From: an uncultured Verrucomicrobiota bacterium
GTDB lineage: Bacteria; Verrucomicrobiota; Verrucomicrobiia; Opitutales; Seribacteraceae
Assembly: GCA_902580225.1 (NCBI GenBank)
Contig: CACHJU010000007.1
Span: 1-64,000, forward strand
DNA: 64,000 bases
Reading direction: 5' to 3'
The stretch's first letter is position 1. Each line of letters opens with the position of its first letter. The position numbers were made by a program, and so were the translations under genes. Positions 1-64,000 of this stretch are shown one piece after another. Below the pieces are notes generated by a model, which was not told the DNA's origin, made no database searches, and saw nothing but the letters and a program-made list of their open reading frames with translations.

Positions 1-48
1 CAGTCATCATCAACTGCACTTCTTCTTCTCTAAGACGAGGTATTCAAA

Positions 49-906
49 ATGAGTCTTAACTTAGGAGGAGGCAGTACGACCTCGAACTTCAACGCCTTGC
101 AACTCGGAAACGCACAAGCTATGCTTAGCCAAAGTCTAATGCGCCTTTCGAGTGGAAATCGGATCAATAAACCATCCGATGACCCTGGAGGCCTGGCTGT
201 TTCAATGAAACTGAAACATGCTATTACTGTGACCAGCGCAACCAAAAATAATGTGGACAATGCACTCTCTTTTACGGACACCCAGGATGGTGCCCTAGAG
301 TCTATTGCAGAAATACTTGACCGGATGTCAACGATTCGTACAAGTTATGGAAGCGGTACGGCAACCTCATCAGACAAAGATAGTTATGCATCCGAATTCA
401 AGGAGTTACAAAAATCGCTCAACAGTTTTAGGAGCGAGACATTCAACTCACTTAGTTTGTTTACTACAGGAACTAACTCAAAAGATGTTTATATATCTAC
501 AAAGGGAGATTCCGGTTCGTCTATCTCAATAAGTTCTCTAAATATTGATGAGGCTTTGAGTATAAATGCGCAAATTAACTTAGGAGAAGCCGCAACCACC
601 ACTGCTGCGGTTACTATTTCCGATGTGAGCATTGAGAACATAACATCGGTCATTTCAAATGTAGCCAGTTTGCGAGCAACCAGTGGAGCGACATCGTCAA
701 GACTTCAGTTTTCCTCTGATTTCTTAGCAACTAGCAAGACAAACTTGCAAGCAGCGAACAGCAGAATCATGGATGTGGATGTTGCGGACGAAGTGACTAA
801 CTATGCAAAATATAATGTCCAAGTGTATGCAGCAAGTGCAGCCTTGGCACAATCTAACCTCAATATGGGTATAGTCTTAGACTTACTCAATTTTGGCCGA
901 AAATAA
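49..906 (+). CDS. Flagellin, short form (D0/D1 only)
   Basis: Structural subunit of the flagellar filament, exported by the flagellar type III apparatus. The N-terminal signature RLSSGNRINKPSDDPGGLAV (residues about 32-51) and the C-terminal helix with DVDVADE and the ending NMGIVLDLLNFGRK match flagellin D0/D1 regions. At 285 aa there is almost no surface-exposed D2/D3 domain, so this is a minimal flagellin. The ATG is preceded by an ACGAGG-like ribosome site about 10 nt upstream, one of the few clear ones in the window. It is the first of three tandem flagellin genes and is separated from the second by an inverted repeat. The family call is firm. Which subunit is the main filament protein cannot be told from sequence, though the better ribosome site and short form fit a major subunit. 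Confidence 0.93.
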   Translation: MSLNLGGGSTTSNFNALQLGNAQAMLSQSLMRLSSGNRINKPSDDPGGLAVSMKLKHAITVTSATKNNVDNALSFTDTQDGALESIAEILDRMSTIRTSYGSGTATSSDKDSYASEFKELQKSLNSFRSETFNSLSLFTTGTNSKDVYISTKGDSGSSISISSLNIDEALSINAQINLGEAATTTAAVTISDVSIENITSVISNVASLRATSGATSSRLQFSSDFLATSKTNLQAANSRIMDVDVADEVTNYAKYNVQVYAASAALAQSNLNMGIVLDLLNFGRK

Positions 907-925
907 GCCCTGTGCTTTAATGATT

Positions 926-971
926 TGGCGTACCACTCTTATTTCAAATTTGAACATAGAGTGGTGCGCCA
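926..971 (+). repeat. Imperfect inverted repeat (hairpin) between flagellin genes
   Basis: Arms of 14 nt at 926-939 (TGGCGTACCACTCT) and 958-971 (AGAGTGGTGCGCCA) pair with a single G-U. The 18-nt loop contains the palindrome TTCAAATTTGAA at about 943-954. No T-tract follows, so it is not a classical intrinsic terminator. It may be an mRNA-stabilising or attenuating hairpin that sets the first flagellin transcript apart from the two downstream genes. The structure is seen directly; the role is inference. Confidence 0.6.
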
Positions 972-995
972 GGTTGGCCAAACAATTTACAAAAA

Positions 996-2363
996 ATGTC
1001 AATTATCTCTCCATTTATAGATAACCATCACCAAATTAGGCAGTCTATTCGTCAAAGACAAATCGTTGATTCCAATGAAAGAATCAGTTCGGGGAATCGC
1101 TTTAATGACAGTCAATCCGGAGACCCCGGGTCCCTGCGAATATCCACTCGCTTGGAAGTTGAAAACAAATTCTCTCATTCGACGAAAAAAAATTTGGAAA
1201 ATGCATATATTTTGGCTCAATACCAAGCTGATGTGATGCATTCAGCAGATAATGTTTTGGGAAGGATGAACGATTTAGCTTACCAGGCAACCGATATTAT
1301 GACTAGCAATAATCAGAGAGAAGTTTTGGACACAGAATTTAAGTCATTATCAGGGCAACTAACCGATCTCTTATTTGATCGTACATTCGGAAAAGTCTTA
1401 TTCGACCCGCTAGCTTCTGAAAACATCAAAACATTCAATTCAGGTCCGAAAAAAACTGGTAGTGCTGCCAGAGTTGAAGAGCCTTCAATCGATCTAGGAG
1501 CTCTGTCCGCTAAAGTAAAACTTTGGTGGGACCCTATGTATGTAAGAGACAGATTCCAGATTTATGTGGGTGGAAAAAGAATATTCGACACCGGTGAATA
1601 CCGGTCGAATGTAGGAGGCACTAGGTCCGAAACAGTATCTGATGTTCCCCAATATGATGGTAGTGGTAATAAGATTCTTGATTCAAATGGAGATCATATC
1701 TTTCAATCCCAAGTTATAGATGGTGATTATTTCGAAATTGATTTCGGACCAGGAACCATTGGTGTCCAAGAGGGTACAGACTCAAATCCCAATCATGGCA
1801 ATTCTGGTGATGCTGGTGATTTCTCGAGCTACGGGTACGAGCCTAATCATTATATTTTCACCGATGCACCAGTTGGCGACAGTTCTGTAATACAATTTGT
1901 GATCAATGATGAAGGCCCGGAAGGCATTACAAAATCCCCAAATACACTATGGGACAGGTTTTATAAAATTGAAGCGAAGGAATTGATTGGTCCCAAGGGT
2001 ATTAAAAATGAAAAAGGGGAACTTCTAGAAATACAACCAGTTGGTTTTGCCACAATGTCCGATCAAGATCTTCTATCAAGAGAGAATGCGAGCGTTGCTC
2101 TTACAAAAACCCGGGATGAAATCAAGAGTCTGCAAACTCAATTATATACACTGGCAAAAACATTTTCAGAAATCAAATTTGGAATAGAAAGAGTCGAAAG
2201 CAGAAGTCGCACTCAGCAGACAAGTCTTGGTAAGATAAAAGATGCGGATGTAGCAAGTGAATACACAAAACTAGCTAAAAATCTAATTGTCCAAGAAGCG
2301 ACAAATCATGCAATGGTACACTCCAGGGTTTCAGCCGCAAACACCTTCAATCTTTTAATGTGA
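996..2363 (+). CDS. Flagellin with large central insert domain
   Basis: Flagellin-family protein of 455 aa. Residues about 1-140 form an N-terminal D0/D1 region (RISSGNRF near 29-36, then long helices). Residues about 365-455 are the C-terminal region, with KDADVASEYTKLAKNLIVQ and a helical end NTFNLLM. Between them lies an insert (about 163-350) rich in beta-type sequence, with KVKLWWDP, DRFQIY (185-190), RIFDTGEY (195-202), GDYFEIDFGP and VIQFVINDEGPEGI. The same motifs recur in the next gene, so the insert is a conserved domain rather than random hypervariable sequence. It would lie on the outer face of the filament. No clear Shine-Dalgarno is visible. Family call is firm; the insert function is unknown. 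Confidence 0.9.
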   Translation: MSIISPFIDNHHQIRQSIRQRQIVDSNERISSGNRFNDSQSGDPGSLRISTRLEVENKFSHSTKKNLENAYILAQYQADVMHSADNVLGRMNDLAYQATDIMTSNNQREVLDTEFKSLSGQLTDLLFDRTFGKVLFDPLASENIKTFNSGPKKTGSAARVEEPSIDLGALSAKVKLWWDPMYVRDRFQIYVGGKRIFDTGEYRSNVGGTRSETVSDVPQYDGSGNKILDSNGDHIFQSQVIDGDYFEIDFGPGTIGVQEGTDSNPNHGNSGDAGDFSSYGYEPNHYIFTDAPVGDSSVIQFVINDEGPEGITKSPNTLWDRFYKIEAKELIGPKGIKNEKGELLEIQPVGFATMSDQDLLSRENASVALTKTRDEIKSLQTQLYTLAKTFSEIKFGIERVESRSRTQQTSLGKIKDADVASEYTKLAKNLIVQEATNHAMVHSRVSAANTFNLLM

Positions 2364-2391
2364 CAAGCAAGTTCTGCTCTCTTGAAAATTT

Positions 2392-3672
2392 ATGAATTTG
2401 ATATCACCAGTTTTATCTTCACGTATTGAAACTCTTCATTCAATGCGAGCAAGAGATATAGCTGAAACAAGCAACCGAATTGCAACTGGAGATCGTTTCT
2501 CAAGCGACCCATCAAAAGACTCAGCAGCTTATCGAATTTCTAAAAGATTAGAAATCGAAAGTAAATTTTCAAATTCAGCAAGACAGAATTTTGAAAATGC
2601 TTACACTTTGGCTCAGCAGCAATCTGATATAGTTGCCTACGCAGAGTCGGTGATAAAAAAAATGAATGTTCTTGCTTACGAAGCAACCGATCCCACATCA
2701 AGTGATTATCACCGAGAAGTACTAGACAGAGAATTCCAAGAACACTCGAAAAGTCTGCAATCACTTATGTTTGATCGAACTTTTGAACAACAACTTCTAG
2801 ATCCACAATCCGCTGATTATATCGACACACAAATAATTTATGAGGACGAAGAAAGTTCCTCTGGAGCGAATGTTAAAAGAGTTGACATATCAGCTCTTGG
2901 TGCAAAGTTAAAACTTTGGTGGAATACTACTGATGCCTTCTCTACCAGGGACCGGATTCAACTTAAACAGGGAGACAGGTGGTTTTTTGATTCGGGTGAA
3001 TATTTATCTAACGACGGATCCGGATCCCGCAGAACTGAAAATATAAACGGGCAAATAGTACATGGAGATTATTTTGAAATCGACATCCAGCCCAATCAAA
3101 TTTCTTACACCAGTGCATCTGATAATAAAGGCAATTCTAACTCATCACTCGCTCCGGGCTATCCAAAGGTACAAGCACCAAAGGGTGACAGCACAGTAAT
3201 TAAAGTTGCGGTTAACGAACCTGGACCTGAAAATATCAATAGATCAAATCCGAGCGGTTGGTCCTGGCGATTATCTTGGGATGTTCAGCAAATTGAAGGT
3301 CCTAAAGGTGTTGCAGATGAAAAAGGATCTTTATACGAGTTGTTACCTCTAGGATTTTCAACTCTCAAAGGGTATGATATCACTTCTCGTGTAAGTGCAG
3401 CCAATGCTCTAGAACGGTCCGAACTTGAGCTAAAAAGCTTAAGAAATCAAATTTACACATTAGCTAAGACTTTCTCCGAGGTTCGTTTAAAATCGGAATA
3501 TATGGGACAAAAAAACATTTCCCAAAATGTGGCTCTGGGGCGAATTAACGACTCGGATTTGGCAAGCGAATATACAAATCTTGCAAAAAATCTTTTATTA
3601 CAAAATGTATCCAATCATGCACTGATTCACTCTCGTTTATCTGCTGAAAATGTTATCAATTTAATTAGCTGA
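2392..3672 (+). CDS. Flagellin with large central insert domain, paralogue
   Basis: 426 aa flagellin, clearly a diverged tandem copy of the preceding gene. Both share the N-terminal pattern (LE-E-KFS, ENAY-LAQ, REVLD-EF, MFDRT/LFDRT), the insert motifs (LKLWW, DRIQLK at 187-192, WFFDSGEY at 197-204, GDYFEIDI, NEPGPENI) and the C-terminal flagellin end (NDSDLASEYTNLAKNLLLQ, then AENVINLIS). The insert (about 165-320) is shorter than in the upstream copy because the loop between the FDSGEY and GDYFEI motifs is reduced. The gene starts 28 nt after its neighbour and ends 5 nt before the ATPase gene, so the block is very likely co-transcribed. The role as a minor or adhesive filament subunit is inference. 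Confidence 0.9.
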   Translation: MNLISPVLSSRIETLHSMRARDIAETSNRIATGDRFSSDPSKDSAAYRISKRLEIESKFSNSARQNFENAYTLAQQQSDIVAYAESVIKKMNVLAYEATDPTSSDYHREVLDREFQEHSKSLQSLMFDRTFEQQLLDPQSADYIDTQIIYEDEESSSGANVKRVDISALGAKLKLWWNTTDAFSTRDRIQLKQGDRWFFDSGEYLSNDGSGSRRTENINGQIVHGDYFEIDIQPNQISYTSASDNKGNSNSSLAPGYPKVQAPKGDSTVIKVAVNEPGPENINRSNPSGWSWRLSWDVQQIEGPKGVADEKGSLYELLPLGFSTLKGYDITSRVSAANALERSELELKSLRNQIYTLAKTFSEVRLKSEYMGQKNISQNVALGRINDSDLASEYTNLAKNLLLQNVSNHALIHSRLSAENVINLIS

Positions 3673-3677
3673 AAATC

Positions 3678-5543
3678 ATGATTGCAAGAGATAATGAATT
3701 ATCATTTGTCACGGAGGGTTTTTCCGCTCAGGGATTACTTAGATCCGCAGTCGTAATAGGTCCTGAGGGTATAGGTAAAACGGTTTTTATAGAAAAAGTT
3801 AAGGATAAATTCTTGCTCAAAGAAATTAGACCTCTGATTATTGCTCCTTTTTCACTAAATTGCAGAGACTTACCCTCATTAGTTTCTTCTATGGCAAGAG
3901 ATATATCGACTGGAAATGACATACAAAATTCTGAAATTGGAAAATTTACCCGTCTTCTAGGCTCTCAGATAATTCAAATTGAAACCGCCTTTCGCGAAGA
4001 TGGTGACATTAATAAATTTGGTGATAAATTGGCATCCTCTTTTGTTACCGGAATTGAAGATGCGATCATTAATAGTGGAATTGATCTTAAAGAAATCAGC
4101 CCACTATTCATTATTGATGATCTAGATAAAATCGATACAAGCCTTCGCAATTGGCTGAGTAGTTCCTTCAACCAAAAGATCAGGAAATCAATACTTTTTA
4201 AAAAGTGCAGATTCTTATTTTCAGCAAAACAAGATTTCACCGAATTAAATAAATTCTTCGCTAATTTTGGATTTGAAAAAACATTTCCGATTAATCTACC
4301 ATCCTTTACAGCGGATCATTGTTTACAATTTGCGAAGCAAAAAGGTTATGAAATCACAAATCCGGATGAGTACAAAATGAAATCTGAGGGCAATCCATTG
4401 AAATTGTTGAATATTTTAAAAAATTCCACTATTATAATTCCTAGTAAAAGTAAAGATATGAGCAAAACTGACCCAAAAAGTATTCCTTCATTTTCTGATT
4501 TTTCAGAAAAAGAATTAAATTATCTATTATTTGCATCCTATCCAACCAGGATAAATAGATATAACCTAGAATTTTTCTGCTCACCCAAAGACGCTGCCTT
4601 TTGTTTCAATTGGCTTAAGAGGCAAAAGAATATTGCTCAATCTCAACCTGATGGCGACTTAATCCTAGATGAACAATTCAAAAGTCAAATGAGGGAGTTC
4701 CACCAACAGGAAGACCCTGAAGAAGCTGAAAAAATGTCCACAACAGCGACTATCATTGATGCATTTACATCTATTTTCCCTAATCCAAACGATCATTGGA
4801 TTCCCGTGAATCTCCACATATTTCAGTCATTCACCAAAAATCTATGTAAAAGTCTTTTCGATGAGATTGAATATGGTGAAATATCAAAGTTTATTGATGA
4901 TAGAGATGATATTTTAATTTCATCCAATAAACAATTTACCTTCAATGATGATATTAAACTCATAACAAAAAGGTTTGTTGAAATTGGGGGTGGTTCACCC
5001 AAAGAAGGATTAAGTGAAAAAGCTAAGTCCGAATGGACAAAATATCAGGAGGAATCCACTCAAAAAAGAAGCCTTCTCGAACAGGAAAAATCAAACCTTG
5101 AAGAAGAAGCTTTTGATGCAGAAAAACAAATTCTTTATTTAGACGAACTGAAGAAACAATTGGTCAAGGATTTTAAGAATCCGCCAAAGCAGAATTCCAA
5201 GAAAGAATATTCCTTCAGTACATCTATGATTTTAGTTGTTCTTGGCTTTGCAACCATGGGTGCAAGTTTATTTTTTGATTCATTGGGTACCATACATGCA
5301 TCTTGTGGTTTAGTTTTGACCATTTTTGGTTTTTTCTGGCCGAATGTCGAAATCAAGAAACCGGCACTTCAGACTGCCGGGGGTAGTCCTAGACTTGCAA
5401 TCGAAACTCAACAACGCTCTCTTGCACACAGAATCAATGGTTTATCTTCTCGAGTATCCTCAATACACGGAAACCTAGATATACTCACCAAAGACTTGGA
5501 AGCTTTAGATCAAGGTATGAATGCACCTTATTTATCCGAATAA
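3678..5543 (+). CDS. Membrane-anchored STAND/AAA-like ATPase linked to flagellins
   Basis: 621 aa predicted P-loop NTPase. It starts with an AAA_16/ORC-like opening (ARDNELSFVTEGF), followed by Walker A GPEGIGKT (28-35) and Walker B LFIIDDLD (143-150). A sensor-type segment, CRFLFSAKQDFTEL, lies near residues 176-190. A wHTH-like or helical middle follows, then a coiled coil (about 440-500). Two hydrophobic segments (about 513-535 and 540-557) form a membrane hairpin, and a short helical tail ends the protein. This architecture resembles STAND/NACHT-type signalling ATPases, but no precise family is recognised. The ATG is only 5 nt beyond the stop of the third flagellin, which implies translational coupling. 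A link to filament assembly or sensing is inferred from position only; it could also be an unrelated passenger. Confidence 0.75.
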   Translation: MIARDNELSFVTEGFSAQGLLRSAVVIGPEGIGKTVFIEKVKDKFLLKEIRPLIIAPFSLNCRDLPSLVSSMARDISTGNDIQNSEIGKFTRLLGSQIIQIETAFREDGDINKFGDKLASSFVTGIEDAIINSGIDLKEISPLFIIDDLDKIDTSLRNWLSSSFNQKIRKSILFKKCRFLFSAKQDFTELNKFFANFGFEKTFPINLPSFTADHCLQFAKQKGYEITNPDEYKMKSEGNPLKLLNILKNSTIIIPSKSKDMSKTDPKSIPSFSDFSEKELNYLLFASYPTRINRYNLEFFCSPKDAAFCFNWLKRQKNIAQSQPDGDLILDEQFKSQMREFHQQEDPEEAEKMSTTATIIDAFTSIFPNPNDHWIPVNLHIFQSFTKNLCKSLFDEIEYGEISKFIDDRDDILISSNKQFTFNDDIKLITKRFVEIGGGSPKEGLSEKAKSEWTKYQEESTQKRSLLEQEKSNLEEEAFDAEKQILYLDELKKQLVKDFKNPPKQNSKKEYSFSTSMILVVLGFATMGASLFFDSLGTIHASCGLVLTIFGFFWPNVEIKKPALQTAGGSPRLAIETQQRSLAHRINGLSSRVSSIHGNLDILTKDLEALDQGMNAPYLSE

Positions 5544-5573
5544 AACGTAAAATTTAGGAGTATTACGCAAAGA

Positions 5574-6002
5574 CTAATTTCTGGGTATCTTTTTATTAAT
5601 ACATTCTAAATACTCGTAAATCGAGTTGATATCATCCTTAGAGAAATTTGACATTAGTTTTTTTTGTAAAGATATTGCCTCCTTCCTTCCCAAAAGAAAA
5701 ATTTTCTTACCTCGCTTACTAAGTGAAATGTGATTTTCTCTTTTGTCGTTTCGATTCTCCGAGAGTTCTATGTATTTCAATTGCTGCAATCGCTTTATGA
5801 TGGAGGATAAATTGTTTTTATTTGAAACAATCAAAATAGAAAGTTCACGCTGACTGAGTTTTTTTGGCGAAAAATCAAAAAGAGTTCGTAAAACGGTATA
5901 CTGAACGGTTGTTATAGGTAGATATGAAATCCTCCGACTGAAATGATGGTTCAATCCGAACCAACATGCTCTGATTAAAACAGGAAATTTTCTTAATGCC
6001 AT
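5574..6002 (-). CDS. MarR-family transcriptional regulator
   Basis: 142 aa winged-helix repressor type. The central part contains KLSQRELSILIVSNKNNLSS (about 47-66), which fits the recognition helix region, followed by the typical wing pattern LKYIELSENRNDKRENHISL and the helix start SKRGKKIF. Flanking helices would form the MarR dimer interface. It converges on the ATPase gene with a 30-nt gap. The upstream 358-nt AT-rich region separates it from a divergent lipoprotein gene, so autoregulation and control of the neighbour are plausible but not shown. The ligand is unknown. Confidence 0.88.
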   Translation of the reverse strand: MALRKFPVLIRACWFGLNHHFSRRISYLPITTVQYTVLRTLFDFSPKKLSQRELSILIVSNKNNLSSIIKRLQQLKYIELSENRNDKRENHISLSKRGKKIFLLGRKEAISLQKKLMSNFSKDDINSIYEYLECINKKIPRN

Positions 6003-6360
6003 TCTGTTGAAAAAACTTTTTTTTCATCCAAGCTAAAAAGATGCCTTTCAGAAGATGGGTATTCGATTTGTAATCCCAAAATGAAAGATAGAAATCTTAA
6101 CAAAAAACTGTAATTAGAAAATTTAAAATTACTTCGGTTGTGGATAAAAATGAGTAACATGAAGGTTTAGTTTTGAAAGGTTATTCGCAATGTCAAGTGT
6201 GCAAGGGTTGATTGATCCAAATTATTTAATACTTTATAATTATCTAAGAACAATTGATTTGAAATGAAACAAATTACAAAAATGGTCTAAATTCGGATAG
6301 TTTATTGTTTTTTCAAAGTCATCCTTGACCAAATTATTGAATTTAAGAATTATTTGAATT
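6003..6360. other. 358-nt AT-rich intergenic region
   Basis: This stretch lies between the divergent MarR gene and the lipoprotein-Smr-HhH operon. It is strongly AT-rich, with no ORF or tRNA-like fold that I can support. It is the only gap above 300 nt in the window. The likely content is two divergent promoters. One candidate for the rightward operon is annotated separately. Confidence 0.6.
6325..6353 (+). promoter_or_regulatory. Candidate sigma-70-like promoter for the lipoprotein-Smr operon
   Basis: TTGACC at 6325-6330 and AATTAT at 6348-6353 are 17 nt apart. The -35 is good; the -10 matches TATAAT at only four of six positions. The predicted transcript start would fall almost at the GTG start codon at 6361, implying a very short or absent leader. 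This is a pattern match by eye only. Confidence 0.3.
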
Positions 6361-6639
6361 GTGAAAATTAGAATAGTTAACCTTTTGATATTTTCTGCTT
6401 TGAGCAGTTGCGAAAACCCTCAGCAATCAGAAGATCATTCAACTCAGATAATTGAAGAGACAAAAATTATACCTACTACCCCCAAAGAGAAACCTGTAGC
6501 CAAGACGATAATGCTAAGACCAACAGTTCAAAAAAATCAAATTGGTCAAAATCCAAATAAATCTTTCAATGATATACAAGCTAAGGTAATTCAAGGCAGA
6601 GCAAAATTTCCTTTTCCTCCAGAAAATTTTTTGAAGTGA
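6361..6639 (+). CDS. Small putative lipoprotein, function unknown
   Basis: 92 aa with a GTG start. A short basic N-terminus and hydrophobic stretch end in FSALSSC, which looks like a weak lipobox with Cys17 as the lipidated residue. The rest is polar, low in structure, and rich in Pro, Lys and Gln. No domain is recognised. Its stop codon overlaps the GTG start of the Smr gene (GTGA, 4 nt), which supports it being a real, co-translated gene. It may instead simply be a leader cistron of the DNA-repair-like pair downstream. Confidence 0.6.
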   Translation: MKIRIVNLLIFSALSSCENPQQSEDHSTQIIEETKIIPTTPKEKPVAKTIMLRPTVQKNQIGQNPNKSFNDIQAKVIQGRAKFPFPPENFLK

Positions 6640-6926
6640 GTTCAAAAGAACAAGAAGATCTCATTAGTGTTCCCATTACAGGAACTTTAGATTTACATGG
6701 TTTTCAACCCAGCGAAATTAAGTGTCTCCTAATTGAATACCTTTTTCAATGTCAGCAAAAAGGCATCTATAATGGTCGAATTATACACGGTAAAGGAATG
6801 GGTACATTACGAGAAATAGTTCATTCTATTTTAAAAAAGCATAAGCAAATTAAAGATTTTGGCTTAAGTGCATCCGAAGCAGGTGGATGGGGTTCAACAT
6901 CATTTACTCTGACTACTGAAAAATGA
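6636..6926 (+). CDS. Smr-domain protein
   Basis: 96 aa, essentially a stand-alone Smr (small MutS-related) domain. It has the defining LDLHG motif (residues 18-22) and the second motif HGKGMGTLREIV (about 48-59). Smr domains are found as nicking endonucleases or nucleic-acid binding modules in MutS2 and in free-standing proteins. The GTG start overlaps the stop of the lipoprotein gene, and its own end overlaps the next ATG, so the three genes form one translational unit. The substrate (DNA or RNA) is not determined by the sequence. Confidence 0.85.
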   Translation: MSSKEQEDLISVPITGTLDLHGFQPSEIKCLLIEYLFQCQQKGIYNGRIIHGKGMGTLREIVHSILKKHKQIKDFGLSASEAGGWGSTSFTLTTEK

Positions 6927-7261
6927 GTATTAATGACATAATCCCCTTTGACCAACTTTTTAGTAGCAACGATGCGAATAGTAAAAAAAAGAGGAAAAAA
7001 ATTGACCATGCTGCACTTGCCTCTCCATTAATGCGGATTCCAAAAATGGATGTTCATGTAGCACGAGATTTAATTGATATAGGAATTAAAGAGTTATATG
7101 AGATTCAGGGTCGTTCTGCTGAAAGCTTGTTTGAGGAAATTAAAAAAATGAGATCAGCAACTCCGATCTATCGTTTGTCATATTTAAGGATGGCTATTTA
7201 TTTCGCTGAAAACGAAAATGCTGATCCAAAAATGTTACATCCATCAATTTGGGTAGATTAA
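6923..7261 (+). CDS. Helix-hairpin-helix protein, Cdd1-like
   Basis: 112 aa. After a lysine-rich basic patch (KKKRKKID near 23-30), a helix-hairpin-helix-like segment runs through MRIPKMDVHVARDLIDIGIK (about 37-56). It continues with YEIQGRSAESLFEEI and a C-terminal YRLSYLRMAIYFAE. The overall layout resembles the short Cdd1 ('pathogenicity locus') HhH family, which is predicted to bind DNA. It overlaps the Smr gene by 4 nt (ATGA), suggesting a nucleic-acid-related pair. The function is inferred. Confidence 0.75.
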   Translation: MSINDIIPFDQLFSSNDANSKKKRKKIDHAALASPLMRIPKMDVHVARDLIDIGIKELYEIQGRSAESLFEEIKKMRSATPIYRLSYLRMAIYFAENENADPKMLHPSIWVD

Positions 7262-7273
7262 AACCTGTGATAG

Positions 7274-7516
7274 CTAATTTTTCGAGTGAGTAACACTTGA
7301 GAGCGCACGCTTAGCTTGCTTAACCATAAACAATCCGTAAGCAAAAAAGGTAAAACCATTAAGCATCACCATAAGGGACTGGTTGTTCTTGAAACCAACT
7401 CCAAATAGAACTGCACCCACGATAGAGAAAATCCAACCAAACCATAATCTGTACTTAATTAATCTACGAAAATGCTCAACCTTTGCGGCTTTTTGTTCAT
7501 CTGTTAAGCCACTCAT
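7274..7516 (-). CDS. Small membrane protein with two TM segments
   Basis: 80 aa. A charged N-terminus (about 1-24) precedes two hydrophobic segments, WFGWIFSIVGAVLFGVGF (about 25-42) and LMVMLNGFTFFAYGLFMV (about 48-65), and a short basic tail. No family is recognised. It lies 2 nt downstream of the Lon-N-domain gene on the same strand and is probably co-transcribed with it. Confidence 0.65.
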   Translation of the reverse strand: MSGLTDEQKAAKVEHFRRLIKYRLWFGWIFSIVGAVLFGVGFKNNQSLMVMLNGFTFFAYGLFMVKQAKRALSSVTHSKN

Positions 7517-7518
7517 AT

Positions 7519-8196
7519 TTAGTTGAAACCCAATTCATCGTCCTGTTTACCACCAAGAGCCTTATTAATCAGATCCAGACGATCATTTTCACGAGTCAAA
7601 TCATTTAGTAACATATTAGCTCTCTTAGTTAAATTCTGAACTTCTAGCAGAGCTTGTTTTCGTAAAACATGTTTGCAGAGTGTATAGGCGGCTAAATCAA
7701 TAAAAGCTACATCGTCCTCAAGTGGATTCAGGAAGTCAAACATTTCTTGGGTGACCTCCCCTCCCAATTTTTGGTTTCTTTCGAGTTGAATGATAATTTG
7801 ATTACGGAGTTCGACTGAATTTTCTTCAACAATTGTTTCGATAGGTTCAACTTCTAGAATACGATATGGAATTTCTTGTGGGATCGAAATTATTCGCACC
7901 CTGCTTAGACCCTGTAAAAGAACAAATGAGGTACCATCAGGATTTTCTTTGGACACTCTTATAAGTCCAGCGGTAGCTACCCCAAAAGGTAATTCTAAGT
8001 GCTCTTCTTCTTTTGAAACATTTTCTCTTTCCCCAACAATAGCGAAAATGCGATCTTCATTGAGTCTATCTAAAAGCATAGCTTTGTATCGTTCTTCGAA
8101 TATCCTAAGAGGCATCATGGCTTTAGGAAACAAAACCACCCCACGTAGAGTCATGGCAGGCATACGATTGGGAATATCAAAGTGATTAGTATCCAT
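7519..8196 (-). CDS. LON peptidase N-terminal (substrate-binding) domain protein
   Basis: 225 aa, covering only the Lon substrate-binding (LAN) domain: LRGVVLFPKAMMPLRIFEER (about 18-37), then FAIVGERE, LPFGVATAGLIRV and a helical C-terminal part. No AAA+ or Ser-Lys protease domain follows, so this is a stand-alone LON-N protein, not a truncated protease; such proteins are common in bacteria. Biochemical role is poorly known and is presumed to be peptide or protein binding. It precedes the small membrane protein gene. Confidence 0.88.
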   Translation of the reverse strand: MDTNHFDIPNRMPAMTLRGVVLFPKAMMPLRIFEERYKAMLLDRLNEDRIFAIVGERENVSKEEEHLELPFGVATAGLIRVSKENPDGTSFVLLQGLSRVRIISIPQEIPYRILEVEPIETIVEENSVELRNQIIIQLERNQKLGGEVTQEMFDFLNPLEDDVAFIDLAAYTLCKHVLRKQALLEVQNLTKRANMLLNDLTRENDRLDLINKALGGKQDDELGFN

Positions 8197-8228
8197 TTAC
8201 TTCTATCTTGTCCGAATTTAGCAAAAGG

Positions 8229-9503
8229 TCAAATCACCAAGCCCGCAATGGAAGCAGTTAAGAGGCAAGCAAAAGTTCCTCCAAGTAAAGCACGCCAGCC
8301 CAGTCTAGTTAAATTTGGACGTTGCACAGGAGAAAGAATAGCAATTCCCGCGACCTGTATTCCGACGGATGCAAAATTCGCAAAGCCACATAGAGCATAA
8401 CTTGCAAGCACTATAGATCTTTCGTTCAAGAGAAGACCGGCATCCTTGAACTCCCCAAGGTGTGCATAGGCAACAAATTCATTTAAAACTAACTTCTCTC
8501 CAAGTAGCTGTCCGATTAGGCGAATATCTTCAACGGGCACTCCAATTAGCCAAGCAACTGGAGAGAAAACCCAGCCAAAAAGGAACTCTAGGGTTATGCC
8601 AGGTTCAGAGATCCCTAACCAGTCAACAATTCCCAATGGCTTGGCAATAAAATCTCCCAATATAAAATTTCCAAGACCGACCAAGCCTGTAAATACAATT
8701 AAAATTGCACCCACATTAAATGCGAGCAGTAATCCTTGGCTGGTTCCGGAGGTTAATGCATCAAAAATATTATGTGTTTCTTCTTCCTGATGTAACTCAA
8801 TCTTATCATCCCGTTTCTCTGTCTCAGGTAAAAGTATTTTTGAACATACAATTGCAGCTGGTGCTGACATTAAAGATGCAGTCAAAAGATGCTTGGCAAA
8901 AAGAGCCTGGGAATGCGGATCAGTTCCTCCTAAAAATGCAACATAAGCAGCAAAAACTCCACCAGCAATCGTGGCGAAGCCACCCGTCATTAAACATAGA
9001 ATTTCAGATTTAGTCATTTTATCTAAAAAAGGGCGAACTAGCAAAGGTGCCTCCGTTTGGCCAACAAAAACATTAGCGGACATTGCTAAGCATTCAGATC
9101 CTGAAATCCTCATGGTTCTTTTCATCAGCCAAGCCAACAAATAAACTACTCTTTGTAGAATACCCCAATGATAAAGTAGAGCCGATAGTGCAGAAAAGAA
9201 TAAAATTGATGGTAAAACCCGAAAGGCAACAACTGTACCATAACTGGGTGCATCACTTGCCAGACTGCCAAATACAAAAGAAGCACCTTGATAAGAAAAT
9301 TCGGTTAATTTTACTACACCTTGTGAAATACCTTGAACAAAATCAGTTACGAAAGGTGCCTTTAATAGAAGTATAGCAAAAACCAATTGTAAAGTAAGAC
9401 CTGAAATAACAAGACGAATGGAGATCCCTTTTCGATTGCTACTTGCAAGCCACAATAAAAAAAGGAGGCAAAAGACCCCAAATAAAGTTCTTATCATCTC
9501 CAT
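8229..9503 (-). CDS. Concentrative nucleoside transporter (NupC/CNT family)
   Basis: 424 aa inner-membrane protein with many hydrophobic helices. The CNT signature region is present, including GQTEAPLLVRPF (148-159), the GGFATIAGGVFAAYV stretch (about 174-188) and a later TS-GLLLAFNVGAILIVF helix. CNT proteins couple nucleoside uptake to Na+ or H+. The sequence does not tell which ion or which nucleosides. The gene stands alone, with a 141-nt gap to the divergent SDR gene. Confidence 0.92.
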   Translation of the reverse strand: MEMIRTLFGVFCLLFLLWLASSNRKGISIRLVISGLTLQLVFAILLLKAPFVTDFVQGISQGVVKLTEFSYQGASFVFGSLASDAPSYGTVVAFRVLPSILFFSALSALLYHWGILQRVVYLLAWLMKRTMRISGSECLAMSANVFVGQTEAPLLVRPFLDKMTKSEILCLMTGGFATIAGGVFAAYVAFLGGTDPHSQALFAKHLLTASLMSAPAAIVCSKILLPETEKRDDKIELHQEEETHNIFDALTSGTSQGLLLAFNVGAILIVFTGLVGLGNFILGDFIAKPLGIVDWLGISEPGITLEFLFGWVFSPVAWLIGVPVEDIRLIGQLLGEKLVLNEFVAYAHLGEFKDAGLLLNERSIVLASYALCGFANFASVGIQVAGIAILSPVQRPNLTRLGWRALLGGTFACLLTASIAGLVI

Positions 9504-9644
9504 GATCTATTCTTCAGATTGTAAATCGATTCATGTAAGTGCAACCTGAAAGAGCATTATGCTCTTTAATCAGTATTGCAAGTATTCATAATATCATAAA
9601 CTTATGATTGCTTGATCCATTGGCAACCTTCTATGTAATAGAGT

Positions 9645-10373
9645 ATGAATAAAATAGCTGAAGAAAATATATTGGTTATAGGTGGCGGAACCGGAATGGG
9701 TAAGGCAGTTGCAATTAAATTATCCCAAGATGGTTTTAATGTTGCAATATCCGGAAGGCGGGCAGAAAAACTCAGGGAAACAGTAGATAAGAGCGAGCTA
9801 AAAATCAAATCCCACACTGTAGATGTGGTTGATCGAATTTCGGTTGCCCAATTATTTACTTGGTTTGAAAAAAACATTGGCAAACTCGACATTCTCATCA
9901 ATGCAGCAGGTATAAACACAGCCAATCGCACTATTGAGAATTTAGATCCAAATCAATGGGATAATTTAGTTCAAACGAATCTAACCGGTGCTTATAATTG
10001 CGTAAGGGAAGGACTTGAAAAAATGAGGCCCCAAAAAAGCGGTTTGATAATATTAATTAATTCAGTGGCGGGCAAGCGGGCTATTCCGCTCGCTGGAGTT
10101 GCATACAATGCTTCAAAATTTGGAATGTCCGCACTTGGTATAAGCGTTGGAGAAGAAGAAAGAGAGAACGGCATACGGATTACAAATATTTACCCTGGTG
10201 AAGTAAATACCCCCATTTTAGAACAAAGAACAAACCCACCAAGCACAGAATACAGAGAAAAAATACTTCAGCCAAATGATATTGCGGAGGTCGTTTCTAC
10301 TATTGTAAAATTACCGGCAAGAGCGAATATTCCAGAATTGGTAATTAAACCAAGTAAACAAAGCTTTGTTTAA
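9645..10373 (+). CDS. SDR-family NAD(P)-dependent oxidoreductase
   Basis: 242 aa classical short-chain dehydrogenase. It has the Rossmann motif GGGTGMGKA (13-21), NAAG (86-89), and the catalytic triad as S140, Y154 and K158 in YNASK. GRR at 37-39 after beta-2 suggests NADP preference. The substrate is not predictable. It converges on dapL with 36 nt between the stops, where a perfect 18-nt palindrome covers the SDR stop codon. Confidence 0.9.
   Translation: MNKIAEENILVIGGGTGMGKAVAIKLSQDGFNVAISGRRAEKLRETVDKSELKIKSHTVDVVDRISVAQLFTWFEKNIGKLDILINAAGINTANRTIENLDPNQWDNLVQTNLTGAYNCVREGLEKMRPQKSGLIILINSVAGKRAIPLAGVAYNASKFGMSALGISVGEEERENGIRITNIYPGEVNTPILEQRTNPPSTEYREKILQPNDIAEVVSTIVKLPARANIPELVIKPSKQSFV
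10355..10372. repeat. Perfect 18-nt palindrome at the SDR stop codon
   Basis: The sequence TAAACAAAGCTTTGTTTA is identical to its reverse complement and overlaps the SDR stop. It lies between convergent genes. It could act as a weak bidirectional transcription end or a protein-binding site. There is no loop and no strong T-tract, so the role is uncertain. Confidence 0.45.
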
Positions 10374-10409
10374 GAAGCTTTTTAAATATAGGATTTTTTC
10401 CAAGTTCAA

Positions 10410-11633
10410 CTAAATTTTCAAATTCATCTTGATCGAAGAAACAGCCGCTTCCACATTTTCCCTATGACCAAAAGCACTAAGACGGAAAAAGCCTTCACCA
10501 GCGGGACCAAAACCAGAACCCGGAGTGCCTACGACATGACATTCATTAAGAAGTTTATCAAAAAATTCCCACGAAGTTAGCCCACCAGGGGCTTTCAGCC
10601 ATACGTAAGGGGCATTTCCCCCTCCATAAGTTGTGATCCCAACTGATTGTAATCCAGAATTAATAATCGATGCATTTTCAAGATAGAAGGCAACCTGATT
10701 ATCTGTCTGTTCTTTACCCTCAGCACTCAAAACAGACACACCACCAGCCTGAACAACATTAGAAGCTCCATTAAAAAAAGTATTTTGACGACGCGTCCAT
10801 AAGCTATGTAAAACTCCTGCTTCTGCGTCCTCCGCTAAGCAAGCTTCGGGTACGATAGTCCAAGCAAGACGGACTCCGGTGAATCCCGCGGTTTTAGAAA
10901 AACTATTTAATTCAATTGCACATTCACTAGCACCTTCAATTTCATAAATACTTTTAGGCAAAGTTGGATCAGTGATAAAAGAAGCGTATGCGGAATCAAA
11001 GAAAATAACCGCCTTATGTTCACGGGCATAATCGACAAAAGCTTTCAGTTGTACTTTGGTGGCAACATTCCCTGTAGGATTATTGGGGCTACATAGGTAA
11101 ATTAAATCAACTTTTCCTTTGGGCAACTCAGGGAAAAATCCATTATCTTCAGTACAAGGCATATAAACTAAGCCCTCGTACCCATTGTCATCTGACAACC
11201 CTGTTCTTCCGGCAATCACATTACTATCTACGTAAACTGGATAAGCTGGATCCTGTACAGCAACCACACAGTCCTCTGAAAAAATACCCTGAATATTTGC
11301 AGAATCTGATTTTGCTCCGTCACTTACAAAAACTTCACTAGGATCAATATGTGCACCATTTTCCTTGTAAAAATTTGCAATACCTTTTCTGAGTGAATCA
11401 ATTCCCTCCGAGGGACCATATCCAGAATAAGTCTCAACCCTACCCAAGTCATCCACTCCCTTATGCAAACCGTTTAAAACTGCAGGCACAATAGGCTCAG
11501 TCGTATCACCTATGCCCAATCTCATTACCTGAACACCGGGGTTTTCGTTAAGAAAAAGATTTGTTCTTCTGGCAATCTCGGGGAAGAGATACCCAGCAGA
11601 CAATTTTTGATAATTTTTATTTACTTTTGCCAT
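10410..11633 (-). CDS. dapL: LL-diaminopimelate aminotransferase
   Basis: Converts tetrahydrodipicolinate plus glutamate to LL-diaminopimelate in one PLP-dependent step, giving precursors for lysine and peptidoglycan. From the chosen ATG the protein is 407 aa, the usual DapL length. It carries the family N-terminus [10 protein letters not shown], the substrate loop [10 protein letters not shown], the segment CSPNNPTGN and the PLP lysine region [12 protein letters not shown]. An upstream in-frame start at 11675 would add 14 residues of hydrophobic sequence atypical of the family. The DapL route is known from plants, Chlamydiae and Verrucomicrobia, which agrees with the proposed lineage. No ribosome site is obvious. 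Confidence 0.95.
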
Positions 11634-11684
11634 TTTAAAAACATACAAATATAAGTTCAAAAAAGAATTTGGCAATCGGCAATA

Positions 11685-12482
11685 CTACTCTCCAGTTTGA
11701 ATAAGTAGTCCATGTTTTCTTGCCGACCGAAAAGCCAAAAGAAAAGAACAGGAACCCATTGTAAAATAAAGAGTATTCAGCATAAAGGCCTTTTGAAGAA
11801 AATCGCCACGCCACTCGCCTTCTAGCAAAAGTGCTCTCATTCCTTCAAAAACATAGGATGTTGGAATAAATTTAGCAATGACCTGAAGCCATTCGGGCAG
11901 CGTTGATAATGGATAATAGATACAGGAAACCGGAGCTAACATAAAAGGCAAAACCCATGCTAAACTTTCTGCTCCTAGTCCGTATCGCAAAAGAATCCCA
12001 GTTACAACCTGAGAGATAGCCCAGCCCGTAAAGACTAAATTAAAAAAGAAAATTAATAATGGGAATCCTATATCAAAAACTGAAACACCAAAAAAAGGAA
12101 TAGCTAATAAAGCGGCTGGAATCATTCCGATTAAAGTTCTGATAATACTTATCGAAGCGAGAGCAAGCATGAGTTCCCAAGGTCGAAGTGGAGCCACAAA
12201 TAAATTCCCCAAGTTCCTTGACCACATTTCCTCCAGGAATGACAGGGTGTAACTAACATGTGATCTAAACAAAGAATCCCATACTAAAACAACTGAAATC
12301 AAAATACCCGAGGCGGTAATCTCAGGTTGTGCGGCACCAAAATGAACTGACACGAAGCCCCAAATAATAAGTTGGATAGTTGGCCAATATGAAATCTCAA
12401 TGATTCTTGGCCAAGAACTTCTAAGCACATAAAGATAACGCAGCAAAAGCCCGTGAATTCGACCCAAGGAACTTAAATTCAT
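11685..12482 (-). CDS. ABC-2 type transporter permease
   Basis: 265 aa with about six hydrophobic helices, typical of the ABC2_membrane family (NodJ/DrrB-like). A conserved amphipathic part lies near SHVSYTLSFLEEMWSRNLGN, and the late segment PFMLAPVSCIYYPLSTLPEW is characteristic of these exporters. The start codon overlaps the stop of the ATPase gene (ATGA), so the two subunits are coupled. The substrate (drug, lipid or polysaccharide) is unknown. Confidence 0.88.
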   Translation of the reverse strand: MNLSSLGRIHGLLLRYLYVLRSSWPRIIEISYWPTIQLIIWGFVSVHFGAAQPEITASGILISVVLVWDSLFRSHVSYTLSFLEEMWSRNLGNLFVAPLRPWELMLALASISIIRTLIGMIPAALLAIPFFGVSVFDIGFPLLIFFFNLVFTGWAISQVVTGILLRYGLGAESLAWVLPFMLAPVSCIYYPLSTLPEWLQVIAKFIPTSYVFEGMRALLLEGEWRGDFLQKAFMLNTLYFTMGSCSFLLAFRSARKHGLLIQTGE

Positions 12483-13210
12483 ACTTTTCCACCTCGACTA
12501 ATGTCCAAAAAAACTTCCTCTAGAGTATTTCTTCCGTATTTTAAAAGTAAATCCGAAGGTGTTCCCTCCTCAACTAGTTTCCCGTTCCCAAGGAGTAATA
12601 CATTTTCACATAATTGTTCAACCTCTTTCATGTTGTGACTCGTTAGAAGAATAGTTGCACCTTTATCCTGCTGATATTTTTTTAAAAATGAACGAATCCA
12701 GAAAACAGTTTCAGGATCCAGACTGGCAGTCGGTTCGTCCAGCAAGAGTAAGTCAGGTTGATTAATAAGAGCCTTAGCTAACGAAACACGAGTTTTTTGG
12801 CCGGCGGAAAGCTTGCTAACCCTTCGATCAAAAAATTCAGTTAGACGAAAAGTTTCTGCCATTTCCACAACTGCAGATTTAACATTTTTCAGTTCATAAA
12901 GCTTTCCATAAAAAGTTAAGTTTTCGCGAACGGTCAATCGTTGAGGTAAATCGACATATGGCGAAGAAAAATTCATTCTCTTTAAGGCCGGATAACGATT
13001 TTTTACAAAATCTTGGTCAAAAATATTTATCCTACCACTTGTAGGGATTAACAAGCCAAGCAACATAGAAAGTGTGGTTGTTTTTCCAGCTCCATTACCA
13101 CCAAGTAATGCGGTTATAGATCCTTTTGAAAGCCTAATATTGAGATTATCCACAGCACGGATGGAACCGAAATCTTTAACCAAATACTCGGTTTCAAGAA
13201 TAACACTCAT
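12479..13210 (-). CDS. ABC transporter ATP-binding protein
   Basis: 243 aa nucleotide-binding subunit with Walker A GGNGAGKTTT (about 36-45), a signature region LSAGQKTRVSLAKAL, Walker B LLLLDEPTASLDP and the switch histidine in LTSHNMKEVE. The signature reads LSAGQ rather than LSGGQ, a tolerated variant. It is the first gene of a two-gene exporter operon with the ABC-2 permease. The family is certain; the cargo is not. Confidence 0.93.
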   Translation of the reverse strand: MSVILETEYLVKDFGSIRAVDNLNIRLSKGSITALLGGNGAGKTTTLSMLLGLLIPTSGRINIFDQDFVKNRYPALKRMNFSSPYVDLPQRLTVRENLTFYGKLYELKNVKSAVVEMAETFRLTEFFDRRVSKLSAGQKTRVSLAKALINQPDLLLLDEPTASLDPETVFWIRSFLKKYQQDKGATILLTSHNMKEVEQLCENVLLLGNGKLVEEGTPSDLLLKYGRNTLEEVFLDISRGGKV

Positions 13211-13282
13211 TACATTTATAATAAGGAAATAGAAAATTTAACTTTTTTTGAAAAATAAAGCACGCGGTGTAAATAATAACAT

Positions 13283-13957
13283 TCAATCTATTGTCACTTT
13301 CATTAATTCTTTAGTTATATCTTTAGCCCCTTGATCGATCGATCGACTTGCAAGAAATTTTCTTGCATCCACAACTTGAACTCGAACGATAACCCTTGAA
13401 AAGGGAAAAGGAATTACAAATTGATCCCAAGATTTTAGTTTCTTACAACAACCATATTCAAAGCCAATTAAAAGAATTGGGGAATTAGAAAGTTTACCTA
13501 CCAAAAGAACACCTGGCTTAGCTTGATAAAGCGGTCCTCTTGATCCGTCAGGAGTAATGCCGACATCATTACCATTCTTTAAAGTTTTGACCAGATCACG
13601 AATCGCCTTAGACCCACCACGTTTGCTTGAACCCCGAACTGATTGTATTCCTGACCACCAATAGAATGCCTCGAGCCAAGCACCATCTCGACTCCCGCTA
13701 ATTAATCCGAAACATTTTCTTTTTTTCCTAAATCTTCTTTGCCATTCTCCTGCAAGAAACAGACGATTGTGCCAAAGTGTGATAATGACAGGCTCATTAT
13801 TTTGAATCACTTGCAACTTGGAATTTGAATCTAAAAATTTAAACCGAATTGAAGAGACCCACAAACGATAAAACAAACCAAATGGAAATAGAATAATCTT
13901 GTACTTTAAAGCCAAGAAAAAGGGCGATTGCGGAGAATCCCGCCTTGGTTTAATCAT
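13283..13957 (-). CDS. DUF374 lysophospholipid acyltransferase-family protein
   Basis: 224 aa. Conserved positions of the DUF374 group are present: LWHNRLF (about 60-66), GSRDGAW, the RGSSKRGG loop and ITPDGSRGP (about 134-142). The family belongs to the LPLAT superfamily and is often linked to lipid A or lipoprotein acylation. The N-terminus has a hydrophobic stretch (FFLALKYKIILFPFGLF) suited to membrane association. The gene is 8 nt downstream of the putative outer-membrane protein gene. The exact acyl acceptor is unknown. Confidence 0.85.
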   Translation of the reverse strand: MIKPRRDSPQSPFFLALKYKIILFPFGLFYRLWVSSIRFKFLDSNSKLQVIQNNEPVIITLWHNRLFLAGEWQRRFRKKRKCFGLISGSRDGAWLEAFYWWSGIQSVRGSSKRGGSKAIRDLVKTLKNGNDVGITPDGSRGPLYQAKPGVLLVGKLSNSPILLIGFEYGCCKKLKSWDQFVIPFPFSRVIVRVQVVDARKFLASRSIDQGAKDITKELMKVTID

Positions 13958-13965
13958 TGAAAAAG

Positions 13966-14988
13966 TTAGAACTCAAAATTCAAACCAAGTTCGGCTAGAT
14001 GGGCGGGAGCTTCATTTTCATGAAAGTAGCGATAACCAATACTTAGCGCAAAGAGTTCACTGAACCTCCATGCCATTCCCGCTGAAACACTTACAAGTAG
14101 GTCATGATCTTTTCTGGAACTCAAATCCTTGTTGTCCTCGATCAAAGATAGATAATATCCGACTCCTAAACCCAAGTAAGCATCGATAGAATTGACTAAA
14201 TTAAACTCATACCCCAAGTCTAAATAACCTGAGAATGTTTCACAGGCTCCAGTTAAATGCTTGGAAGAAGTATAGAGTTTGGAAGTGTCATGAAATGAAT
14301 TTGTTTTAAAACCACTACCCAACCCGATCTTAAACCCGTTAACCTTAAAACCACCGGCAAGAACAGCCGAAAAGCCAGGATCGTATCTTTTATAAGATTG
14401 AGAGTTTTTATGAATCTTATAAGGGAAAGCCACCCCAGGCCTGAGCAAGAAATAATATCCCAGGCCAGAACGGGCATTCGGATTAAAAGTGCTTACAACT
14501 TGATCATCTTTAGTAAATGAACCGGGTGAATTGACATTAAAAGCTAATTGGTTTTGAGGGGGGAGAGGCTCAACCGGATTGTTAATAATTGGTGAATGGG
14601 TGTTTTGCTTGTCCGATTCGACTCCAGTTACATTTGGCTCGAAATTTCTTTCGAAAACAGGTCGGTTAGGCTGTTTCGAAGTGTCAAATGGAGTTTTAAA
14701 ACTACCTTGTGAAGAAAGGCCATAAAAGATTTTATCGAATCGATCCTGTAAATTGTGTAACTTTTCGGAATAATTATTGAGTTCCCCTTTCATTCCGTGA
14801 ATTCTTTTCTGCTGATAGAAGCTTTTATCATCAATGTTTTCGTAATAATCAACAACAGGCTTCGTGCTGGCAACAGGTCTGTAATCTGAATTGTAACTTC
14901 TTTCAGCTTGCAGAATGCAAGCGGGGAATAAAACTGAATAAATAACAGTCGATAAAAGAGCTAAAATGAAATTAGGAACATTATTCAT
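13966..14988 (-). CDS. Putative outer-membrane beta-barrel protein
   Basis: About 340 aa from the preferred ATG at 14988, which leaves a signal-peptide-like start (ILALLSTVIYSVLFPACILQ). A longer reading from 15030 would add 14 residues. A coiled or low-complexity linker occupies about 40-160. The C-terminal half (about 165-340) has alternating hydrophobic strands with glycines (VLAGGFKVNGFKIGLGSGFK, YLGLGVGYYLSL) and ends in LAELGLNFEF. A terminal Phe with alternating hydrophobics is the usual outer-membrane insertion signal. It resembles OmpW or OmpA-type small barrels but no family is assigned. It may be operonic with the acyltransferase. Confidence 0.7.
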   Translation of the reverse strand: MNNVPNFILALLSTVIYSVLFPACILQAERSYNSDYRPVASTKPVVDYYENIDDKSFYQQKRIHGMKGELNNYSEKLHNLQDRFDKIFYGLSSQGSFKTPFDTSKQPNRPVFERNFEPNVTGVESDKQNTHSPIINNPVEPLPPQNQLAFNVNSPGSFTKDDQVVSTFNPNARSGLGYYFLLRPGVAFPYKIHKNSQSYKRYDPGFSAVLAGGFKVNGFKIGLGSGFKTNSFHDTSKLYTSSKHLTGACETFSGYLDLGYEFNLVNSIDAYLGLGVGYYLSLIEDNKDLSSRKDHDLLVSVSAGMAWRFSELFALSIGYRYFHENEAPAHLAELGLNFEF

Positions 14989-15058
14989 AGGCAAAAAACA
15001 ATTACGAATGGAAAGTTTTATTGAAAGCAAAGCAACAATAAATGTCTGAATCTTTTGG

Positions 15059-15463
15059 TTATTTAGAATTTCTGGAACTATTTCGCAAAGTTCTCTTTAT
15101 GTATAAATATATGAGATGAAAACCAAAAAAGTATAATATATTGACGGCGATACACCCGGTTAAAGCAGTTCTGATTCCATCTTCCTGCCTTACCGCCCTT
15201 CGATGGGCAACCAAGTTTCTACTAAGAACTTCTTCAGGAGTCATGGGTAGGCGTGCATCATAGAATTCAGGTTCTAAACCTTGTTCGATAAATTGTGGGG
15301 GTATTTTTGGCTCAACCCGATTAATAATATCCCAGTAATCACGCGTGGGTGTATTTAATATTGGACCGACTTGAATCTCCCTGTGAAAGGTGAATTGAAT
15401 AATGAATGCAGTAATCATAAGAAGTCCTTGTGAAACCAACCAGGCTTTAGTTCGAAGATGCAT
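15059..15463 (-). CDS. Hypothetical membrane protein, two TM segments
   Basis: 134 aa. A hydrophobic segment near residues 8-26 and a second near 103-124 (GCIAVNILYFFGFHLIYLYI) flank a polar, proline-rich middle (about 30-100). This suggests a periplasmic loop between two membrane anchors. No domain is recognised. It lies upstream of the beta-barrel gene on the same strand. Confidence 0.6.
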   Translation of the reverse strand: MHLRTKAWLVSQGLLMITAFIIQFTFHREIQVGPILNTPTRDYWDIINRVEPKIPPQFIEQGLEPEFYDARLPMTPEEVLSRNLVAHRRAVRQEDGIRTALTGCIAVNILYFFGFHLIYLYIKRTLRNSSRNSK

Positions 15464-15578
15464 TTGTTAACTTGATATCGATATTTAACTTTGTGGCAAA
15501 AACAAATAATTAAATATGGTATAAACTAAATTCATGGTTGCCAATACAGATCCTTTTTCGAAGAAATGATCTTGGTAG

Positions 15579-16451
15579 ATGAGGTTTTTATTATTCTTAA
15601 TTTCTTTCTTTGGTTTCTTTTTTTTTGCAAATGGTGAACGGATTCACTTTGTACAAAAAAATGAAACCCTGAGTGCGATTGCACAAAAATATGGTGTTTC
15701 ATCTAATGCAATTCAATCAATCAATGGGATATCCAATCCCAACCTTCTTTTTGTAGGAAAAAAATTAAAAATACCAAGTGGAACCCTATCTGAAATCCCT
15801 TACATTGTTAAAAAGGGTGATAGTTTAGGAAACATTTCGGCTCGATTTAAAATCAAGTTGAGCGATTTATGTGCTCGAAATGGAATCTCCAGTCCAAATC
15901 TGATTAAAATAGGCCAAAAAATCATCATTCCAATAAAAGGCTTTGCTAAGCCTCAACCTTCTTTATTACCTAGTTCTTTAATTAAAACGCTAAACGCCAT
16001 AAAACCGTATCCTGCTAAATGGAAAAAAATTATCATTCACCACTCGGCTACCCCAGTTGATGATGCCATGAATATGCATCGGGTGCACAAGGCAAGGGGA
16101 ATGAAAAACGGACTGGCCTATCATTTTGTAATTTCTAACGGATCAAGAAAAGCGTACGATGGAGAAATCTACATTGGAACTAGATGGAAAGGGCAATTAG
16201 ATGGTGGACATGTTAAGAAGCAAAGTTGGAATAAAACCTGTATCGGCATTTGTCTCATTGGAAACTTTGAACTCAGAGCACCTTCGAATCGTCAACTTAC
16301 TGCACTTGAAGGATTATGCGAATATTTAATGAAGCGTTGCAAGATAGCTAAAAGTCAGGTTACCACTCACAAAATACTACACCCAGGACACACCGCATGC
16401 CCAGGTAAGCATTTATCCCTCCCCTCCTTTCTTAGAAGACTGAATCCTTAA
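15579..16451 (+). CDS. LysM peptidoglycan-binding N-acetylmuramoyl-L-alanine amidase-like protein
   Basis: 290 aa with a signal peptide (about 1-19). Two LysM modules follow, near residues 20-66 (HFVQKNETLSAIAQKYGVSS) and 72-118 (YIVKKGDSLGNISARFKIKL). A PGRP/amidase_2 domain spans about 145-288. Zinc-ligand candidates are the HH in IIIHHSAT and the late H and C in HPGHTACPGKH, matching the H-H-C pattern of zinc amidases. It would cleave the amide bond between MurNAc and the stem peptide in the periplasm. The 3' end overlaps the convergent reductase gene by 39 nt. Confidence 0.9.
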   Translation: MRFLLFLISFFGFFFFANGERIHFVQKNETLSAIAQKYGVSSNAIQSINGISNPNLLFVGKKLKIPSGTLSEIPYIVKKGDSLGNISARFKIKLSDLCARNGISSPNLIKIGQKIIIPIKGFAKPQPSLLPSSLIKTLNAIKPYPAKWKKIIIHHSATPVDDAMNMHRVHKARGMKNGLAYHFVISNGSRKAYDGEIYIGTRWKGQLDGGHVKKQSWNKTCIGICLIGNFELRAPSNRQLTALEGLCEYLMKRCKIAKSQVTTHKILHPGHTACPGKHLSLPSFLRRLNP

Positions 16452-17462
16452 TTCATTAAATTGTTTTTTATCGCGAACAAAGAGTACTTTCCCCAAACGT
16501 GTTTCTGAATTACGCAAAAAAGCCTGCTCAAATTCACTCAGTTTAAAAATTGAGTCAACCGGGTGCTTAATTTCAGTTAAAGCAAGAGGTTGTAAAACAT
16601 CCTCAATTGCATTACGAACCTCATCCAAGCTCAGCTTCTTACGCCATCTATCAAGCCAAAAACCAACAAACCGAATATCATTGAAGATGAGATTACGAGT
16701 GGGAAACCGTATGGGAGAACCATCCATGGCTCCAAAAGTTACATGAACTCCACCATCGGAAAGGCATTTTGCCAAGCGCAAAGCACTTCTTCCCCCTACA
16801 GAATTAAGAGCAAGGGTGCATCCTTGACCACCGGTTAATTTATAAATTTGTTGAACTGAATTGTCCTCATCAATCAACACAGTTGCTTTACTGAACCCCA
16901 AAATTTTTTCTTGTGCCTCATGACTTCGCACTAAGCTTATGCAATGAATACCTAATCGTTCAGCAAATTGTATAATTGAAATTCCCACGGCCGAATTCCC
17001 GGCATTTTGAACAATATAGTCACCTGGCTTCAAGTATTCAAAATCATTAAGCAAACGCCATGCGGTCATTGGGTTTAATAGCGAAATGGCTAATTGATCG
17101 AAAGGAACAAGAGCAGGAAAAAGAATGAGATTATCTACTTTTTCTTTCATGTATTCCTGCCAAGCCCCCGAGCTTTCAGGTAAGGAAACCGGTTTGCCTA
17201 ATAACTTTTCATCAACTCCTGCTCCAATAGCGAAAATAGTCCCGACTCCCTCCCTGCCGCCCACTGCAGGTAAATCACGTAACATTCCATAGGAACCATT
17301 GATCAGTCCTATATCAGAAGGATGAAGAGCCGTTGCTTGCATTTGAATAATAACCTCCCCTTCTTCACATTCGGTCAAAGAAGATTTTTCCAAATTTAGA
17401 ACCCGACTAGGCTTACCAAATTCATGGTAAACAAGAGCATCAAATAAATCAGGTGGATTCAT
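16413..17462 (-). CDS. Zinc-independent MDR dehydrogenase, MECR-like (2-enoyl thioester or quinone reductase)
   Basis: 349 aa from ATG 17462, which overlaps the upstream hydrolase stop as ATGA; a longer frame from 17510 adds 16 residues overlapping that gene. The N-terminal GroES-like domain contains ALHPSDIGLINGSYG. The Rossmann part has QNAGNSAVGISIIQFAERLG, close to the pattern in mitochondrial-type enoyl reductases (MECR/ETR1). No zinc-binding cysteine cluster is visible. The gene could reduce enoyl thioesters or quinones using NADPH. The 3' end shares 39 nt with the convergent LysM amidase gene. Confidence 0.8.
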   Translation of the reverse strand: MNPPDLFDALVYHEFGKPSRVLNLEKSSLTECEEGEVIIQMQATALHPSDIGLINGSYGMLRDLPAVGGREGVGTIFAIGAGVDEKLLGKPVSLPESSGAWQEYMKEKVDNLILFPALVPFDQLAISLLNPMTAWRLLNDFEYLKPGDYIVQNAGNSAVGISIIQFAERLGIHCISLVRSHEAQEKILGFSKATVLIDEDNSVQQIYKLTGGQGCTLALNSVGGRSALRLAKCLSDGGVHVTFGAMDGSPIRFPTRNLIFNDIRFVGFWLDRWRKKLSLDEVRNAIEDVLQPLALTEIKHPVDSIFKLSEFEQAFLRNSETRLGKVLFVRDKKQFNELRIQSSKKGGEG

Positions 17463-18340
17463 TTCAACCACCCCATCGAACTCATCCAGTCTTTGGCTCG
17501 ACTTGGCCATTTTGATACAAAATTCTTTGAACTCCTCATCCCATAACCATGTCCTCCGAAAGGATAAATGTGCAATTCATTTCCTTCTACCCCTGCTTTC
17601 TCAAGTGCTAAATAAAGTAAAACGCTACCCTCCGAGGGTACATGATCATCTCCAGTGTGGGCAAAAAAGAAAGGTGGACAGTCCGCTGAAACCTCCACCT
17701 CTGGAAACAATTGATTTCTTTCTTTTCTGTCCACAAGATACGCAGGGTAAATTAAAATTGCAAAATTAGGCCGGCATGAAAATCCATCGGCTTCGTCCAC
17801 TTTTGGGTAATTCCTTTTTTTAAAAGATGTGGAAACCATAGCTGCTAAATTACCACCAGCGGAAAACCCCATAATGCCAATTTTATTTGAGTCTATATTC
17901 CATTTTCGAGCATTTTGTCGAATGATACCCATCGCTCTCTGAGCATCCTGTAAAGGAGCATCATGCTTTTTTCTGTCTTTCCTTCGAGGAACCCGGTATT
18001 TCAACAAAAGTGCAGAAACTCCTATTGAATTCAGCCATTCACATACATCGAGACCCTCATGTTCATAGGCTAGAATATTGTAACCACCTCCAGGGCAGAC
18101 TAAAACGGCAGTGCCATTTGCTATATTGGAGTCAGCAAGAAAAATATCTATTGTCGGAATCGAAACATTTGATAACCGAACAACATCAGAAATGTTTTTT
18201 GGAGGAATAAAAGCCTCAGGTTCAACTTCCCCTTTTTGTTCGCCAGGGGCAGACTTTGGCCAAAGCCTCAAATCTTCCTTAGGAGCACTAAAGAGATAAA
18301 TCGAAAACACAAAAAGGAATAAGTTTCTTATGAACATCAT
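17459..18340 (-). CDS. Secreted alpha/beta hydrolase (acetylxylan-esterase-like)
   Basis: About 293 aa from ATG 18340 (or 18337), which gives a clean signal peptide (MFIRNLFLFVFSIYLFSA). The longer reading adds a non-signal-like extension. The oxyanion motif CPGGGYNILAYEHEG, the nucleophile elbow GFSAGG and the late histidine in GGHGYGMRSS fit the BD-FAE/Axe-type esterases that sit in polysaccharide-degradation loci of Verrucomicrobia and Planctomycetes. Asp is probably in HTGDDHVPS. It is the first gene of a two-gene operon with the reductase. The substrate is inferred from family only. Confidence 0.85.
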   Translation of the reverse strand: MMFIRNLFLFVFSIYLFSAPKEDLRLWPKSAPGEQKGEVEPEAFIPPKNISDVVRLSNVSIPTIDIFLADSNIANGTAVLVCPGGGYNILAYEHEGLDVCEWLNSIGVSALLLKYRVPRRKDRKKHDAPLQDAQRAMGIIRQNARKWNIDSNKIGIMGFSAGGNLAAMVSTSFKKRNYPKVDEADGFSCRPNFAILIYPAYLVDRKERNQLFPEVEVSADCPPFFFAHTGDDHVPSEGSVLLYLALEKAGVEGNELHIYPFGGHGYGMRSSKNFVSKWPSRAKDWMSSMGWLK

Positions 18341-18443
18341 CTCAAACCATTCATTAAAACTTGACCAAGTATGCAAAACAAAAACAAATTAGATGCATTT
18401 TTATTTTGCGAAAATTTTGATTTTTTACACATAAATTTAAAAT

Positions 18444-19604
18444 ATGAATCTAAACTTAATTATTCGAATACCAATTCTACTTTTGATTTCAATTACTGCA
18501 GAGGGTGATGTTACTAAGTTAGCCGACTCGCTAATCGGTATTCAGGCAAAGGGTAAGGGAAATGATAAGGCGGTTCAATCATGGAAAGAAGTCTCAAAAC
18601 TTTCTGTCTCAGCGATTCCAAAACTCTTACATGCTATGAACCAAGCCAACAACTTGGGAGATAATTGGATTCGATCTGCAATCGCTGAGATTTTAGATCA
18701 TGATCATTCGATTTATCCAGAAAAAGAGATTCAAGATTTCCTCAAAAGCAAAAAAAACACCGGCAGTTCAAGAAAACTCGCATTCGAAATCATTGAAGAT
18801 CAAAACCCACAACTCGCACAATCACTTATTTCCCATTTTTTAAATGATCCAGAGCCTAGCCTTCGTCGACTTGCAATTTCCAAACTTCTGGAAACAGCTC
18901 GAAACTCTAAACATACAAAAGAAGCCAAAATACTTTATCAAAAAGTCTTAGCCAACTCATGCGAAGTCGACCAAATCATAGAAGCCAGCCAGGCATTAGA
19001 GAATGCGGGTGAAAAAATTGATATTCAGTCCTTGATGGGATTCTTAACCGAGTGGCATACTATGGGGCCTTATGATAATACTGAGAGAAAAGGATTTAAT
19101 ACTCCATACAAACCCGAGATGATGATCGATTCTTCAATCGATTACCACGAAAAAGATGAAAAGCCAAAATGGATTTCTTTAACCACCGAAGATCCATTTG
19201 GGATGTTGAATATTAATTCTCAGTATGGAGAAATTAAAGAAGTCCTGGCCTATGCACACACGACTTTTAATTCAGAGTCCAATCGTGCTGCCCAGTTCAG
19301 AATTGGTTCCAAAAACGCATGGAAACTTTGGCTGAATGGAAAGCTTCTCTTTGCTCGCGATGAATACCATCGAGGTAAGACACGAGTCGACCAATTTGTC
19401 ATAAATGGAAAACTTAAAAAAGGTGAAAATCAGATCCTGGTAAAAGTCTGCCAAAACGAACAAACTCAATCATGGACAAAACAATGGGAATTTTGTTTGC
19501 GAATTACTGACCCAACCGGAACCGCAATTCATCCTGACCCTAAATTATCTTTTCTTTGGCCAAAACAGGCTATTTTTTATGATCATCAGAATAAAACCAA
19601 ATAA
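18444..19604 (+). CDS. Exported HEAT-like protein with C-terminal jelly-roll-like module
   Basis: 386 aa with an N-terminal signal-like segment (LIIRIPILLLISITAEG). Residues about 25-190 are helical and repeat-like, reminiscent of HEAT repeats. The C-terminal part (about 205-375) carries FLTEWHTMGPYDN, KAWKLWLNGKLLFARDEYHR and GENQILVKVCQNE, which recall galactose-binding or jelly-roll modules seen in secreted PVC proteins. No enzyme motif is seen. The gene is 3 nt upstream of the PQQ-propeller gene, so they are very likely co-expressed. Function is unknown. Confidence 0.7.
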   Translation: MNLNLIIRIPILLLISITAEGDVTKLADSLIGIQAKGKGNDKAVQSWKEVSKLSVSAIPKLLHAMNQANNLGDNWIRSAIAEILDHDHSIYPEKEIQDFLKSKKNTGSSRKLAFEIIEDQNPQLAQSLISHFLNDPEPSLRRLAISKLLETARNSKHTKEAKILYQKVLANSCEVDQIIEASQALENAGEKIDIQSLMGFLTEWHTMGPYDNTERKGFNTPYKPEMMIDSSIDYHEKDEKPKWISLTTEDPFGMLNINSQYGEIKEVLAYAHTTFNSESNRAAQFRIGSKNAWKLWLNGKLLFARDEYHRGKTRVDQFVINGKLKKGENQILVKVCQNEQTQSWTKQWEFCLRITDPTGTAIHPDPKLSFLWPKQAIFYDHQNKTK

Positions 19605-19607
19605 TAA

Positions 19608-20807
19608 ATGAAAATAAATTTCTGTGCCATTTTGTTGTCCTTGTGTTTCATTCCTTTTTGCCTCTTTGCGAATTGGCTTTCTTTTCGTGGAGAAAGTGGA
19701 AATGGAATGATTTCTCAAAGTTTATCTCCAAATATCGATCTCGAATCTAAACTATCGTGGAGAATTGACCTGCCAGGAAGGGGTTTATCAAGTCCAATAG
19801 TTGTTAATAACAATGTTATGATAACTGCATCCAGTGGTCCAAACCAGGAAACTTTGCATATCCTCTCTTTTGACATTAAAAACGGCGACTTATTGTGGGA
19901 AAGAAGATTCAAGGCAACCGGACGCACAATTTGCCACGAAAAGACCTGTGTTGCTGCTCCTACCATGGTAAGTGACGGAAAAGTGGTGATTGCTCAGTTT
20001 TCATCCAACGATATTTTCTGCCTCGATCTAAAGGGACAGTTGAAATGGCTACGCGGACTTACATTTGACTATCCAAATGCTGCAAATGGTCTCGGAATGT
20101 CTTCTTCCCCAGTAATTTCTAAAGAAGTACTTGTTGTACAAGTTGAAAATGACGCAGAATCATTCGCAACTGGACTAAATCTTTTGAACGGTACGACTAT
20201 TTGGCAAAAAAAACGACCTCGGGGTGCAAACTGGACCTCTCCTTCCATTCTTGGAAAAGGCAAGAGTCAGCTAGTTGCCTTACAATCGAAAGAAGGAATT
20301 ACACTAATTGACCCATTAACTGGGAAGAACCAATGGAGCTTCATGGAAGGTGCATCCACCATCCCATCCTCAACTATCCTGGGTAAGATAATACTAGTTC
20401 CTTCGAACGGAATCACCGCAGTGAAGGGCCTCCCTGGCGGATTATCTCACACTCAACTTTGGCAGGACAACAAACTTGGTCCAGGTACTGCCAGTCCAGC
20501 CATTTCGGGAAGTAGATTTTATGTTATCAATAAAGCCAATGTACTAACATCCGCCGATATTCAAACTGGAGAAATCTTCTGGAGAATGCGTCTGAAGGGA
20601 CCTATGAGTGGCTCTCCCCTTGCCACTTCAAATTATCTTTTTATCTTCAATGAAGATGGGCTAGGCCAGTTCGTCCGACTCGGAAAAGATAAAGGCGAAA
20701 CAGTCAAGTCGCTGGCCTTAAATGATACCATCCTATGCACTCCTGCTGTGGCAGATAAATCCTTATTTATACGATCTGATAAAAGTCTTTGGAGACTTTC
20801 AGAATAG
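19608..20807 (+). CDS. Exported PQQ-type beta-propeller protein
   Basis: 399 aa with a signal peptide ending near residue 20 (CLFANWLSFRGE). Propeller blades show the PQQ-enzyme repeat pattern: NGDLLWERRF, KGQLKWLRGL, NGTTIWQKKR, TGKNQWSFME and TGEIFWRMRL. No quinoprotein dehydrogenase catalytic Asp/Cys-Cys set is recognised, so it is a structural propeller rather than a proven PQQ enzyme. It belongs with the HEAT/jelly-roll protein upstream (3-nt gap). Such propellers are abundant in Planctomycetes and Verrucomicrobia. Confidence 0.87.
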   Translation: MKINFCAILLSLCFIPFCLFANWLSFRGESGNGMISQSLSPNIDLESKLSWRIDLPGRGLSSPIVVNNNVMITASSGPNQETLHILSFDIKNGDLLWERRFKATGRTICHEKTCVAAPTMVSDGKVVIAQFSSNDIFCLDLKGQLKWLRGLTFDYPNAANGLGMSSSPVISKEVLVVQVENDAESFATGLNLLNGTTIWQKKRPRGANWTSPSILGKGKSQLVALQSKEGITLIDPLTGKNQWSFMEGASTIPSSTILGKIILVPSNGITAVKGLPGGLSHTQLWQDNKLGPGTASPAISGSRFYVINKANVLTSADIQTGEIFWRMRLKGPMSGSPLATSNYLFIFNEDGLGQFVRLGKDKGETVKSLALNDTILCTPAVADKSLFIRSDKSLWRLSE

Positions 20808-20820
20808 TTTTTTGAAAATT

Positions 20821-21774
20821 TTAATTTGAGCCAAAAATGTTGGCGGATCGAAGCTGTGCTTTAAGAGACACCTGACTGTTCCATAGAAAAACCTGCTCAA
20901 GGGACTTTATCCCATTAAGCAATTTCAAACCTTTATCGGAGACTTGTGTTTCGCAAAGATTGAGGGTTCTCAATACAGGTAATTGAGCAAGATTAGCCAA
21001 GTTCGAATTTCCAATTCCTGTTCCTCTTAGGTTAAGTTCGGTCAGCTTAGAAAAACCGCTTATTTCAATTAGGGAGCGGTCCGTAATCCTAGTATTTCGT
21101 AAGTCCAATTTTGTCAGATATTTAGAAATTGAAACTAGTTTCGTAATTTGAAAATCATCGACTAATTCAGGGTTCGTGACGACACGGGCCTCAAGCAGAG
21201 GATTACCAATTCCGATTGCACGAATCATTAATTGACTGCTCGAGGCAATTCGATCTAATTCCTCTTGAGGCAAAGGCTGAAGACCATCTGAGAGTTTATT
21301 GAAAAGAGTAATATGTTCAGGGATAAAAACTGAATGGTTTTCACGATTCTTTTTGGCGAGTTTTTCAACACCATCCAATTCCCCAACCCATTTTCCAAAA
21401 TCAAGTCCCTGAGCAATCCATTTTCTCAGAATCTCCTTTTGCTTAAAAGTTAGTGGATTTCCCTTTGGGGGCATATGCTCAGAATCGTCTAGAGGTAAGA
21501 GCACCCGCTGATAAAGAGAACTTTGACTTGGATGATCCGCTACTACAACTGGTCCTCCGTCGCCTCCGTACATGATATGAGCGGCACCATCGAGACGAAG
21601 TCCTGCTTTTGGCTCCTTAATCTTGCCGTTTAACTCGAAGGGAGCTTTATGACATTCAATACACCTTTCCTCTAAAATGGGCAAAACTTGCTTACTGAAA
21701 TCTATTACACCGAACAGGGTGCCTAAGGAAATATAAAAATATATAAAAACAAAAAAATGAGAATGAAAGGACAT
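20821..21774 (-). CDS. Planctomycete-type cytochrome c domain fused to leucine-rich repeats
   Basis: 317 aa, exported (hydrophobic start FFVFIYFYISLGTLFGVI). A PSCyt1-like c-type cytochrome domain covers about 24-125, with heme site CIECHK (38-43), GLRLDG and the candidate axial methionine in HMPPKGNPLT. The second half contains leucine-rich repeats such as LTKLDLRNTRITDRSLIEIS and LRTLNLCETQVSDKGLKLL (about 205-300). The combination occurs in PVC bacteria with unknown function. It converges on the propeller gene with a 13-nt gap. Confidence 0.87.
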   Translation of the reverse strand: MSFHSHFFVFIYFYISLGTLFGVIDFSKQVLPILEERCIECHKAPFELNGKIKEPKAGLRLDGAAHIMYGGDGGPVVVADHPSQSSLYQRVLLPLDDSEHMPPKGNPLTFKQKEILRKWIAQGLDFGKWVGELDGVEKLAKKNRENHSVFIPEHITLFNKLSDGLQPLPQEELDRIASSSQLMIRAIGIGNPLLEARVVTNPELVDDFQITKLVSISKYLTKLDLRNTRITDRSLIEISGFSKLTELNLRGTGIGNSNLANLAQLPVLRTLNLCETQVSDKGLKLLNGIKSLEQVFLWNSQVSLKAQLRSANIFGSN

Positions 21775-21897
21775 AAGAATAAAATTAAATCATCTTTAGT
21801 TTCTCGGCGAGCATGGAAAATCGTTGAACATCATTAAAAATCGGTACAATCATCTTTTTTGCTTGGAAAAACTCTTTCATAAAATTTTGCTCATTAA

Positions 21898-22848
21898 ATG
21901 ATTTTTAAGAATTTAGCTTTTCTTTTACACTTTGGGTCACAGTGCTTAATTGCCTCATATACTCGTGATTGGAAATGTCATGAAGAACCAGAAAAGCACA
22001 TTGATTTTATATACAAAAACAAAAAGATTGCTCGCTATGTGTACGAAAAAATGGACCCAAATGATCGTGAAAGAACTTTCAAACCCTTTCATTATATTTA
22101 TCAATCCGATGGAAAAAATTTTTTAACCAAAGGCCCTGGTGGAAAATTCACCCACCACCGTGGGATTTATTTTGGCTTCTCAAAGTGCTCGGTCTTGGAC
22201 AGCGATGGAGCGCGAATTAATGTGGATACATGGCACTGCAAGAGGGGTTATCAATTACACGAAAAAACAATTCATCAGAATGTCGGCAATAAAAAAGCCA
22301 CTCATACTGTAGAAATTTCCTGGAGAGTCGAAGATGGCACCATATTTGCCACGGAACAAAGAACATTATCTTTTTCCATTCTTTTAGATGATTCGATTCA
22401 AGTGGATTTTAATTCAAAGCTAAGCACTACCCAAGAGGAAGTCAGACTAGATGGAGATCCCCATCATGCGGGCTTACAATTTCGAGCCGCGAATGAAGTT
22501 GCCGGGGAAATTAAAAAGGAAATTTATTATATCCGTCCATCTGAGGGTAAAGACAAAAAAGGTGAAACCAAAAATTGGCCTAAAAACAAAGATATGACTA
22601 ATATTCTTTGGAAAGCACAAAGTATCGTTGTTAATCAAAACAGGTACACGACTTTATATATGGATCATCCAGGCAACCCAAAACTATCCTACTACAGCGA
22701 AAGAGACTATGGGCGATTTGGTTCTTTTTTTAAAACTTCAATCTCGCCCGGTAAACCACTCTCAATTAAATATAGGCTAAATATTAAAAAACTTGGAGCG
22801 TTTACCCGCGGAATGTCAATCAATGAGCAATCAATTCATAGAAATTGA
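21898..22848 (+). CDS. DUF6807 (PmoA-like) family protein
   Basis: 316 aa. Family-type sequence includes PGGKFTHHRGIYFGFSKC (about 80-97), WHCKRGYQLHEK and DPHHAGLQFRAANEV (about 187-201). The conserved histidines suggest a metal or sugar-binding site. This family is often found beside Gfo/Idh/MocA oxidoreductases in carbohydrate loci, but here it stands alone next to a transporter. An N-terminal hydrophobic stretch indicates export. No activity can be assigned from sequence. Confidence 0.8.
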   Translation: MIFKNLAFLLHFGSQCLIASYTRDWKCHEEPEKHIDFIYKNKKIARYVYEKMDPNDRERTFKPFHYIYQSDGKNFLTKGPGGKFTHHRGIYFGFSKCSVLDSDGARINVDTWHCKRGYQLHEKTIHQNVGNKKATHTVEISWRVEDGTIFATEQRTLSFSILLDDSIQVDFNSKLSTTQEEVRLDGDPHHAGLQFRAANEVAGEIKKEIYYIRPSEGKDKKGETKNWPKNKDMTNILWKAQSIVVNQNRYTTLYMDHPGNPKLSYYSERDYGRFGSFFKTSISPGKPLSIKYRLNIKKLGAFTRGMSINEQSIHRN

Positions 22849-22875
22849 ATAGAAACTTACTCATCCATCCAACCT

Positions 22876-23763
22876 TTGTCCGAAAACCTTCCACCCTATT
22901 TACTGGCTCTATCTGCAGGAGCGTTTTACTCTTTAAGTGTTTTGCTTTGCAAGCGCGGGCTAGAATTGGGTGCTGGAACCGTTCGTTCCTTAATCTTCTC
23001 CAACTGGATAATGGCATTTTTTTTTATTCCCTACCCCTTTATTCAAGGAAGTATTCCAGCTGCCACTGATCTTTTGAACGGAATTTTATTAGGAACAATA
23101 TTTTCCATTTCTCAGGCCACATGTTTTTTTGCCCTTCAAAAAGGAGATGCTTCGATGGTCACTCCGATCATGGGCTCTAAGTCAATTTTTGTGGCTCTTT
23201 TCGTTGTGGCTTTCGGACTCACTGGAACCCCCTCTTCAGGTACATGGATTGCGGTTATTCTTGCCGCTATTGCAGTTGGATTAATTGCCTGGCCCCAAAA
23301 GAAAGAAAAAGGTTCCTTACTGGCAATTTCACTCGGTATCCTAACGGCAGCAGGATTTGGATTAACCGACGCATTAGTTCCGCATCTGGCTCAGCAGAGT
23401 ACTCCGGCTCATGTAATCTTTGTAATGTTTATAACCGTCGGAGTGGGTTCTTGCTTTCTATTACCTTTTGTAAAAGATAATTTCTTTTATTTTGAGAAAA
23501 AAGCAGACAGGTGGCTGTTGGCATCCTGTATCCCTATGGGTGTACAAGCAGTCTTAATGTCTTTGGCAATGGGTTTCTACCAAGTTCCAGCTGAGGCTAA
23601 TGTCTTTTATGCATGCCGTGGAATTTGGGCAATCATCCTAGCTTCCTTAATCGGAAATCAAATCGGATTAAGGGAAGGAAAAATGAGTAAGTCCCTTTTG
23701 ATCCGAAGACTAATTGGTGCAATCCTTATGATTATAGGAATATACTTCACTCCCTTGGAATGA
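22876..23763 (+). CDS. EamA/DMT-family transporter
   Basis: 295 aa with about ten hydrophobic helices arranged as two five-helix EamA halves. The repeat signature includes ALQKGDASMVTPIMGSKSIF and, in the second half, YQVPAEANVFYACRGIWAI. The start is TTG at 22876, 27 nt after the DUF6807 stop; no better ATG lies upstream in frame. The substrate is unknown. It converges and overlaps by 17 nt with the CbiX-like gene. Confidence 0.88.
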   Translation: MSENLPPYLLALSAGAFYSLSVLLCKRGLELGAGTVRSLIFSNWIMAFFFIPYPFIQGSIPAATDLLNGILLGTIFSISQATCFFALQKGDASMVTPIMGSKSIFVALFVVAFGLTGTPSSGTWIAVILAAIAVGLIAWPQKKEKGSLLAISLGILTAAGFGLTDALVPHLAQQSTPAHVIFVMFITVGVGSCFLLPFVKDNFFYFEKKADRWLLASCIPMGVQAVLMSLAMGFYQVPAEANVFYACRGIWAIILASLIGNQIGLREGKMSKSLLIRRLIGAILMIIGIYFTPLE

Positions 23764-24592
23764 TCTTGGACTCTTGAAATTCTTTCAGACGGTCTTTCAA
23801 AATATCAAAAATAATTTCATGCTCAGCAAGCGGATTGGTAAGAAAAATCTTAACCTTTGGATATTTCTCAATAACCCCATCACAGATTTTAACCAAATCA
23901 CCATTTTTGCCAGCATGTCTACCTGAAAGGAGAAAAAATAAGGCAACCACAATTTCTCTAGCACCGCTCTTAGCCCAATTCAAAAGGAGGTTTTCAAGCA
24001 ATGGATCATTGAATGAATATTTATCTCCACCCCTTCGCTCCATAGCGCAGGTTGATATATTCGATTCATCATATCCTAAAATAATGCGTAAATCATTACC
24101 AACCTTTTCCCTGACTCGATTAACTTCTATAACCGGAGTGCCATGATCGACCATCGCAATCATGGGAGAAGATAATCTCTCACGCTTAACAGCCCTGTCT
24201 ATCTCACTTGCTAAAGCTTTTGCAAGTCGTAAATCCTCATATTTGTGAAGGCAATCAAGTATTGTGTAAGAACGGTCATGATTTTTAGACTTCCACTCAT
24301 CAAGTTTACCGACCAGCCAATCTGTAATTCCAAGGCTCGGACCAAGAAATAAGGGAAGCACTAAGAACTCAATTTGCTTTTGACCGAGTGGACTAGTCAG
24401 AAAAGTTTCTATTGTTTGTGCATTTTCTCCATTCAACTCTTTTGAGTTTATTTTATTGGAATGAAGCAAGCCTAATGGGATAACCATAAAATCACTTGAA
24501 TCAGACAAGCGTTCTGCCACTTTACGAAGAGTGAGAACCGCTTCTGGTCGAAGAGATCCATTATCAATTAGCAAACAAATTGGCAAATTCAT
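23747..24592 (-). CDS. CbiX/sirohydrochlorin chelatase-like protein
   Basis: 281 aa from the ATG at 24592; a TTG at 24628 would add 12 residues. Two chelatase-like halves are visible. The N-terminal one has LIDNGSLRPEA and PLFLGPS, where family members usually have HGS. The second has MVDHGTPVIEVNRVREKV (about 163-180) and VALFFLLSGRHAGKNGD. The second half keeps a histidine (DHGT) that may act as metal ligand, whereas the first has DNGS. No cobalamin or siroheme genes are nearby, so the metal and tetrapyrrole substrate remain open. Confidence 0.72.
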   Translation of the reverse strand: MNLPICLLIDNGSLRPEAVLTLRKVAERLSDSSDFMVIPLGLLHSNKINSKELNGENAQTIETFLTSPLGQKQIEFLVLPLFLGPSLGITDWLVGKLDEWKSKNHDRSYTILDCLHKYEDLRLAKALASEIDRAVKRERLSSPMIAMVDHGTPVIEVNRVREKVGNDLRIILGYDESNISTCAMERRGGDKYSFNDPLLENLLLNWAKSGAREIVVALFFLLSGRHAGKNGDLVKICDGVIEKYPKVKIFLTNPLAEHEIIFDILKDRLKEFQESKIIPRE

Positions 24593-24690
24593 GCGCTTTC
24601 TCGTTGACGAAGGTTGAGACGCGTGCAAGAAAATAATTACAGAAGATTAACTATGGGATGGTTAATCATTAAAAAGCGGGAGATAAAAGT

Positions 24691-25296
24691 ATGAATAATT
24701 CAATGTTGATGGTGGGTGTTTTAGTGGTAGCATTCTTTCAAACTAGTTGCTCAAATAGCAAAGGGCCTAGCCCGGAAGATACATCTCTAATTAAAGGAAC
24801 TGATAGAGGAACTTTCATTGGTTCTGCCGAAGATTTTGCACTAGATGATGGAGACGAATTATCTCCCATAGGAGCAACCATATCGGGGCTCGATGGAAAT
24901 GATGGTCTTTTACCTCAAGATCCTTTTTGGAGTGACGCCGATAATTTAGTAAATGGAGATCGTCCATTCGAACCGGTTTTCTTTGGTTTTGATCAGTACA
25001 GCATTGGTCCAGAAGAACGGACTAAACTTCAAGATATTGCTTCATTCCTGTCAAATTCACCCAATACCCGAATTTTAATCGAAGGTTATTGTGATTGGAA
25101 AGGAACTCCAGCTTACAACAAATCCCTTGGTGATCGCAGAGCAAGCAGTGTCAAAGATTATCTTCTCGATCTTGGGATCGATTCGTCCAGAGTTGAAATT
25201 ATTTCAATGGGGGATGAAATTGCCACTCCTGACGCTGATCCTACTACTGCTGGCTTGGAGAGAAAAGCACAGTTTTTAGTTCTTAAAGATTCTTGA
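24691..25296 (+). CDS. OmpA/Pal-family peptidoglycan-associated lipoprotein, copy 1
   Basis: 201 aa. A lipoprotein signal ends in FQTSC (Cys at about 20). A disordered acidic linker leads to an OmpA domain (about 92-200) with VFFGFDQYSI, ILIEGYCDWKGTPAYNKSLG and DRRASSVKDYL, the peptidoglycan-binding motif set of Pal. It would anchor the outer membrane to the cell wall. No tol genes flank it. The next gene is a close paralogue. Confidence 0.9.
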   Translation: MNNSMLMVGVLVVAFFQTSCSNSKGPSPEDTSLIKGTDRGTFIGSAEDFALDDGDELSPIGATISGLDGNDGLLPQDPFWSDADNLVNGDRPFEPVFFGFDQYSIGPEERTKLQDIASFLSNSPNTRILIEGYCDWKGTPAYNKSLGDRRASSVKDYLLDLGIDSSRVEIISMGDEIATPDADPTTAGLERKAQFLVLKDS

Positions 25297-25307
25297 TCTT
25301 ACCCTTC

Positions 25308-25907
25308 ATGAAATTTTCATTATTCTTTTGTCTTCATCTTGCTTTCATCTTTTTTACTTTTTCATGCACAAAAAATGTACAGCCTGTAACAACTCTCAAC
25401 CGAGACGGAACTGATTCAATAGATTCCGTTGATCCAAGTTTAGGGTTTAATGATGGTGCTGATGATATAGTTGACTTAGGGGATCCACTTAGAGGTAGCT
25501 TTAGTGAATCGGACCCACTAGTACCACGGGACCCTTCCCTTTCTGCATTTGATGATCCATTGAATGTTATCCGACCCTTCGACCCAGTTTTCTTTGGCTT
25601 TGATCAATACAACATTAGTTCAACAGAGAGAGCCAAAATTTCAGAAATTGCCGAATTTATGAAATCAAATATCCAAGCAAGACTTCTGATTGAGGGATAT
25701 TGTGACTGGAAGGGAACACCCGACTATAATAAGTCATTGGGTGATCGGCGGGCAACTACGGTAAAAGATTATCTGATTGAACTTGGATGTGATGGAAACC
25801 GAATAGAAGTCACATCCTTAGGCGACGAACTTGCTGTTCCTGATGCTGATTCCGAACAAGCCCGCTTAGATCGGAGAGCCACCTTTGTTGTGTCTAAGGT
25901 AAACTAA
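25308..25907 (+). CDS. OmpA/Pal-family peptidoglycan-associated lipoprotein, copy 2
   Basis: 199 aa from ATG 25308; the TTG start at 25293 would overlap the upstream stop and lengthen the signal. The lipobox is FTFSC. The OmpA domain (about 95-197) is nearly the same as in copy 1 (VFFGFDQYNI, LLIEGYCDWKGTPDYNKSLG, DRRATTVKDYL), while the linker has diverged. A recent tandem duplication is the simplest reading. The two copies lie 11 nt apart and are likely co-transcribed. Confidence 0.9.
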   Translation: MKFSLFFCLHLAFIFFTFSCTKNVQPVTTLNRDGTDSIDSVDPSLGFNDGADDIVDLGDPLRGSFSESDPLVPRDPSLSAFDDPLNVIRPFDPVFFGFDQYNISSTERAKISEIAEFMKSNIQARLLIEGYCDWKGTPDYNKSLGDRRATTVKDYLIELGCDGNRIEVTSLGDELAVPDADSEQARLDRRATFVVSKVN

Positions 25908-25951
25908 TTCAAAACAATTAGTTTTACTTTGAGGAAAAAATAAATTATCAT

Positions 25952-25974
25952 TTTCAGGTTTGCCTTACCTGAAA
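25952..25974 (+). terminator. Hairpin downstream of the Pal pair
   Basis: TTTCAGGT (25952-25959) and ACCTGAAA (25967-25974) form a perfect 8-bp stem with a 7-nt loop. Only a short T-rich stretch follows. It sits 45 nt after the second Pal stop, as expected for a weak transcription end. Confidence 0.45.
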
Positions 25975-26030
25975 GTCATTTCCCTCATTCTATGATGTCT
26001 TATTGACTTTTATCGCTTTTAACGCATCCT

Positions 26031-26043
26031 ATTGAGACTCAAT
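26031..26043. promoter_or_regulatory. 13-nt palindrome upstream of the PhnD-like gene
   Basis: ATTGAGACTCAAT is symmetric around its central base and lies 12 nt before the start codon of the binding-protein gene. Its place suits an operator or a translational control element of the importer operon. No regulator gene is adjacent. The symmetry is seen; the function is a guess. Confidence 0.35.
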
Positions 26044-26054
26044 CTCATAAACCC

Positions 26055-26999
26055 ATGAAAACATCATCTACATTAATCAGTACGATTATTTTTTTAATAC
26101 AGTCATGCTCAGACCGAAATAAGGATGAAGTTAATTTAAGCTATGATAATAATTCCTCGCTTTCCGTTGAGACACTCAATATTGCCTTAAAGCCAAATAA
26201 AGATGTACAAGGACAAAGAAATGATGAAAAAATTCTCGGAGACGCACTATCCGAAATAATTGGAATTCCAGTAAACATTACAACCCCAAGTAACAAAGCT
26301 ATCATTGAAGCTGGTCTAGCCAACAAAACCATTGACATTGGCTATGTGAGTTCAAGCGATGCCATTTCGTTTACGGATAATGAAGTTGGAGAAGTTTTAC
26401 TTGCGGGTCTTCACAAAAGCACGGATCCGGATGGGAAAGAATACGAAGGTCCCTTTTATTATAGTGTTTGGCTTTCATTAAAAGATCGCCCCTATCAAAG
26501 TGTGGCTGATTTAAGAGGAAAAAAGATCGCATTTTCCTCAAGAACGAGTACATCAGGCTTTCTTGTTCCATGTTGGGACCTGATTACAAAAGAATTAATT
26601 CTAGAAGGTGATTCACTACAAGATTTCTTTGGAGAAAATAATATTTTTTTCGGTAATGGATATGTAACTGCGGTCGAGCAGGTTCTTGAGGAGAAAGCCG
26701 AAGCTGCTGCAGTCAGTTACTATGTCTTCGACAAAGATAAACATTTAACCATAGAACAAAGGAAAAGGCTTAAAGTTGTTCAAAGACAGGGACCTGTAGC
26801 CTCTCATACCTTTTGTGCAAGAATGTCTCTTCCTGAATCGGACCGTAAAATAATCAAGAATGCCCTACTTGAAATCGTAGAAGAAAAGCCCAAGTTAAGT
26901 CACAGTTTATTCGGAGGCACTTTGACCTCGGTTGATCCAATTGAACATTTAAGTGCTCCCAGAGAAGCCAAGTCAAAGGTGTCCAAAATTATCAAATAA
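26055..26999 (+). CDS. Phosphate/phosphonate-type ABC transporter substrate-binding lipoprotein (PhnD-like)
   Basis: 314 aa lipoprotein (signal ending FLIQSC). The PhnD-type fold is shown by LNIALKPNKDVQGQR, IDIGYVSSSDAISF, LRGKKIAFSSRTSTSGFLVP and VTAVEQVLEEKAEAAAVSYY. PhnD proteins bind phosphonates, phosphite or related oxyanions. It heads an operon with a PhnC-type ATPase and PhnE-type permease. No C-P lyase or phosphonatase genes are visible, so the ligand cannot be fixed. Confidence 0.87.
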   Translation: MKTSSTLISTIIFLIQSCSDRNKDEVNLSYDNNSSLSVETLNIALKPNKDVQGQRNDEKILGDALSEIIGIPVNITTPSNKAIIEAGLANKTIDIGYVSSSDAISFTDNEVGEVLLAGLHKSTDPDGKEYEGPFYYSVWLSLKDRPYQSVADLRGKKIAFSSRTSTSGFLVPCWDLITKELILEGDSLQDFFGENNIFFGNGYVTAVEQVLEEKAEAAAVSYYVFDKDKHLTIEQRKRLKVVQRQGPVASHTFCARMSLPESDRKIIKNALLEIVEEKPKLSHSLFGGTLTSVDPIEHLSAPREAKSKVSKIIK

Positions 27000-27039
27000 C
27001 CGGAAAAATTACCTTAATAAGGGAATTACTCTTTTTGTG

Positions 27040-27741
27040 ATGTCCTGTCTAAAAACAAAAGACTTAGGTTTACGGCGAAATGAAAGATGGTTATTTAAAA
27101 ACCTTAATCTTAACATTCCCGCAGGATCAGTTGTCGCAATTTTAGGTCCCTCAGGGGTAGGAAAATCTAGTCTTATCTCCTGTCTGTCCGGTTCTGAATC
27201 GCCCACGGAAGGTGAGATAAATTTCGAATGTAAGGCAGGGGAAATACGAAACCCAGAAAATATCAGTCCTGAACTTGGTATTATTTTTCAAAGTCTGCGG
27301 TTAACCGAACATGTAACGGTTCTAGAAAATGTACTTTACGGAAAAATTGCCCAATATGGATTAAAAGAATCTTTTTTTGGATTTCCCGAAAGTGATAAGA
27401 ATATAGCCTATGAAACGCTGAAAGAATTAGGCATTGCACACTTAGCCTACAAATGGACATCTCAAACTTCTGGGGGAGAAAAACAGAGGACTGCTATCGC
27501 CCGTACTCTTTTTCAAGATCCAAAATTCATTCTCGCTGATGAACCAGTTTCAAACCTTGATAACTATTATTCAGGCAGAGTTATGGGACTTTTTCGAAAT
27601 CTAGCATCTCAGGAAAAAAAAATCATATTCTGTGCTCTGCATGACCCTCAACTTATTTCACGCTTTGCAAATTATGCATTGAGCTTAAACCCTGAACGCC
27701 CAGAAAATTGGAATTTAAGGGAAATAAAACCAAAGCTATGA
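27040..27741 (+). CDS. Phosphonate-type ABC transporter ATP-binding protein (PhnC-like)
   Basis: About 233 aa from ATG 27040. A longer in-frame reading from 26953 overlaps the PhnD-like gene and lacks ATPase-like sequence. Walker A is LGPSGVGKSSL, signature TSGGEKQRTAIARTL, Walker B FILADEPVSNLD, and the switch histidine is in FCALHDPQL. The closest ABC class by gene context is PhnC. It ends in an ATGA overlap with the permease gene. Confidence 0.9.
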   Translation: MSCLKTKDLGLRRNERWLFKNLNLNIPAGSVVAILGPSGVGKSSLISCLSGSESPTEGEINFECKAGEIRNPENISPELGIIFQSLRLTEHVTVLENVLYGKIAQYGLKESFFGFPESDKNIAYETLKELGIAHLAYKWTSQTSGGEKQRTAIARTLFQDPKFILADEPVSNLDNYYSGRVMGLFRNLASQEKKIIFCALHDPQLISRFANYALSLNPERPENWNLREIKPKL

Positions 27742-28580
27742 GTGCGAATCCAAAACATATCAGAGAATCCCAGGGATTGCCTACACGGAAATGGTATGAA
27801 AGACTCAATTTTCTAAATGTTTTAATCATCATATTCTTATTCTTGACCTTATATTCAGGTAAAAACTTAGTTCAAGAAAATCGTTCAGCTGATGTAATGG
27901 CGGGAATCGATTATTTTCTAAAAAAATTTTTCCCGCCCGACTTTTCTAATTTTCATCTTATTTTAGAATCGCTTGCAGAAACTTTTCAAATCGCAATTGT
28001 TTCGACTTTTATTGCTGTGATACTTTCCCTAATTATATCAACGGCAGCTTCCAGAAATATTTCACCCGCCTGGTTAGTTCAGACAACTCGAATGTTTCTT
28101 AATGTAACTCGCACCCTACCAAGCCTTATTTGGGCTTTTTTATTGGTTATATTTTTTGGCCCAACTCCTATTGCAGGTGTTCTTGCACTCACCTTCTACA
28201 GTCTCGGCTATCTGGGGAAATTTTTCAGCGAGAGTTTTGAATCAATGGATATAAAAGTTGCGAGAGGGCTTAAACTTATTGGGGCGGGCCCAATTCAAGC
28301 TTTCCTCTACGGCCTCTGGCCCAATGTCAAAGCTCAGGTATGGAGTCAGTCATTATGGATGCTTGAATATAACATACGTTCCGCGAGTATTATAGGATTG
28401 GTCGGAGCCGGAGGAATTGGGATGGAATTAAATAAAGCGATGGAAATGGCCAGCGGATTTCAACGGGTTACTGCAATTCTTATCTGCATCCTATTCATCG
28501 TGATTACATTGGATTTATTGGGGCAGGCGATTCGTCGATGGATTACCCAAAAAATTAGCCCAAAGTCAATTTCAGATTAA
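27738..28580 (+). CDS. Phosphonate-type ABC transporter permease (PhnE-like)
   Basis: 280 aa from ATG 27738, which overlaps the stop of the ATPase gene. About six hydrophobic helices are present. The PhnE/BPD motif region includes ARGLKLIGAGPIQAFLYGLW, then EYNIRSASIIGLVGAGGIGM, which fits the EAA loop and the following conserved helix. It completes a minimal importer (binding protein, ATPase, permease). It converges with the M20 peptidase gene and overlaps it by 9 nt. Confidence 0.9.
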   Translation: MSANPKHIRESQGLPTRKWYERLNFLNVLIIIFLFLTLYSGKNLVQENRSADVMAGIDYFLKKFFPPDFSNFHLILESLAETFQIAIVSTFIAVILSLIISTAASRNISPAWLVQTTRMFLNVTRTLPSLIWAFLLVIFFGPTPIAGVLALTFYSLGYLGKFFSESFESMDIKVARGLKLIGAGPIQAFLYGLWPNVKAQVWSQSLWMLEYNIRSASIIGLVGAGGIGMELNKAMEMASGFQRVTAILICILFIVITLDLLGQAIRRWITQKISPKSISD

Positions 28581-29945
28581 CTTCTTAAAGAATTCTTCAA
28601 AAGAATCAATCGCACGATTCATAATTCCAAGATGAAAACTTTCGTTAGGTGCGTGTAAATTATCTTCATTGGTAAACAGGCCAATCATCAAAGAGTCCAA
28701 TCCAGCTAATTCTTTCAGATCCTGAATGATGGGAATGCTACCACCTTCCCGTAAATAAATAGGATGATTCTTAAATTTTGCCTCAATGCAAGCTTCCGCA
28801 ACTTTAAATGCTTTTTTCATTAAAACACTCTCTTTACCATTAGAACCTGGTTTGCCGGGAGGAATCACTACATAGGGATCCCCACCACCCTTTATCTGAA
28901 CCTCAACCCGGACAGCAGATGAACAGGATTTGATGATAGCATTTTTAACATTTTCTGCAATCTCCTCAGATTTTTGATCCGGAACTAAACGGCAGGTTAT
29001 CTTGGCAAAGGCTTCAGAAGGGATAACCGTTTTCGAGCCCTCTCCTTGATAACCTCCTCCTATTCCGTTAAATTCTAGCGTTGGACAAAATCTTATTGCT
29101 TCAAACGGTGAATAGCCAGAAGGAGGGAAAAAATCAGGCACTCCGAGAAAATGGGCGTAATCTTCTTCCTTTACAGGTAACTTCGACAGTTCATCTCTTT
29201 CCCATTGTTCAGGAGGACGTACAGAATCATAAAACCCGGGAACAGTGACACGACCATTTTCATCGTGTAAGGAAGAGCAGACCTTCATTAGAGCCTGAAT
29301 TGGATTTAACAAGGCACCCCCATGAACCCCAGAATGTAGATCTTGCTTAGGTCCAAAAATTTGGACTTCCATAGCACTAAGTCCACGTAAACCAGTAGTG
29401 ATGACCAATTGATCCGGGTTTGGACTACCTGTATCCGAAACTAATAGCAGATCACCCATCAATCTATGCTTTTGCTCCTCCAAGAATCCTCTAAAACTAG
29501 GGCTGCCAATTTCCTCTTCCCCTTCGATCAAATAAGTGATGTGGATTGGATAATCAGGAATTTCATTGAATACCCTTGCTAATGCGGACATATGTACAAT
29601 TTGAGGCCCCTTGTTGTCTGCTGCTCCCCGTCCATACAACCTCCCATCTCTTACTTCAGCCTTAAAGGGTTCGGATTTCCATAAATCAAGAGGATCCGGG
29701 GGCTGCACATCATAATGCCCATAAATAACTAACCGAGGCCATTTAGGATCACCTCGGGTAGCCAGAATAATTGGATTTATAGGAGTGTCAACAAGGTCAA
29801 CATCGAAGCCAAGTTCTTTTAGACGTAAACAGGCAAATTCTCGTGCACCCACCACTCCGGATGCAAACTTTGAGTCTGCAGAAACACTTGGATGTTCGAC
29901 ATATTGCTGAAGTGCATCGACAGGTGAATTCAACAAAATACTCAT
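28572..29945 (-). CDS. M20-family metallopeptidase (dipeptidase-like)
   Basis: 457 aa. Metal site motifs are VIYGHYDVQPP (about 73-83), GRGAADNKGP (about 104-113) and LIEGEEEIGSPSF (about 140-152), with a late histidine in NEDNLHAPNE. It matches the dipeptidase/CNDP-like branch of M20, which hydrolyses small peptides with two zinc or manganese ions. No signal peptide is seen, so it is probably cytoplasmic. The start overlaps the M48 gene stop (ATGA), linking the two peptidases. Confidence 0.92.
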   Translation of the reverse strand: MSILLNSPVDALQQYVEHPSVSADSKFASGVVGAREFACLRLKELGFDVDLVDTPINPIILATRGDPKWPRLVIYGHYDVQPPDPLDLWKSEPFKAEVRDGRLYGRGAADNKGPQIVHMSALARVFNEIPDYPIHITYLIEGEEEIGSPSFRGFLEEQKHRLMGDLLLVSDTGSPNPDQLVITTGLRGLSAMEVQIFGPKQDLHSGVHGGALLNPIQALMKVCSSLHDENGRVTVPGFYDSVRPPEQWERDELSKLPVKEEDYAHFLGVPDFFPPSGYSPFEAIRFCPTLEFNGIGGGYQGEGSKTVIPSEAFAKITCRLVPDQKSEEIAENVKNAIIKSCSSAVRVEVQIKGGGDPYVVIPPGKPGSNGKESVLMKKAFKVAEACIEAKFKNHPIYLREGGSIPIIQDLKELAGLDSLMIGLFTNEDNLHAPNESFHLGIMNRAIDSFEEFFKKLI

Positions 29946-30733
29946 GGGTTTGGAACCTCTCCCCGAGCGAGCTTTGCATTCCGATAAATAGCCAAGGCAC
30001 GGTCCATATTTGACCTTAGAAAATCGATACGATTTCCAGGATTTGGGTGTGTAGAGAGAAATTCAGGCATTTTTCTTTTTTTCCTGCTCTCCATTTTCTC
30101 CCAGAAAGAAATAGCTGCTCTGGGATCATATCCAGCCATCGCAGAATAATACAAACCCCTATGGTCTGCCTCTCTTTCCTGCGAACGGGAAAAAGGTAAG
30201 GCCATGCCTAATGTGGTACCCACACCATAAGCTCCGGTAGCAAGAACTCGATCTGTACCACTCTTGTTTCGCATTGCCGTGTTTAAAATTACTCCTCCCA
30301 AGGCAATTCCCATAGCCTGTGACATTCTTTTGTTACTGTGACGGAATGCAACATGAGCAATTTCATGACCTAATACTGCGGCCACTTCATCCTCGTTTCC
30401 ATTGGCTAGAGTTAATAGACCAGAATTCACTCCCACTTTCCCGCCTGGCATCGCAAAGGCATTAGGTTCACTCTTTTCAAATAGCACAAATTCCCAATCT
30501 GTTCCGGGAAGGTCAACTTGTGCCACACCTGCAATTCTTCTCCCAATTCTATTAATCATCGTCTGGTGAGATTGATTATTTGAAATTTGTTCAGATTTCT
30601 TCATTTGAGAAAACTGTTTTTTTGAACGTTTTGCCAGACTCTCGTCAGAGAGCATGGCGGTCCCGCACCCTGAAAACATTAAATTACAAAAAATAAGGGC
30701 GAATGAAGTTAAATAAATATTTTTTTTCAACAT
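29942..30733 (-). CDS. M48-family metalloprotease, lipoprotein
   Basis: 263 aa. The signal ends in a lipobox LMFSGC (Cys at about 22). The zinc motif HEIAH (in VLGHEIAHVAFRHS) and the third ligand in SREQEADHRG are intact. This is the short periplasmic M48 type related to LoiP or the N-terminal domain of BepA, without TPRs. It probably has a role in envelope protein quality control. It is translationally coupled to the downstream dipeptidase. Confidence 0.92.
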   Translation of the reverse strand: MLKKNIYLTSFALIFCNLMFSGCGTAMLSDESLAKRSKKQFSQMKKSEQISNNQSHQTMINRIGRRIAGVAQVDLPGTDWEFVLFEKSEPNAFAMPGGKVGVNSGLLTLANGNEDEVAAVLGHEIAHVAFRHSNKRMSQAMGIALGGVILNTAMRNKSGTDRVLATGAYGVGTTLGMALPFSRSQEREADHRGLYYSAMAGYDPRAAISFWEKMESRKKRKMPEFLSTHPNPGNRIDFLRSNMDRALAIYRNAKLARGEVPNP

Positions 30734-30808
30734 AATTTTGAAGAGGAACTACAATCTATAATTGATAAACAATTTCACCAAACAAAGTGATTATAAATAC
30801 GGATTTTT

Positions 30809-32359
30809 TTAATGACGAAAATGCCTGACCTGGGTAAAAACCATTGCCATATTCCGATCGTTTGCGGCCTCAATCACATCTTCATCCCGCACGCTTCCAC
30901 CAGGTTGTATTGCGGAACTCGCCCCGGCATCAGCGGCCGCAATCAGCCCGTCTGGAAAAGGAAAAAATGCATCCGAAGCGACTGCCGACCCCTCGAGGGA
31001 TAATTGTGCTTCACCTGCTTTCCATACTGCAATCTGGGAACTATCTACTCGGGACATCTGTCCTGCTCCCACACCTAATGTTCGCTCATCACCTGCATAA
31101 ACAATTGCGTTACTTTTTACATGACGTACCACTCGCCATCCGAACAACATGGAACGCCATTCCATCTCATTTGGTTGTCGCTTTGTTACGACTTCGAATT
31201 CTTTGGGGTTAATCCTTTTTTGATCGCGATCCTGAGCAAGAAAGCCTCCTGGTACTGTCCTGATCTCTTGCAAAGTCTCAGGTCCAAAACCGGATTTCGA
31301 AACCAAAAGTCTTAAATTTTTCTTCTTTTGAAAAAGGTCAAGTGCATCGTCCGTAAACCCGGGAGCAATAATTACCTCACAAAATATCTCAGCAATTTTT
31401 TCTGCCAAACCAATATCCAAAGTATTATTGACCACAATAATCCCTCCAAACGGAGCTTGCCTATCAGTCGAAAATGCAAATTCCCAAGCTTTTTCAAGAT
31501 TATCCGCGCTTGCCACTCCACAAGGATTTGTGTGTTTAAGAATGGCGACAGTAGGCCGTTCAAACTCACCTATTAAATAAGCCGAGGAAGAAATATCTAA
31601 AATATTATTGTAGCTCAGTTCTTTTCCCTGCAACTGATCAAAGTAATCTAGGAAATCCCCATAAAGAGCGGCTTGTTGATGAGGATTCTCACCATATCGT
31701 AATGCCATCGACTTTTTAGCCTGAAAATCAAGAGATGAGGGAAAACCGGAAATGGATTCGAGGTTCGGTTCCTCAGATACTTGGTTGGAAAAATAATCAC
31801 TGATTGCCTTATCATAAGAAGAGGTTCTTTGAAAAACTTTTAACGCCAATTCCTTTCGAAGCCACCCCCACTCTTGACCTGAATTCATAGCATCAAGTAT
31901 TCGACTGTAATCAGCAGGATCACAAACGACTGAAACATCACGGTGATTCTTGGCCGCACTCCTAAGCATAGAAGGGCCACCGATATCAATTTGTTCAATC
32001 GCTTCTTCAAATGATACATTGGCCCGAGCAACGGTTTCTTCAAATGGATATAAATTCACTACTACCAGATCAATCAGTGCGATGTCATGTTCTTCAGCTG
32101 CTTTTAAATGTTCAGCATTGTCTCGAAGGCAAAGAAGACCCCCATGAACTTTGGGATGCAAGGTTTTTACTCGGCCATCCATCATTTCGGGAAAGCCGGT
32201 GCGTTCACTAACATCACTCACTTCAACCCCTTCCTCCCTGAGCATTTGAGCAGTTCCACCAGTTGAGAGGAGAATAAAAGAATGATCGTCAACCAAAGAA
32301 CGAGCAAAAGGAATTAGTCCGGTTTTATTACTTACAGAAAGAAGAGCGAATTTTTGCAT
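30809..32359 (-). CDS. purH: Bifunctional AICAR transformylase / IMP cyclohydrolase
   Basis: 516 aa, full length. It catalyses the last two steps of purine synthesis. The N-terminal IMP cyclohydrolase domain begins LLSVSNKTGLIPFARSLV and contains LLSTGGTAQML and RVKTLHPKVHGGLL. The AICAR transformylase part has LRYGENPHQQAALYG, ILKHTNPCGVA and the late DAFFPFPDGL. The gene stands alone on the minus strand with AGAGGG just before the ATG. Long antisense ORFs inside it are shadows. Confidence 0.97.
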   Translation of the reverse strand: MQKFALLSVSNKTGLIPFARSLVDDHSFILLSTGGTAQMLREEGVEVSDVSERTGFPEMMDGRVKTLHPKVHGGLLCLRDNAEHLKAAEEHDIALIDLVVVNLYPFEETVARANVSFEEAIEQIDIGGPSMLRSAAKNHRDVSVVCDPADYSRILDAMNSGQEWGWLRKELALKVFQRTSSYDKAISDYFSNQVSEEPNLESISGFPSSLDFQAKKSMALRYGENPHQQAALYGDFLDYFDQLQGKELSYNNILDISSSAYLIGEFERPTVAILKHTNPCGVASADNLEKAWEFAFSTDRQAPFGGIIVVNNTLDIGLAEKIAEIFCEVIIAPGFTDDALDLFQKKKNLRLLVSKSGFGPETLQEIRTVPGGFLAQDRDQKRINPKEFEVVTKRQPNEMEWRSMLFGWRVVRHVKSNAIVYAGDERTLGVGAGQMSRVDSSQIAVWKAGEAQLSLEGSAVASDAFFPFPDGLIAAADAGASSAIQPGGSVRDEDVIEAANDRNMAMVFTQVRHFRH

Positions 32360-32486
32360 ACCCTCTTCTCTCTTTTCAATGTGGAGTGGGGCAAGCGTTT
32401 TTCGTTCTTTTTAGATATTCCGCTAATTTCAGAAAAAGAATTGGTCTTTTTCGTATGCATGTTATGGTAGAAAAATATTATAAGTT

Positions 32487-32897
32487 TTGAAAGAAGGAAG
32501 CATAGAATTAGAAGGTCTACATGCATCCCTTGATAAGTTGGTTCACCATAAAGAAAAATCAACTGTCAAAGGGATCAATCTTCACGCCTTTATATACTTT
32601 ATATCCGTGAGGAATTTGAGTGATCGCCAAATTACCCTGATGGGAAGAAAATGGATACTTGCGAATAGTGACGGTACCACGACTGTTGTGGAAGGAGATA
32701 AAATTGTTGGCGAAACCCCGACCATAAACCCAGGTAAAACTTTCTCCTACAATAGCTATCATGTTACGCATCTTTCTGCAGAAGCTTCCGGTTCTTTTCA
32801 CGGACTTGATGAATTCAACCAAAAGATCCATGTCAAAATTAAACCCTTTCACTTGGATATCCCCAAGGATGCAAGCATTGATTCGTCCCTTTCATGA
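32487..32897 (+). CDS. apaG: ApaG-domain protein
   Basis: 136 aa with a TTG start. An ApaG/DUF525 beta-sandwich is indicated by ISVRNLSDRQITLMGRKWIL, VEGDKIVGETPTINPGKTFSY and ASGSFHG. ApaG domains occur alone or in F-box proteins, with proposed ligand-binding roles linked to diadenosine tetraphosphate and metal homeostasis. The 3' end overlaps the next start (ATGA). It opens an operon with two RNA-processing enzymes. Confidence 0.88.
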   Translation: MKEGSIELEGLHASLDKLVHHKEKSTVKGINLHAFIYFISVRNLSDRQITLMGRKWILANSDGTTTVVEGDKIVGETPTINPGKTFSYNSYHVTHLSAEASGSFHGLDEFNQKIHVKIKPFHLDIPKDASIDSSLS

Positions 32898-34246
32898 GAT
32901 TTCTCGACCTTAACCCCAATGGGGGTATTGGTGCCAACTGCACAATATGCGAGTCGGAAGGTTTTCGTTTTGCTATCGATTCTGGACTCCATCCAAAGCA
33001 TGCGGGATTCGAATCTATTCCTGCACACTCTAATATTGAGCGTAACAGTATTGATTTTATTATACTTACTCATTGTCATCTTGACCATCTTGGAAGCCTC
33101 CCCATTCTATCCCGTGAGCACCAAGACGCTCCTGTCTTTTTAAGTTATCCGAGTTCTATCCTTGCCCGAAGGATGCTATCCAATTCAATATCGGTTATGA
33201 AAAGACAAAGAAATGAACTGAACCTAAGGGAGCTTCCACTTTACGGTCGAAGTGACCTTTCATCTCTTTATGACCGGATGAAAACTCTTGCTATTAAGAA
33301 GCCATTCACCCTGGAAAAAGATGGTAGATCTATGGATGTGACCCTTCACCACGCCGGTCATGTGGCTGGTGCGGTTTCCGTGGAAATCAAGACTAAAAAA
33401 GAAAAAATTCTTTTCACTGGTGATATTCTTTTTGATGGTCAGCGTACTTTAGAAGGTGCACAGCCATTAATGGAAAAAGTAGACATTCTGGTAACTGAAA
33501 CCACTCGTGGTCTCTCCCAGCGAGCCCCAAGCCGCCATAGAGAGTCAGAAATTGTTAATCTTCTCGAACAATCAAAAAAAACACTGGTTAGAGGTGGGTC
33601 CGTTTTAATTCCAGTCTTTGCACTTGGTCGAATGCAGGAGATGTTAGTAGTTTTGGATGAAGCAATTAAAAGGCGTGCACTTCCAAAAGTACCGGTCTTT
33701 TGTTCCGGATTGGGAATGGATTTAGTAAATCATTTTCATGAAATCTCCAAAAATACAAATCGGATTCGATTTAACCGAAAAGTCCTTAGAAGTTTGGGTG
33801 CTCTACCCTTACCACGCAAGCTTGAACCAGGACGGGAACCGCCTGTGCAAGGAATATATCTTGTGAGCAGTGGAATGCTGGTCGAGCAAACTCCATCCTA
33901 TATCATGGCATCCTCTATGCTGAATGACGACCGTAACAGTATTTTGTTCGTTGGATATTGTGACCCTAGCACTCCAGGTGGACAACTTATTGAAGCCGAG
34001 CACGGGTCTTCTTTTGAATTCGAAGCTTTTGATTGCACCCTTCCAATTAAAGCCACAATTAAACAATTCGATTTAAGCGGACACGCTGACCGGGATCAAT
34101 TGGTTGCTTATGCTGAAAAGCTTTCCCCAAAAAATATTTTTTTGCATCATGGTGATCCGGACGCACGCAAATGGTTTGCTGAAGCACTCGCACCTACGGG
34201 TGCTGAAATTATAGATCCAGCACCTCTTCAATTTTATGAAACCTGA
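32894..34246 (+). CDS. MBL-fold beta-CASP ribonuclease-like protein
   Basis: 450 aa metallo-beta-lactamase fold nuclease. Motif 2 is HCHLDH (60-65), followed by HAGHVAGAVS, FTGDILFD, the beta-CASP motif B-like GHADRDQL and the late HHGDPD. The beta-CASP insertion lies between about 200 and 370. It belongs to the YSH1/CPSF-like group rather than RNase J, since no C-terminal RNase J domain is present. It would cut or trim RNA with two zinc ions. It overlaps apaG by 4 nt and rph by 11 nt. Confidence 0.9.
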   Translation: MRFLDLNPNGGIGANCTICESEGFRFAIDSGLHPKHAGFESIPAHSNIERNSIDFIILTHCHLDHLGSLPILSREHQDAPVFLSYPSSILARRMLSNSISVMKRQRNELNLRELPLYGRSDLSSLYDRMKTLAIKKPFTLEKDGRSMDVTLHHAGHVAGAVSVEIKTKKEKILFTGDILFDGQRTLEGAQPLMEKVDILVTETTRGLSQRAPSRHRESEIVNLLEQSKKTLVRGGSVLIPVFALGRMQEMLVVLDEAIKRRALPKVPVFCSGLGMDLVNHFHEISKNTNRIRFNRKVLRSLGALPLPRKLEPGREPPVQGIYLVSSGMLVEQTPSYIMASSMLNDDRNSILFVGYCDPSTPGGQLIEAEHGSSFEFEAFDCTLPIKATIKQFDLSGHADRDQLVAYAEKLSPKNIFLHHGDPDARKWFAEALAPTGAEIIDPAPLQFYET

Positions 34247-35027
34247 TAATTCTGAAACATCTCCTCTTGCTGAACAGCTTAATCAAATTTTCGCACGTCC
34301 TTCCGGACGCTCAATGAATGAAATGCGCGAAGTTTCCTTTCAAACAAATATCGCTCCACATGCCAATGGGTCAGTCCTTTGCTCTTTTGGAAACACCCAA
34401 GTTATCTGTGCTGCAATGGTCGAGGATCGGGTGCCTGGTTGGATGCGCCAGCAAAAAGTGGGGGGGGGCTGGCTGACTGCCGAGTACAGTATGCTCCCCT
34501 ACTCTACCCTTTACAGAAAAGACCGACCCATTAGTAAAGGTAAACAGGATGGAAGAAATATTGAAATCCAACGGCTTATTGGCCGTTCACTTCGTGCGGT
34601 TATAGATCTTAAAAAATTCCCTGATAAAACCCTTTGGATTGACTGCGATGTCCTGCGTGCTGACGGCGGAACCAGAACTGCATCAATAACCGGTGCCTGG
34701 CTTGCTACCCGAATAGCCATAAACGATCTACTCGCCAATCGAAAACTGAAGGAAGATCCCATTTTAGATCATCTTGCTGCTATCAGTGTTGGGGTATACA
34801 AGGATCAATGCTTGCTTGACTTAGACTATCCAGAAGATAGGGATGCAACTGTTGATGCAAATGTTGTCATGACTGGATCAGGTCAATTTGTAGAAATCCA
34901 ATCATCCGGAGAAGAGGCGTCATTTTCAAGGTCACAGTTAGAAGAAATGCTTTCCCTTTCCGAAAAAGGAGTGAGTGAATTAGTTGCACTTCAAAAAAAG
35001 CAACTCAATTCTAGCAAATTAAACTGA
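34236..35027 (+). CDS. rph: Ribonuclease PH
   Basis: 263 aa. A 3'-to-5' phosphorolytic exoribonuclease that trims tRNA 3' ends. Family motifs are GSVLCSFGNTQVICAAMVED, GGGWLTAEYSMLPYST, the RNIEIQRLIGRSLRA region, DGGTRTASITGAW and the late EIQSSGEEASFSR. The N-terminus has about 15-20 residues beyond the common MRPDGR start, and the usual RPDGR reads RPSGR here. The gene is the last of the apaG-nuclease-rph unit. Confidence 0.95.
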   Translation: MKPDNSETSPLAEQLNQIFARPSGRSMNEMREVSFQTNIAPHANGSVLCSFGNTQVICAAMVEDRVPGWMRQQKVGGGWLTAEYSMLPYSTLYRKDRPISKGKQDGRNIEIQRLIGRSLRAVIDLKKFPDKTLWIDCDVLRADGGTRTASITGAWLATRIAINDLLANRKLKEDPILDHLAAISVGVYKDQCLLDLDYPEDRDATVDANVVMTGSGQFVEIQSSGEEASFSRSQLEEMLSLSEKGVSELVALQKKQLNSSKLN

Positions 35028-35049
35028 AAATTGACTACCGTACCTTATT

Positions 35050-36993
35050 TTACTCTAATGAAGGCTCCTCAATCAATAGTCCCGTATCAACCTTTATAAA
35101 GCGAATTAAAGTATCCTCATTCAAGGGAGCAACGCCGGCAAATTTAATGGTTACATTCGGGTAAATAAAAGAATTTCCGCTAGGTGACACCTGATCTGAA
35201 AAAATAGTCAAGTTGCTGTAAGTTCGAATCATTAATGCTCCATTTTTCATTTCCTCATATTTAATGCTGGCATCATCTAAGACTTGTAAAAAAGGCCCGA
35301 TTATTTGATCGCGGGCTTTTTGCTGACTAAAGGAATAAACAACCTCCTCTTGCGAGGTTTCAAAAATCGATTTACCTTGAGGATTTATTTTTTTTAGCTT
35401 TTTTTCAACAGAAGCTTTAAATGTTAGTTCCCCCTTTATAAACTGGATGTTTGCAGATTTAGTAACCTCTGCAGTTCCACTTAATTCATCCCATATTTGA
35501 CGTTTAACCTGTCTGGTTATACTATCCGTTTCAGTCCCTAATTGAAGACCGACTGAAGAAAATAAATTTTTTAAATCTCCAACTACAAGATCTCTACTTT
35601 CTCCCTGAAGAGAACCCTCAAAGTTTTCAGCATATTCAGCCTTGCGCCAAGTAATTGACCCCAAAGAAACCATTTCCGGCAGTTCACTTAAAGCAAAATT
35701 ACCTTCATTGAAAAGAATAGAAATACCCCATCTGTTTTTTATAAGACTAATTTGATTTTCAATTTCACCTATCATTCCACCGTTTCCTTTAACATACTGA
35801 AACAAAGCTACTGCTAATTCCCAAAATACTTCACTTCCTGCTATTCCACTGGTTTCAAATCTCTTACGAATAAACTCGACAACCTCATGAGTCGCATGGG
35901 CTTTTGCCTGCCAACTTTCATCATTCCCGGCAAAGTTCAATAAGATAGTCAAAAAAGGATTTTTATCAGGTAAATCGATCATGCTTTTTTTTAGGGGCGG
36001 CTCGACGAGAGGAACTTTCGTAATTAATTCACCATTCTCATAAAATTCTTCGGTTCGCTCCATTCCATCTTTAGACCACAGAGTTCGTTTTCCATCCGGT
36101 TTCCCTTCCCTGTATATTCCTTCATCGAATTTTTGTCCTTCCTTGGTCCAATAAGAATAAGGCCCACTTTGCATGTCTTCTATGTAGAAAACCAGTTTAG
36201 TTTTTTGTCCATTCTCATGCCAAAATACTGATTGTCCATGAAGCTTTCCATCAACAAAAGATTCCTCTTTCGCGATCTGACCGTTTTTATGCCAATGCCT
36301 TACTATGCCATTCGGTAACCCATCTCTGTAAGATGCCTCAACTTTCTTAGCTCCTGTTTGAAAATATTCGACCAATATTCCTTTTCCATTGCGTAGGGAA
36401 GTATCCGGGCATTCTTCACCATTTGGCTTCCATGAAAAACCTAGAGTTTTCTTACCATTCTCATATTTTATCAATGTGCTTAAGATTTCTCCTTTTAAAT
36501 GTTTTTTTTGGGCCCACCCAGAAAAAGGTGAATTGTTTTCGCTCCTGACGGTTAACCCTAAATTTAATTTTAAAGTCTCTGTTAGAACAGCCTGCAAGGT
36601 AGCCTCTTCAATATTTATCTCATCCTTAAATTCTTCAACGCTCACGCTGGAGTTGGAATTCGTAGACCTCATATTTGATTTAAGGTATATAAAAAGGCCA
36701 CCGCATATAAAAAGAAGTGAAATCAGGATAAGGGTAAGAAGAGTATTAAAGGATATTCCAGAACTTTTAGCCAAAATGATTTTCTTTTCAGATTTCTTAT
36801 TTACATCCTCTCTTTCCGATAATGAATCAAAACCAATTAACTCACTCACACTTGACCACTCATCTCCTCCAACCAAACAAACTGGGTCATCCAATTCCAG
36901 TTCTCCTGATTTTTCTTTTACTCTGATTTGATCAATATTATAAGGACCGATATTTTTTCCACTTTGATTAATCCAATATTGTTTAGATTGCAT
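35050..36993 (-). CDS. GYF-like domain, TM and MORN-repeat protein
   Basis: 647 aa. Residues 1-55 fit a GYF_2 (DUF4339) domain (YWINQSGKNIGPYNIDQIR, then VSELIGF). A TM helix follows (about 85-107). A middle run of MORN_2/YwqK repeats (about 195-330) has NGIVRHWHKNGQIAKEESF, HGQSVFWHENGQKTK and DGKRTLWSKDG. The C-terminal 300 residues match no family I know. The MORN part would be periplasmic or extracellular if the N-terminus is inside. No toxin partner is seen next to it. Confidence 0.8.
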   Translation of the reverse strand: MQSKQYWINQSGKNIGPYNIDQIRVKEKSGELELDDPVCLVGGDEWSSVSELIGFDSLSEREDVNKKSEKKIILAKSSGISFNTLLTLILISLLFICGGLFIYLKSNMRSTNSNSSVSVEEFKDEINIEEATLQAVLTETLKLNLGLTVRSENNSPFSGWAQKKHLKGEILSTLIKYENGKKTLGFSWKPNGEECPDTSLRNGKGILVEYFQTGAKKVEASYRDGLPNGIVRHWHKNGQIAKEESFVDGKLHGQSVFWHENGQKTKLVFYIEDMQSGPYSYWTKEGQKFDEGIYREGKPDGKRTLWSKDGMERTEEFYENGELITKVPLVEPPLKKSMIDLPDKNPFLTILLNFAGNDESWQAKAHATHEVVEFIRKRFETSGIAGSEVFWELAVALFQYVKGNGGMIGEIENQISLIKNRWGISILFNEGNFALSELPEMVSLGSITWRKAEYAENFEGSLQGESRDLVVGDLKNLFSSVGLQLGTETDSITRQVKRQIWDELSGTAEVTKSANIQFIKGELTFKASVEKKLKKINPQGKSIFETSQEEVVYSFSQQKARDQIIGPFLQVLDDASIKYEEMKNGALMIRTYSNLTIFSDQVSPSGNSFIYPNVTIKFAGVAPLNEDTLIRFIKVDTGLLIEEPSLE

Positions 36994-37181
36994 TCATTCG
37001 TTAAATAACATCCATTTTCAAATCTTTCAAGGACGGGATAGCCTTTCTTATTCTTAAAAAATAAAATTGATCTTGGGTTATTTCAATAATGAGCTAATCC
37101 GAATTCTGTCCCAGATAAATAATAATATAAGACGCTTGTTTCAACCTGTTGGATTATCTGCTTATCAAATGAACTTCAAAA

Positions 37182-37862
37182 TTAATGATCGAGACCGAAC
37201 ACGAACTTTCTTAACTTTTCTTCATTTTTTTCAAACGCTTCGCTTTTTCCATGCAGGCGCAAACGATCAAAAACTTTAGGACTAGATGCTCTCGGGAAAT
37301 TCAGTTCAATATGCTTTAATGTTTTTGGGCAAAGATCGCTATGAGAACTGAGAAAAAATGAATCTTTTTCTAATGTTCGCATAATTTCATTTTCAACTTT
37401 CTTACGATAATCAGGACCAGGCAGAATACAGTCTTCAATGCCACAAGCCAAGATACACAAAAAGTCATCCGGTTCACCTTCCAGATAAGCGAGCATATCC
37501 TGATCGACTACTTTGTAGGGAATTCTGTTACTTATTCCTTTACTTTCAGAAAGGTGGGATAAAATAGATTTTTTCTGAATATCACCGTAAAAAGGTTCAA
37601 CCGCAACAAAGTTCCTTGCCCCGCAAACGCTTGCCAACGCATATCCAAAGGACATCATACCTGCACCTAATTCGACTACTCTTCGACCCCTGATTACAGT
37701 GTGAAGAAGTTCCCCCATAGGGGTAAAAGACCATTCAAAAAGAGCTCTTGTAAATTCTCCCCCAGGTGCGGCAAACCCTGTACCTAAATCTCGGGAATAG
37801 TTTAGCCTGTCGCGCCAGTCCCTAACCCCATCAGTTTTATTTTGGCCCTTCGCGTCAAACAT
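37182..37862 (-). CDS. Putative SAM-dependent methyltransferase
   Basis: 226 aa. A class I SAM-binding motif VVELGAGMMSFGYALASVCG (about 65-84) is followed by an acidic loop VAVEPF and a later ILACGIEDC. The C-terminal half is diverged. The target is unknown. It is 5 nt downstream of the prenyl synthase gene on the same strand, so expression is probably shared. Confidence 0.72.
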   Translation of the reverse strand: MFDAKGQNKTDGVRDWRDRLNYSRDLGTGFAAPGGEFTRALFEWSFTPMGELLHTVIRGRRVVELGAGMMSFGYALASVCGARNFVAVEPFYGDIQKKSILSHLSESKGISNRIPYKVVDQDMLAYLEGEPDDFLCILACGIEDCILPGPDYRKKVENEIMRTLEKDSFFLSSHSDLCPKTLKHIELNFPRASSPKVFDRLRLHGKSEAFEKNEEKLRKFVFGLDH

Positions 37863-37867
37863 GGAAA

Positions 37868-38752
37868 CTAAAATTTTCTTTTAAGCATAAAATAAATCAA
37901 TTCACAAAGAAAATTAGTATCCCCTCCCACCGAATCAAGGGTTTGAATGGCGTTATTTGAGTGCTCTTCAGCTAATCGATGTGCTTCATCCAGACCCTTG
38001 AGAGAAACCCAAGTCACCTTACCGCTTTCATCATCCTGATGAGCATCCTTGCCTAGCTCTAGACTGGTTTTGGTTACATCTAACAAATCATCTACCGCTT
38101 GGAATGCCAAACCAAGAAAATGGCCGGCTTCACCTATAATCGAAAGTTTTTCTCTATTCACTCCCTGACTGCCCATCCGAAAACCCATCTTAAGAGCAGT
38201 CTCGATCATGACCGCAGTTTTATTTGAGTGAATATAAGATAAAGTACTCTCATCCGGCATTGTCCCCTCAGAAAGGAGGTCTTGCATTTGACCACCAACT
38301 AATTTCTGACTTCCTGAGGCACGAGCAAGCATTTGTATTAAATCAATAGCCAGTTCAGGATGACAAGAATAGGATGTAGATAGTAACTCAAAGGCAAAGG
38401 GCTGGAGCGCGTCTCCGGCTAGGATGGCAGTAGCTTCATCAAACGCTTTATGACAACTTGCCTGACCACGACGCATGTCTGAATCATCCATCGCCGGAAG
38501 ATCATCATGTATTAGGCTGTAAGTGTGAATGCATTCAATGGCAAGGGCTGCTGGAAAAGGATCAAGGATACCGGGAAATATCTCATGTGCAGCTAACATT
38601 AAAATCGGGCGCAAGCGTTTACCACCTCCGTTTACACTATGACGTATAGCGAGGTGAAGCTGTTCAGGTTGAATATGCCCAGCAGGTAAGGACTGATCAA
38701 GCCGTTGATTGATCAAGCCTTGCCAGTTTTTCAGTTTTTCCAAGAAATTCAT
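37868..38752 (-). CDS. ispA: Polyprenyl synthetase (farnesyl/geranylgeranyl diphosphate synthase type)
   Basis: 294 aa. Builds C15 or C20 prenyl diphosphates from IPP and allylic primers. The first aspartate-rich motif is DDLPAMDDSDMRRG (about 98-111) with the two-residue insertion typical of bacterial FPP synthases. The second is VDDLLDVT. The N-terminus has GGKRLRPIL. The C-terminus ends KRKF. The two residues inserted in the first motif suggest a type II FPPS; chain length is not certain. It diverges from the DUF4013 gene. Confidence 0.92.
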   Translation of the reverse strand: MNFLEKLKNWQGLINQRLDQSLPAGHIQPEQLHLAIRHSVNGGGKRLRPILMLAAHEIFPGILDPFPAALAIECIHTYSLIHDDLPAMDDSDMRRGQASCHKAFDEATAILAGDALQPFAFELLSTSYSCHPELAIDLIQMLARASGSQKLVGGQMQDLLSEGTMPDESTLSYIHSNKTAVMIETALKMGFRMGSQGVNREKLSIIGEAGHFLGLAFQAVDDLLDVTKTSLELGKDAHQDDESGKVTWVSLKGLDEAHRLAEEHSNNAIQTLDSVGGDTNFLCELIYFMLKRKF

Positions 38753-38792
38753 GACTTGCGAATTTAAATCAGTATGTCATGATTATTTGATT

Positions 38793-39389
38793 ATGCCAAG
38801 TTTGGAAGCGGTGTGTGGAAAGCTCTTTAGTCACTCTGGTTGGGTGTCAAAAGTTGCGTGGGGAGGAGCTTTTTCGTTTATTCCAATTCTCAATCTTTTT
38901 TCCCTAGGCTATCTTTTGGAATATACCATTCGACTTAAACAAGAAAAACAATGGAATCTACCCGAGTGGAGGGAAATGGAACCCGCTTCACTTTTCAGCG
39001 GAGGTTTTCAAATGTCACTCCTTCTTTTAGCTTATTCGGGCAGTCCGATTTTACTAGGTTGGGTGCTGAGTATCGTCTTGGATTTTCTTACATTTGGTTT
39101 TTTGGGAATTGTAAGTTTCTCTCCCCTTGCTGTAGGAGCTTTTGTAGCACCTTTTCTTTTCTTGGGTTCTGTTCATGTTTTTATTAGAGACGGTCTATTT
39201 TCCGATGCGTGGAAAATTTCGATAGTATTTAAGATTTCTCAAACAATGGCTCCAAAATTAATTTTGCCGGTTATTGCATTTTGGGGAATTTTACTGCTCG
39301 CTCTTCCTCTTTATGGATTCTCTTTTTTTATAGGAACTTGGATTCTGCTTGCTTATTCGAGTGCGTTGAATTTAGCAAAATTCAAATAA
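38793..39389 (+). CDS. DUF4013-type membrane protein
   Basis: 198 aa from ATG 38793. The upstream TTG at 38709 would overlap the divergent prenyl synthase gene by 44 nt and is less likely. Four to five hydrophobic segments are seen, with WVSKVAWGGAFSFIPILNLF (about 13-32) and LFSLGYLLEYTIRLKQ as the typical DUF4013 opening. Function unknown. It is followed 28 nt later by the zinc-ribbon gene. Confidence 0.75.
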   Translation: MPSLEAVCGKLFSHSGWVSKVAWGGAFSFIPILNLFSLGYLLEYTIRLKQEKQWNLPEWREMEPASLFSGGFQMSLLLLAYSGSPILLGWVLSIVLDFLTFGFLGIVSFSPLAVGAFVAPFLFLGSVHVFIRDGLFSDAWKISIVFKISQTMAPKLILPVIAFWGILLLALPLYGFSFFIGTWILLAYSSALNLAKFK

Positions 39390-39417
39390 TCCTAACTAAA
39401 TTATTTTCTCTAAAAAT

Positions 39418-39756
39418 ATGCCTAATTACGACTACCAATGTCAGGACTGTGGACACAACTGGGAATTATTCCAATCTATGAATGATTTACCTGTCAAAGC
39501 CTGTCCAAAATGTAAAAAAAGGAAAGCTAAGCGCCTATTGGGTTTAGGAGCCGGAATTATTTTTAAGGGAACTGGTTTTTACGAAACCGATTACAAGAAC
39601 AAAAGACCGGAAAAAAAAGAATCTGGCTCTGAATCTTCTTCTGAAAAAAATTTTAAAAAAGAAAATAGTAAATCTGGAAATGATTCAAATTCCAAAAATG
39701 TCTCAAAAAAAGATTCAACTCCCAAAAAAAAGGATTTGAAAACCTCTGCCAAATAG
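39418..39756 (+). CDS. FmdB-family zinc-ribbon protein
   Basis: 112 aa. The N-terminal ribbon has two CxxC pairs, CQDC (8-11) and CPKC (29-32), with the family ending GIIFKGTGFYETDYKN. The C-terminal 50 residues are a Lys/Ser/Glu-rich low-complexity tail. Family members are often transcriptional regulators, but the specific role is not known. The next gene starts 20 nt later. Confidence 0.87.
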   Translation: MPNYDYQCQDCGHNWELFQSMNDLPVKACPKCKKRKAKRLLGLGAGIIFKGTGFYETDYKNKRPEKKESGSESSSEKNFKKENSKSGNDSNSKNVSKKDSTPKKKDLKTSAK

Positions 39757-39776
39757 GCATTAGTAAAATGTAAAGA

Positions 39777-40340
39777 ATGGCTAAAAAAGCACTTATTCTT
39801 TTGGCAAATGGCTTTGAGGAGATAGAAGCCGTCGCCCCAATTGATCTTTTACGCAGAGCCGACATAGATGTATCGGTTGCATCCTGTGAAAACCAACTTT
39901 CTGTAATCGGACGTTCTAACCTAACCCTTCAAACTGACTGTCTGGTCAGCGAAATGGAAGAACAAATGTTTGACCTTCTGGTTTTGCCAGGCGGACCGGC
40001 TGTTTATGAACTTAGAAAAAAGCCTTTCATTTTAAAGATCATTCAGCATTACAATAAAAAAAAGAAATGGATTGGTGCAATTTGTGCCGCTCCTCTTTTA
40101 CTCATGGATGCCAAAATTTTAGAACAATCTGACTTTACTGCTCATGCAAGTGTAATGAATGAATTGCCTCAACTTAATCAGCAAAAAGATGTGGTTTTGG
40201 ATAAAAATTTAATTACCTCTTCGGGTGCAGGTACTGCAGTAGTTTTTGCTCTCGCTCTGGTTGAAGTATTGACGAACTCTGAAAATGCAAAATTGATTGC
40301 GGATTCAGTTCATGCCCCTTTCCAGCCTATCTGCAAGTAA
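39777..40340 (+). CDS. DJ-1/PfpI family protein
   Basis: 187 aa. The fold is recognised by LANGFEEIEAVAPIDLLRRA (about 8-27), with the conserved acidic residue, and by the nucleophile elbow IGAICAAPLLL (Cys at about 103). The late segment ITSSGAGTAVVFALALVE is typical of the YajL/DJ-1 branch. Such proteins are deglycases, chaperones or peptidase-like enzymes. The function here is not fixed. Confidence 0.9.
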   Translation: MAKKALILLANGFEEIEAVAPIDLLRRADIDVSVASCENQLSVIGRSNLTLQTDCLVSEMEEQMFDLLVLPGGPAVYELRKKPFILKIIQHYNKKKKWIGAICAAPLLLMDAKILEQSDFTAHASVMNELPQLNQQKDVVLDKNLITSSGAGTAVVFALALVEVLTNSENAKLIADSVHAPFQPICK

Positions 40341-40347
40341 ATTTCCA

Positions 40348-41391
40348 ATGAAAGCTTTCAAACGATTTGCAAAGGAAAAACGGGCAGCCCGCTTGGAGAA
40401 TGTAAAAAAACCATTCCCTAAAAAACATGAGGTTTTGATTCAAGTCTCGCATTGCGGAATTTGTGGTTCTGATCTTCACGCATGGCTTAATCACAAAGGA
40501 TATGAATCGGTTTTATCAAAAGTGACATTTGGACACGAATTATCCGGTACAATTGTCGAAGTTGGCGATGAAGTTAAAAAATGGAAACAAGGACAAGCAG
40601 TCGTAATGATCGCTCTTCAAACCAAACACGAGACTGAAGATTTTTTTTGCAAGAGTGGACTCCCCCAACTTTCACATCGGAGACGGGTACAGGGATTACA
40701 TTTGGATGGAGGCATGGCTGAATTTGTCTGCATTGACCAAGAGTTTATTCTTGCTGTACCAGAAAATTTATCGATGGAATTAGCTGCCTTAACCGAACCA
40801 CTTTCCGTAGCCGAACATTGCATTGAAAATCGCACATCAATCAAAGAAAAGGATCGTGTCATTGTAAGTGGACCTGGCATTATCGGTATTTTATGTGCAA
40901 TTTCTGCTCGGGCCCGAGGTGCAGAAGTTTTAATCACAGGGACTGAAAAAGATGAAGGTATACGTTTGACAACTGCCAGAAAACTTGGGTTTCAAACTCG
41001 AACGGTTGGATCAAACCTCCCACCTTTATCGGACCAACTTAATACTGAATTCTCTGATGGAGCGGATGCTCTAATTGAAGCATCTGGGGCACCTTCTGCA
41101 TTAGCGGAATCATGGAGATCCGTTCGTCCAAATGGAGTGGTCACAGCAGTTGCCCTTTATTCCCGAAACCTTGATTTCAATATGACTCCATTTGTTCGTA
41201 AACAAATTGATTTACGAACTAGTTATGCATCCGCATCACCAGACTACATTCGTGCCTTTAAGTTGCTCTCTGAAGGAAAAGTAAATCCTAAGGATCTTAT
41301 ATCCACTTATCCTCTTGAAAACGCGGAAGAGGGTTTTAAGGACAGCGAAAATTTAAAAGTGATGAAGGCTATGCTTATCTGTAAAGATTAA
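40348..41391 (+). CDS. Zinc-type medium-chain alcohol/polyol dehydrogenase
   Basis: 347 aa from ATG 40348; an earlier in-frame ATG at 40297 overlaps the DJ-1 gene by 44 nt. The catalytic zinc site is seen in HCGICGSDLHAW and FGHELSGTI, with the conserved TEPLSVAEHCI. The NAD(P) domain has GPGIIGILCAI. The structural-zinc lobe, normally four Cys, seems lost, since only one Cys remains in that stretch. The group resembles polyol or threonine dehydrogenases. The start is 7 nt after DJ-1. Confidence 0.85.
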   Translation: MKAFKRFAKEKRAARLENVKKPFPKKHEVLIQVSHCGICGSDLHAWLNHKGYESVLSKVTFGHELSGTIVEVGDEVKKWKQGQAVVMIALQTKHETEDFFCKSGLPQLSHRRRVQGLHLDGGMAEFVCIDQEFILAVPENLSMELAALTEPLSVAEHCIENRTSIKEKDRVIVSGPGIIGILCAISARARGAEVLITGTEKDEGIRLTTARKLGFQTRTVGSNLPPLSDQLNTEFSDGADALIEASGAPSALAESWRSVRPNGVVTAVALYSRNLDFNMTPFVRKQIDLRTSYASASPDYIRAFKLLSEGKVNPKDLISTYPLENAEEGFKDSENLKVMKAMLICKD

Positions 41392-41412
41392 AAACTTATT
41401 TGATCGACTGCG

Positions 41413-42684
41413 TCACTCGGATTGATTTGCTTCTTCAGAGGAAAAAAACGAGGAAGCATTCAAATCACTTTCAAAAGATGAAATTGATGAGATAGAAGAA
41501 ATGTTTGCATCGATCGGTGCCGGAGGTGGAGCAGGAACTGTGGCATTAGCATCAGGGAATGGCTCAACCGGTCTGGGGATAACTTTCAACAATTCAACTT
41601 CAAAAATAAGCGTTTCGTTTGGTCCGACTACATTACTTCCTGATTCTCCATACGCCATATCCGCTGGAATGTATAATTTCCATTTAGCTCCCTCTTTCAT
41701 TAACTGGAGGGCTTCAGTCCACCCTTTAATAACCTGATTAACCGAGAAAGAAGCAGGAGGTTCCCGCTCGATTGAAGATTCAAAAACTTCTCCATTAATA
41801 AGAGTACCAAGGTAATGGACCTCTACACTGTCTTCGGCTTTAGGACTGGATCCGCTTCCTCTCGAAAGCACTTCATATTGTAGACCGCTTTCAAGCTTAA
41901 ACACTCCAGTTCTTTCTCCATTCTTTTTCAAAAAAGTCTGTCCTTTCACCAAGTTGACATCAGCTAGTGATTTTGCCAAAGCCAAAAAATTATTAGTTTT
42001 AATAAGATCTTCCAGCCGATTGAGAAAATAGGATGCATTTATGTCGTCAGCTAATTTTTCTTTATGGGCATTCACAGAGTCCATGTCATTTTCTGCAAGA
42101 GATTGTAAGGCAAGTAAATATTTTGCTTCATTACGGTCAGTGGGGAGATAGGATTCACTAAGTGACAATTTTTCTAAAACAGCCTTTCCTTCTCCCCCTT
42201 TCATCAAATCCGATTTGAGCAAAGAAACTGCCTGTCCAAGCAAAGCTCTACCGGATAGTGGGTCAGAACCCATTTGATCATGAGCTATACGAAAGTTTTT
42301 GGCAGCCTCATCATATCGCTTTTCTCGATACTGTAAAACTGCAGCTCTGTACCGGGCTACGCCGGCTAAAGTATCATCATAATCGTCGGCAAAAGACAGA
42401 AAACGTTTCTCTGCACCATCGGAATTAATACTTGCAGAAAGAAAACGGTATGATCTTTCTGATTTATCATTTCGCTGAGAATTATCGAAATAGGTATAAG
42501 CGGCTACACCTATGGCAATTAAACCTAACAGAATTAATAATGAATTTTTGCTCTTCTGCCAAGCTTCAGACTCATTGTAACTACTCTCAGCTGCCTGCTC
42601 AGCACTTAGTCCCTCATGACCGGATTCGCCGCTCGCAGGAACATCGTTATTTTTATCAGATTCAGATTCGTTGTTGGTAGCCAT
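41413..42684 (-). CDS. Membrane-anchored TPR-like protein fused to an FKBP isomerase
   Basis: 423 aa. A polar, acidic N-terminus leads to one TM helix (about 47-67). A YfgM-like TPR region follows (about 75-245, including AGVARYRAAVLQYREKRYDE). An FKBP domain covers about 255-375 (FLKKNGERTGVFKLESGLQY, KAEDSVEVHYLGTLINGEVF, IPADMAYGESG). A Pro/Ala/Ser tail ends it. In E. coli YfgM and the isomerase PpiD are separate partners at the Sec translocon. Here a TPR part and an isomerase are one chain, so a role in folding exported proteins is a reasonable inference. The isomerase type is different (FKBP, not parvulin). Confidence 0.82.
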   Translation of the reverse strand: MATNNESESDKNNDVPASGESGHEGLSAEQAAESSYNESEAWQKSKNSLLILLGLIAIGVAAYTYFDNSQRNDKSERSYRFLSASINSDGAEKRFLSFADDYDDTLAGVARYRAAVLQYREKRYDEAAKNFRIAHDQMGSDPLSGRALLGQAVSLLKSDLMKGGEGKAVLEKLSLSESYLPTDRNEAKYLLALQSLAENDMDSVNAHKEKLADDINASYFLNRLEDLIKTNNFLALAKSLADVNLVKGQTFLKKNGERTGVFKLESGLQYEVLSRGSGSSPKAEDSVEVHYLGTLINGEVFESSIEREPPASFSVNQVIKGWTEALQLMKEGAKWKLYIPADMAYGESGSNVVGPNETLIFEVELLKVIPRPVEPFPDANATVPAPPPAPIDANISSISSISSFESDLNASSFFSSEEANQSE

Positions 42685-42802
42685 AGGGCAAATGAGGAAA
42701 AAAGATATACTCTTTATTTTTCCGATAAAGTCAACGGCTAGCTTTCTTCTTAAAAAAAAAGAACGCCTATATTTTTTTCAACTAATTGGCAAAAAGTACC
42801 AT

Positions 42803-44275
42803 TTAATTTCTATCATGCTGATCCCAGAATCGATAAGGATCATTATATTTAATCATTTCACTTAGCAAAAGTGCCTCCATGTCTTTCAGTTTTTTGGAAT
42901 AAATAGAGCTTTCGGCCAAGTTTATTTGAGTTTCAAGAGGTTTATTTCCGATTTTTCTAACAACCTCATCCTCATGATGCTCAGCTAATAATTCATTAGG
43001 ATTTTCCTTCAGATCGAAAAGTTGCGTCTTGCGAACTTCACCATCCATAGTGTCATATTTAATTAATTTCCATTTTCCCTTTCTAACACATCGCATGCCA
43101 GGTTTCGTACCACCACAATAAGCACCGTACAAAACATTACGAACTGAATCTTTTTCACCAAATAATACCGGCTTAAGACTTTTGCCCTGAACAGTTTCAG
43201 GGATTTCTATATCGGACAAATCACATAGAGTAGGAAGAACATCCGATAGATAACCTTTTCCAGCTGCACGGCTTCCTGGCTTGATCCCCGGACCGCTCGC
43301 AATAAATGGAACTCTCCAAGAATGCTCATATAAATTTTGCTTCCCCATTAACCCATGCCGTCCAACGGCAATTCCATGATCAGCAGTAAAAATAATATAA
43401 GTTTTCTTCAATTCCCCCATTGATTTGAGCTTTTTAATCACCAAGCCAATCTGGTCATCAATATTTTCGATACATGCATACTCCCGGCCCAATTCATTTC
43501 TAACCGTGGCTTCAGTGCGTGATGTATTTACCCCAGGAACTCGCACTTCATCTCGAAGATCTGGGTGTCCATGATGAAATGGATGTTGAGGTAACCAGGA
43601 AATCGGAAGCTTGGGAGAATTTGAACTTACTTGTGTAGGGGGGTCGGTTACATTTTTAACTCCATATTTTGAAAGTAAATCATCACGACCAATCCTGGCA
43701 TCATGAGGGTGAGAAAATCCGAAATATATAAAAAAAGGCTTTTGCTCATTTTGGGCAGCTCTATGATCCAAATAATCAAGCACTTGACGACCATGCCATT
43801 GACTGCCACTTTCCTCATCAGCATTTCGACAACTTTTATCCCGTACGACATGAAAAAGATCATTAGCAAGTCCATAGCTGTTACCATTTTTACAGGTTCT
43901 AAATGTATGGTATCCGGCACGATTAAAGACTGCCGGTAAAGTATTATTAAGAATATCCTTTCCAGAAGTTTTTCCTTCTTCTTTTCGCAAGTGTTTTTTC
44001 CCACGGGGAGGAAGGTGCCAAAGAGTGCGACCACTCATAATCATGGTTCTGGAGGGAGAACAAACTGCACCACTCATTGACCCCATATGATAAGCCTGAT
44101 CCAAAACTATTCCCGAGTCAGATAACTTATCTAAATTGGGAGTATCACAAATCGAATTACCATATGAGGAAAGTGTATGTGGCGCCTGATCATCAGTAAG
44201 AATAAAAAGAATATTGGGTTTGTTTGCTAACAGAAAAAATAGGGGAAGAATCTGGAATAAAAGAAAACATTTCAT
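42803..44275 (-). CDS. Secreted formylglycine-dependent sulfatase
   Basis: About 490 aa from ATG 44275; a GTG at 44299 adds eight residues. A signal peptide is present (FLLFQILPLFFLLA). The metal motif is ILFILTDDQAPHTL. The catalytic CSPSR (in GAVCSPSRTMIMSGR) allows Cys to formylglycine conversion. The later FTADHGIAVGRHGLMGKQ carries the second metal site. It resembles heparan or N-sulfoglucosamine sulfatases of the S1 family. No maturase gene is in the window. The substrate is uncertain. Confidence 0.92.
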   Translation of the reverse strand: MKCFLLFQILPLFFLLANKPNILFILTDDQAPHTLSSYGNSICDTPNLDKLSDSGIVLDQAYHMGSMSGAVCSPSRTMIMSGRTLWHLPPRGKKHLRKEEGKTSGKDILNNTLPAVFNRAGYHTFRTCKNGNSYGLANDLFHVVRDKSCRNADEESGSQWHGRQVLDYLDHRAAQNEQKPFFIYFGFSHPHDARIGRDDLLSKYGVKNVTDPPTQVSSNSPKLPISWLPQHPFHHGHPDLRDEVRVPGVNTSRTEATVRNELGREYACIENIDDQIGLVIKKLKSMGELKKTYIIFTADHGIAVGRHGLMGKQNLYEHSWRVPFIASGPGIKPGSRAAGKGYLSDVLPTLCDLSDIEIPETVQGKSLKPVLFGEKDSVRNVLYGAYCGGTKPGMRCVRKGKWKLIKYDTMDGEVRKTQLFDLKENPNELLAEHHEDEVVRKIGNKPLETQINLAESSIYSKKLKDMEALLLSEMIKYNDPYRFWDQHDRN

Positions 44276-44369
44276 AACAAACCGACTATACAACACCACT
44301 CAAACGGTCAAGTGGATGAATAATCAAGTATTAATATAAAGAACGAGTTATGTACCTCTTCAATTAAGA

Positions 44370-45221
44370 TTAATCAAATACCACAGTCTTATTTTGGTAA
44401 ACCAGTACTCGGTTTTGCAAATGTCTACGAACAGCAGTAGATAAAACCAATTTTTCTAAATCACGCCCCTTTTCAATTAATTCTTTCGGTCCATGTCGAT
44501 GACTCACCCGAGTGACATCCTGCCCAATAATCGGACCCTCATCAAGATCCTCGGTCACATAATGAGCAGTTGCTCCTATTAATTTAACCCCACGAGTATA
44601 AGCCTGATGATAAGGCTTAGCTCCAACAAATGAAGGGAGAAAGGAATGATGTATATTAATCACAGGACAGCCTACTTTTTCAAGAAAACTTTTACTTAAA
44701 ATCTGCATGTAGCGAGCGAGAACTAGCAATTCTATTTTCTGCTTCTGGATCCAACTTAATTGCTTGGCTTCTTCTTCGAGCTTATTCTCGTTTGTCAAAG
44801 TAAATCCTTTGAAAGGTAAGCCATAATTACCTGTAGCCTCAAGCAAATCCATATGATTAGACAGAACACCCACAATTTCAGCATTCCATTCACCGGATCG
44901 AACGCGAAGGGCTAAATCATGAAAACAATGATCTGCCTTAGAAACCATTATGCCAATCTTTGGACAGTCGTCCTGATATCCAATTTGAACAGACATACCA
45001 AGCTCAAGCTGTGCCATCTGCTTAAAAGCTATCCCTTCTTCGAGTGGATCACTATTTGGGGAACACTCCCATTCCACTCTTTGAAAAAAAACATTTTGTT
45101 GACGGTCTAAATGCTGATCCGCATGCAATACATTACTACCCCGTTTGTGAATCCAGCCAGATATCTTGGCCACTATCCCAGATCGGTCAGCACCGTGCAA
45201 CAAAGCAGTAATTGAATTCAT
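44370..45221 (-). CDS. purU: Formyltetrahydrofolate deformylase
   Basis: 283 aa from ATG 45221; a TTG three nt earlier is also possible. It hydrolyses 10-formyl-THF to formate and THF. The N-terminal ACT-like part has LLHGADRSGIVAKISGWIHK (about 7-26). The catalytic part has INIHHSFLPSFVGAKPYHQA and ATAHYVTEDLDEGPII, with the conserved Asn-His-Asp set. The start is 6 nt after the carB stop, so it belongs to that transcript. Confidence 0.95.
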   Translation of the reverse strand: MNSITALLHGADRSGIVAKISGWIHKRGSNVLHADQHLDRQQNVFFQRVEWECSPNSDPLEEGIAFKQMAQLELGMSVQIGYQDDCPKIGIMVSKADHCFHDLALRVRSGEWNAEIVGVLSNHMDLLEATGNYGLPFKGFTLTNENKLEEEAKQLSWIQKQKIELLVLARYMQILSKSFLEKVGCPVINIHHSFLPSFVGAKPYHQAYTRGVKLIGATAHYVTEDLDEGPIIGQDVTRVSHRHGPKELIEKGRDLEKLVLSTAVRRHLQNRVLVYQNKTVVFD

Positions 45222-45227
45222 CAAAAC

Positions 45228-48200
45228 TTAGAATCTCGAATAATCCTGAAGAGATTTTACAGAAAACTTGCGATCTTTAAGAGAGCGAATGCCATCCAGA
45301 GCAGCAAAAGCTGAACCTAAAGTAGTGATAACCGGTACGCTATGAAGAACAGCCTCACTGCGTATACCATTTTCATCCCTTCTTGGAATCAATCCTAAAG
45401 GGGTGTTAATAACCAGTTGAATTTTTCCATTTTTTATTAAGTCTGCCACATTTGGCCGACCTTCACTTATTCTTAATACACCTTGGGCATTTATCCCGTG
45501 CACTTTTAAAAAAGCTGCGGTTCCTTCTGTGGAATAGAATGAAAAACCAAGTTTTGACAAACCCTTTGCAACAAGGAGTGCTTTTTCCTTATCCGAATCT
45601 TTTACGCTTAAAAAAACATTTCCTTCAAGTGGAAGAGAGGGCTTTGCTGCCATTTGGGTTTTGGCAAACGCTATGCCGAAATCCTTATCCTGCCCCATAA
45701 CCTCTCCCGTACTCCGCATCTCAGGAGTTAGTACAATAGGAGAACCAGGAAAACGACTAAATGGAAAAACTGACTCTTTGATTGCCCAATGTTTTGGAAC
45801 AATTTCCTCAACGAATCCTAAATCTTTAAGCTTTGCACCAGCCATTACACGGGCTCCGAATTTTGCAAGCGGAATCCCAATTGCCTTACTCACAAAAGGA
45901 ACAGTTCGGGAGGCACGCGGGTTTACTTCAATCACGAACAAGCTTCCGTCTTTAATTGCAAATTGAATATTCATTAAACCAATCACCTTGAGAGCTTTTG
46001 CTAGATCATGTGAAGCTTGCCTTACTTCCTCAATCATCTCACTTGGTAAATCATGAGGGGGTAACACCATCGCTGCATCCCCGCTGTGCACACCAGCAAA
46101 TTCAATGTGTTGAAGCATCCCTCCAACAATGGTAGTGTTTCCATCAGAAATACAATCCACATCCAATTCTATTGCTTCCTCTAAAAACTTATCCAGTAAA
46201 ACCGGCTTACCAGGCGCAACCGCGAAAGCTTCTTTGACTACTTTTTCAAGTTCTTTTTCATCATATACAATGAACATTCCTCGACCTCCCAAAACAAAGG
46301 AGGGACGAAGAAGAACTGGATAACCAATACGCAATGCCGCATCTTTTGCATCTTCGGGTTCAAGGGCAGTTTCATTTTCTGGCTGCTTTAATCCAATTTG
46401 ATTTAGAATTTGCTTAAATTTTTTGCGGTCTTCCGCAAGATCTATGCTTTCTGGGGAAGTCCCAATCACTTTAACCCCGGCAGCCTTTAATCCGCTAGCT
46501 AAGTTTAGAGGAGTTTGACCACCATACTGGACAATCGCACCATCACACTTCTCCTGATGATAAATTTCCAAAACATCTTCTAAAGTCAAGGGTTCAAAAT
46601 AGAGACGATCGGATACATCATAATCTGTTGAAACAGTCTCAGGATTAGAATTTACCATGACGGTTTCAAATCCCGCTTCCCGAAGTGCAAAAGATGCGTG
46701 CACACAACAGTAATCAAATTCGATTCCTTGACCAATCCGATTTGGCCCACCTCCAAGAATCATAATTTTCTTTTCCTGGGATTTACTTATTTCATTTTCA
46801 TCTCCATAAGAGGAATAATAATAGGGAGTAAAAGCTTCAAATTCCGCAGCACAAGTATCCACTAGTCGAAATGTCGTAAAAATTCCCAGAGTTTCTCTTT
46901 TGTTCTTCACTTCAGGTGGTTGGCAGTCCCAAAAGTTTGCCAATTGGCGGTCTGAGAAGCCAGATTCCTTTGCACTTCTCAATAATTCATAATCTACTTT
47001 CGAGATATCAGTCTCTTTCAAAATACATTCCAGGGAATATATTTCACTAAGTTGCTCAGTAAACCAACGGTCAATTCCTGACTTGAGCGAAATCTGCTCA
47101 GCAGTCATTCCAGCATCAAGAGCACAATGTAGATATTGGGGGCGTTCCGCAGAAGGTCTTTTCACTCCGGCCCGAATCGCAGAAACATCCAATTCTAATT
47201 CACAAAGTTTTTTTGATTCAAATCCTTCAAGCCCGATTTCTAATGAACGCAATGCCTTTTGAAAAGATTCTTTGAAGGTTCTTCCGATCGCCATAGCCTC
47301 ACCGACCGACTTCATCGCTGAAGTAAGAGTGGAATCCGCTTCAGGAAATTTCTCAAAGGTAAACCGGGGAATTTTGGTTACCACATAATCGATGGAAGGC
47401 TCAAAGCACGCAGGAGTTTCCTGAGTCACATCGTTTTGAAGTTCGTCCAAAGAATAGCCTACGGCTAATTTAGCTGCAAATTTAGCAATGGGAAATCCCG
47501 TTGCTTTTGATGCTAGGGCCGAACTTCTGGAAACCCTTGGGTTCATTTCAATTACCACCATTCTTCCTGTTGCAGGATCGGTCGCAAATTGAATATTACT
47601 CCCACCGGTTTCAACTCCAATTTCACGAATACAAGCAAAGGAAGCGTCTCGCATTAATTGAAATTCTTTATCAGAAAGAGTCATAGCAGGGGCAACCGTT
47701 ATTGAATCGCCGGTATGCACTCCCATTGGATCAAAATTTTCAATAGAGCAAATCACCACGCACTGATCTTTGTAATCCCGCATAACCTCCATTTCATACT
47801 CCTTCCATCCGAGCAGACATTCCTCTACAAGAACCTGATTGATTGGAGAGGCATCCAATCCTGACCTGAGCATTTCATCAAATTCCTCGCGATTATAAGC
47901 TATCCCACCACCCGTTCCTCCAAGCGTGAATGCGGGTCGCAAAATAAGTGGAAAATCACCCAACTTATCCAGATATTCCTGAGCTTGATCTTGGGAAGTT
48001 ATGGAGTAAGAAAGAGCAACATCCAAGCCTATATCAAGCATGGCTTGTTTAAAGAGTTCTCGATCCTCCCCTTTTTTAATAGCTTCTGGCTTTGCACCAA
48101 TCATTTCCACCCCATATTCCTCCAAAATTCCAGCATGATAAAGCTCGAGAGATAAATTCAAGCCAGTTTGCCCGCCCAGAGTGGGTAAAAGTGCGTCTGG

Positions 48201-48446
48201 TCTTTCTTTTTCAATAATCTTACGAACACTTTCAACTGTCAACGGCTCCACATAGGTGGCATCGGCAAACTCAGGGTCAGTCATTATCGTAGCTGGATTA
48301 CTATTCACTAATGACACTCTATAGCCTTCTTCGCGTAGTGCTTTACAAGCTTGGGCACCACTGTAATCAAACTCGCAGGCTTGACCTATTATGATTGGTC
48401 CAGAACCAATGATTAGGATGTGTTTTATGTCGTTTCTTCTAGGCAT
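45228..48446 (-). CDS. carB: Carbamoyl-phosphate synthase large subunit
   Basis: 1072 aa from ATG 48446, giving the typical start [18 protein letters not shown]; a TTG at 48473 would add nine atypical residues. Two ATP-grasp halves are seen ([10 protein letters not shown] near the first, [10 protein letters not shown] near the second), each after an FDYSG/FDYCC signature. The C-terminal MGS-like allosteric domain has [16 protein letters not shown]. It makes carbamoyl phosphate for pyrimidine and arginine synthesis. The glutaminase subunit carA is not in the window. No clear ribosome site precedes the ATG. Confidence 0.97.
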
Positions 48447-48471
48447 CAAAAATATAAATATAATGTTGGGC

Positions 48472-48499
48472 AAAAAAAAAGACCCGTATCGAGCCTTTT
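48472..48499 (-). terminator. Rho-independent terminator for the small Cys-rich gene
   Basis: On the minus strand, arms AAAAGGCTC and GGGTCTTTT pair with two G-U pairs around a 5-nt loop and run into a stretch of T. It lies 45 nt downstream of the small Cys-rich gene and ends 25 nt before the carB ATG. This makes the carB leader very short or places its promoter inside this region. Confidence 0.65.
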
Positions 48500-48543
48500 A
48501 AAAATGTTTTGGACAGTTTAATCAAATCCAATCGAAAAATAAA

Positions 48544-48846
48544 CTAAAGAGAAGCCTTTTTTTTGCACTTCGAACAACAGAAACCTATGATTAAGGTTTT
48601 ACGTACTGGCTTGGCTGAAAAAGAACAAACCTTATTACCTGGTAGAGTCTTCCTTACGAAGTCGAGTAAATTCGAAGATGCTTTCTTCATACAATTTGTA
48701 CAACAAACTCCAAAAGATAATACTTGTGCAGAGTCTACCTCATTCATTGAAAACGGACACTTATCATTAACCGTTTTAACCGATGTTGTTGCAGCGTAGC
48801 TGAAATGGGAAAGCAAGGAAAAATAAAATAGTATTCTTATGGACAT
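48544..48846 (-). CDS. Small exported protein with two YHS-like cysteine motifs
   Basis: 100 aa with a signal-like N-terminus (about 1-18, ending SYAATTS). Two similar units follow: residues about 30-58 (KCPFSMNEVDSAQVLSFGVC then CTNCMKKAS) and 71-99 (KVCSFSAKPVRKTLIIGFCC then SKCKKKAS). Each unit has the pattern C(P)FS..V......FG(V)CC..C.KKAS, like the core of YHS/TRASH-type metal-binding domains. The spacing of four cysteines per unit suits a transition metal. The role is likely metal binding or delivery in the periplasm. The gene has its own terminator. Confidence 0.7.
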   Translation of the reverse strand: MSIRILFYFSLLSHFSYAATTSVKTVNDKCPFSMNEVDSAQVLSFGVCCTNCMKKASSNLLDFVRKTLPGNKVCSFSAKPVRKTLIIGFCCSKCKKKASL

Positions 48847-48890
48847 GATTTTATGTTAAATATCTAAAGTGAAAACTCAATTCAAAGATC

Positions 48891-49553
48891 TTAGGCAATT
48901 GGGGGTAATCCGCCTCCTATTAGATCAACTAATGCATCTTTTACTTTTTTTCCCCCAGAAACAACCTGTATAGTATGACCAATGCTGTTAAAGTTTTTCA
49001 AACACTCAATTATACAATCAGCTAGATCCTCTCTGGGCAAATACCCATGAAAACCAAGATCTTCAGCTACTTGAATACGACCAGTACCCCGTTCGTTAAT
49101 CAATGTACCTGGAGCCAGTATTGTATAGTCTAGCGTGGAAGCTCGAAGTCGGGAATCAGCAACACCCTTTGCTCGCAAGTAATATTGAATTCTCTTAGAG
49201 TCACTATTCGGGTCAGCTCCTATGGCACTTACCATTATAAATCGCCGTATTCCTTCATCTTCACAATCCTTCATTAATTTAATTGCCGCATTTTGATCTA
49301 CATCAGTCGTTTTGTCAGCCCCAGTGTGCCCGCCCGAACCAGCTGTGAATACGACCGCGTCCAAACCGGGAAGAAATGAGGATACCCCTTCCTCTAAATC
49401 TCCCACAACTGAGGGAACACCCAGCGCGGTAAATTTAGTTTGCTGAAGTCCATCACGAATTAAGCCGATCGGAGAAAAACCAGATTGACCCCATAATTTT
49501 CCACATAAAATTGTTCCCACTTTCCCGTTCGCACCGGCAATTAAAACTTTCAC
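48891..49553 (-). CDS. NAD(P)-binding atypical SDR protein (SDR5/NmrA-like)
   Basis: 220 aa from the GTG at 49553; a frame from 49628 adds 25 residues with no dinucleotide-fold sequence. VKVLIAGANGKVGTIL is a classical extended-SDR nucleotide loop (GxxGxxG type). VVFTAGSGG, FIMVSAIGAD and ILAPGTLIN follow the NmrA or YwnB-like family. No active-site YxxxK is seen. The role may be redox sensing or reduction. It diverges from gltX by 97 nt. Confidence 0.82.
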   Translation of the reverse strand: MKVLIAGANGKVGTILCGKLWGQSGFSPIGLIRDGLQQTKFTALGVPSVVGDLEEGVSSFLPGLDAVVFTAGSGGHTGADKTTDVDQNAAIKLMKDCEDEGIRRFIMVSAIGADPNSDSKRIQYYLRAKGVADSRLRASTLDYTILAPGTLINERGTGRIQVAEDLGFHGYLPREDLADCIIECLKNFNSIGHTIQVVSGGKKVKDALVDLIGGGLPPIA

Positions 49554-49650
49554 GCTTCTTTTATATAGACTCGTTCTGAAGTTTGCAAGTGTCTGATCAA
49601 CAGAATTTGTTCGTCCTAATCTAGACAATTCATTAAATTGACAAATTTAA

Positions 49651-51162
49651 ATGACTATACCTGTAAGAACCCGAATTGCCCCATCTCCAACTGGCTCACC
49701 CCATGTGGGTACAGCATACATGGCATTATTTAATTATGCCTATGCCAAGAAAAACAAGGGAGATATGGTGCTGCGAATTGAGGATACTGATCAAAAACGC
49801 TCTTCAATTGATTCAGAAAATGCCATCATGAATTCTCTCAAATGGCTAGGCATTGAATGGGATGAAGGACCAGACAAAACAGGAAAGTTTGGCCCCTACA
49901 GACAAAGTGAGCGTAAAGAAATTCATGCCCGACATGTTCAAATCCTTTTGGATAATGGATTCGCCTACCCCTGTTTTTGCTCATCACAAAGACTTAAAGA
50001 ACTTAGAACCTCACAAATTGCCAATAAAGAAACCCCCCGTTATGACGGACATTGCCTTAATCTAACAAAAGAGGAAATATCCCAAAAAATAGAAGCTGGT
50101 GAGAAATATGTTATTCGGCTGAAGATTCCCACCGAAGGAAAATGTTGTTTTACCGATAAACTTAGGGGAAAAGTTGAAATCGACTGGAAGCAAATTGATC
50201 ATCAAGTACTGCAAAAGTCAGACGGATTCCCCACTTATCACCTTGCAAATGTAGTCGATGACCACCTCATGAATATTAGTCATGTAATACGGGGAGAGGA
50301 ATGGATCAGTAGCACCCCGAAACATATTCTTCTGTATCAATACTTTGGATGGGAACCTCCATCATATACTCACCTTCCTCTTTTGAGGAACCCGGACAAA
50401 TCAAAACTTTCTAAAAGAAAAAATCCAACTGGCATCAATTATTTCCGTGAGGCAGGATTTCTCCCGGAAGCTATGATCAACTATCTTGGTATGATGGGAT
50501 ACACTTTGCCCGATCAAAGAGAAATTTTTTCAATAGACGAATTTACCCAAACCTTTGACATTCATAGAATGAGTCTGGGGGGACCGATTTTTGACCTCTC
50601 CAAGTTAAAATGGCTAAATGGCAGATATTTAAGGGAAAAACTTTCTGAAAAAGAAGTGGTCGCACGAATAATTGAATGGAAAATCAATTCTAAATTCATC
50701 CAAAAAATTATTCCTCATGCCTTACAAAGAATTGAAAATTTTTCAGACTTTATTCCCTTGACCGGTTTTCTTTTTGAAGAAAATCCAACTTTTTCTCACT
50801 CTCAACTCATTGGAAAAATTAATCCAGATGAAGCCATCAAATTAATCAAGATTTGCGAATGGGAATTAGAAAAAATTCAGGAATGGAATCGGAATAATAT
50901 CTTTTTCATTTTTCAAAGCCTTGCAGAAAAAGAAGATTATAAAATAAAATCAATTCTCCCCCTTTTTTTTCAGGTAATTAGTGGAAATAGTGTTTCCCTC
51001 CCTTTATTTGATGCTATCGAAATATTAGGTCCTGACCTAACCAGACTGCGTTTACGAAAAGCACTTGAATACCTTTCTAGTCAGGGTTCTAGTTTGAGTA
51101 AAAAAGACCTAAAATCCTTGGAAAAAGAATACCGTTCTAAATACGGAAACAGGGTAGACTAA
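49651..51162 (+). CDS. gltX: Glutamate-tRNA ligase
   Basis: 503 aa. Charges tRNA-Glu. Class I motifs are present: TRIAPSPTGSPHVGTAYMA (HIGH-like HVGT, about 7-25) and KLSKRKNPTG (KMSKS-like, about 252-261). The zinc-like segment CFCSSQRLKEL occurs near 109. The C-terminal anticodon domain is helical. Length is normal. glnS follows 30 nt later, so the two are probably co-transcribed, and tRNA-Gln need not be made by GatCAB. Confidence 0.96.
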   Translation: MTIPVRTRIAPSPTGSPHVGTAYMALFNYAYAKKNKGDMVLRIEDTDQKRSSIDSENAIMNSLKWLGIEWDEGPDKTGKFGPYRQSERKEIHARHVQILLDNGFAYPCFCSSQRLKELRTSQIANKETPRYDGHCLNLTKEEISQKIEAGEKYVIRLKIPTEGKCCFTDKLRGKVEIDWKQIDHQVLQKSDGFPTYHLANVVDDHLMNISHVIRGEEWISSTPKHILLYQYFGWEPPSYTHLPLLRNPDKSKLSKRKNPTGINYFREAGFLPEAMINYLGMMGYTLPDQREIFSIDEFTQTFDIHRMSLGGPIFDLSKLKWLNGRYLREKLSEKEVVARIIEWKINSKFIQKIIPHALQRIENFSDFIPLTGFLFEENPTFSHSQLIGKINPDEAIKLIKICEWELEKIQEWNRNNIFFIFQSLAEKEDYKIKSILPLFFQVISGNSVSLPLFDAIEILGPDLTRLRLRKALEYLSSQGSSLSKKDLKSLEKEYRSKYGNRVD

Positions 51163-51192
51163 AATAAACCAAGTAAGGATTAATGTTTATTC

Positions 51193-52878
51193 ATGAACCA
51201 AGAAAATAAGGAAAAAAGCCTAGACTTCATTCGTGCACGAGTTAAAGAAGAACAAGAAGCCGGTAAAAATGAAGGGAAGGTGCATACCCGTTTTCCTCCT
51301 GAACCCAATGGTTATCTCCATCTCGGGCATGCCAAAAGCATTTGCTTGAATTTCGGTATAGCTAGTGAGTTTGGAGGTCTCTGCAATCTAAGGCTGGATG
51401 ACACCAACCCAGTGGCCGAGAAAATAGAATATGCCGAGGCAATAAAAGAGGATGTAAAATGGCTCGGTTTTAATTGGGACGACCGTCTCTGTCACGCTTC
51501 AGATTACTTCGATCAACTCTTTGATTGGGCAATCCAACTCATAAAATCCGGAAAGGCCTATGTCTGCGATCTTGATTTCGGAGAGATGAAAAAACTTCGC
51601 GGTACGCTGGTCACTCCAGGTCAACCAAGCCCATTTAGAGACCGTTCTGTCGAGGAGAATATAAATCTCTTTTTGAAGATGCAAAATGGTGAATTTCCTG
51701 ATGGGACAAAAACATTACGGGCCAAAATAGACATGACATCACCCAATATGAACATGAGAGATCCTGTTATTTACAGAATCATTCATAAAGAACATCCTAA
51801 AACAGCGGATAAATGGAAAATTTATCCCTCTTATGACTACGCACATGGTCAATCCGATTCTATCGAAGGAATTACCCACTCTTTATGCACACTTGAATTT
51901 GAGCAACATCGCCCCCTTTATGACTGGTTTTGTGAAAATTTAAAAATTCATCATCCCCAACAAATTGAATTTGCTCGACTCAATCTCACTTATGTAGTGA
52001 TGAGTAAGAGAAAGATGCTTCGATTGGTTGAAGAAGGTTATGTAGAAGGTTGGAACGACCCTAGAATGCCTACCATTCAGGGTATGAGAAGAAGGGGGTT
52101 CACGCCCCAAGCCATTCTTGAATTTTGCGACCGGGTTGGATTGGCTAAAAGGGAAAATACTATTGAGGTGGAACTACTCGAACACTGCCTCAGGCAGGAT
52201 CTAAATAAAAGAGCTCAAAGAAGATTGGGTGTTATGAATCCTCTCAAATTAACCATCGAAAACTACCCAGAAAATAAGAGGGAGGAAATAGATGCGGTCA
52301 ATAATCCCGAAGATGAAAGTGCAGGAACAAGAAAAGTACCTTTTTCTGGAAAACTTTTTATTGATAGTAGCGATTTTATGGAAGCCCCTCCGAAAAAATA
52401 CTTTCGCTTGGCTCCAGGGAAGGAAGTAAGATTAAAATATGCTTACTATGTGAGATGCAAAGATTTTATCAAAAACGATAAAGGAAATATCATTGAAGTA
52501 ATATGTACCTACGATCCTGAATCCAAAGGAGGTAATACAGAAGATGGGAGGAAGGTAAAAGGAACAATCCAATGGGTGGAAAGTGAAACTGCGATTCCAA
52601 CCAAGGTAAGACTATACGATCGTCTATTCTCTTTACCCTATCCCGAAGATACTGAAGAAGGTAAGGATTTTATAGAAAATATAAATCCAAATTCTCTTCA
52701 GGTTTTAGATACATGTTTGACCGAATCCAATCTGAATAAAATTGAAACTGAAATTCCTTTTCAACTCGAAAGAATTGGGTATTTTTGCAAGGATCGGGAT
52801 TCTTTACTTCAAGATAAATTAATTCTCAACCGAACCGTTGCATTGCGGGACAGTTGGGTAAAAGTAAATAAATCTTAG
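51193..52878 (+). CDS. glnS: Glutamine-tRNA ligase
   Basis: 561 aa. Charges tRNA-Gln directly. Motifs: FPPEPNGYLHLGHAKSICLN (HIGH-like HLGH, about 33-52) and VMSKRKML (KMSKS-like, about 271-278). DDTNPVAEKIEYAEAIKEDV is diagnostic for GlnRS, and LEFCDRVGLAKRENTIEVEL is typical of its middle. The C-terminal anticodon-binding barrels extend to the end. A potential AGGA lies about 15 nt upstream of the ATG. Confidence 0.97.
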   Translation: MNQENKEKSLDFIRARVKEEQEAGKNEGKVHTRFPPEPNGYLHLGHAKSICLNFGIASEFGGLCNLRLDDTNPVAEKIEYAEAIKEDVKWLGFNWDDRLCHASDYFDQLFDWAIQLIKSGKAYVCDLDFGEMKKLRGTLVTPGQPSPFRDRSVEENINLFLKMQNGEFPDGTKTLRAKIDMTSPNMNMRDPVIYRIIHKEHPKTADKWKIYPSYDYAHGQSDSIEGITHSLCTLEFEQHRPLYDWFCENLKIHHPQQIEFARLNLTYVVMSKRKMLRLVEEGYVEGWNDPRMPTIQGMRRRGFTPQAILEFCDRVGLAKRENTIEVELLEHCLRQDLNKRAQRRLGVMNPLKLTIENYPENKREEIDAVNNPEDESAGTRKVPFSGKLFIDSSDFMEAPPKKYFRLAPGKEVRLKYAYYVRCKDFIKNDKGNIIEVICTYDPESKGGNTEDGRKVKGTIQWVESETAIPTKVRLYDRLFSLPYPEDTEEGKDFIENINPNSLQVLDTCLTESNLNKIETEIPFQLERIGYFCKDRDSLLQDKLILNRTVALRDSWVKVNKS

Positions 52879-52997
52879 TTTTTTTATACAAAACTATTCT
52901 CTAAGTAGATGATTGAGGCTTGCAATGAATGAAATATTGGCAAATTCTTGTGAGATTCTTTTTAATAACAGCTTAAACATACAGCCCAATTAAAATC

Positions 52998-54563
52998 ATG
53001 AGTAGTCAAGATTCACAGCCTGATATGAAATTGTTCTGGGGGTGCTTTATAGCCCTCATCACCACAGCTTTTGCATTTATCACCAGAGCATTCCTTGTGA
53101 ATGCAGAGCCCTTTTGGCCAAGTACCTTCGGCTTGAATCAAGTTCAAGCACAAGAACTCTTCGGGGCTGGTATCTGGCCTTTTGCGATTAGTATAATCGT
53201 TTTCAGTCTTATCATAGACAATATCGGATACAGAGCGGCCATGTTCTTTAGCTTCATTTGTTATGCTCTATATGCTGTGCTTGCCTTTCAGGCATACGGA
53301 GTAGTCAATGCGGAAGGTCTTTCTGGAGAGTCTCTTAAATCGGCTCAGTCTGAAGCTTACGATCTTCTCTACATGGGTTCTGTCATACTAGGCTTAGGGA
53401 ACGGAACCGTTGAAGCATTTATCAATCCAGTGGTTGCAACCATGTTCAAAAAGGATAAAACTAAATGGCTTAATATTTTACATGCTGGATGGCCGGGTGG
53501 TCTAGTGCTGGGAGGAATTCTTACAATTTGGTTAGGAGCACAAGCAGCTGAAGACTGGAGAATTCTTATTTATTTAATCGCAATTCCCGCCGTAATTTAT
53601 CTCTTTATGTTGTTTAAAGCTGAATTCCCCGTTAATGAGCGAGTTGAATCAGGTACATCTTATAAAGAAATGCTTGCAGAATTTGGAGCAATCGGTGCTC
53701 TTATATCTGGCTATTTAATATTCCGTCAACTTGGAATGGTTTTTGGATGGAGCGATGAAATTGTTTACGGATTAACTATTGTTGGAACTGTAGCTTATGG
53801 ACTTTACTGCAAATCATTGGGTCGACCGCTATTGATTTTCATGTGCATAATTATGATTCCCTTAGCAACCACTGAGCTTGGAACTGATGCTGCAATATCA
53901 GGGCTCATGGAAGAACCAATGAAGGCAGCAGGCTATAATGGCCTATGGGTGCTGATATATACCTCCGCAATCATGATGGTACTTCGCTTTTGGTTTGCTG
54001 GTCCGATAGTAAATAAACTTGGACCTTTAGGCTTACTCGCCACCTCCGCTGTTCTTGCGATAGTTGGTCTTTATTTTCTTAGCACAGCTTCCGGCCTGGC
54101 CATGATTTTTATTTTTGCAACCCTTTATGGCTTCGGTAAGACTTTCTTTTGGCCAACCACACTCGGAGTAGTTTCGGAACAGTGCCCAAAGGGAGGTGCT
54201 TTAACTCTTAACGCTATTGCTGGAATCGGAATGCTAGCTGTTGGAATTCTTGGTGGTCCAGTCATCGGAAAAATGACTGAGGATTCAATCAAAGCTTCTA
54301 TCGAAGAGTCGACTTCCGCTGAAACTTACTCTTCCATTTCCAACGACGAAACTTATTTTCTGGGTGATTACACAGCAGTAGACGCTGAAAAAGTTGGCAC
54401 TCTTACTGATGATAACAAGTTAAAAGTAGAGGAAAGTATTCAATCAGGAAAACAAGGATCTCTTGCCAGAGTTGCAATATTTCCTATTTTTATGCTGGTT
54501 TGCTACATATCCTTAATTATGCATTTTAAAAATAAAGGCGGCTACAAACCAGTTGAGCTATAA
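52998..54563 (+). CDS. MFS-family transporter
   Basis: 521 aa with about 12-14 hydrophobic helices. The first half includes ELFGAGIWPFAISIIVFSLI and the MFS-type loop IDNIGYRAAMFF. A long polar insertion lies near 440-490 (EESTSAETYSSISNDETYFL). Its neighbours, a Gfo/Idh/MocA oxidoreductase and a PQQ-propeller protein, suggest carbohydrate or polyol uptake, but the substrate is not set by the sequence. A strong terminator ends the transcript. Confidence 0.87.
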   Translation: MSSQDSQPDMKLFWGCFIALITTAFAFITRAFLVNAEPFWPSTFGLNQVQAQELFGAGIWPFAISIIVFSLIIDNIGYRAAMFFSFICYALYAVLAFQAYGVVNAEGLSGESLKSAQSEAYDLLYMGSVILGLGNGTVEAFINPVVATMFKKDKTKWLNILHAGWPGGLVLGGILTIWLGAQAAEDWRILIYLIAIPAVIYLFMLFKAEFPVNERVESGTSYKEMLAEFGAIGALISGYLIFRQLGMVFGWSDEIVYGLTIVGTVAYGLYCKSLGRPLLIFMCIIMIPLATTELGTDAAISGLMEEPMKAAGYNGLWVLIYTSAIMMVLRFWFAGPIVNKLGPLGLLATSAVLAIVGLYFLSTASGLAMIFIFATLYGFGKTFFWPTTLGVVSEQCPKGGALTLNAIAGIGMLAVGILGGPVIGKMTEDSIKASIEESTSAETYSSISNDETYFLGDYTAVDAEKVGTLTDDNKLKVEESIQSGKQGSLARVAIFPIFMLVCYISLIMHFKNKGGYKPVEL

Positions 54564-54588
54564 ATAATTTTTTTCATTTAACTTTACA

Positions 54589-54622
54589 AAAAAAGCCATA
54601 TCCATTGGGATGTGGCTTTTTT
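54589..54622 (+). terminator. Intrinsic terminator after the MFS gene
   Basis: A 15-bp stem (AAAAAAGCCATATCC at 54589-54603 with GGATGTGGCTTTTTT at 54608-54622, one G-U) has a 4-nt loop and ends in a T-tract. It stands 26 nt downstream of the MFS stop, so the next gene has its own promoter. Confidence 0.9.
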
Positions 54623-54667
54623 AATCTCCTACTCTTCTGAATTTTAACCAACAACATATTATTTATT

Positions 54668-55840
54668 ATGGCTAGTAAAAAACCCCTTCGCATAGGTCTA
54701 ATTGGTTACGGCTTCATGGGTCGCACCCACTCCAACGCATTTCGAAAAGTATCTAATTTCTTCGATCTGAAATTCAAACCTGAACTTACTGCCGTGTGTG
54801 CCCGAAATAAAGACCGGGCAGAAGCATTTGCATCTCAATGGGGTTATGAGTCTGTTGAGACTGATTGGCGAAAATTAATTGATCGTGATGATATTGATGT
54901 AATTGATGTTGCTGCCCCAAATAATGTACATCATGAAATTGCCATCGCCGCAGCAAAAGCAGGAAAGGCCATACTTTGCGAAAAACCACTTGCACTTAAT
55001 TGTAAAGAAGGTGAAGAGATGGTTCGTGAAGTGGAAAAAGCAAAGGTTCCAAATATGGTTTGGTACAATTACAGACGTATCCCTGCCGTTTCTCTTGCTA
55101 AAAACATGATTGAAGAGGGAAGGCTCGGAAAAATATATCACTATCGCTCAAACTTTCTTCAGGATTGGACCATAAATACGGACTTACCCCAAGGTGGTGA
55201 GGGACTTTGGCGTTTGGATGCCAAAGTTGCAGGAAGTGGAGTGACGGGCGACCTGCTTGCTCATTGTATTGACACTGCAATTTGGCTGAACGGACCTTTC
55301 GTCGAGGTAAGTGCTATGACTGAAACCTTCGTGAAAGAAAGGGTTCATACAAAAACGGGTAAGAAACAAAAAGTGACTATTGATGATGCCTGTGCATTCC
55401 TTGCTCGTTTTGCCAACGGATCTTTAGCGATTTTTGAATCAACTCGTTACGCACGCGGTCACAAGGCACTCTACACATTAGAAATCAACGGAGCTGATGG
55501 TTCTCTGGCATGGGATCTTCATGACTTACACAGACTAGAATACTATGAGTATGACAAAGATGACGCTAAGACTCGTGGATGGCGTTCTATTCATGTCAGT
55601 GACAATGGTGGCGAACACCCTTACATGGACAAGTGGTGGGTACCTGGTTTAAATATTGGCTACGAACACAGTTTTATCAACCAATTTGCTGACTTTGTGG
55701 ATGGATTTGGATCTCGTAAAAAACGACCAAATCGACCTGATTTTAGAGATGCCTTGGAAACCCAATACATTTGTGAGGCAGTACTCGACTCTGCTAAAAC
55801 GGGTCGTTGGAAAAAGGTCGGTAAGATTAAAGCCAAATAA
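54668..55840 (+). CDS. Gfo/Idh/MocA-family oxidoreductase
   Basis: 390 aa. The NAD(P)-binding part has [19 protein letters not shown] (about 7-25). The catalytic region has [10 protein letters not shown] (about 97-106) and [17 protein letters not shown] (about 192-208) with the conserved His. The C-terminal alpha/beta domain contains the Asp/Lys-rich loop and [18 protein letters not shown]. These enzymes oxidise or reduce sugars, inositols and related compounds. The substrate is unknown. A sugar-linked role with the MFS gene is suggested by position. Confidence 0.92.
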
Positions 55841-55861
55841 TTTACATCAATTTTTTTAATA

Positions 55862-55890
55862 AAGAAGGAGTCACCAACTGACTCCTTCTT
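55862..55890 (+). terminator. Perfect 12-bp hairpin after the oxidoreductase gene
   Basis: AAGAAGGAGTCA (55862-55873) pairs perfectly with TGACTCCTTCTT (55879-55890) over a 5-nt loop. The following T-run is short (GCTTTAAAAT). It is the expected transcription end for the Gfo/Idh/MocA gene. Confidence 0.75.
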
Positions 55891-55939
55891 GCTTTAAAAT
55901 ATTAAGGTTTATCCATTCTTTATTCTTGCCCTGTAAAAA

Positions 55940-57193
55940 ATGAATATAAATGTTCTTAAAATGAAAAGTTTTTATCTTATCTTAATCATAACAGTTACTT
56001 CCACTCTTTCCCTGTGGTCCAAAGATTGGACCTCTTGGCGAGGAGAAGATCGAAATGGTGCCTCAACAGAAAAAGGATTACTTCAGTATTGGCCAGAGGG
56101 AGGACCCAAAAAACTATGGGTTTCTAATGAAGCAGGCTTAGGTTATTCAGGATTTACTGTTCAGGACGGAATTCTTTTATCGATGGGTGCTTTTGATAAA
56201 AATGAGTATCTTATTGCTCTTAATGAAAACACAGGTGAGAAGCTTTGGGCGGTAAAAGTTGGAGAACTTTTAACTAATGGATGGGGAGATGGTCCCCGAA
56301 TGAGTCCAACAATAGAAGGTAAAATGGTTTATGCACTAGGTGGGAAAGGAAACCTCATTTGTGTGGATATCAAAACAGGTCAAAAAATTTGGCAAAAAAG
56401 CCTGCCTAAAGACCTCGGAGGTAAAATTCCCGGATGGGGATACACAGAATCTGTTCTCATTGATAATGGAAAAGTAATCTGCACACCGGGTGGCAAAGAA
56501 GGTGCGATTGCGGCCCTCGATGCAAAATCAGGAAAAACACTTTGGAGAACAAAGAACTTCACCGATGGTGCCCAGTACTCATCACCTATTTCTGTTGTTC
56601 ATAGCGGACAGCCTCAGTATATCCAACTGGTAATGAAAAATGTTGTGGGCATTGATCCCCAAAATGGATCAGTTCTTTGGAAAACTCCATGGGCGGGTAA
56701 AGTGGCTGTAATTCCAACCCCTATTTATTCAGATGGTTTTGTTTATATTACCTCTGGGTATGGAGTGGGTTGTAAATTAATTGAAATTGGTAAAAACGCA
56801 CCCAGGGAGATATACGCCAATAAAGTCATGAAAAATCACCATGGAGGAGTAATTAAGATTGGCGAACATTTGTACGGATATTCGGATGGTGTCGGGTGGA
56901 CATGTCAGGAATTCAAGACTGGCGAATTGGTCTGGAATGAAAAAAAGGCTCTGGGGAAAGGAGCAATTGCCTATGCGGACAATCGTTTTATTTGCCAAGG
57001 AGAAGGAGATGGTAAAGTCATTTTAATTGAGGCTAGCCCTAATGGATGGAAAACTCACGGAGAATTTATCATAAGCCCTCAAACCAAGAAAAGAAATCCT
57101 AAAGGCAGAGTTTGGACTCACCCTGTGGTATGTGGAGGAAAATTATTTCTTCGTGATCAGGAATACATACTCTGCTACGATATTAAAGGATAG
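55940..57193 (+). CDS. Exported PQQ-type beta-propeller protein
   Basis: 417 aa; ATG 55961 is an equally good start with the signal peptide SFYLILIITVTSTLSLWS. Blade repeats are TGEKLWAVKV, TGQKIWQKSL, SGKTLWRTKN, NGSVLWKTPW and TGELVWNEKK. The opening WTSWRGEDRNGASTEKGLL is typical of PVC outer-membrane biogenesis or PQQ-like proteins. No dehydrogenase active site is visible. It resembles the propeller at 19.6 kb only in general layout. It converges with the sufT-like gene by 9 nt. Confidence 0.88.
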   Translation: MNINVLKMKSFYLILIITVTSTLSLWSKDWTSWRGEDRNGASTEKGLLQYWPEGGPKKLWVSNEAGLGYSGFTVQDGILLSMGAFDKNEYLIALNENTGEKLWAVKVGELLTNGWGDGPRMSPTIEGKMVYALGGKGNLICVDIKTGQKIWQKSLPKDLGGKIPGWGYTESVLIDNGKVICTPGGKEGAIAALDAKSGKTLWRTKNFTDGAQYSSPISVVHSGQPQYIQLVMKNVVGIDPQNGSVLWKTPWAGKVAVIPTPIYSDGFVYITSGYGVGCKLIEIGKNAPREIYANKVMKNHHGGVIKIGEHLYGYSDGVGWTCQEFKTGELVWNEKKALGKGAIAYADNRFICQGEGDGKVILIEASPNGWKTHGEFIISPQTKKRNPKGRVWTHPVVCGGKLFLRDQEYILCYDIKG

Positions 57194-57202
57194 TATAAAA
57201 AC

Positions 57203-57748
57203 CTACTCAAGACCCAATATTTTCTTTCCCTCAGCAGACATCATTTTTGGATTCCATGGTGGGTCCCAGACGATATCGACGCTAACTTCATTAACATTTG
57301 ATAGAGCTTCAATCCTTGTTTTGGCATCTTCTGCAATAACAGGACCCATACCACATCCCTGTGCAGTTAAAGTCATTTTCACCGCTACTTTTCTAGCCTC
57401 TTCCTCGCCGCTAATCTGCAGATCATAAATCAAACCAAGATCAACTATATTGACTGGGATTTCAGGATCGTAACATCCGGCTAATGCTTCCCATACAACA
57501 TCTTCGCTTAATACTCTCTCCTTGGATTGAACCTCATGAACTCTCTCAACCTCTTTTTTAATATCTTCCCCAAGGGCAGAAAGTTCGCACTCTCCCACAC
57601 GATACATGCCATTAGCATCTCGAAGAGTAACAGAACCCCCAAGAGACTGGGCGATACTGTAGGTTATTCCCTCAGCCAAAATCACTTCATCGCCGGCAGG
57701 TATAATTGTAGCTTTACAATTTTTAACTAAGGTAACTTCTTTTTTCAT
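57203..57748 (-). CDS. SufT-like (MIP18/DUF59) iron-sulfur assembly protein
   Basis: 181 aa. An N-terminal SufT-specific region has LVKNCKATIIPAGDEVILAE and YSIAQSLGGSVTLRD. The MIP18 part (about 85-170) includes CYDPEIPVNIVDLGLIYDL, TLTAQGCGMGPVIAED and VWDPPWNPKMMS. The conserved Cys in QGCGMG is present. The protein helps mature Fe-S enzymes. No other suf genes are in the window, so it acts as a stand-alone gene here. Confidence 0.9.
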   Translation of the reverse strand: MKKEVTLVKNCKATIIPAGDEVILAEGITYSIAQSLGGSVTLRDANGMYRVGECELSALGEDIKKEVERVHEVQSKERVLSEDVVWEALAGCYDPEIPVNIVDLGLIYDLQISGEEEARKVAVKMTLTAQGCGMGPVIAEDAKTRIEALSNVNEVSVDIVWDPPWNPKMMSAEGKKILGLE

Positions 57749-57775
57749 GAGTTTTAATGTGTAAATTTTAATTCT

Positions 57776-59620
57776 TTAAAAGCCAAACCTTCCACGATAC
57801 CAAGGTAGAAGGAAATATGAATCCCTCGGATCGTTAAAATGACTAATTTGATATATGAAATACTTTATTTCTTCGAAGGCAACTCCCCAACCAGAAGAAA
57901 CACTTGCCTCTATACTTAATTGAGACTCAACTTTAAATGTCTCTGTTAAAATATCCAATGAATTTTTAACTTTTGGAAATTCTAAAATTTCGAATTCCTT
58001 TACTCCGGTTTTGGAAATTGTATATTCAATCGCATCCTCAAGACCACCCAACTCATCGATCAGACCATTCTTTAACGCATCCACTCCCATCCAAACGCGC
58101 CCCTGAGCAATTTTATCCACTCGTGTGGAATTTAAATCTCTATTCGTACCAACTAGATAAAGAAAACGCTCGTATATTCGATCAATGTATTCTTGAATTA
58201 TTTGGAGTTCCTTTTCAGATTTAGGTCTAGATACACTCATGATATCGGAAGATGGATGAGTCTTCACTACATCCCATTGCAAACCAAAATTTTCTGCTAA
58301 TTTTTTCATATTAGGAATTAACCCAAATACACCAATGGAGCCAGTTATCGTTTGCTCACCCGCAAATATTTTATCTGAATCCATTGAAATCCAATACCCC
58401 CCTGATGCTGCTACGGATCCCATCGAAATTACAACTGGCACCCCTTTTTCCTTAATCCTGCTCAATTCGTTCAGAATTGCCTCCGAACCTGAAACACTGC
58501 CTCCTGGACTGTTAATTCGTAAAACGAGTCCTTTGACATTTTCGTCTTTTGCTAATTTTCGAATTCTATGAGCAATTTCATCTCCTCCCACAGAGAATCC
58601 GTCATCTATAAATCCATCCACAATTACACCCTCCACATATACAACGGCAATGATATCTTTTTCCTCTTCTATATCTTCATCAGAAACTTTCAAAGTTGAA
58701 TCGGCCCTGTTCACATAATCAATTAAATCAACACGAGCAAATTCTTTACTTTCATCATCTTTCGTACCCAGTTCAAGCAACCGTTCAAGAAAGGCTCCAT
58801 AAGTTGATACCTTATCCGTCAGTCCAGTTTCCATGCAATTCGATGCGGTAAGTAAAAAACCATTCTCCAAAACAGAAATTAGATTCTGTTTATCAATGCC
58901 CCTATTTTTAGAAATACTGTTTAAATAATCTTCCCATCTTAAATCAAGAAGTCTCGATATTTGCAGACGATTTTCTTGGCTAAATTCCGTGGATGTGAAA
59001 GGTTCAACTGCCCCTTTAAATTCCCCTACTCGAACCACCTGTACCCCCACTCCATATTTTTTAAATGTCTCTGCGAAAAAAAGCTGTTCATTTGCCAGAC
59101 CTTTCAGAATGAGCGTGCCGCTTGAATTCATATGCAGTTCATCACAAATTGAATAAACTAAATAATCTAACTGAGAGGGATTTGAAAAAAAACCAAGTAT
59201 TTTCTTCCCCGACTCCTTAAATAGTTCTAGTGCAGCAACCAGTTCTTTGATCGCACCATATCCACAACCATATCCATCAGGCTTAAAACCACCTTGAATA
59301 CAAATTCCCCGTACTTTTCTGTCGAATGCTGCTTTTGCAATGGATTCTGTTACTTCTCTCAAATGAAAATTAGGTGGCTTCCTTTCATTGGTTAAAACTT
59401 CACGGGTAATATCCTCAAATTTTAGTCCGGATGGACGATCGGTTAAATTCATCGATAGATCTAAAACTAGGAATGAACCCTCAGCGGTCTCCACATCAGG
59501 ACGTTCCACGAATGTGTTCACAATTGCCTGAAAGAGAAAAAAAGAAAACAACACAAAAATAAAGCTGGATATAATTGTTACTGCTATTTTTTTTAAAATA
59601 TCTTTAAAAAATGATTTCAT
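57776..59620 (-). CDS. sppA: Signal peptide peptidase SppA, 67K type
   Basis: 614 aa from ATG 59620; an upstream in-frame start at 59773 would add 51 residues of non-membrane sequence overlapping the divergent gene. A TM anchor is near 10-35 (IAVTIISSFIFVLFSFFLFQ). Two S49 domains follow. The general-base Lys is in VGEFKGAVEPF (first half), and the nucleophile Ser in SMGSVAASGGYW (second half), as in E. coli SppA. It degrades leftover signal peptides in the membrane. The C-terminal domain includes ITGSIGVFGLIPN. Confidence 0.92.
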   Translation of the reverse strand: MKSFFKDILKKIAVTIISSFIFVLFSFFLFQAIVNTFVERPDVETAEGSFLVLDLSMNLTDRPSGLKFEDITREVLTNERKPPNFHLREVTESIAKAAFDRKVRGICIQGGFKPDGYGCGYGAIKELVAALELFKESGKKILGFFSNPSQLDYLVYSICDELHMNSSGTLILKGLANEQLFFAETFKKYGVGVQVVRVGEFKGAVEPFTSTEFSQENRLQISRLLDLRWEDYLNSISKNRGIDKQNLISVLENGFLLTASNCMETGLTDKVSTYGAFLERLLELGTKDDESKEFARVDLIDYVNRADSTLKVSDEDIEEEKDIIAVVYVEGVIVDGFIDDGFSVGGDEIAHRIRKLAKDENVKGLVLRINSPGGSVSGSEAILNELSRIKEKGVPVVISMGSVAASGGYWISMDSDKIFAGEQTITGSIGVFGLIPNMKKLAENFGLQWDVVKTHPSSDIMSVSRPKSEKELQIIQEYIDRIYERFLYLVGTNRDLNSTRVDKIAQGRVWMGVDALKNGLIDELGGLEDAIEYTISKTGVKEFEILEFPKVKNSLDILTETFKVESQLSIEASVSSGWGVAFEEIKYFIYQISHFNDPRDSYFLLPWYRGRFGF

Positions 59621-59711
59621 AAGAGATCTGCCAAGAAAACACCTCTTTTTGCTCAAGGTCGAAGAAAAACTTTGCCTGTATCGAAAAAGAAGGCATTTAT
59701 TCTTCTTAGTT

Positions 59712-61163
59712 ATGATAAAACAAGAACTTTCAGTTGAAGGAAAAGCACTCCGGGTAAACCTAAATTCATCCAAATATGGAACCTTTGCGGAAATTGGTGC
59801 CGGGCAGGAAGTTGCCAGACACTTTTTTCAGGCCGGAGGTGCAGCCGGTACGGTTGCCAAAACAATTTCAGCTTATGACATGAAATTTAGTGACGCAATT
59901 TATGGAGATGCCGGCAGATATGTTTCCAGAAAAAGACTGGTTCAAATGATGGCACATGAATTCGAATTATTAGACGAGCGTCTTTCAGATGCCAGGGGGG
60001 CAGAAAGTACATTCTTTGCATTCTCCAATACAGTTTCTGCATTAAATTACAGTAAAACTAATGAATGCCATGGATGGATGGGTATTCGTTTTCAAATCTC
60101 TCCAAAATCTCCTTATCACGATATCATTCTTCATGTTCGCATGCTTGATACGGACAATCAACTCCAACAAGAGGCTATTGGTATACTTGGAGTTAACCTT
60201 GTTTATGGGGCCATGCTTCTTAACAATAATCCGGATACTTTCATCAAGAGCTTGACCGACAGTCTCGGGTCCAATCGAATCGAGGTTGATATGATTGAAT
60301 TCAATGGACCTGAATTCGAGTTATTGGATAATCGAATTCTTTGCTTAAAACTCGCTGAAAAAGGACTGACTCACGCAGTTATGTTTAATGAATTAGGCCA
60401 TGTGGTTCAGCCAGCAGAAAACTTGTACAAAAAGGCCTGTCTTATTGAAAGGGGTAGTTTCCGACCCTTAACTAAAGTCAATTTAGATATGCTTGAAAAA
60501 GCGAAAACTCAATTTATTGAACGGGATGATGTGGAACCCGAAAGTGTTGAAGTATTTATGGAACTAACCCTTCGGAGTTTATTAAATGAAGGTGATATCG
60601 ATTACCAGGACTTCATTGCCAGAATTGAAGTTATTAATTCCTGCGGATATGGGGTACTTGTATCCAACTATCTAGAATACTTCAAACTTTCCTCTTACCT
60701 TCGTCGATATGTCCGGAACCCTATTGGCTTAGTTTTAGGCTTAAATAATTTAGCAGACATATTCAAAGAAGACTATTATTCAAACTTAGAAGGGGGTATT
60801 CTTGAAGCCTTTGGAAAACTTTTTAAGGATAATGTAAAAATTTATGCCTACCCGATCGAATTGGAAAATTTTGAGAGATATCGGAAGCAAATGGGAATCG
60901 GTGACAATGTCGAAACTAAAATTGCCGAAGATGGCTTAATAACTATAGATAACCTTCTTGTTGCAAGTAACTTAAGGAATTTATATAAGTATATTCGCGA
61001 AAATGGATTTTTAGTGACAATTGAAAATTGCGACCGTTCAAATATGAATCTTTTCTCAAGAGATATTTTTCAACTTGTTTGCAACCGATCAGATGGTTGG
61101 AAAAACTGCCTCCCCGAGTGCGTAAGCGAAATGATAGATAAAAACAACTTATGGAAAGAATAA
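59712..61163 (+). CDS. Conserved protein of unknown function (often misnamed TonB-dependent receptor)
   Basis: 483 aa from ATG 59712. It is recognised by KYGTFAEIGAGQEVARHFF, GGAAGTVAKTISAYDMKFSD and YGDAGRYVSRKRLVQMMAHE. The same opening occurs in a family found in Bacteroidetes and Cyanobacteria, where database names vary (TonB-dependent receptor, NMN adenylyltransferase) without clear basis. No signal peptide or beta-barrel pattern is seen here, so the receptor name is unlikely. The sequence looks cytoplasmic. Function is unknown. It diverges from sppA by 91 nt. Confidence 0.8.
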   Translation: MIKQELSVEGKALRVNLNSSKYGTFAEIGAGQEVARHFFQAGGAAGTVAKTISAYDMKFSDAIYGDAGRYVSRKRLVQMMAHEFELLDERLSDARGAESTFFAFSNTVSALNYSKTNECHGWMGIRFQISPKSPYHDIILHVRMLDTDNQLQQEAIGILGVNLVYGAMLLNNNPDTFIKSLTDSLGSNRIEVDMIEFNGPEFELLDNRILCLKLAEKGLTHAVMFNELGHVVQPAENLYKKACLIERGSFRPLTKVNLDMLEKAKTQFIERDDVEPESVEVFMELTLRSLLNEGDIDYQDFIARIEVINSCGYGVLVSNYLEYFKLSSYLRRYVRNPIGLVLGLNNLADIFKEDYYSNLEGGILEAFGKLFKDNVKIYAYPIELENFERYRKQMGIGDNVETKIAEDGLITIDNLLVASNLRNLYKYIRENGFLVTIENCDRSNMNLFSRDIFQLVCNRSDGWKNCLPECVSEMIDKNNLWKE

Positions 61164-61240
61164 TTCTTAATTAATTACTTTTCTCGATCATGCTTGGCGA
61201 TATCTATCAATTTCTAATAAAAAGAATGGCGAACAGTATT

Positions 61241-61277
61241 CTCCCCCTTGGAAGCTTTGGTCCGTGCGGACCGGGAG
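61241..61277. repeat. Structured intergenic element
   Basis: A GGTCC/GGACC stem (61259-61263 and 61268-61272, loop GTGC) is nested inside outer arms CTCCC (61241-61245) and GGGAG (61273-61277). It lies between two convergent genes in a 151-nt gap. It is more GC-rich than its surroundings. It could be a bidirectional transcription end or part of a small RNA. No T-tract is present. Confidence 0.35.
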
Positions 61278-61314
61278 TAAGCCGAACCAACTTTCAAACC
61301 TTCTAAATAACTCC

Positions 61315-62214
61315 TTAAAAAGAAAAGTCGGCGTAAATGAGTCTGTGATCTGAAGCCAGACTTGCTTCTTCAGAATCTATGATACATCCGGATTTTGAAA
61401 TAAATCGTTGAGCCATCTTTTGATTAGCCAAAATATAATCAATTCTGGAATAACTATCCTGTTTTTTAAAATAGTGTGTCCATAAATGACCCCGGGAATC
61501 AAAGCAGGGAATCAAAATAGATAAAACAGCATTATTAACACTTTTGAATCTACGTAAAGGGGAGGAATCTTTGTGATCATTGAAATCTCCCACAATTAAA
61601 AATTCTGAATTTCCCTCAGGGGGATATTTTTTTCGAATAAGATCGCGAATGGTACGAGCTTCCTTCTCCCTACGAATTTTAGCCTGAGGATCATCCTTTC
61701 GTTCGGTCCACATACTTTTCAAATGCAAGTTGAAAACCTGAATGCTCTGTCCAAAAGGACAAAAAGTAACCTCGAGCAATCCCCTTCCCGACTTCTCCAC
61801 TCCTCCCAAATAAGAAAATGACAAATCTGTATGTTTGGAAACGGAAATAGGAGGAAATTTGCTGAAATAGGCTAAATGCCTAATTTCATCGCCTCCATTT
61901 GTAGGCATCCATATAGCATATGGATAGTACGGTCCTCCTGTTTCATTTAAATCCATCCACAATTCTACAAGATATGGAAAATCTCCCATTTCCTGAAGAG
62001 CTAAAATATCTGGATCAACCGATCGAATAATGGAACGGACCGCTTTTTTTTCGATTTCCGGTTTCGGGTAATCTGGACGCCATTTTCCTTCTACCATACG
62101 GTCACAGGACAGATAATTCCTCAAGTTGAAACTGGCAACCCGAACTACTTCACTTTCACCGAATAATGAATGGCGAAAAAGAAGAACAAGGATGAGCAAC
62201 CTCAAACTAGCCAC
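61315..62214 (-). CDS. Exported endonuclease/exonuclease/phosphatase-family protein
   Basis: 299 aa with a GTG start and a signal peptide (about 1-18, ending HSLFG). The EEP fold is marked by VASFNLRNYL, ILALQEMGDF, FLIVGDFNDHKDS and ASDHRLIYADF, which carry the metal-binding Asn, Glu, Asp and His residues. It is a secreted nuclease or phosphodiesterase candidate, not an AP endonuclease. The 5' end overlaps the stop of the SHD1 gene by 8 nt. Confidence 0.88.
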   Translation of the reverse strand: MASLRLLILVLLFRHSLFGESEVVRVASFNLRNYLSCDRMVEGKWRPDYPKPEIEKKAVRSIIRSVDPDILALQEMGDFPYLVELWMDLNETGGPYYPYAIWMPTNGGDEIRHLAYFSKFPPISVSKHTDLSFSYLGGVEKSGRGLLEVTFCPFGQSIQVFNLHLKSMWTERKDDPQAKIRREKEARTIRDLIRKKYPPEGNSEFLIVGDFNDHKDSSPLRRFKSVNNAVLSILIPCFDSRGHLWTHYFKKQDSYSRIDYILANQKMAQRFISKSGCIIDSEEASLASDHRLIYADFSF

Positions 62215-64000
62215 GCCCCCGAATGATGTTTACATTTAGTCTTTTGCTCTTTGGGATTTCCAAACGCTTCTTGAATTCTCCTGGGGTTTTGGAAGATGCT
62301 GCTTCAAATGAATCCTCAGTCCGATGAACTAGGTGAATGCCCTGAAACGGGAAAGTTCCACTGTAACCTTTTCCCCATCTAAAAACCATACCACTTAGAC
62401 TCGTAGGGGTAACCTTTATTTTATGGGAACCAAAAGGAAATCCCATAAGCTCAGCTGATTTGATTGGGTTCCATGCATCCCCGCTGAATTTACCAAGCAC
62501 ATCATTCCATTTTTCAATCAATGGTATTTTCGCTCGTTTCGATTCTATGGGATCAATATATAAAGAACCATCGCCAACTAAAGGTTCAATTTCTTTCATC
62601 GATTTATTTGCCACATCTGGAATAAAATTGGGTGAATACAGAGCTATACTAAAAACAGTGGGAAATTCCCCTGGCTTTTTCTCATCCACTTCGCCCCAAA
62701 AGCTCAATCCTCGATGATTGATTTGCATGACATATTCAAATGTGGACCCATTGTCCAGAGTTCCGCGAATGATCGTTTCTTCACGATCCATAGAAACTTT
62801 TGGAGGATCTTCATAGGAAACGATTTTTCGGTGTTTCCACTGCCGGTTCCTTTCTCCTGGATTCAGGTAATAATAAGTCCGAAAATGAACAGCCAAGGGT
62901 ACCCGTTTAGCCCGCTCTCCCAAAGCTGAATCCCCTTCCTTTCCAGCATTTTTCAACCAAACTTTGACCGTATTACCATTTGAATGAAGGGCTACATCAT
63001 AAACAGCACTCTCTAAAATCGTGTTGTAACCTTTCCATTTTCCATCTCCATACCTAGGTAGGCTCCCTCCTTTTGCAGGCAATATTGCCGGATTCTTGGG
63101 CATAAGTTTATCCTTCAGTCTCTTCAAACCTTCACCCAACGCCTGAGATTCAGCACTCAATCGTTCCCATGGTAATTCATAGGGACGATTGGGATTATTT
63201 TTCATCAACAGGGTAACCCCCTTTTCATTCGCAGCCACAAAAATTGCATCAATTCCATTACCGTCTGAACTAACCCAGTTATGACTTTTACCCAAATCAG
63301 CTTCGACTAATTCGGGGACTTTCATTTTCTTTCGCTGATTAGCCAACTGTTGCCTAAGCTTATTTTGTTTGAGGAGCAAGGTCTGTAGTTTGTTGGCCAA
63401 CTCCTGAGAATCTTTTGATAATCGAGAAAGCGGAATTGTTTGCTCGGACCTGCCCCCAAACATTGTAAGGTTTACATTTTCACTTTCAATAGAGATGAAC
63501 TTTGCCTTTATCACGCTGCCTGTAGTGCTTTTCCATGCGTGCTCAATATCCAAAGATAATTCATTATTGGAGTTCGTCTTGATTGTAGTTGATGCAATCG
63601 GTTTTTTGGGGGGAGTTACGACTGGGTCACTCGGAACAGAAGGACCTGATAAACTTTTAGCTAAAGCTTGAGAGGACGGATTCAGACTGGCAAGAGGCAA
63701 AGGCACAACTTTACCATTCCACTTTACCGTGACCGAATTTGCGTCTGCCTTTATAAAAACCGCTTTCAGAGTTCGGCCCTGTAAATCAGTCCATGAATGA
63801 AGTTTTTCCGCATTGGCAGGAGTGGAAATGGTATCGAATGGATTAGAGGATGCTTCCGTTTGCTTTGAGGCTGAGAGTTTTTGAGCAAGTGCCTGAGAAG
63901 AAGGCGATAGATTAGCCAAAGGAATAGGTACGATTTTACCATTCCAGTTTATCGTAACCGTTACCCCATCGGATCTAATAAAAGATGCTTGCAGGGTCCT
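62207..64000 (-). CDS. SHD1-repeat protein, 5' end beyond the window
   Basis: At least 597 aa. The reading frame stays open to base 64000, so the N-terminus is missing; the in-frame TTG at 63919 lies inside a repeat and is not a start. Four SHD1-like repeats are visible: one at the very edge (RTLQASFIRS, then IPLANLSPSSQALA), then units starting SWTDLQGRTLKAVF, AWKSTTGSVIKAKF and NWVSSDGNGIDAIF. The rest (about the last 320 residues) is an unknown domain with WKGYNTILESAVYDVALHSN and QINHRGLSFWGEVD. SHD1 repeats are common in PVC secreted proteins, with no known activity. The nuclease gene overlaps its stop. Confidence 0.8.
   Translation of the reverse strand, partial: RTLQASFIRSDGVTVTINWNGKIVPIPLANLSPSSQALAQKLSASKQTEASSNPFDTISTPANAEKLHSWTDLQGRTLKAVFIKADANSVTVKWNGKVVPLPLASLNPSSQALAKSLSGPSVPSDPVVTPPKKPIASTTIKTNSNNELSLDIEHAWKSTTGSVIKAKFISIESENVNLTMFGGRSEQTIPLSRLSKDSQELANKLQTLLLKQNKLRQQLANQRKKMKVPELVEADLGKSHNWVSSDGNGIDAIFVAANEKGVTLLMKNNPNRPYELPWERLSAESQALGEGLKRLKDKLMPKNPAILPAKGGSLPRYGDGKWKGYNTILESAVYDVALHSNGNTVKVWLKNAGKEGDSALGERAKRVPLAVHFRTYYYLNPGERNRQWKHRKIVSYEDPPKVSMDREETIIRGTLDNGSTFEYVMQINHRGLSFWGEVDEKKPGEFPTVFSIALYSPNFIPDVANKSMKEIEPLVGDGSLYIDPIESKRAKIPLIEKWNDVLGKFSGDAWNPIKSAELMGFPFGSHKIKVTPTSLSGMVFRWGKGYSGTFPFQGIHLVHRTEDSFEAASSKTPGEFKKRLEIPKSKRLNVNIIRGRG

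Follow-up and report, generated by a model that had tools for sequence, protein, structure and literature searches.

A membrane-anchored STAND NTPase encoded beside flagellin genes in Opitutales and its possible place in a flagellum-linked signalling module

Most STAND proteins known so far act in immunity, in cell death or in the control of transcription; NAIP/NLRC4 are the flagellin-sensing NACHT receptors of animals, and some STAND NTPases of phage defence have membrane segments. Knowledge of how flagella are regulated comes from few phyla. In Xanthomonas, Pseudomonas and Campylobacter, HDOD proteins have been reported to influence flagellar genes or swimming (PMC6543031, PMC11813219, PMC11004494). 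In a literature search limited to open-licence papers, we did not find a STAND protein linked to flagella.

Here we analyze a locus at the start of a 64,000-nucleotide stretch of DNA (the window, at its full length) from an uncultured bacterium of the Opitutales. An earlier note, made from the sequence, had described three flagellin genes followed, 5 nt after the last stop, by a 621-aa protein, and the open reading frames were found where it had placed them, on a common strand and with spacings of 89, 28 and 5 nt in order. The features of the locus, with the evidence on which each assignment rests, are the following:

49-906, + strand: FLA1, flagellin ORF, 285 aa (Pfam Flagellin_N/Flagellin_C, terminal signature, tree, NTPase pairing)
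922-975, + strand: long RNA hairpin after FLA1, core stem of 18 bp, 922-939/958-975 (folding energy, conservation, compensatory pairs)
996-2363, + strand: FLA2, flagellin ORF, 455 aa (Flagellin_N, model, Foldseek)
2392-3672, + strand: FLA3, flagellin ORF, 426 aa (Flagellin_N, 44% identity to FLA2)
3678-5543, + strand: membrane-anchored STAND NTPase ORF, 621 aa (Pfam, alignment, profile, model, fold matches)

The first base of the window is the first base of the contig, in a genome that is 67% complete; relatives carry further flagellin genes 5′ of the first flagellin, which the window contig starts too close to show. On the other side, a MarR-family gene (5574-6002, - strand) converges on the NTPase gene, and similar-sized convergent genes are present in several relatives.

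Domains, fold and conservation of the NTPase

In line with the earlier reading of the 621-aa protein, Walker A and Walker B motifs, long helices and a membrane hairpin of two helices were all recovered by alignment and in a structural model:

3678-4238, + strand: NTPase domain, residues 1-187 (model, alignment)
about 3759-3782, + strand: Walker A, GPEGIGKT (alignment)
about 4098-4127, + strand: Walker B, LFIIDD (alignment)
4239-4670, + strand: lid helices with the GxP motif (G238-N-P240, about 4389-4397) and first winged helix, residues 277-331 (alignment, model)
4671-4997, + strand: helical segment and second winged-helix-like domain, residues 332-440 (model)
5010-5510, + strand: long helix 445-500, transmembrane hairpin 517-552 (5226-5333) and long helix 570-611 (model)

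In Pfam, the protein matched NACHT (PF05729) with an E-value of 2.4e-5 and 24.7 bits, under the curated cut-off of 26.7, and AAA_16 with 2.6e-4. Its STAND-like nature, as the earlier note had proposed, was supported by the GxP motif, by a profile match and by fold matches to MalT and plant NLRs. Residues G238 and P240 are invariant in alignments of 15 family orthologues and of 25 orthologues with distant ones included, an insertion separating the two in genus g2; the best PDB match of the NTPase profile was the STAND protein PH0952 (6mfv; 1.2e-9), over a stretch that begins with Walker B and includes the winged helix; and residues 1-355 of the AlphaFold2 model (mean pLDDT 85.7) came closest to MalT (8bob), plant NLRs (NRC2) and ORC/Cdc6 in Foldseek and VIA-align comparisons (VIA Z 12-15, about 200-300 aligned residues). 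In the same model the membrane hairpin lies between short strands, and the long helix 570-611 begins at the motif ETQQRSLxHRI. Membrane anchoring, also claimed before, agrees with a pair of hydrophobic segments kept at the same position in distant homologues. No repeat family of a repeat sensor (TPR, LRR, WD) was found in Pfam for the window NTPase.

The transmembrane part is the best conserved one, with a mean pairwise identity within the family of 55% for the membrane segment and 28% for the NTPase domain. Genus g2 (G006, G002) has lost Walker A, Walker B and GxP or has them in disrupted form, with the remainder intact; elsewhere the catalytic Walker lysine is changed from K to R (G195 and G139) or from K to V (G130), and altogether it is lost in four places. 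Since the site was lost and the protein was kept, catalysis is not the property that is conserved, and the loss of the lysine together with the conservation of the membrane hairpin suggests a STAND switch anchored in the membrane and not a motor. Judged from these sequences, handling driven by ATP is unlikely to be the conserved function.

The phage-defence STAND NTPases with membrane segments offer a precedent for another reading, in which the protein would be an anti-phage sensor with a membrane effector, placed at the flagellin locus and guarding against flagella-binding phages or sensing a disturbance of flagellin. The fold of residues 1-355 also matches the AVAST5 filament and NLR resistosomes, and the flagellin arrays of the family could reflect phage pressure. 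However, PADLOC gave no defence-model match for the window NTPase (in one remote orthologue, a match to PDC-S27 was confined to the first 100 residues), the gene is mostly present in one copy per genome and in flagellar surroundings conserved across families rather than in patchy islands, and the Walker lysine is repeatedly lost while the protein is kept. An anti-phage role appears improbable to us.

Upstream flagellins and the hairpin after FLA1

The NTPase gene was found in 23 of the 42 genomes of the window's marine Opitutales family. In all 20 genomes with upstream sequence, covering all four sampled genera, it is directly preceded by a flagellin gene of the same orientation, and no homologue in this family lies remote from flagellins; the link between ATPase and flagellins that had been proposed is therefore borne out. 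In one locus (L057, G008:C15), the NTPase and the upstream flagellins are all fragmented, by joint decay or by sequencing indels, and this decay was used as evidence only for the upstream flagellin fragment.

The two ends of a flagellin build the core of the filament and contain information for export. FLA1, which matches both Flagellin_N (3.5e-19, 69.7 bits) and Flagellin_C (6e-16, 59 bits) above the cut-off and has no insert, differs at these ends, with the N-terminus MSLNLGGGS in place of INTN and a basic C-terminal tail, NFGRK, in place of LLG. An M[SA]LxLGG N-terminus and a basic tail are the signature of its class, INTN and LLG that of ordinary flagellins. In a maximum-likelihood tree built from the helical parts, a 99/99 branch sets the ordinary flagellins of the arrays, along with the flagellins of other families, apart from FLA1 together with FLA2/3. 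Matches to FLA1 of at least 169 bits were obtained in 16 genomes of the family, always immediately 5′ of the NTPase gene, whereas the 19 family genomes without the NTPase gave none, a co-occurrence that is confounded by contig breaks in the repetitive arrays, which make the absences weak. FLA1 is a separate flagellin class and the constant upstream partner of the NTPase in the window's family.

This pairing could mean that the NTPase is dedicated to the assembly or export of FLA1. As a chaperone or escort bound to the membrane, it would recognise the altered ends and place FLA1 at a defined part of the filament. The two genes are adjacent in 16 of 16 genomes where they co-occur, and FLA1, with its altered D0 ends, is of another class than the array flagellins. 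Nevertheless, the neighbouring flagellin is ordinary in other families (L106, L139, L140), so that the module is independent of FLA1, and the NTPase site is decayed in genomes that keep both FLA1 and the NTPase. We regard a dedicated FLA1 factor as unlikely, while giving it some weight.

FLA2 and FLA3 are paralogues and carry inserts of one kind. Both match Flagellin_N (1.6e-11 and 44.9 bits for FLA2, 1.8e-6 and 28.5 bits for FLA3), their Flagellin_C scores of 18.1 and 17.7 bits, respectively, being below the curated cut-off of 23. A model of FLA2 of moderate confidence (pLDDT 66), which matches flagellin filaments in Foldseek, comprises the flagellin helices (D0/D1) and an all-beta insert at residues of about 150-327. 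As in other flagellins with inserted domains (flagellinolysin and others), the helical ends are kept around the insert; unlike in those, the insert is all-beta and belongs to no recognised Pfam family, and HExxH was not found on reading the sequence. The earlier note had suggested, among other roles, that the ATPase may handle the insert-bearing flagellins. Only 8 of 20 genomes have such flagellins in the interval from FLA1 to the NTPase, and the other 12 have none at this position; as partner of the NTPase they were rejected, and they are optional at the locus. In four loci (L044, L045, L047, L050), another insert flagellin of about 480 aa is located downstream instead.

Flagellin arrays of up to 33 Flagellin_N matches per genome end at the NTPase gene in this family. 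Arrays of 23 and 33 matches per genome were observed in L045/L046/L059 (G019:C35) and on G031 contigs, some of their flagellins being about 1000 aa or longer. Within one array, a flagellin carries a Peptidase_M9 (collagenase) insert, as in flagellinolysin-like proteolytic flagellins (L037:15409-17100, - strand), and FliD caps with a CBM_5_12 carbohydrate-binding module, one of them 1262 aa long, lie beside a flagellin array at L060:18250-20000 (+ strand) and L061:4968-8753 (- strand). A 625-aa PF01973 (MptE-like) protein adjoins the first flagellin of an array (L059:1773-3647, + strand), and genes of like size lie beside the giant flagellin in L060-L062; the PF01973 family includes Maf-type flagellin glycosylation proteins.

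The gap after FLA1 in the window (907-995) folds with a dG of -35.0 and a z of -6.0. A long stem follows FLA1 in 17 of 18 homologous gaps, with z down to -10.9 at other loci, and the energy per base of the FLA1 gap is about -0.3 to -0.5, against mostly 0 to -0.25 in the other intergenic gaps of the same loci, where comparable stems are rare. Compensatory changes were seen in two subgroup alignments (3/21 and 10/21 pairs), and no Rfam family matches the hairpin. An ordinary intrinsic terminator was rejected, since the hairpin at 922-975 has no U-tract, whereas the flagellin-NTPase gaps of other families (L106, L139, L140) have a stem and a U-tract; a stabilising, processing or leaky element is therefore more likely. 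The hairpin may act as an mRNA boundary that parts an abundant flagellin message from a scarce downstream message. In a promoter scan nothing was found between 3600 and 3700, with no excess anywhere in the region, and no promoter-like site separates FLA3 from the NTPase. The close coupling of flagellin and NTPase suggested by the earlier note stood in part: overlapping or 5-nt junctions occur in a subset of genomes only, and at most loci the hairpin divides the conserved flagellin from the gene after it.

Orthologues and their neighbours across Opitutales

Distant orthologues with about 12-20% identity and the same architecture are present in other Opitutales families. Among 273 Opitutales genomes, a first profile identified 35 carriers, two of them later discarded (the weak matches in G085 and G268 covered a short P-loop only), and a profile of the C-terminal part identified 43. 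FlhA was found in 41 of the 43 carriers and in 71 of 230 non-carriers (Fisher 3e-16, phylogeny ignored), and the two FlhA-lacking carriers are genomes 64-67% complete. Many flagellated Opitutales gave no NTPase match, some of them probably false negatives as few candidates per genome were scored, and the module is therefore not essential for flagella. A class-wide search outside Opitutales, again with few candidates scored per genome, returned only short P-loop matches or shorter proteins without hairpin and flagellar neighbours; G438 and G379, whose shorter proteins have neither membrane hairpin nor flagellin, were set aside.

Neighbours of the non-family genes were assigned by Pfam or similarity, and a flagellar, chemotaxis or HDOD gene is close by in 18 of the 22 loci read. 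In L106 and L139 (G070, G263), flgN-flgK-flgL-fliW-csrA plus a flagellin lie near the NTPase gene; the order flagellin-flagellin-NTPase was found in L140 (G233) and flagellin-ATP-grasp-NTPase in G070, G251 and G263. The intervening PylC-like ATP-grasp gene was seen in families f4 and f13 (L106:8650-9618, L139:10165-11343, L142:1640-2782). Further neighbours are fliW/flgL/flgK in L109 and L155 (G076, G090) and flgK/flgL/flagellin/flbT in G195. In four loci (L107, L111, L113, L114) no flagellar or HDOD neighbour was found within about 8 kb, and these four, with nothing further, are what would favour an accidental flagellin-NTPase neighbourhood. Such an accident of gene order is rejected by synteny, with 20 of 20 family genomes and a repeated linkage in distant families against it, and we hold it to be extremely improbable.

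The gene cheA directly adjoins the NTPase gene in L117 (G107) and its homologue in L118 (G079), and an MCP gene is near L115. Together with the coiled-coil membrane anchors, which would fit a landmark role, this is consistent with a protein that serves polar placement or the organisation of the chemosensory array rather than flagellin supply. The commonest and closest neighbours are, however, flagellin and the flagellin regulators (fliW, csrA, flbT), and a placement or array function seems rather doubtful.

An HDOD gene adjoins or lies near the NTPase gene in 12 loci, and none is adjacent to it in the window's family. The order NTPase-membrane protein-HDOD-flagellin-flbT was found in L149 and also in L141. 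In four families (G109, G130, G144, G092) two genes take the place of the single one, for an NTPase (about 430 aa) and a membrane protein (about 220-310 aa), and an HDOD gene comes next; the split point corresponds to near the end of the 332-440 part of the window protein. The two genes overlap by 17 nt in G109 and 8 nt in G144, and in G109 a flagellin gene, flbT and a gene of the size of flaF come after them in the same orientation. An apparent HDOD fusion in G139 (L152, 662 aa) was a spurious reading frame.

A putative signalling module and its relation to known systems

We propose that Opitutales have a signalling module dedicated to the flagellum, which tunes flagellin supply and of which the 621-aa protein is the NTPase and membrane subunit in one, a reading whose chances of being right or wrong we judge evenly balanced. 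The full module would probably combine a winged-helix STAND NTPase with a coiled-coil protein that bears the membrane hairpin and, as its third part, an HDOD protein for the output, at the locus where flagellin is made and regulated (flagellin; fliW/csrA or flbT/flaF; flgK/flgL; cheA). The cytoplasmic NTPase and winged-helix part would be a nucleotide-dependent conformational switch, nucleotide-independent where the site has decayed; the membrane hairpin may anchor it close to a chemosensory complex or to where flagellar proteins are exported, and the switch may adjust the amount or the choice of the flagellin made or exported. We infer the flagellar location, as well as signal, target and direction of control. 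In most lineages the two subunits are fused, as in the window's marine family, where the gene forms the 3′ end of multi-flagellin arrays, after FLA1 with its altered ends, and the hairpin after FLA1 probably keeps the flagellin mRNA abundant and the regulator scarce.

In a more specific variant, the NTPase would sense flagellin itself: as a STAND switch anchored in the membrane, it would recognise flagellin that is still unexported (FLA1 in the window's family) by direct interaction and adjust flagellin synthesis. It would be a bacterial parallel, by analogy, to NAIP/NLRC4, acting on the cell's own flagellin; we consider both the sensor and the parallel a long shot.

An order-wide module of this composition (STAND NTPase, membrane hairpin, HDOD) linked to the flagellum was not found in the literature searched, and a conserved membrane-anchored switch at the flagellin locus of swimming Opitutales suggests a further layer of flagellar control. 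The multi-flagellin arrays of the marine Opitutales, with the FLA1 class tied to the switch, offer a concrete system for the choice among many flagellins.

Like the STAND NTPases MalT, PH0952, plant NLRs and NACHT proteins, the window protein has a P-loop NTPase with GxP followed by a winged helix, ORC/Cdc6 being as close to it in fold as MalT and NRC2. Unlike these STAND NTPases, it has a second winged helix, long helices, a membrane hairpin and a fixed flagellar context, and its orthologues have lost the catalytic lysine in several lineages. The HDOD protein encoded after the NTPase or the membrane protein at many loci of Opitutales recalls the motility regulators GsmR, SadB, PSPTO_4229 and Cj0248, for which a STAND or membrane partner is not described in the literature surveyed. 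With the flagellin homeostasis systems FliW-CsrA and FlbT-FlaF the NTPase shares, in several families, the genomic position beside flagellin genes; no sequence relation to them was seen, and the NTPase is a component additional to theirs.
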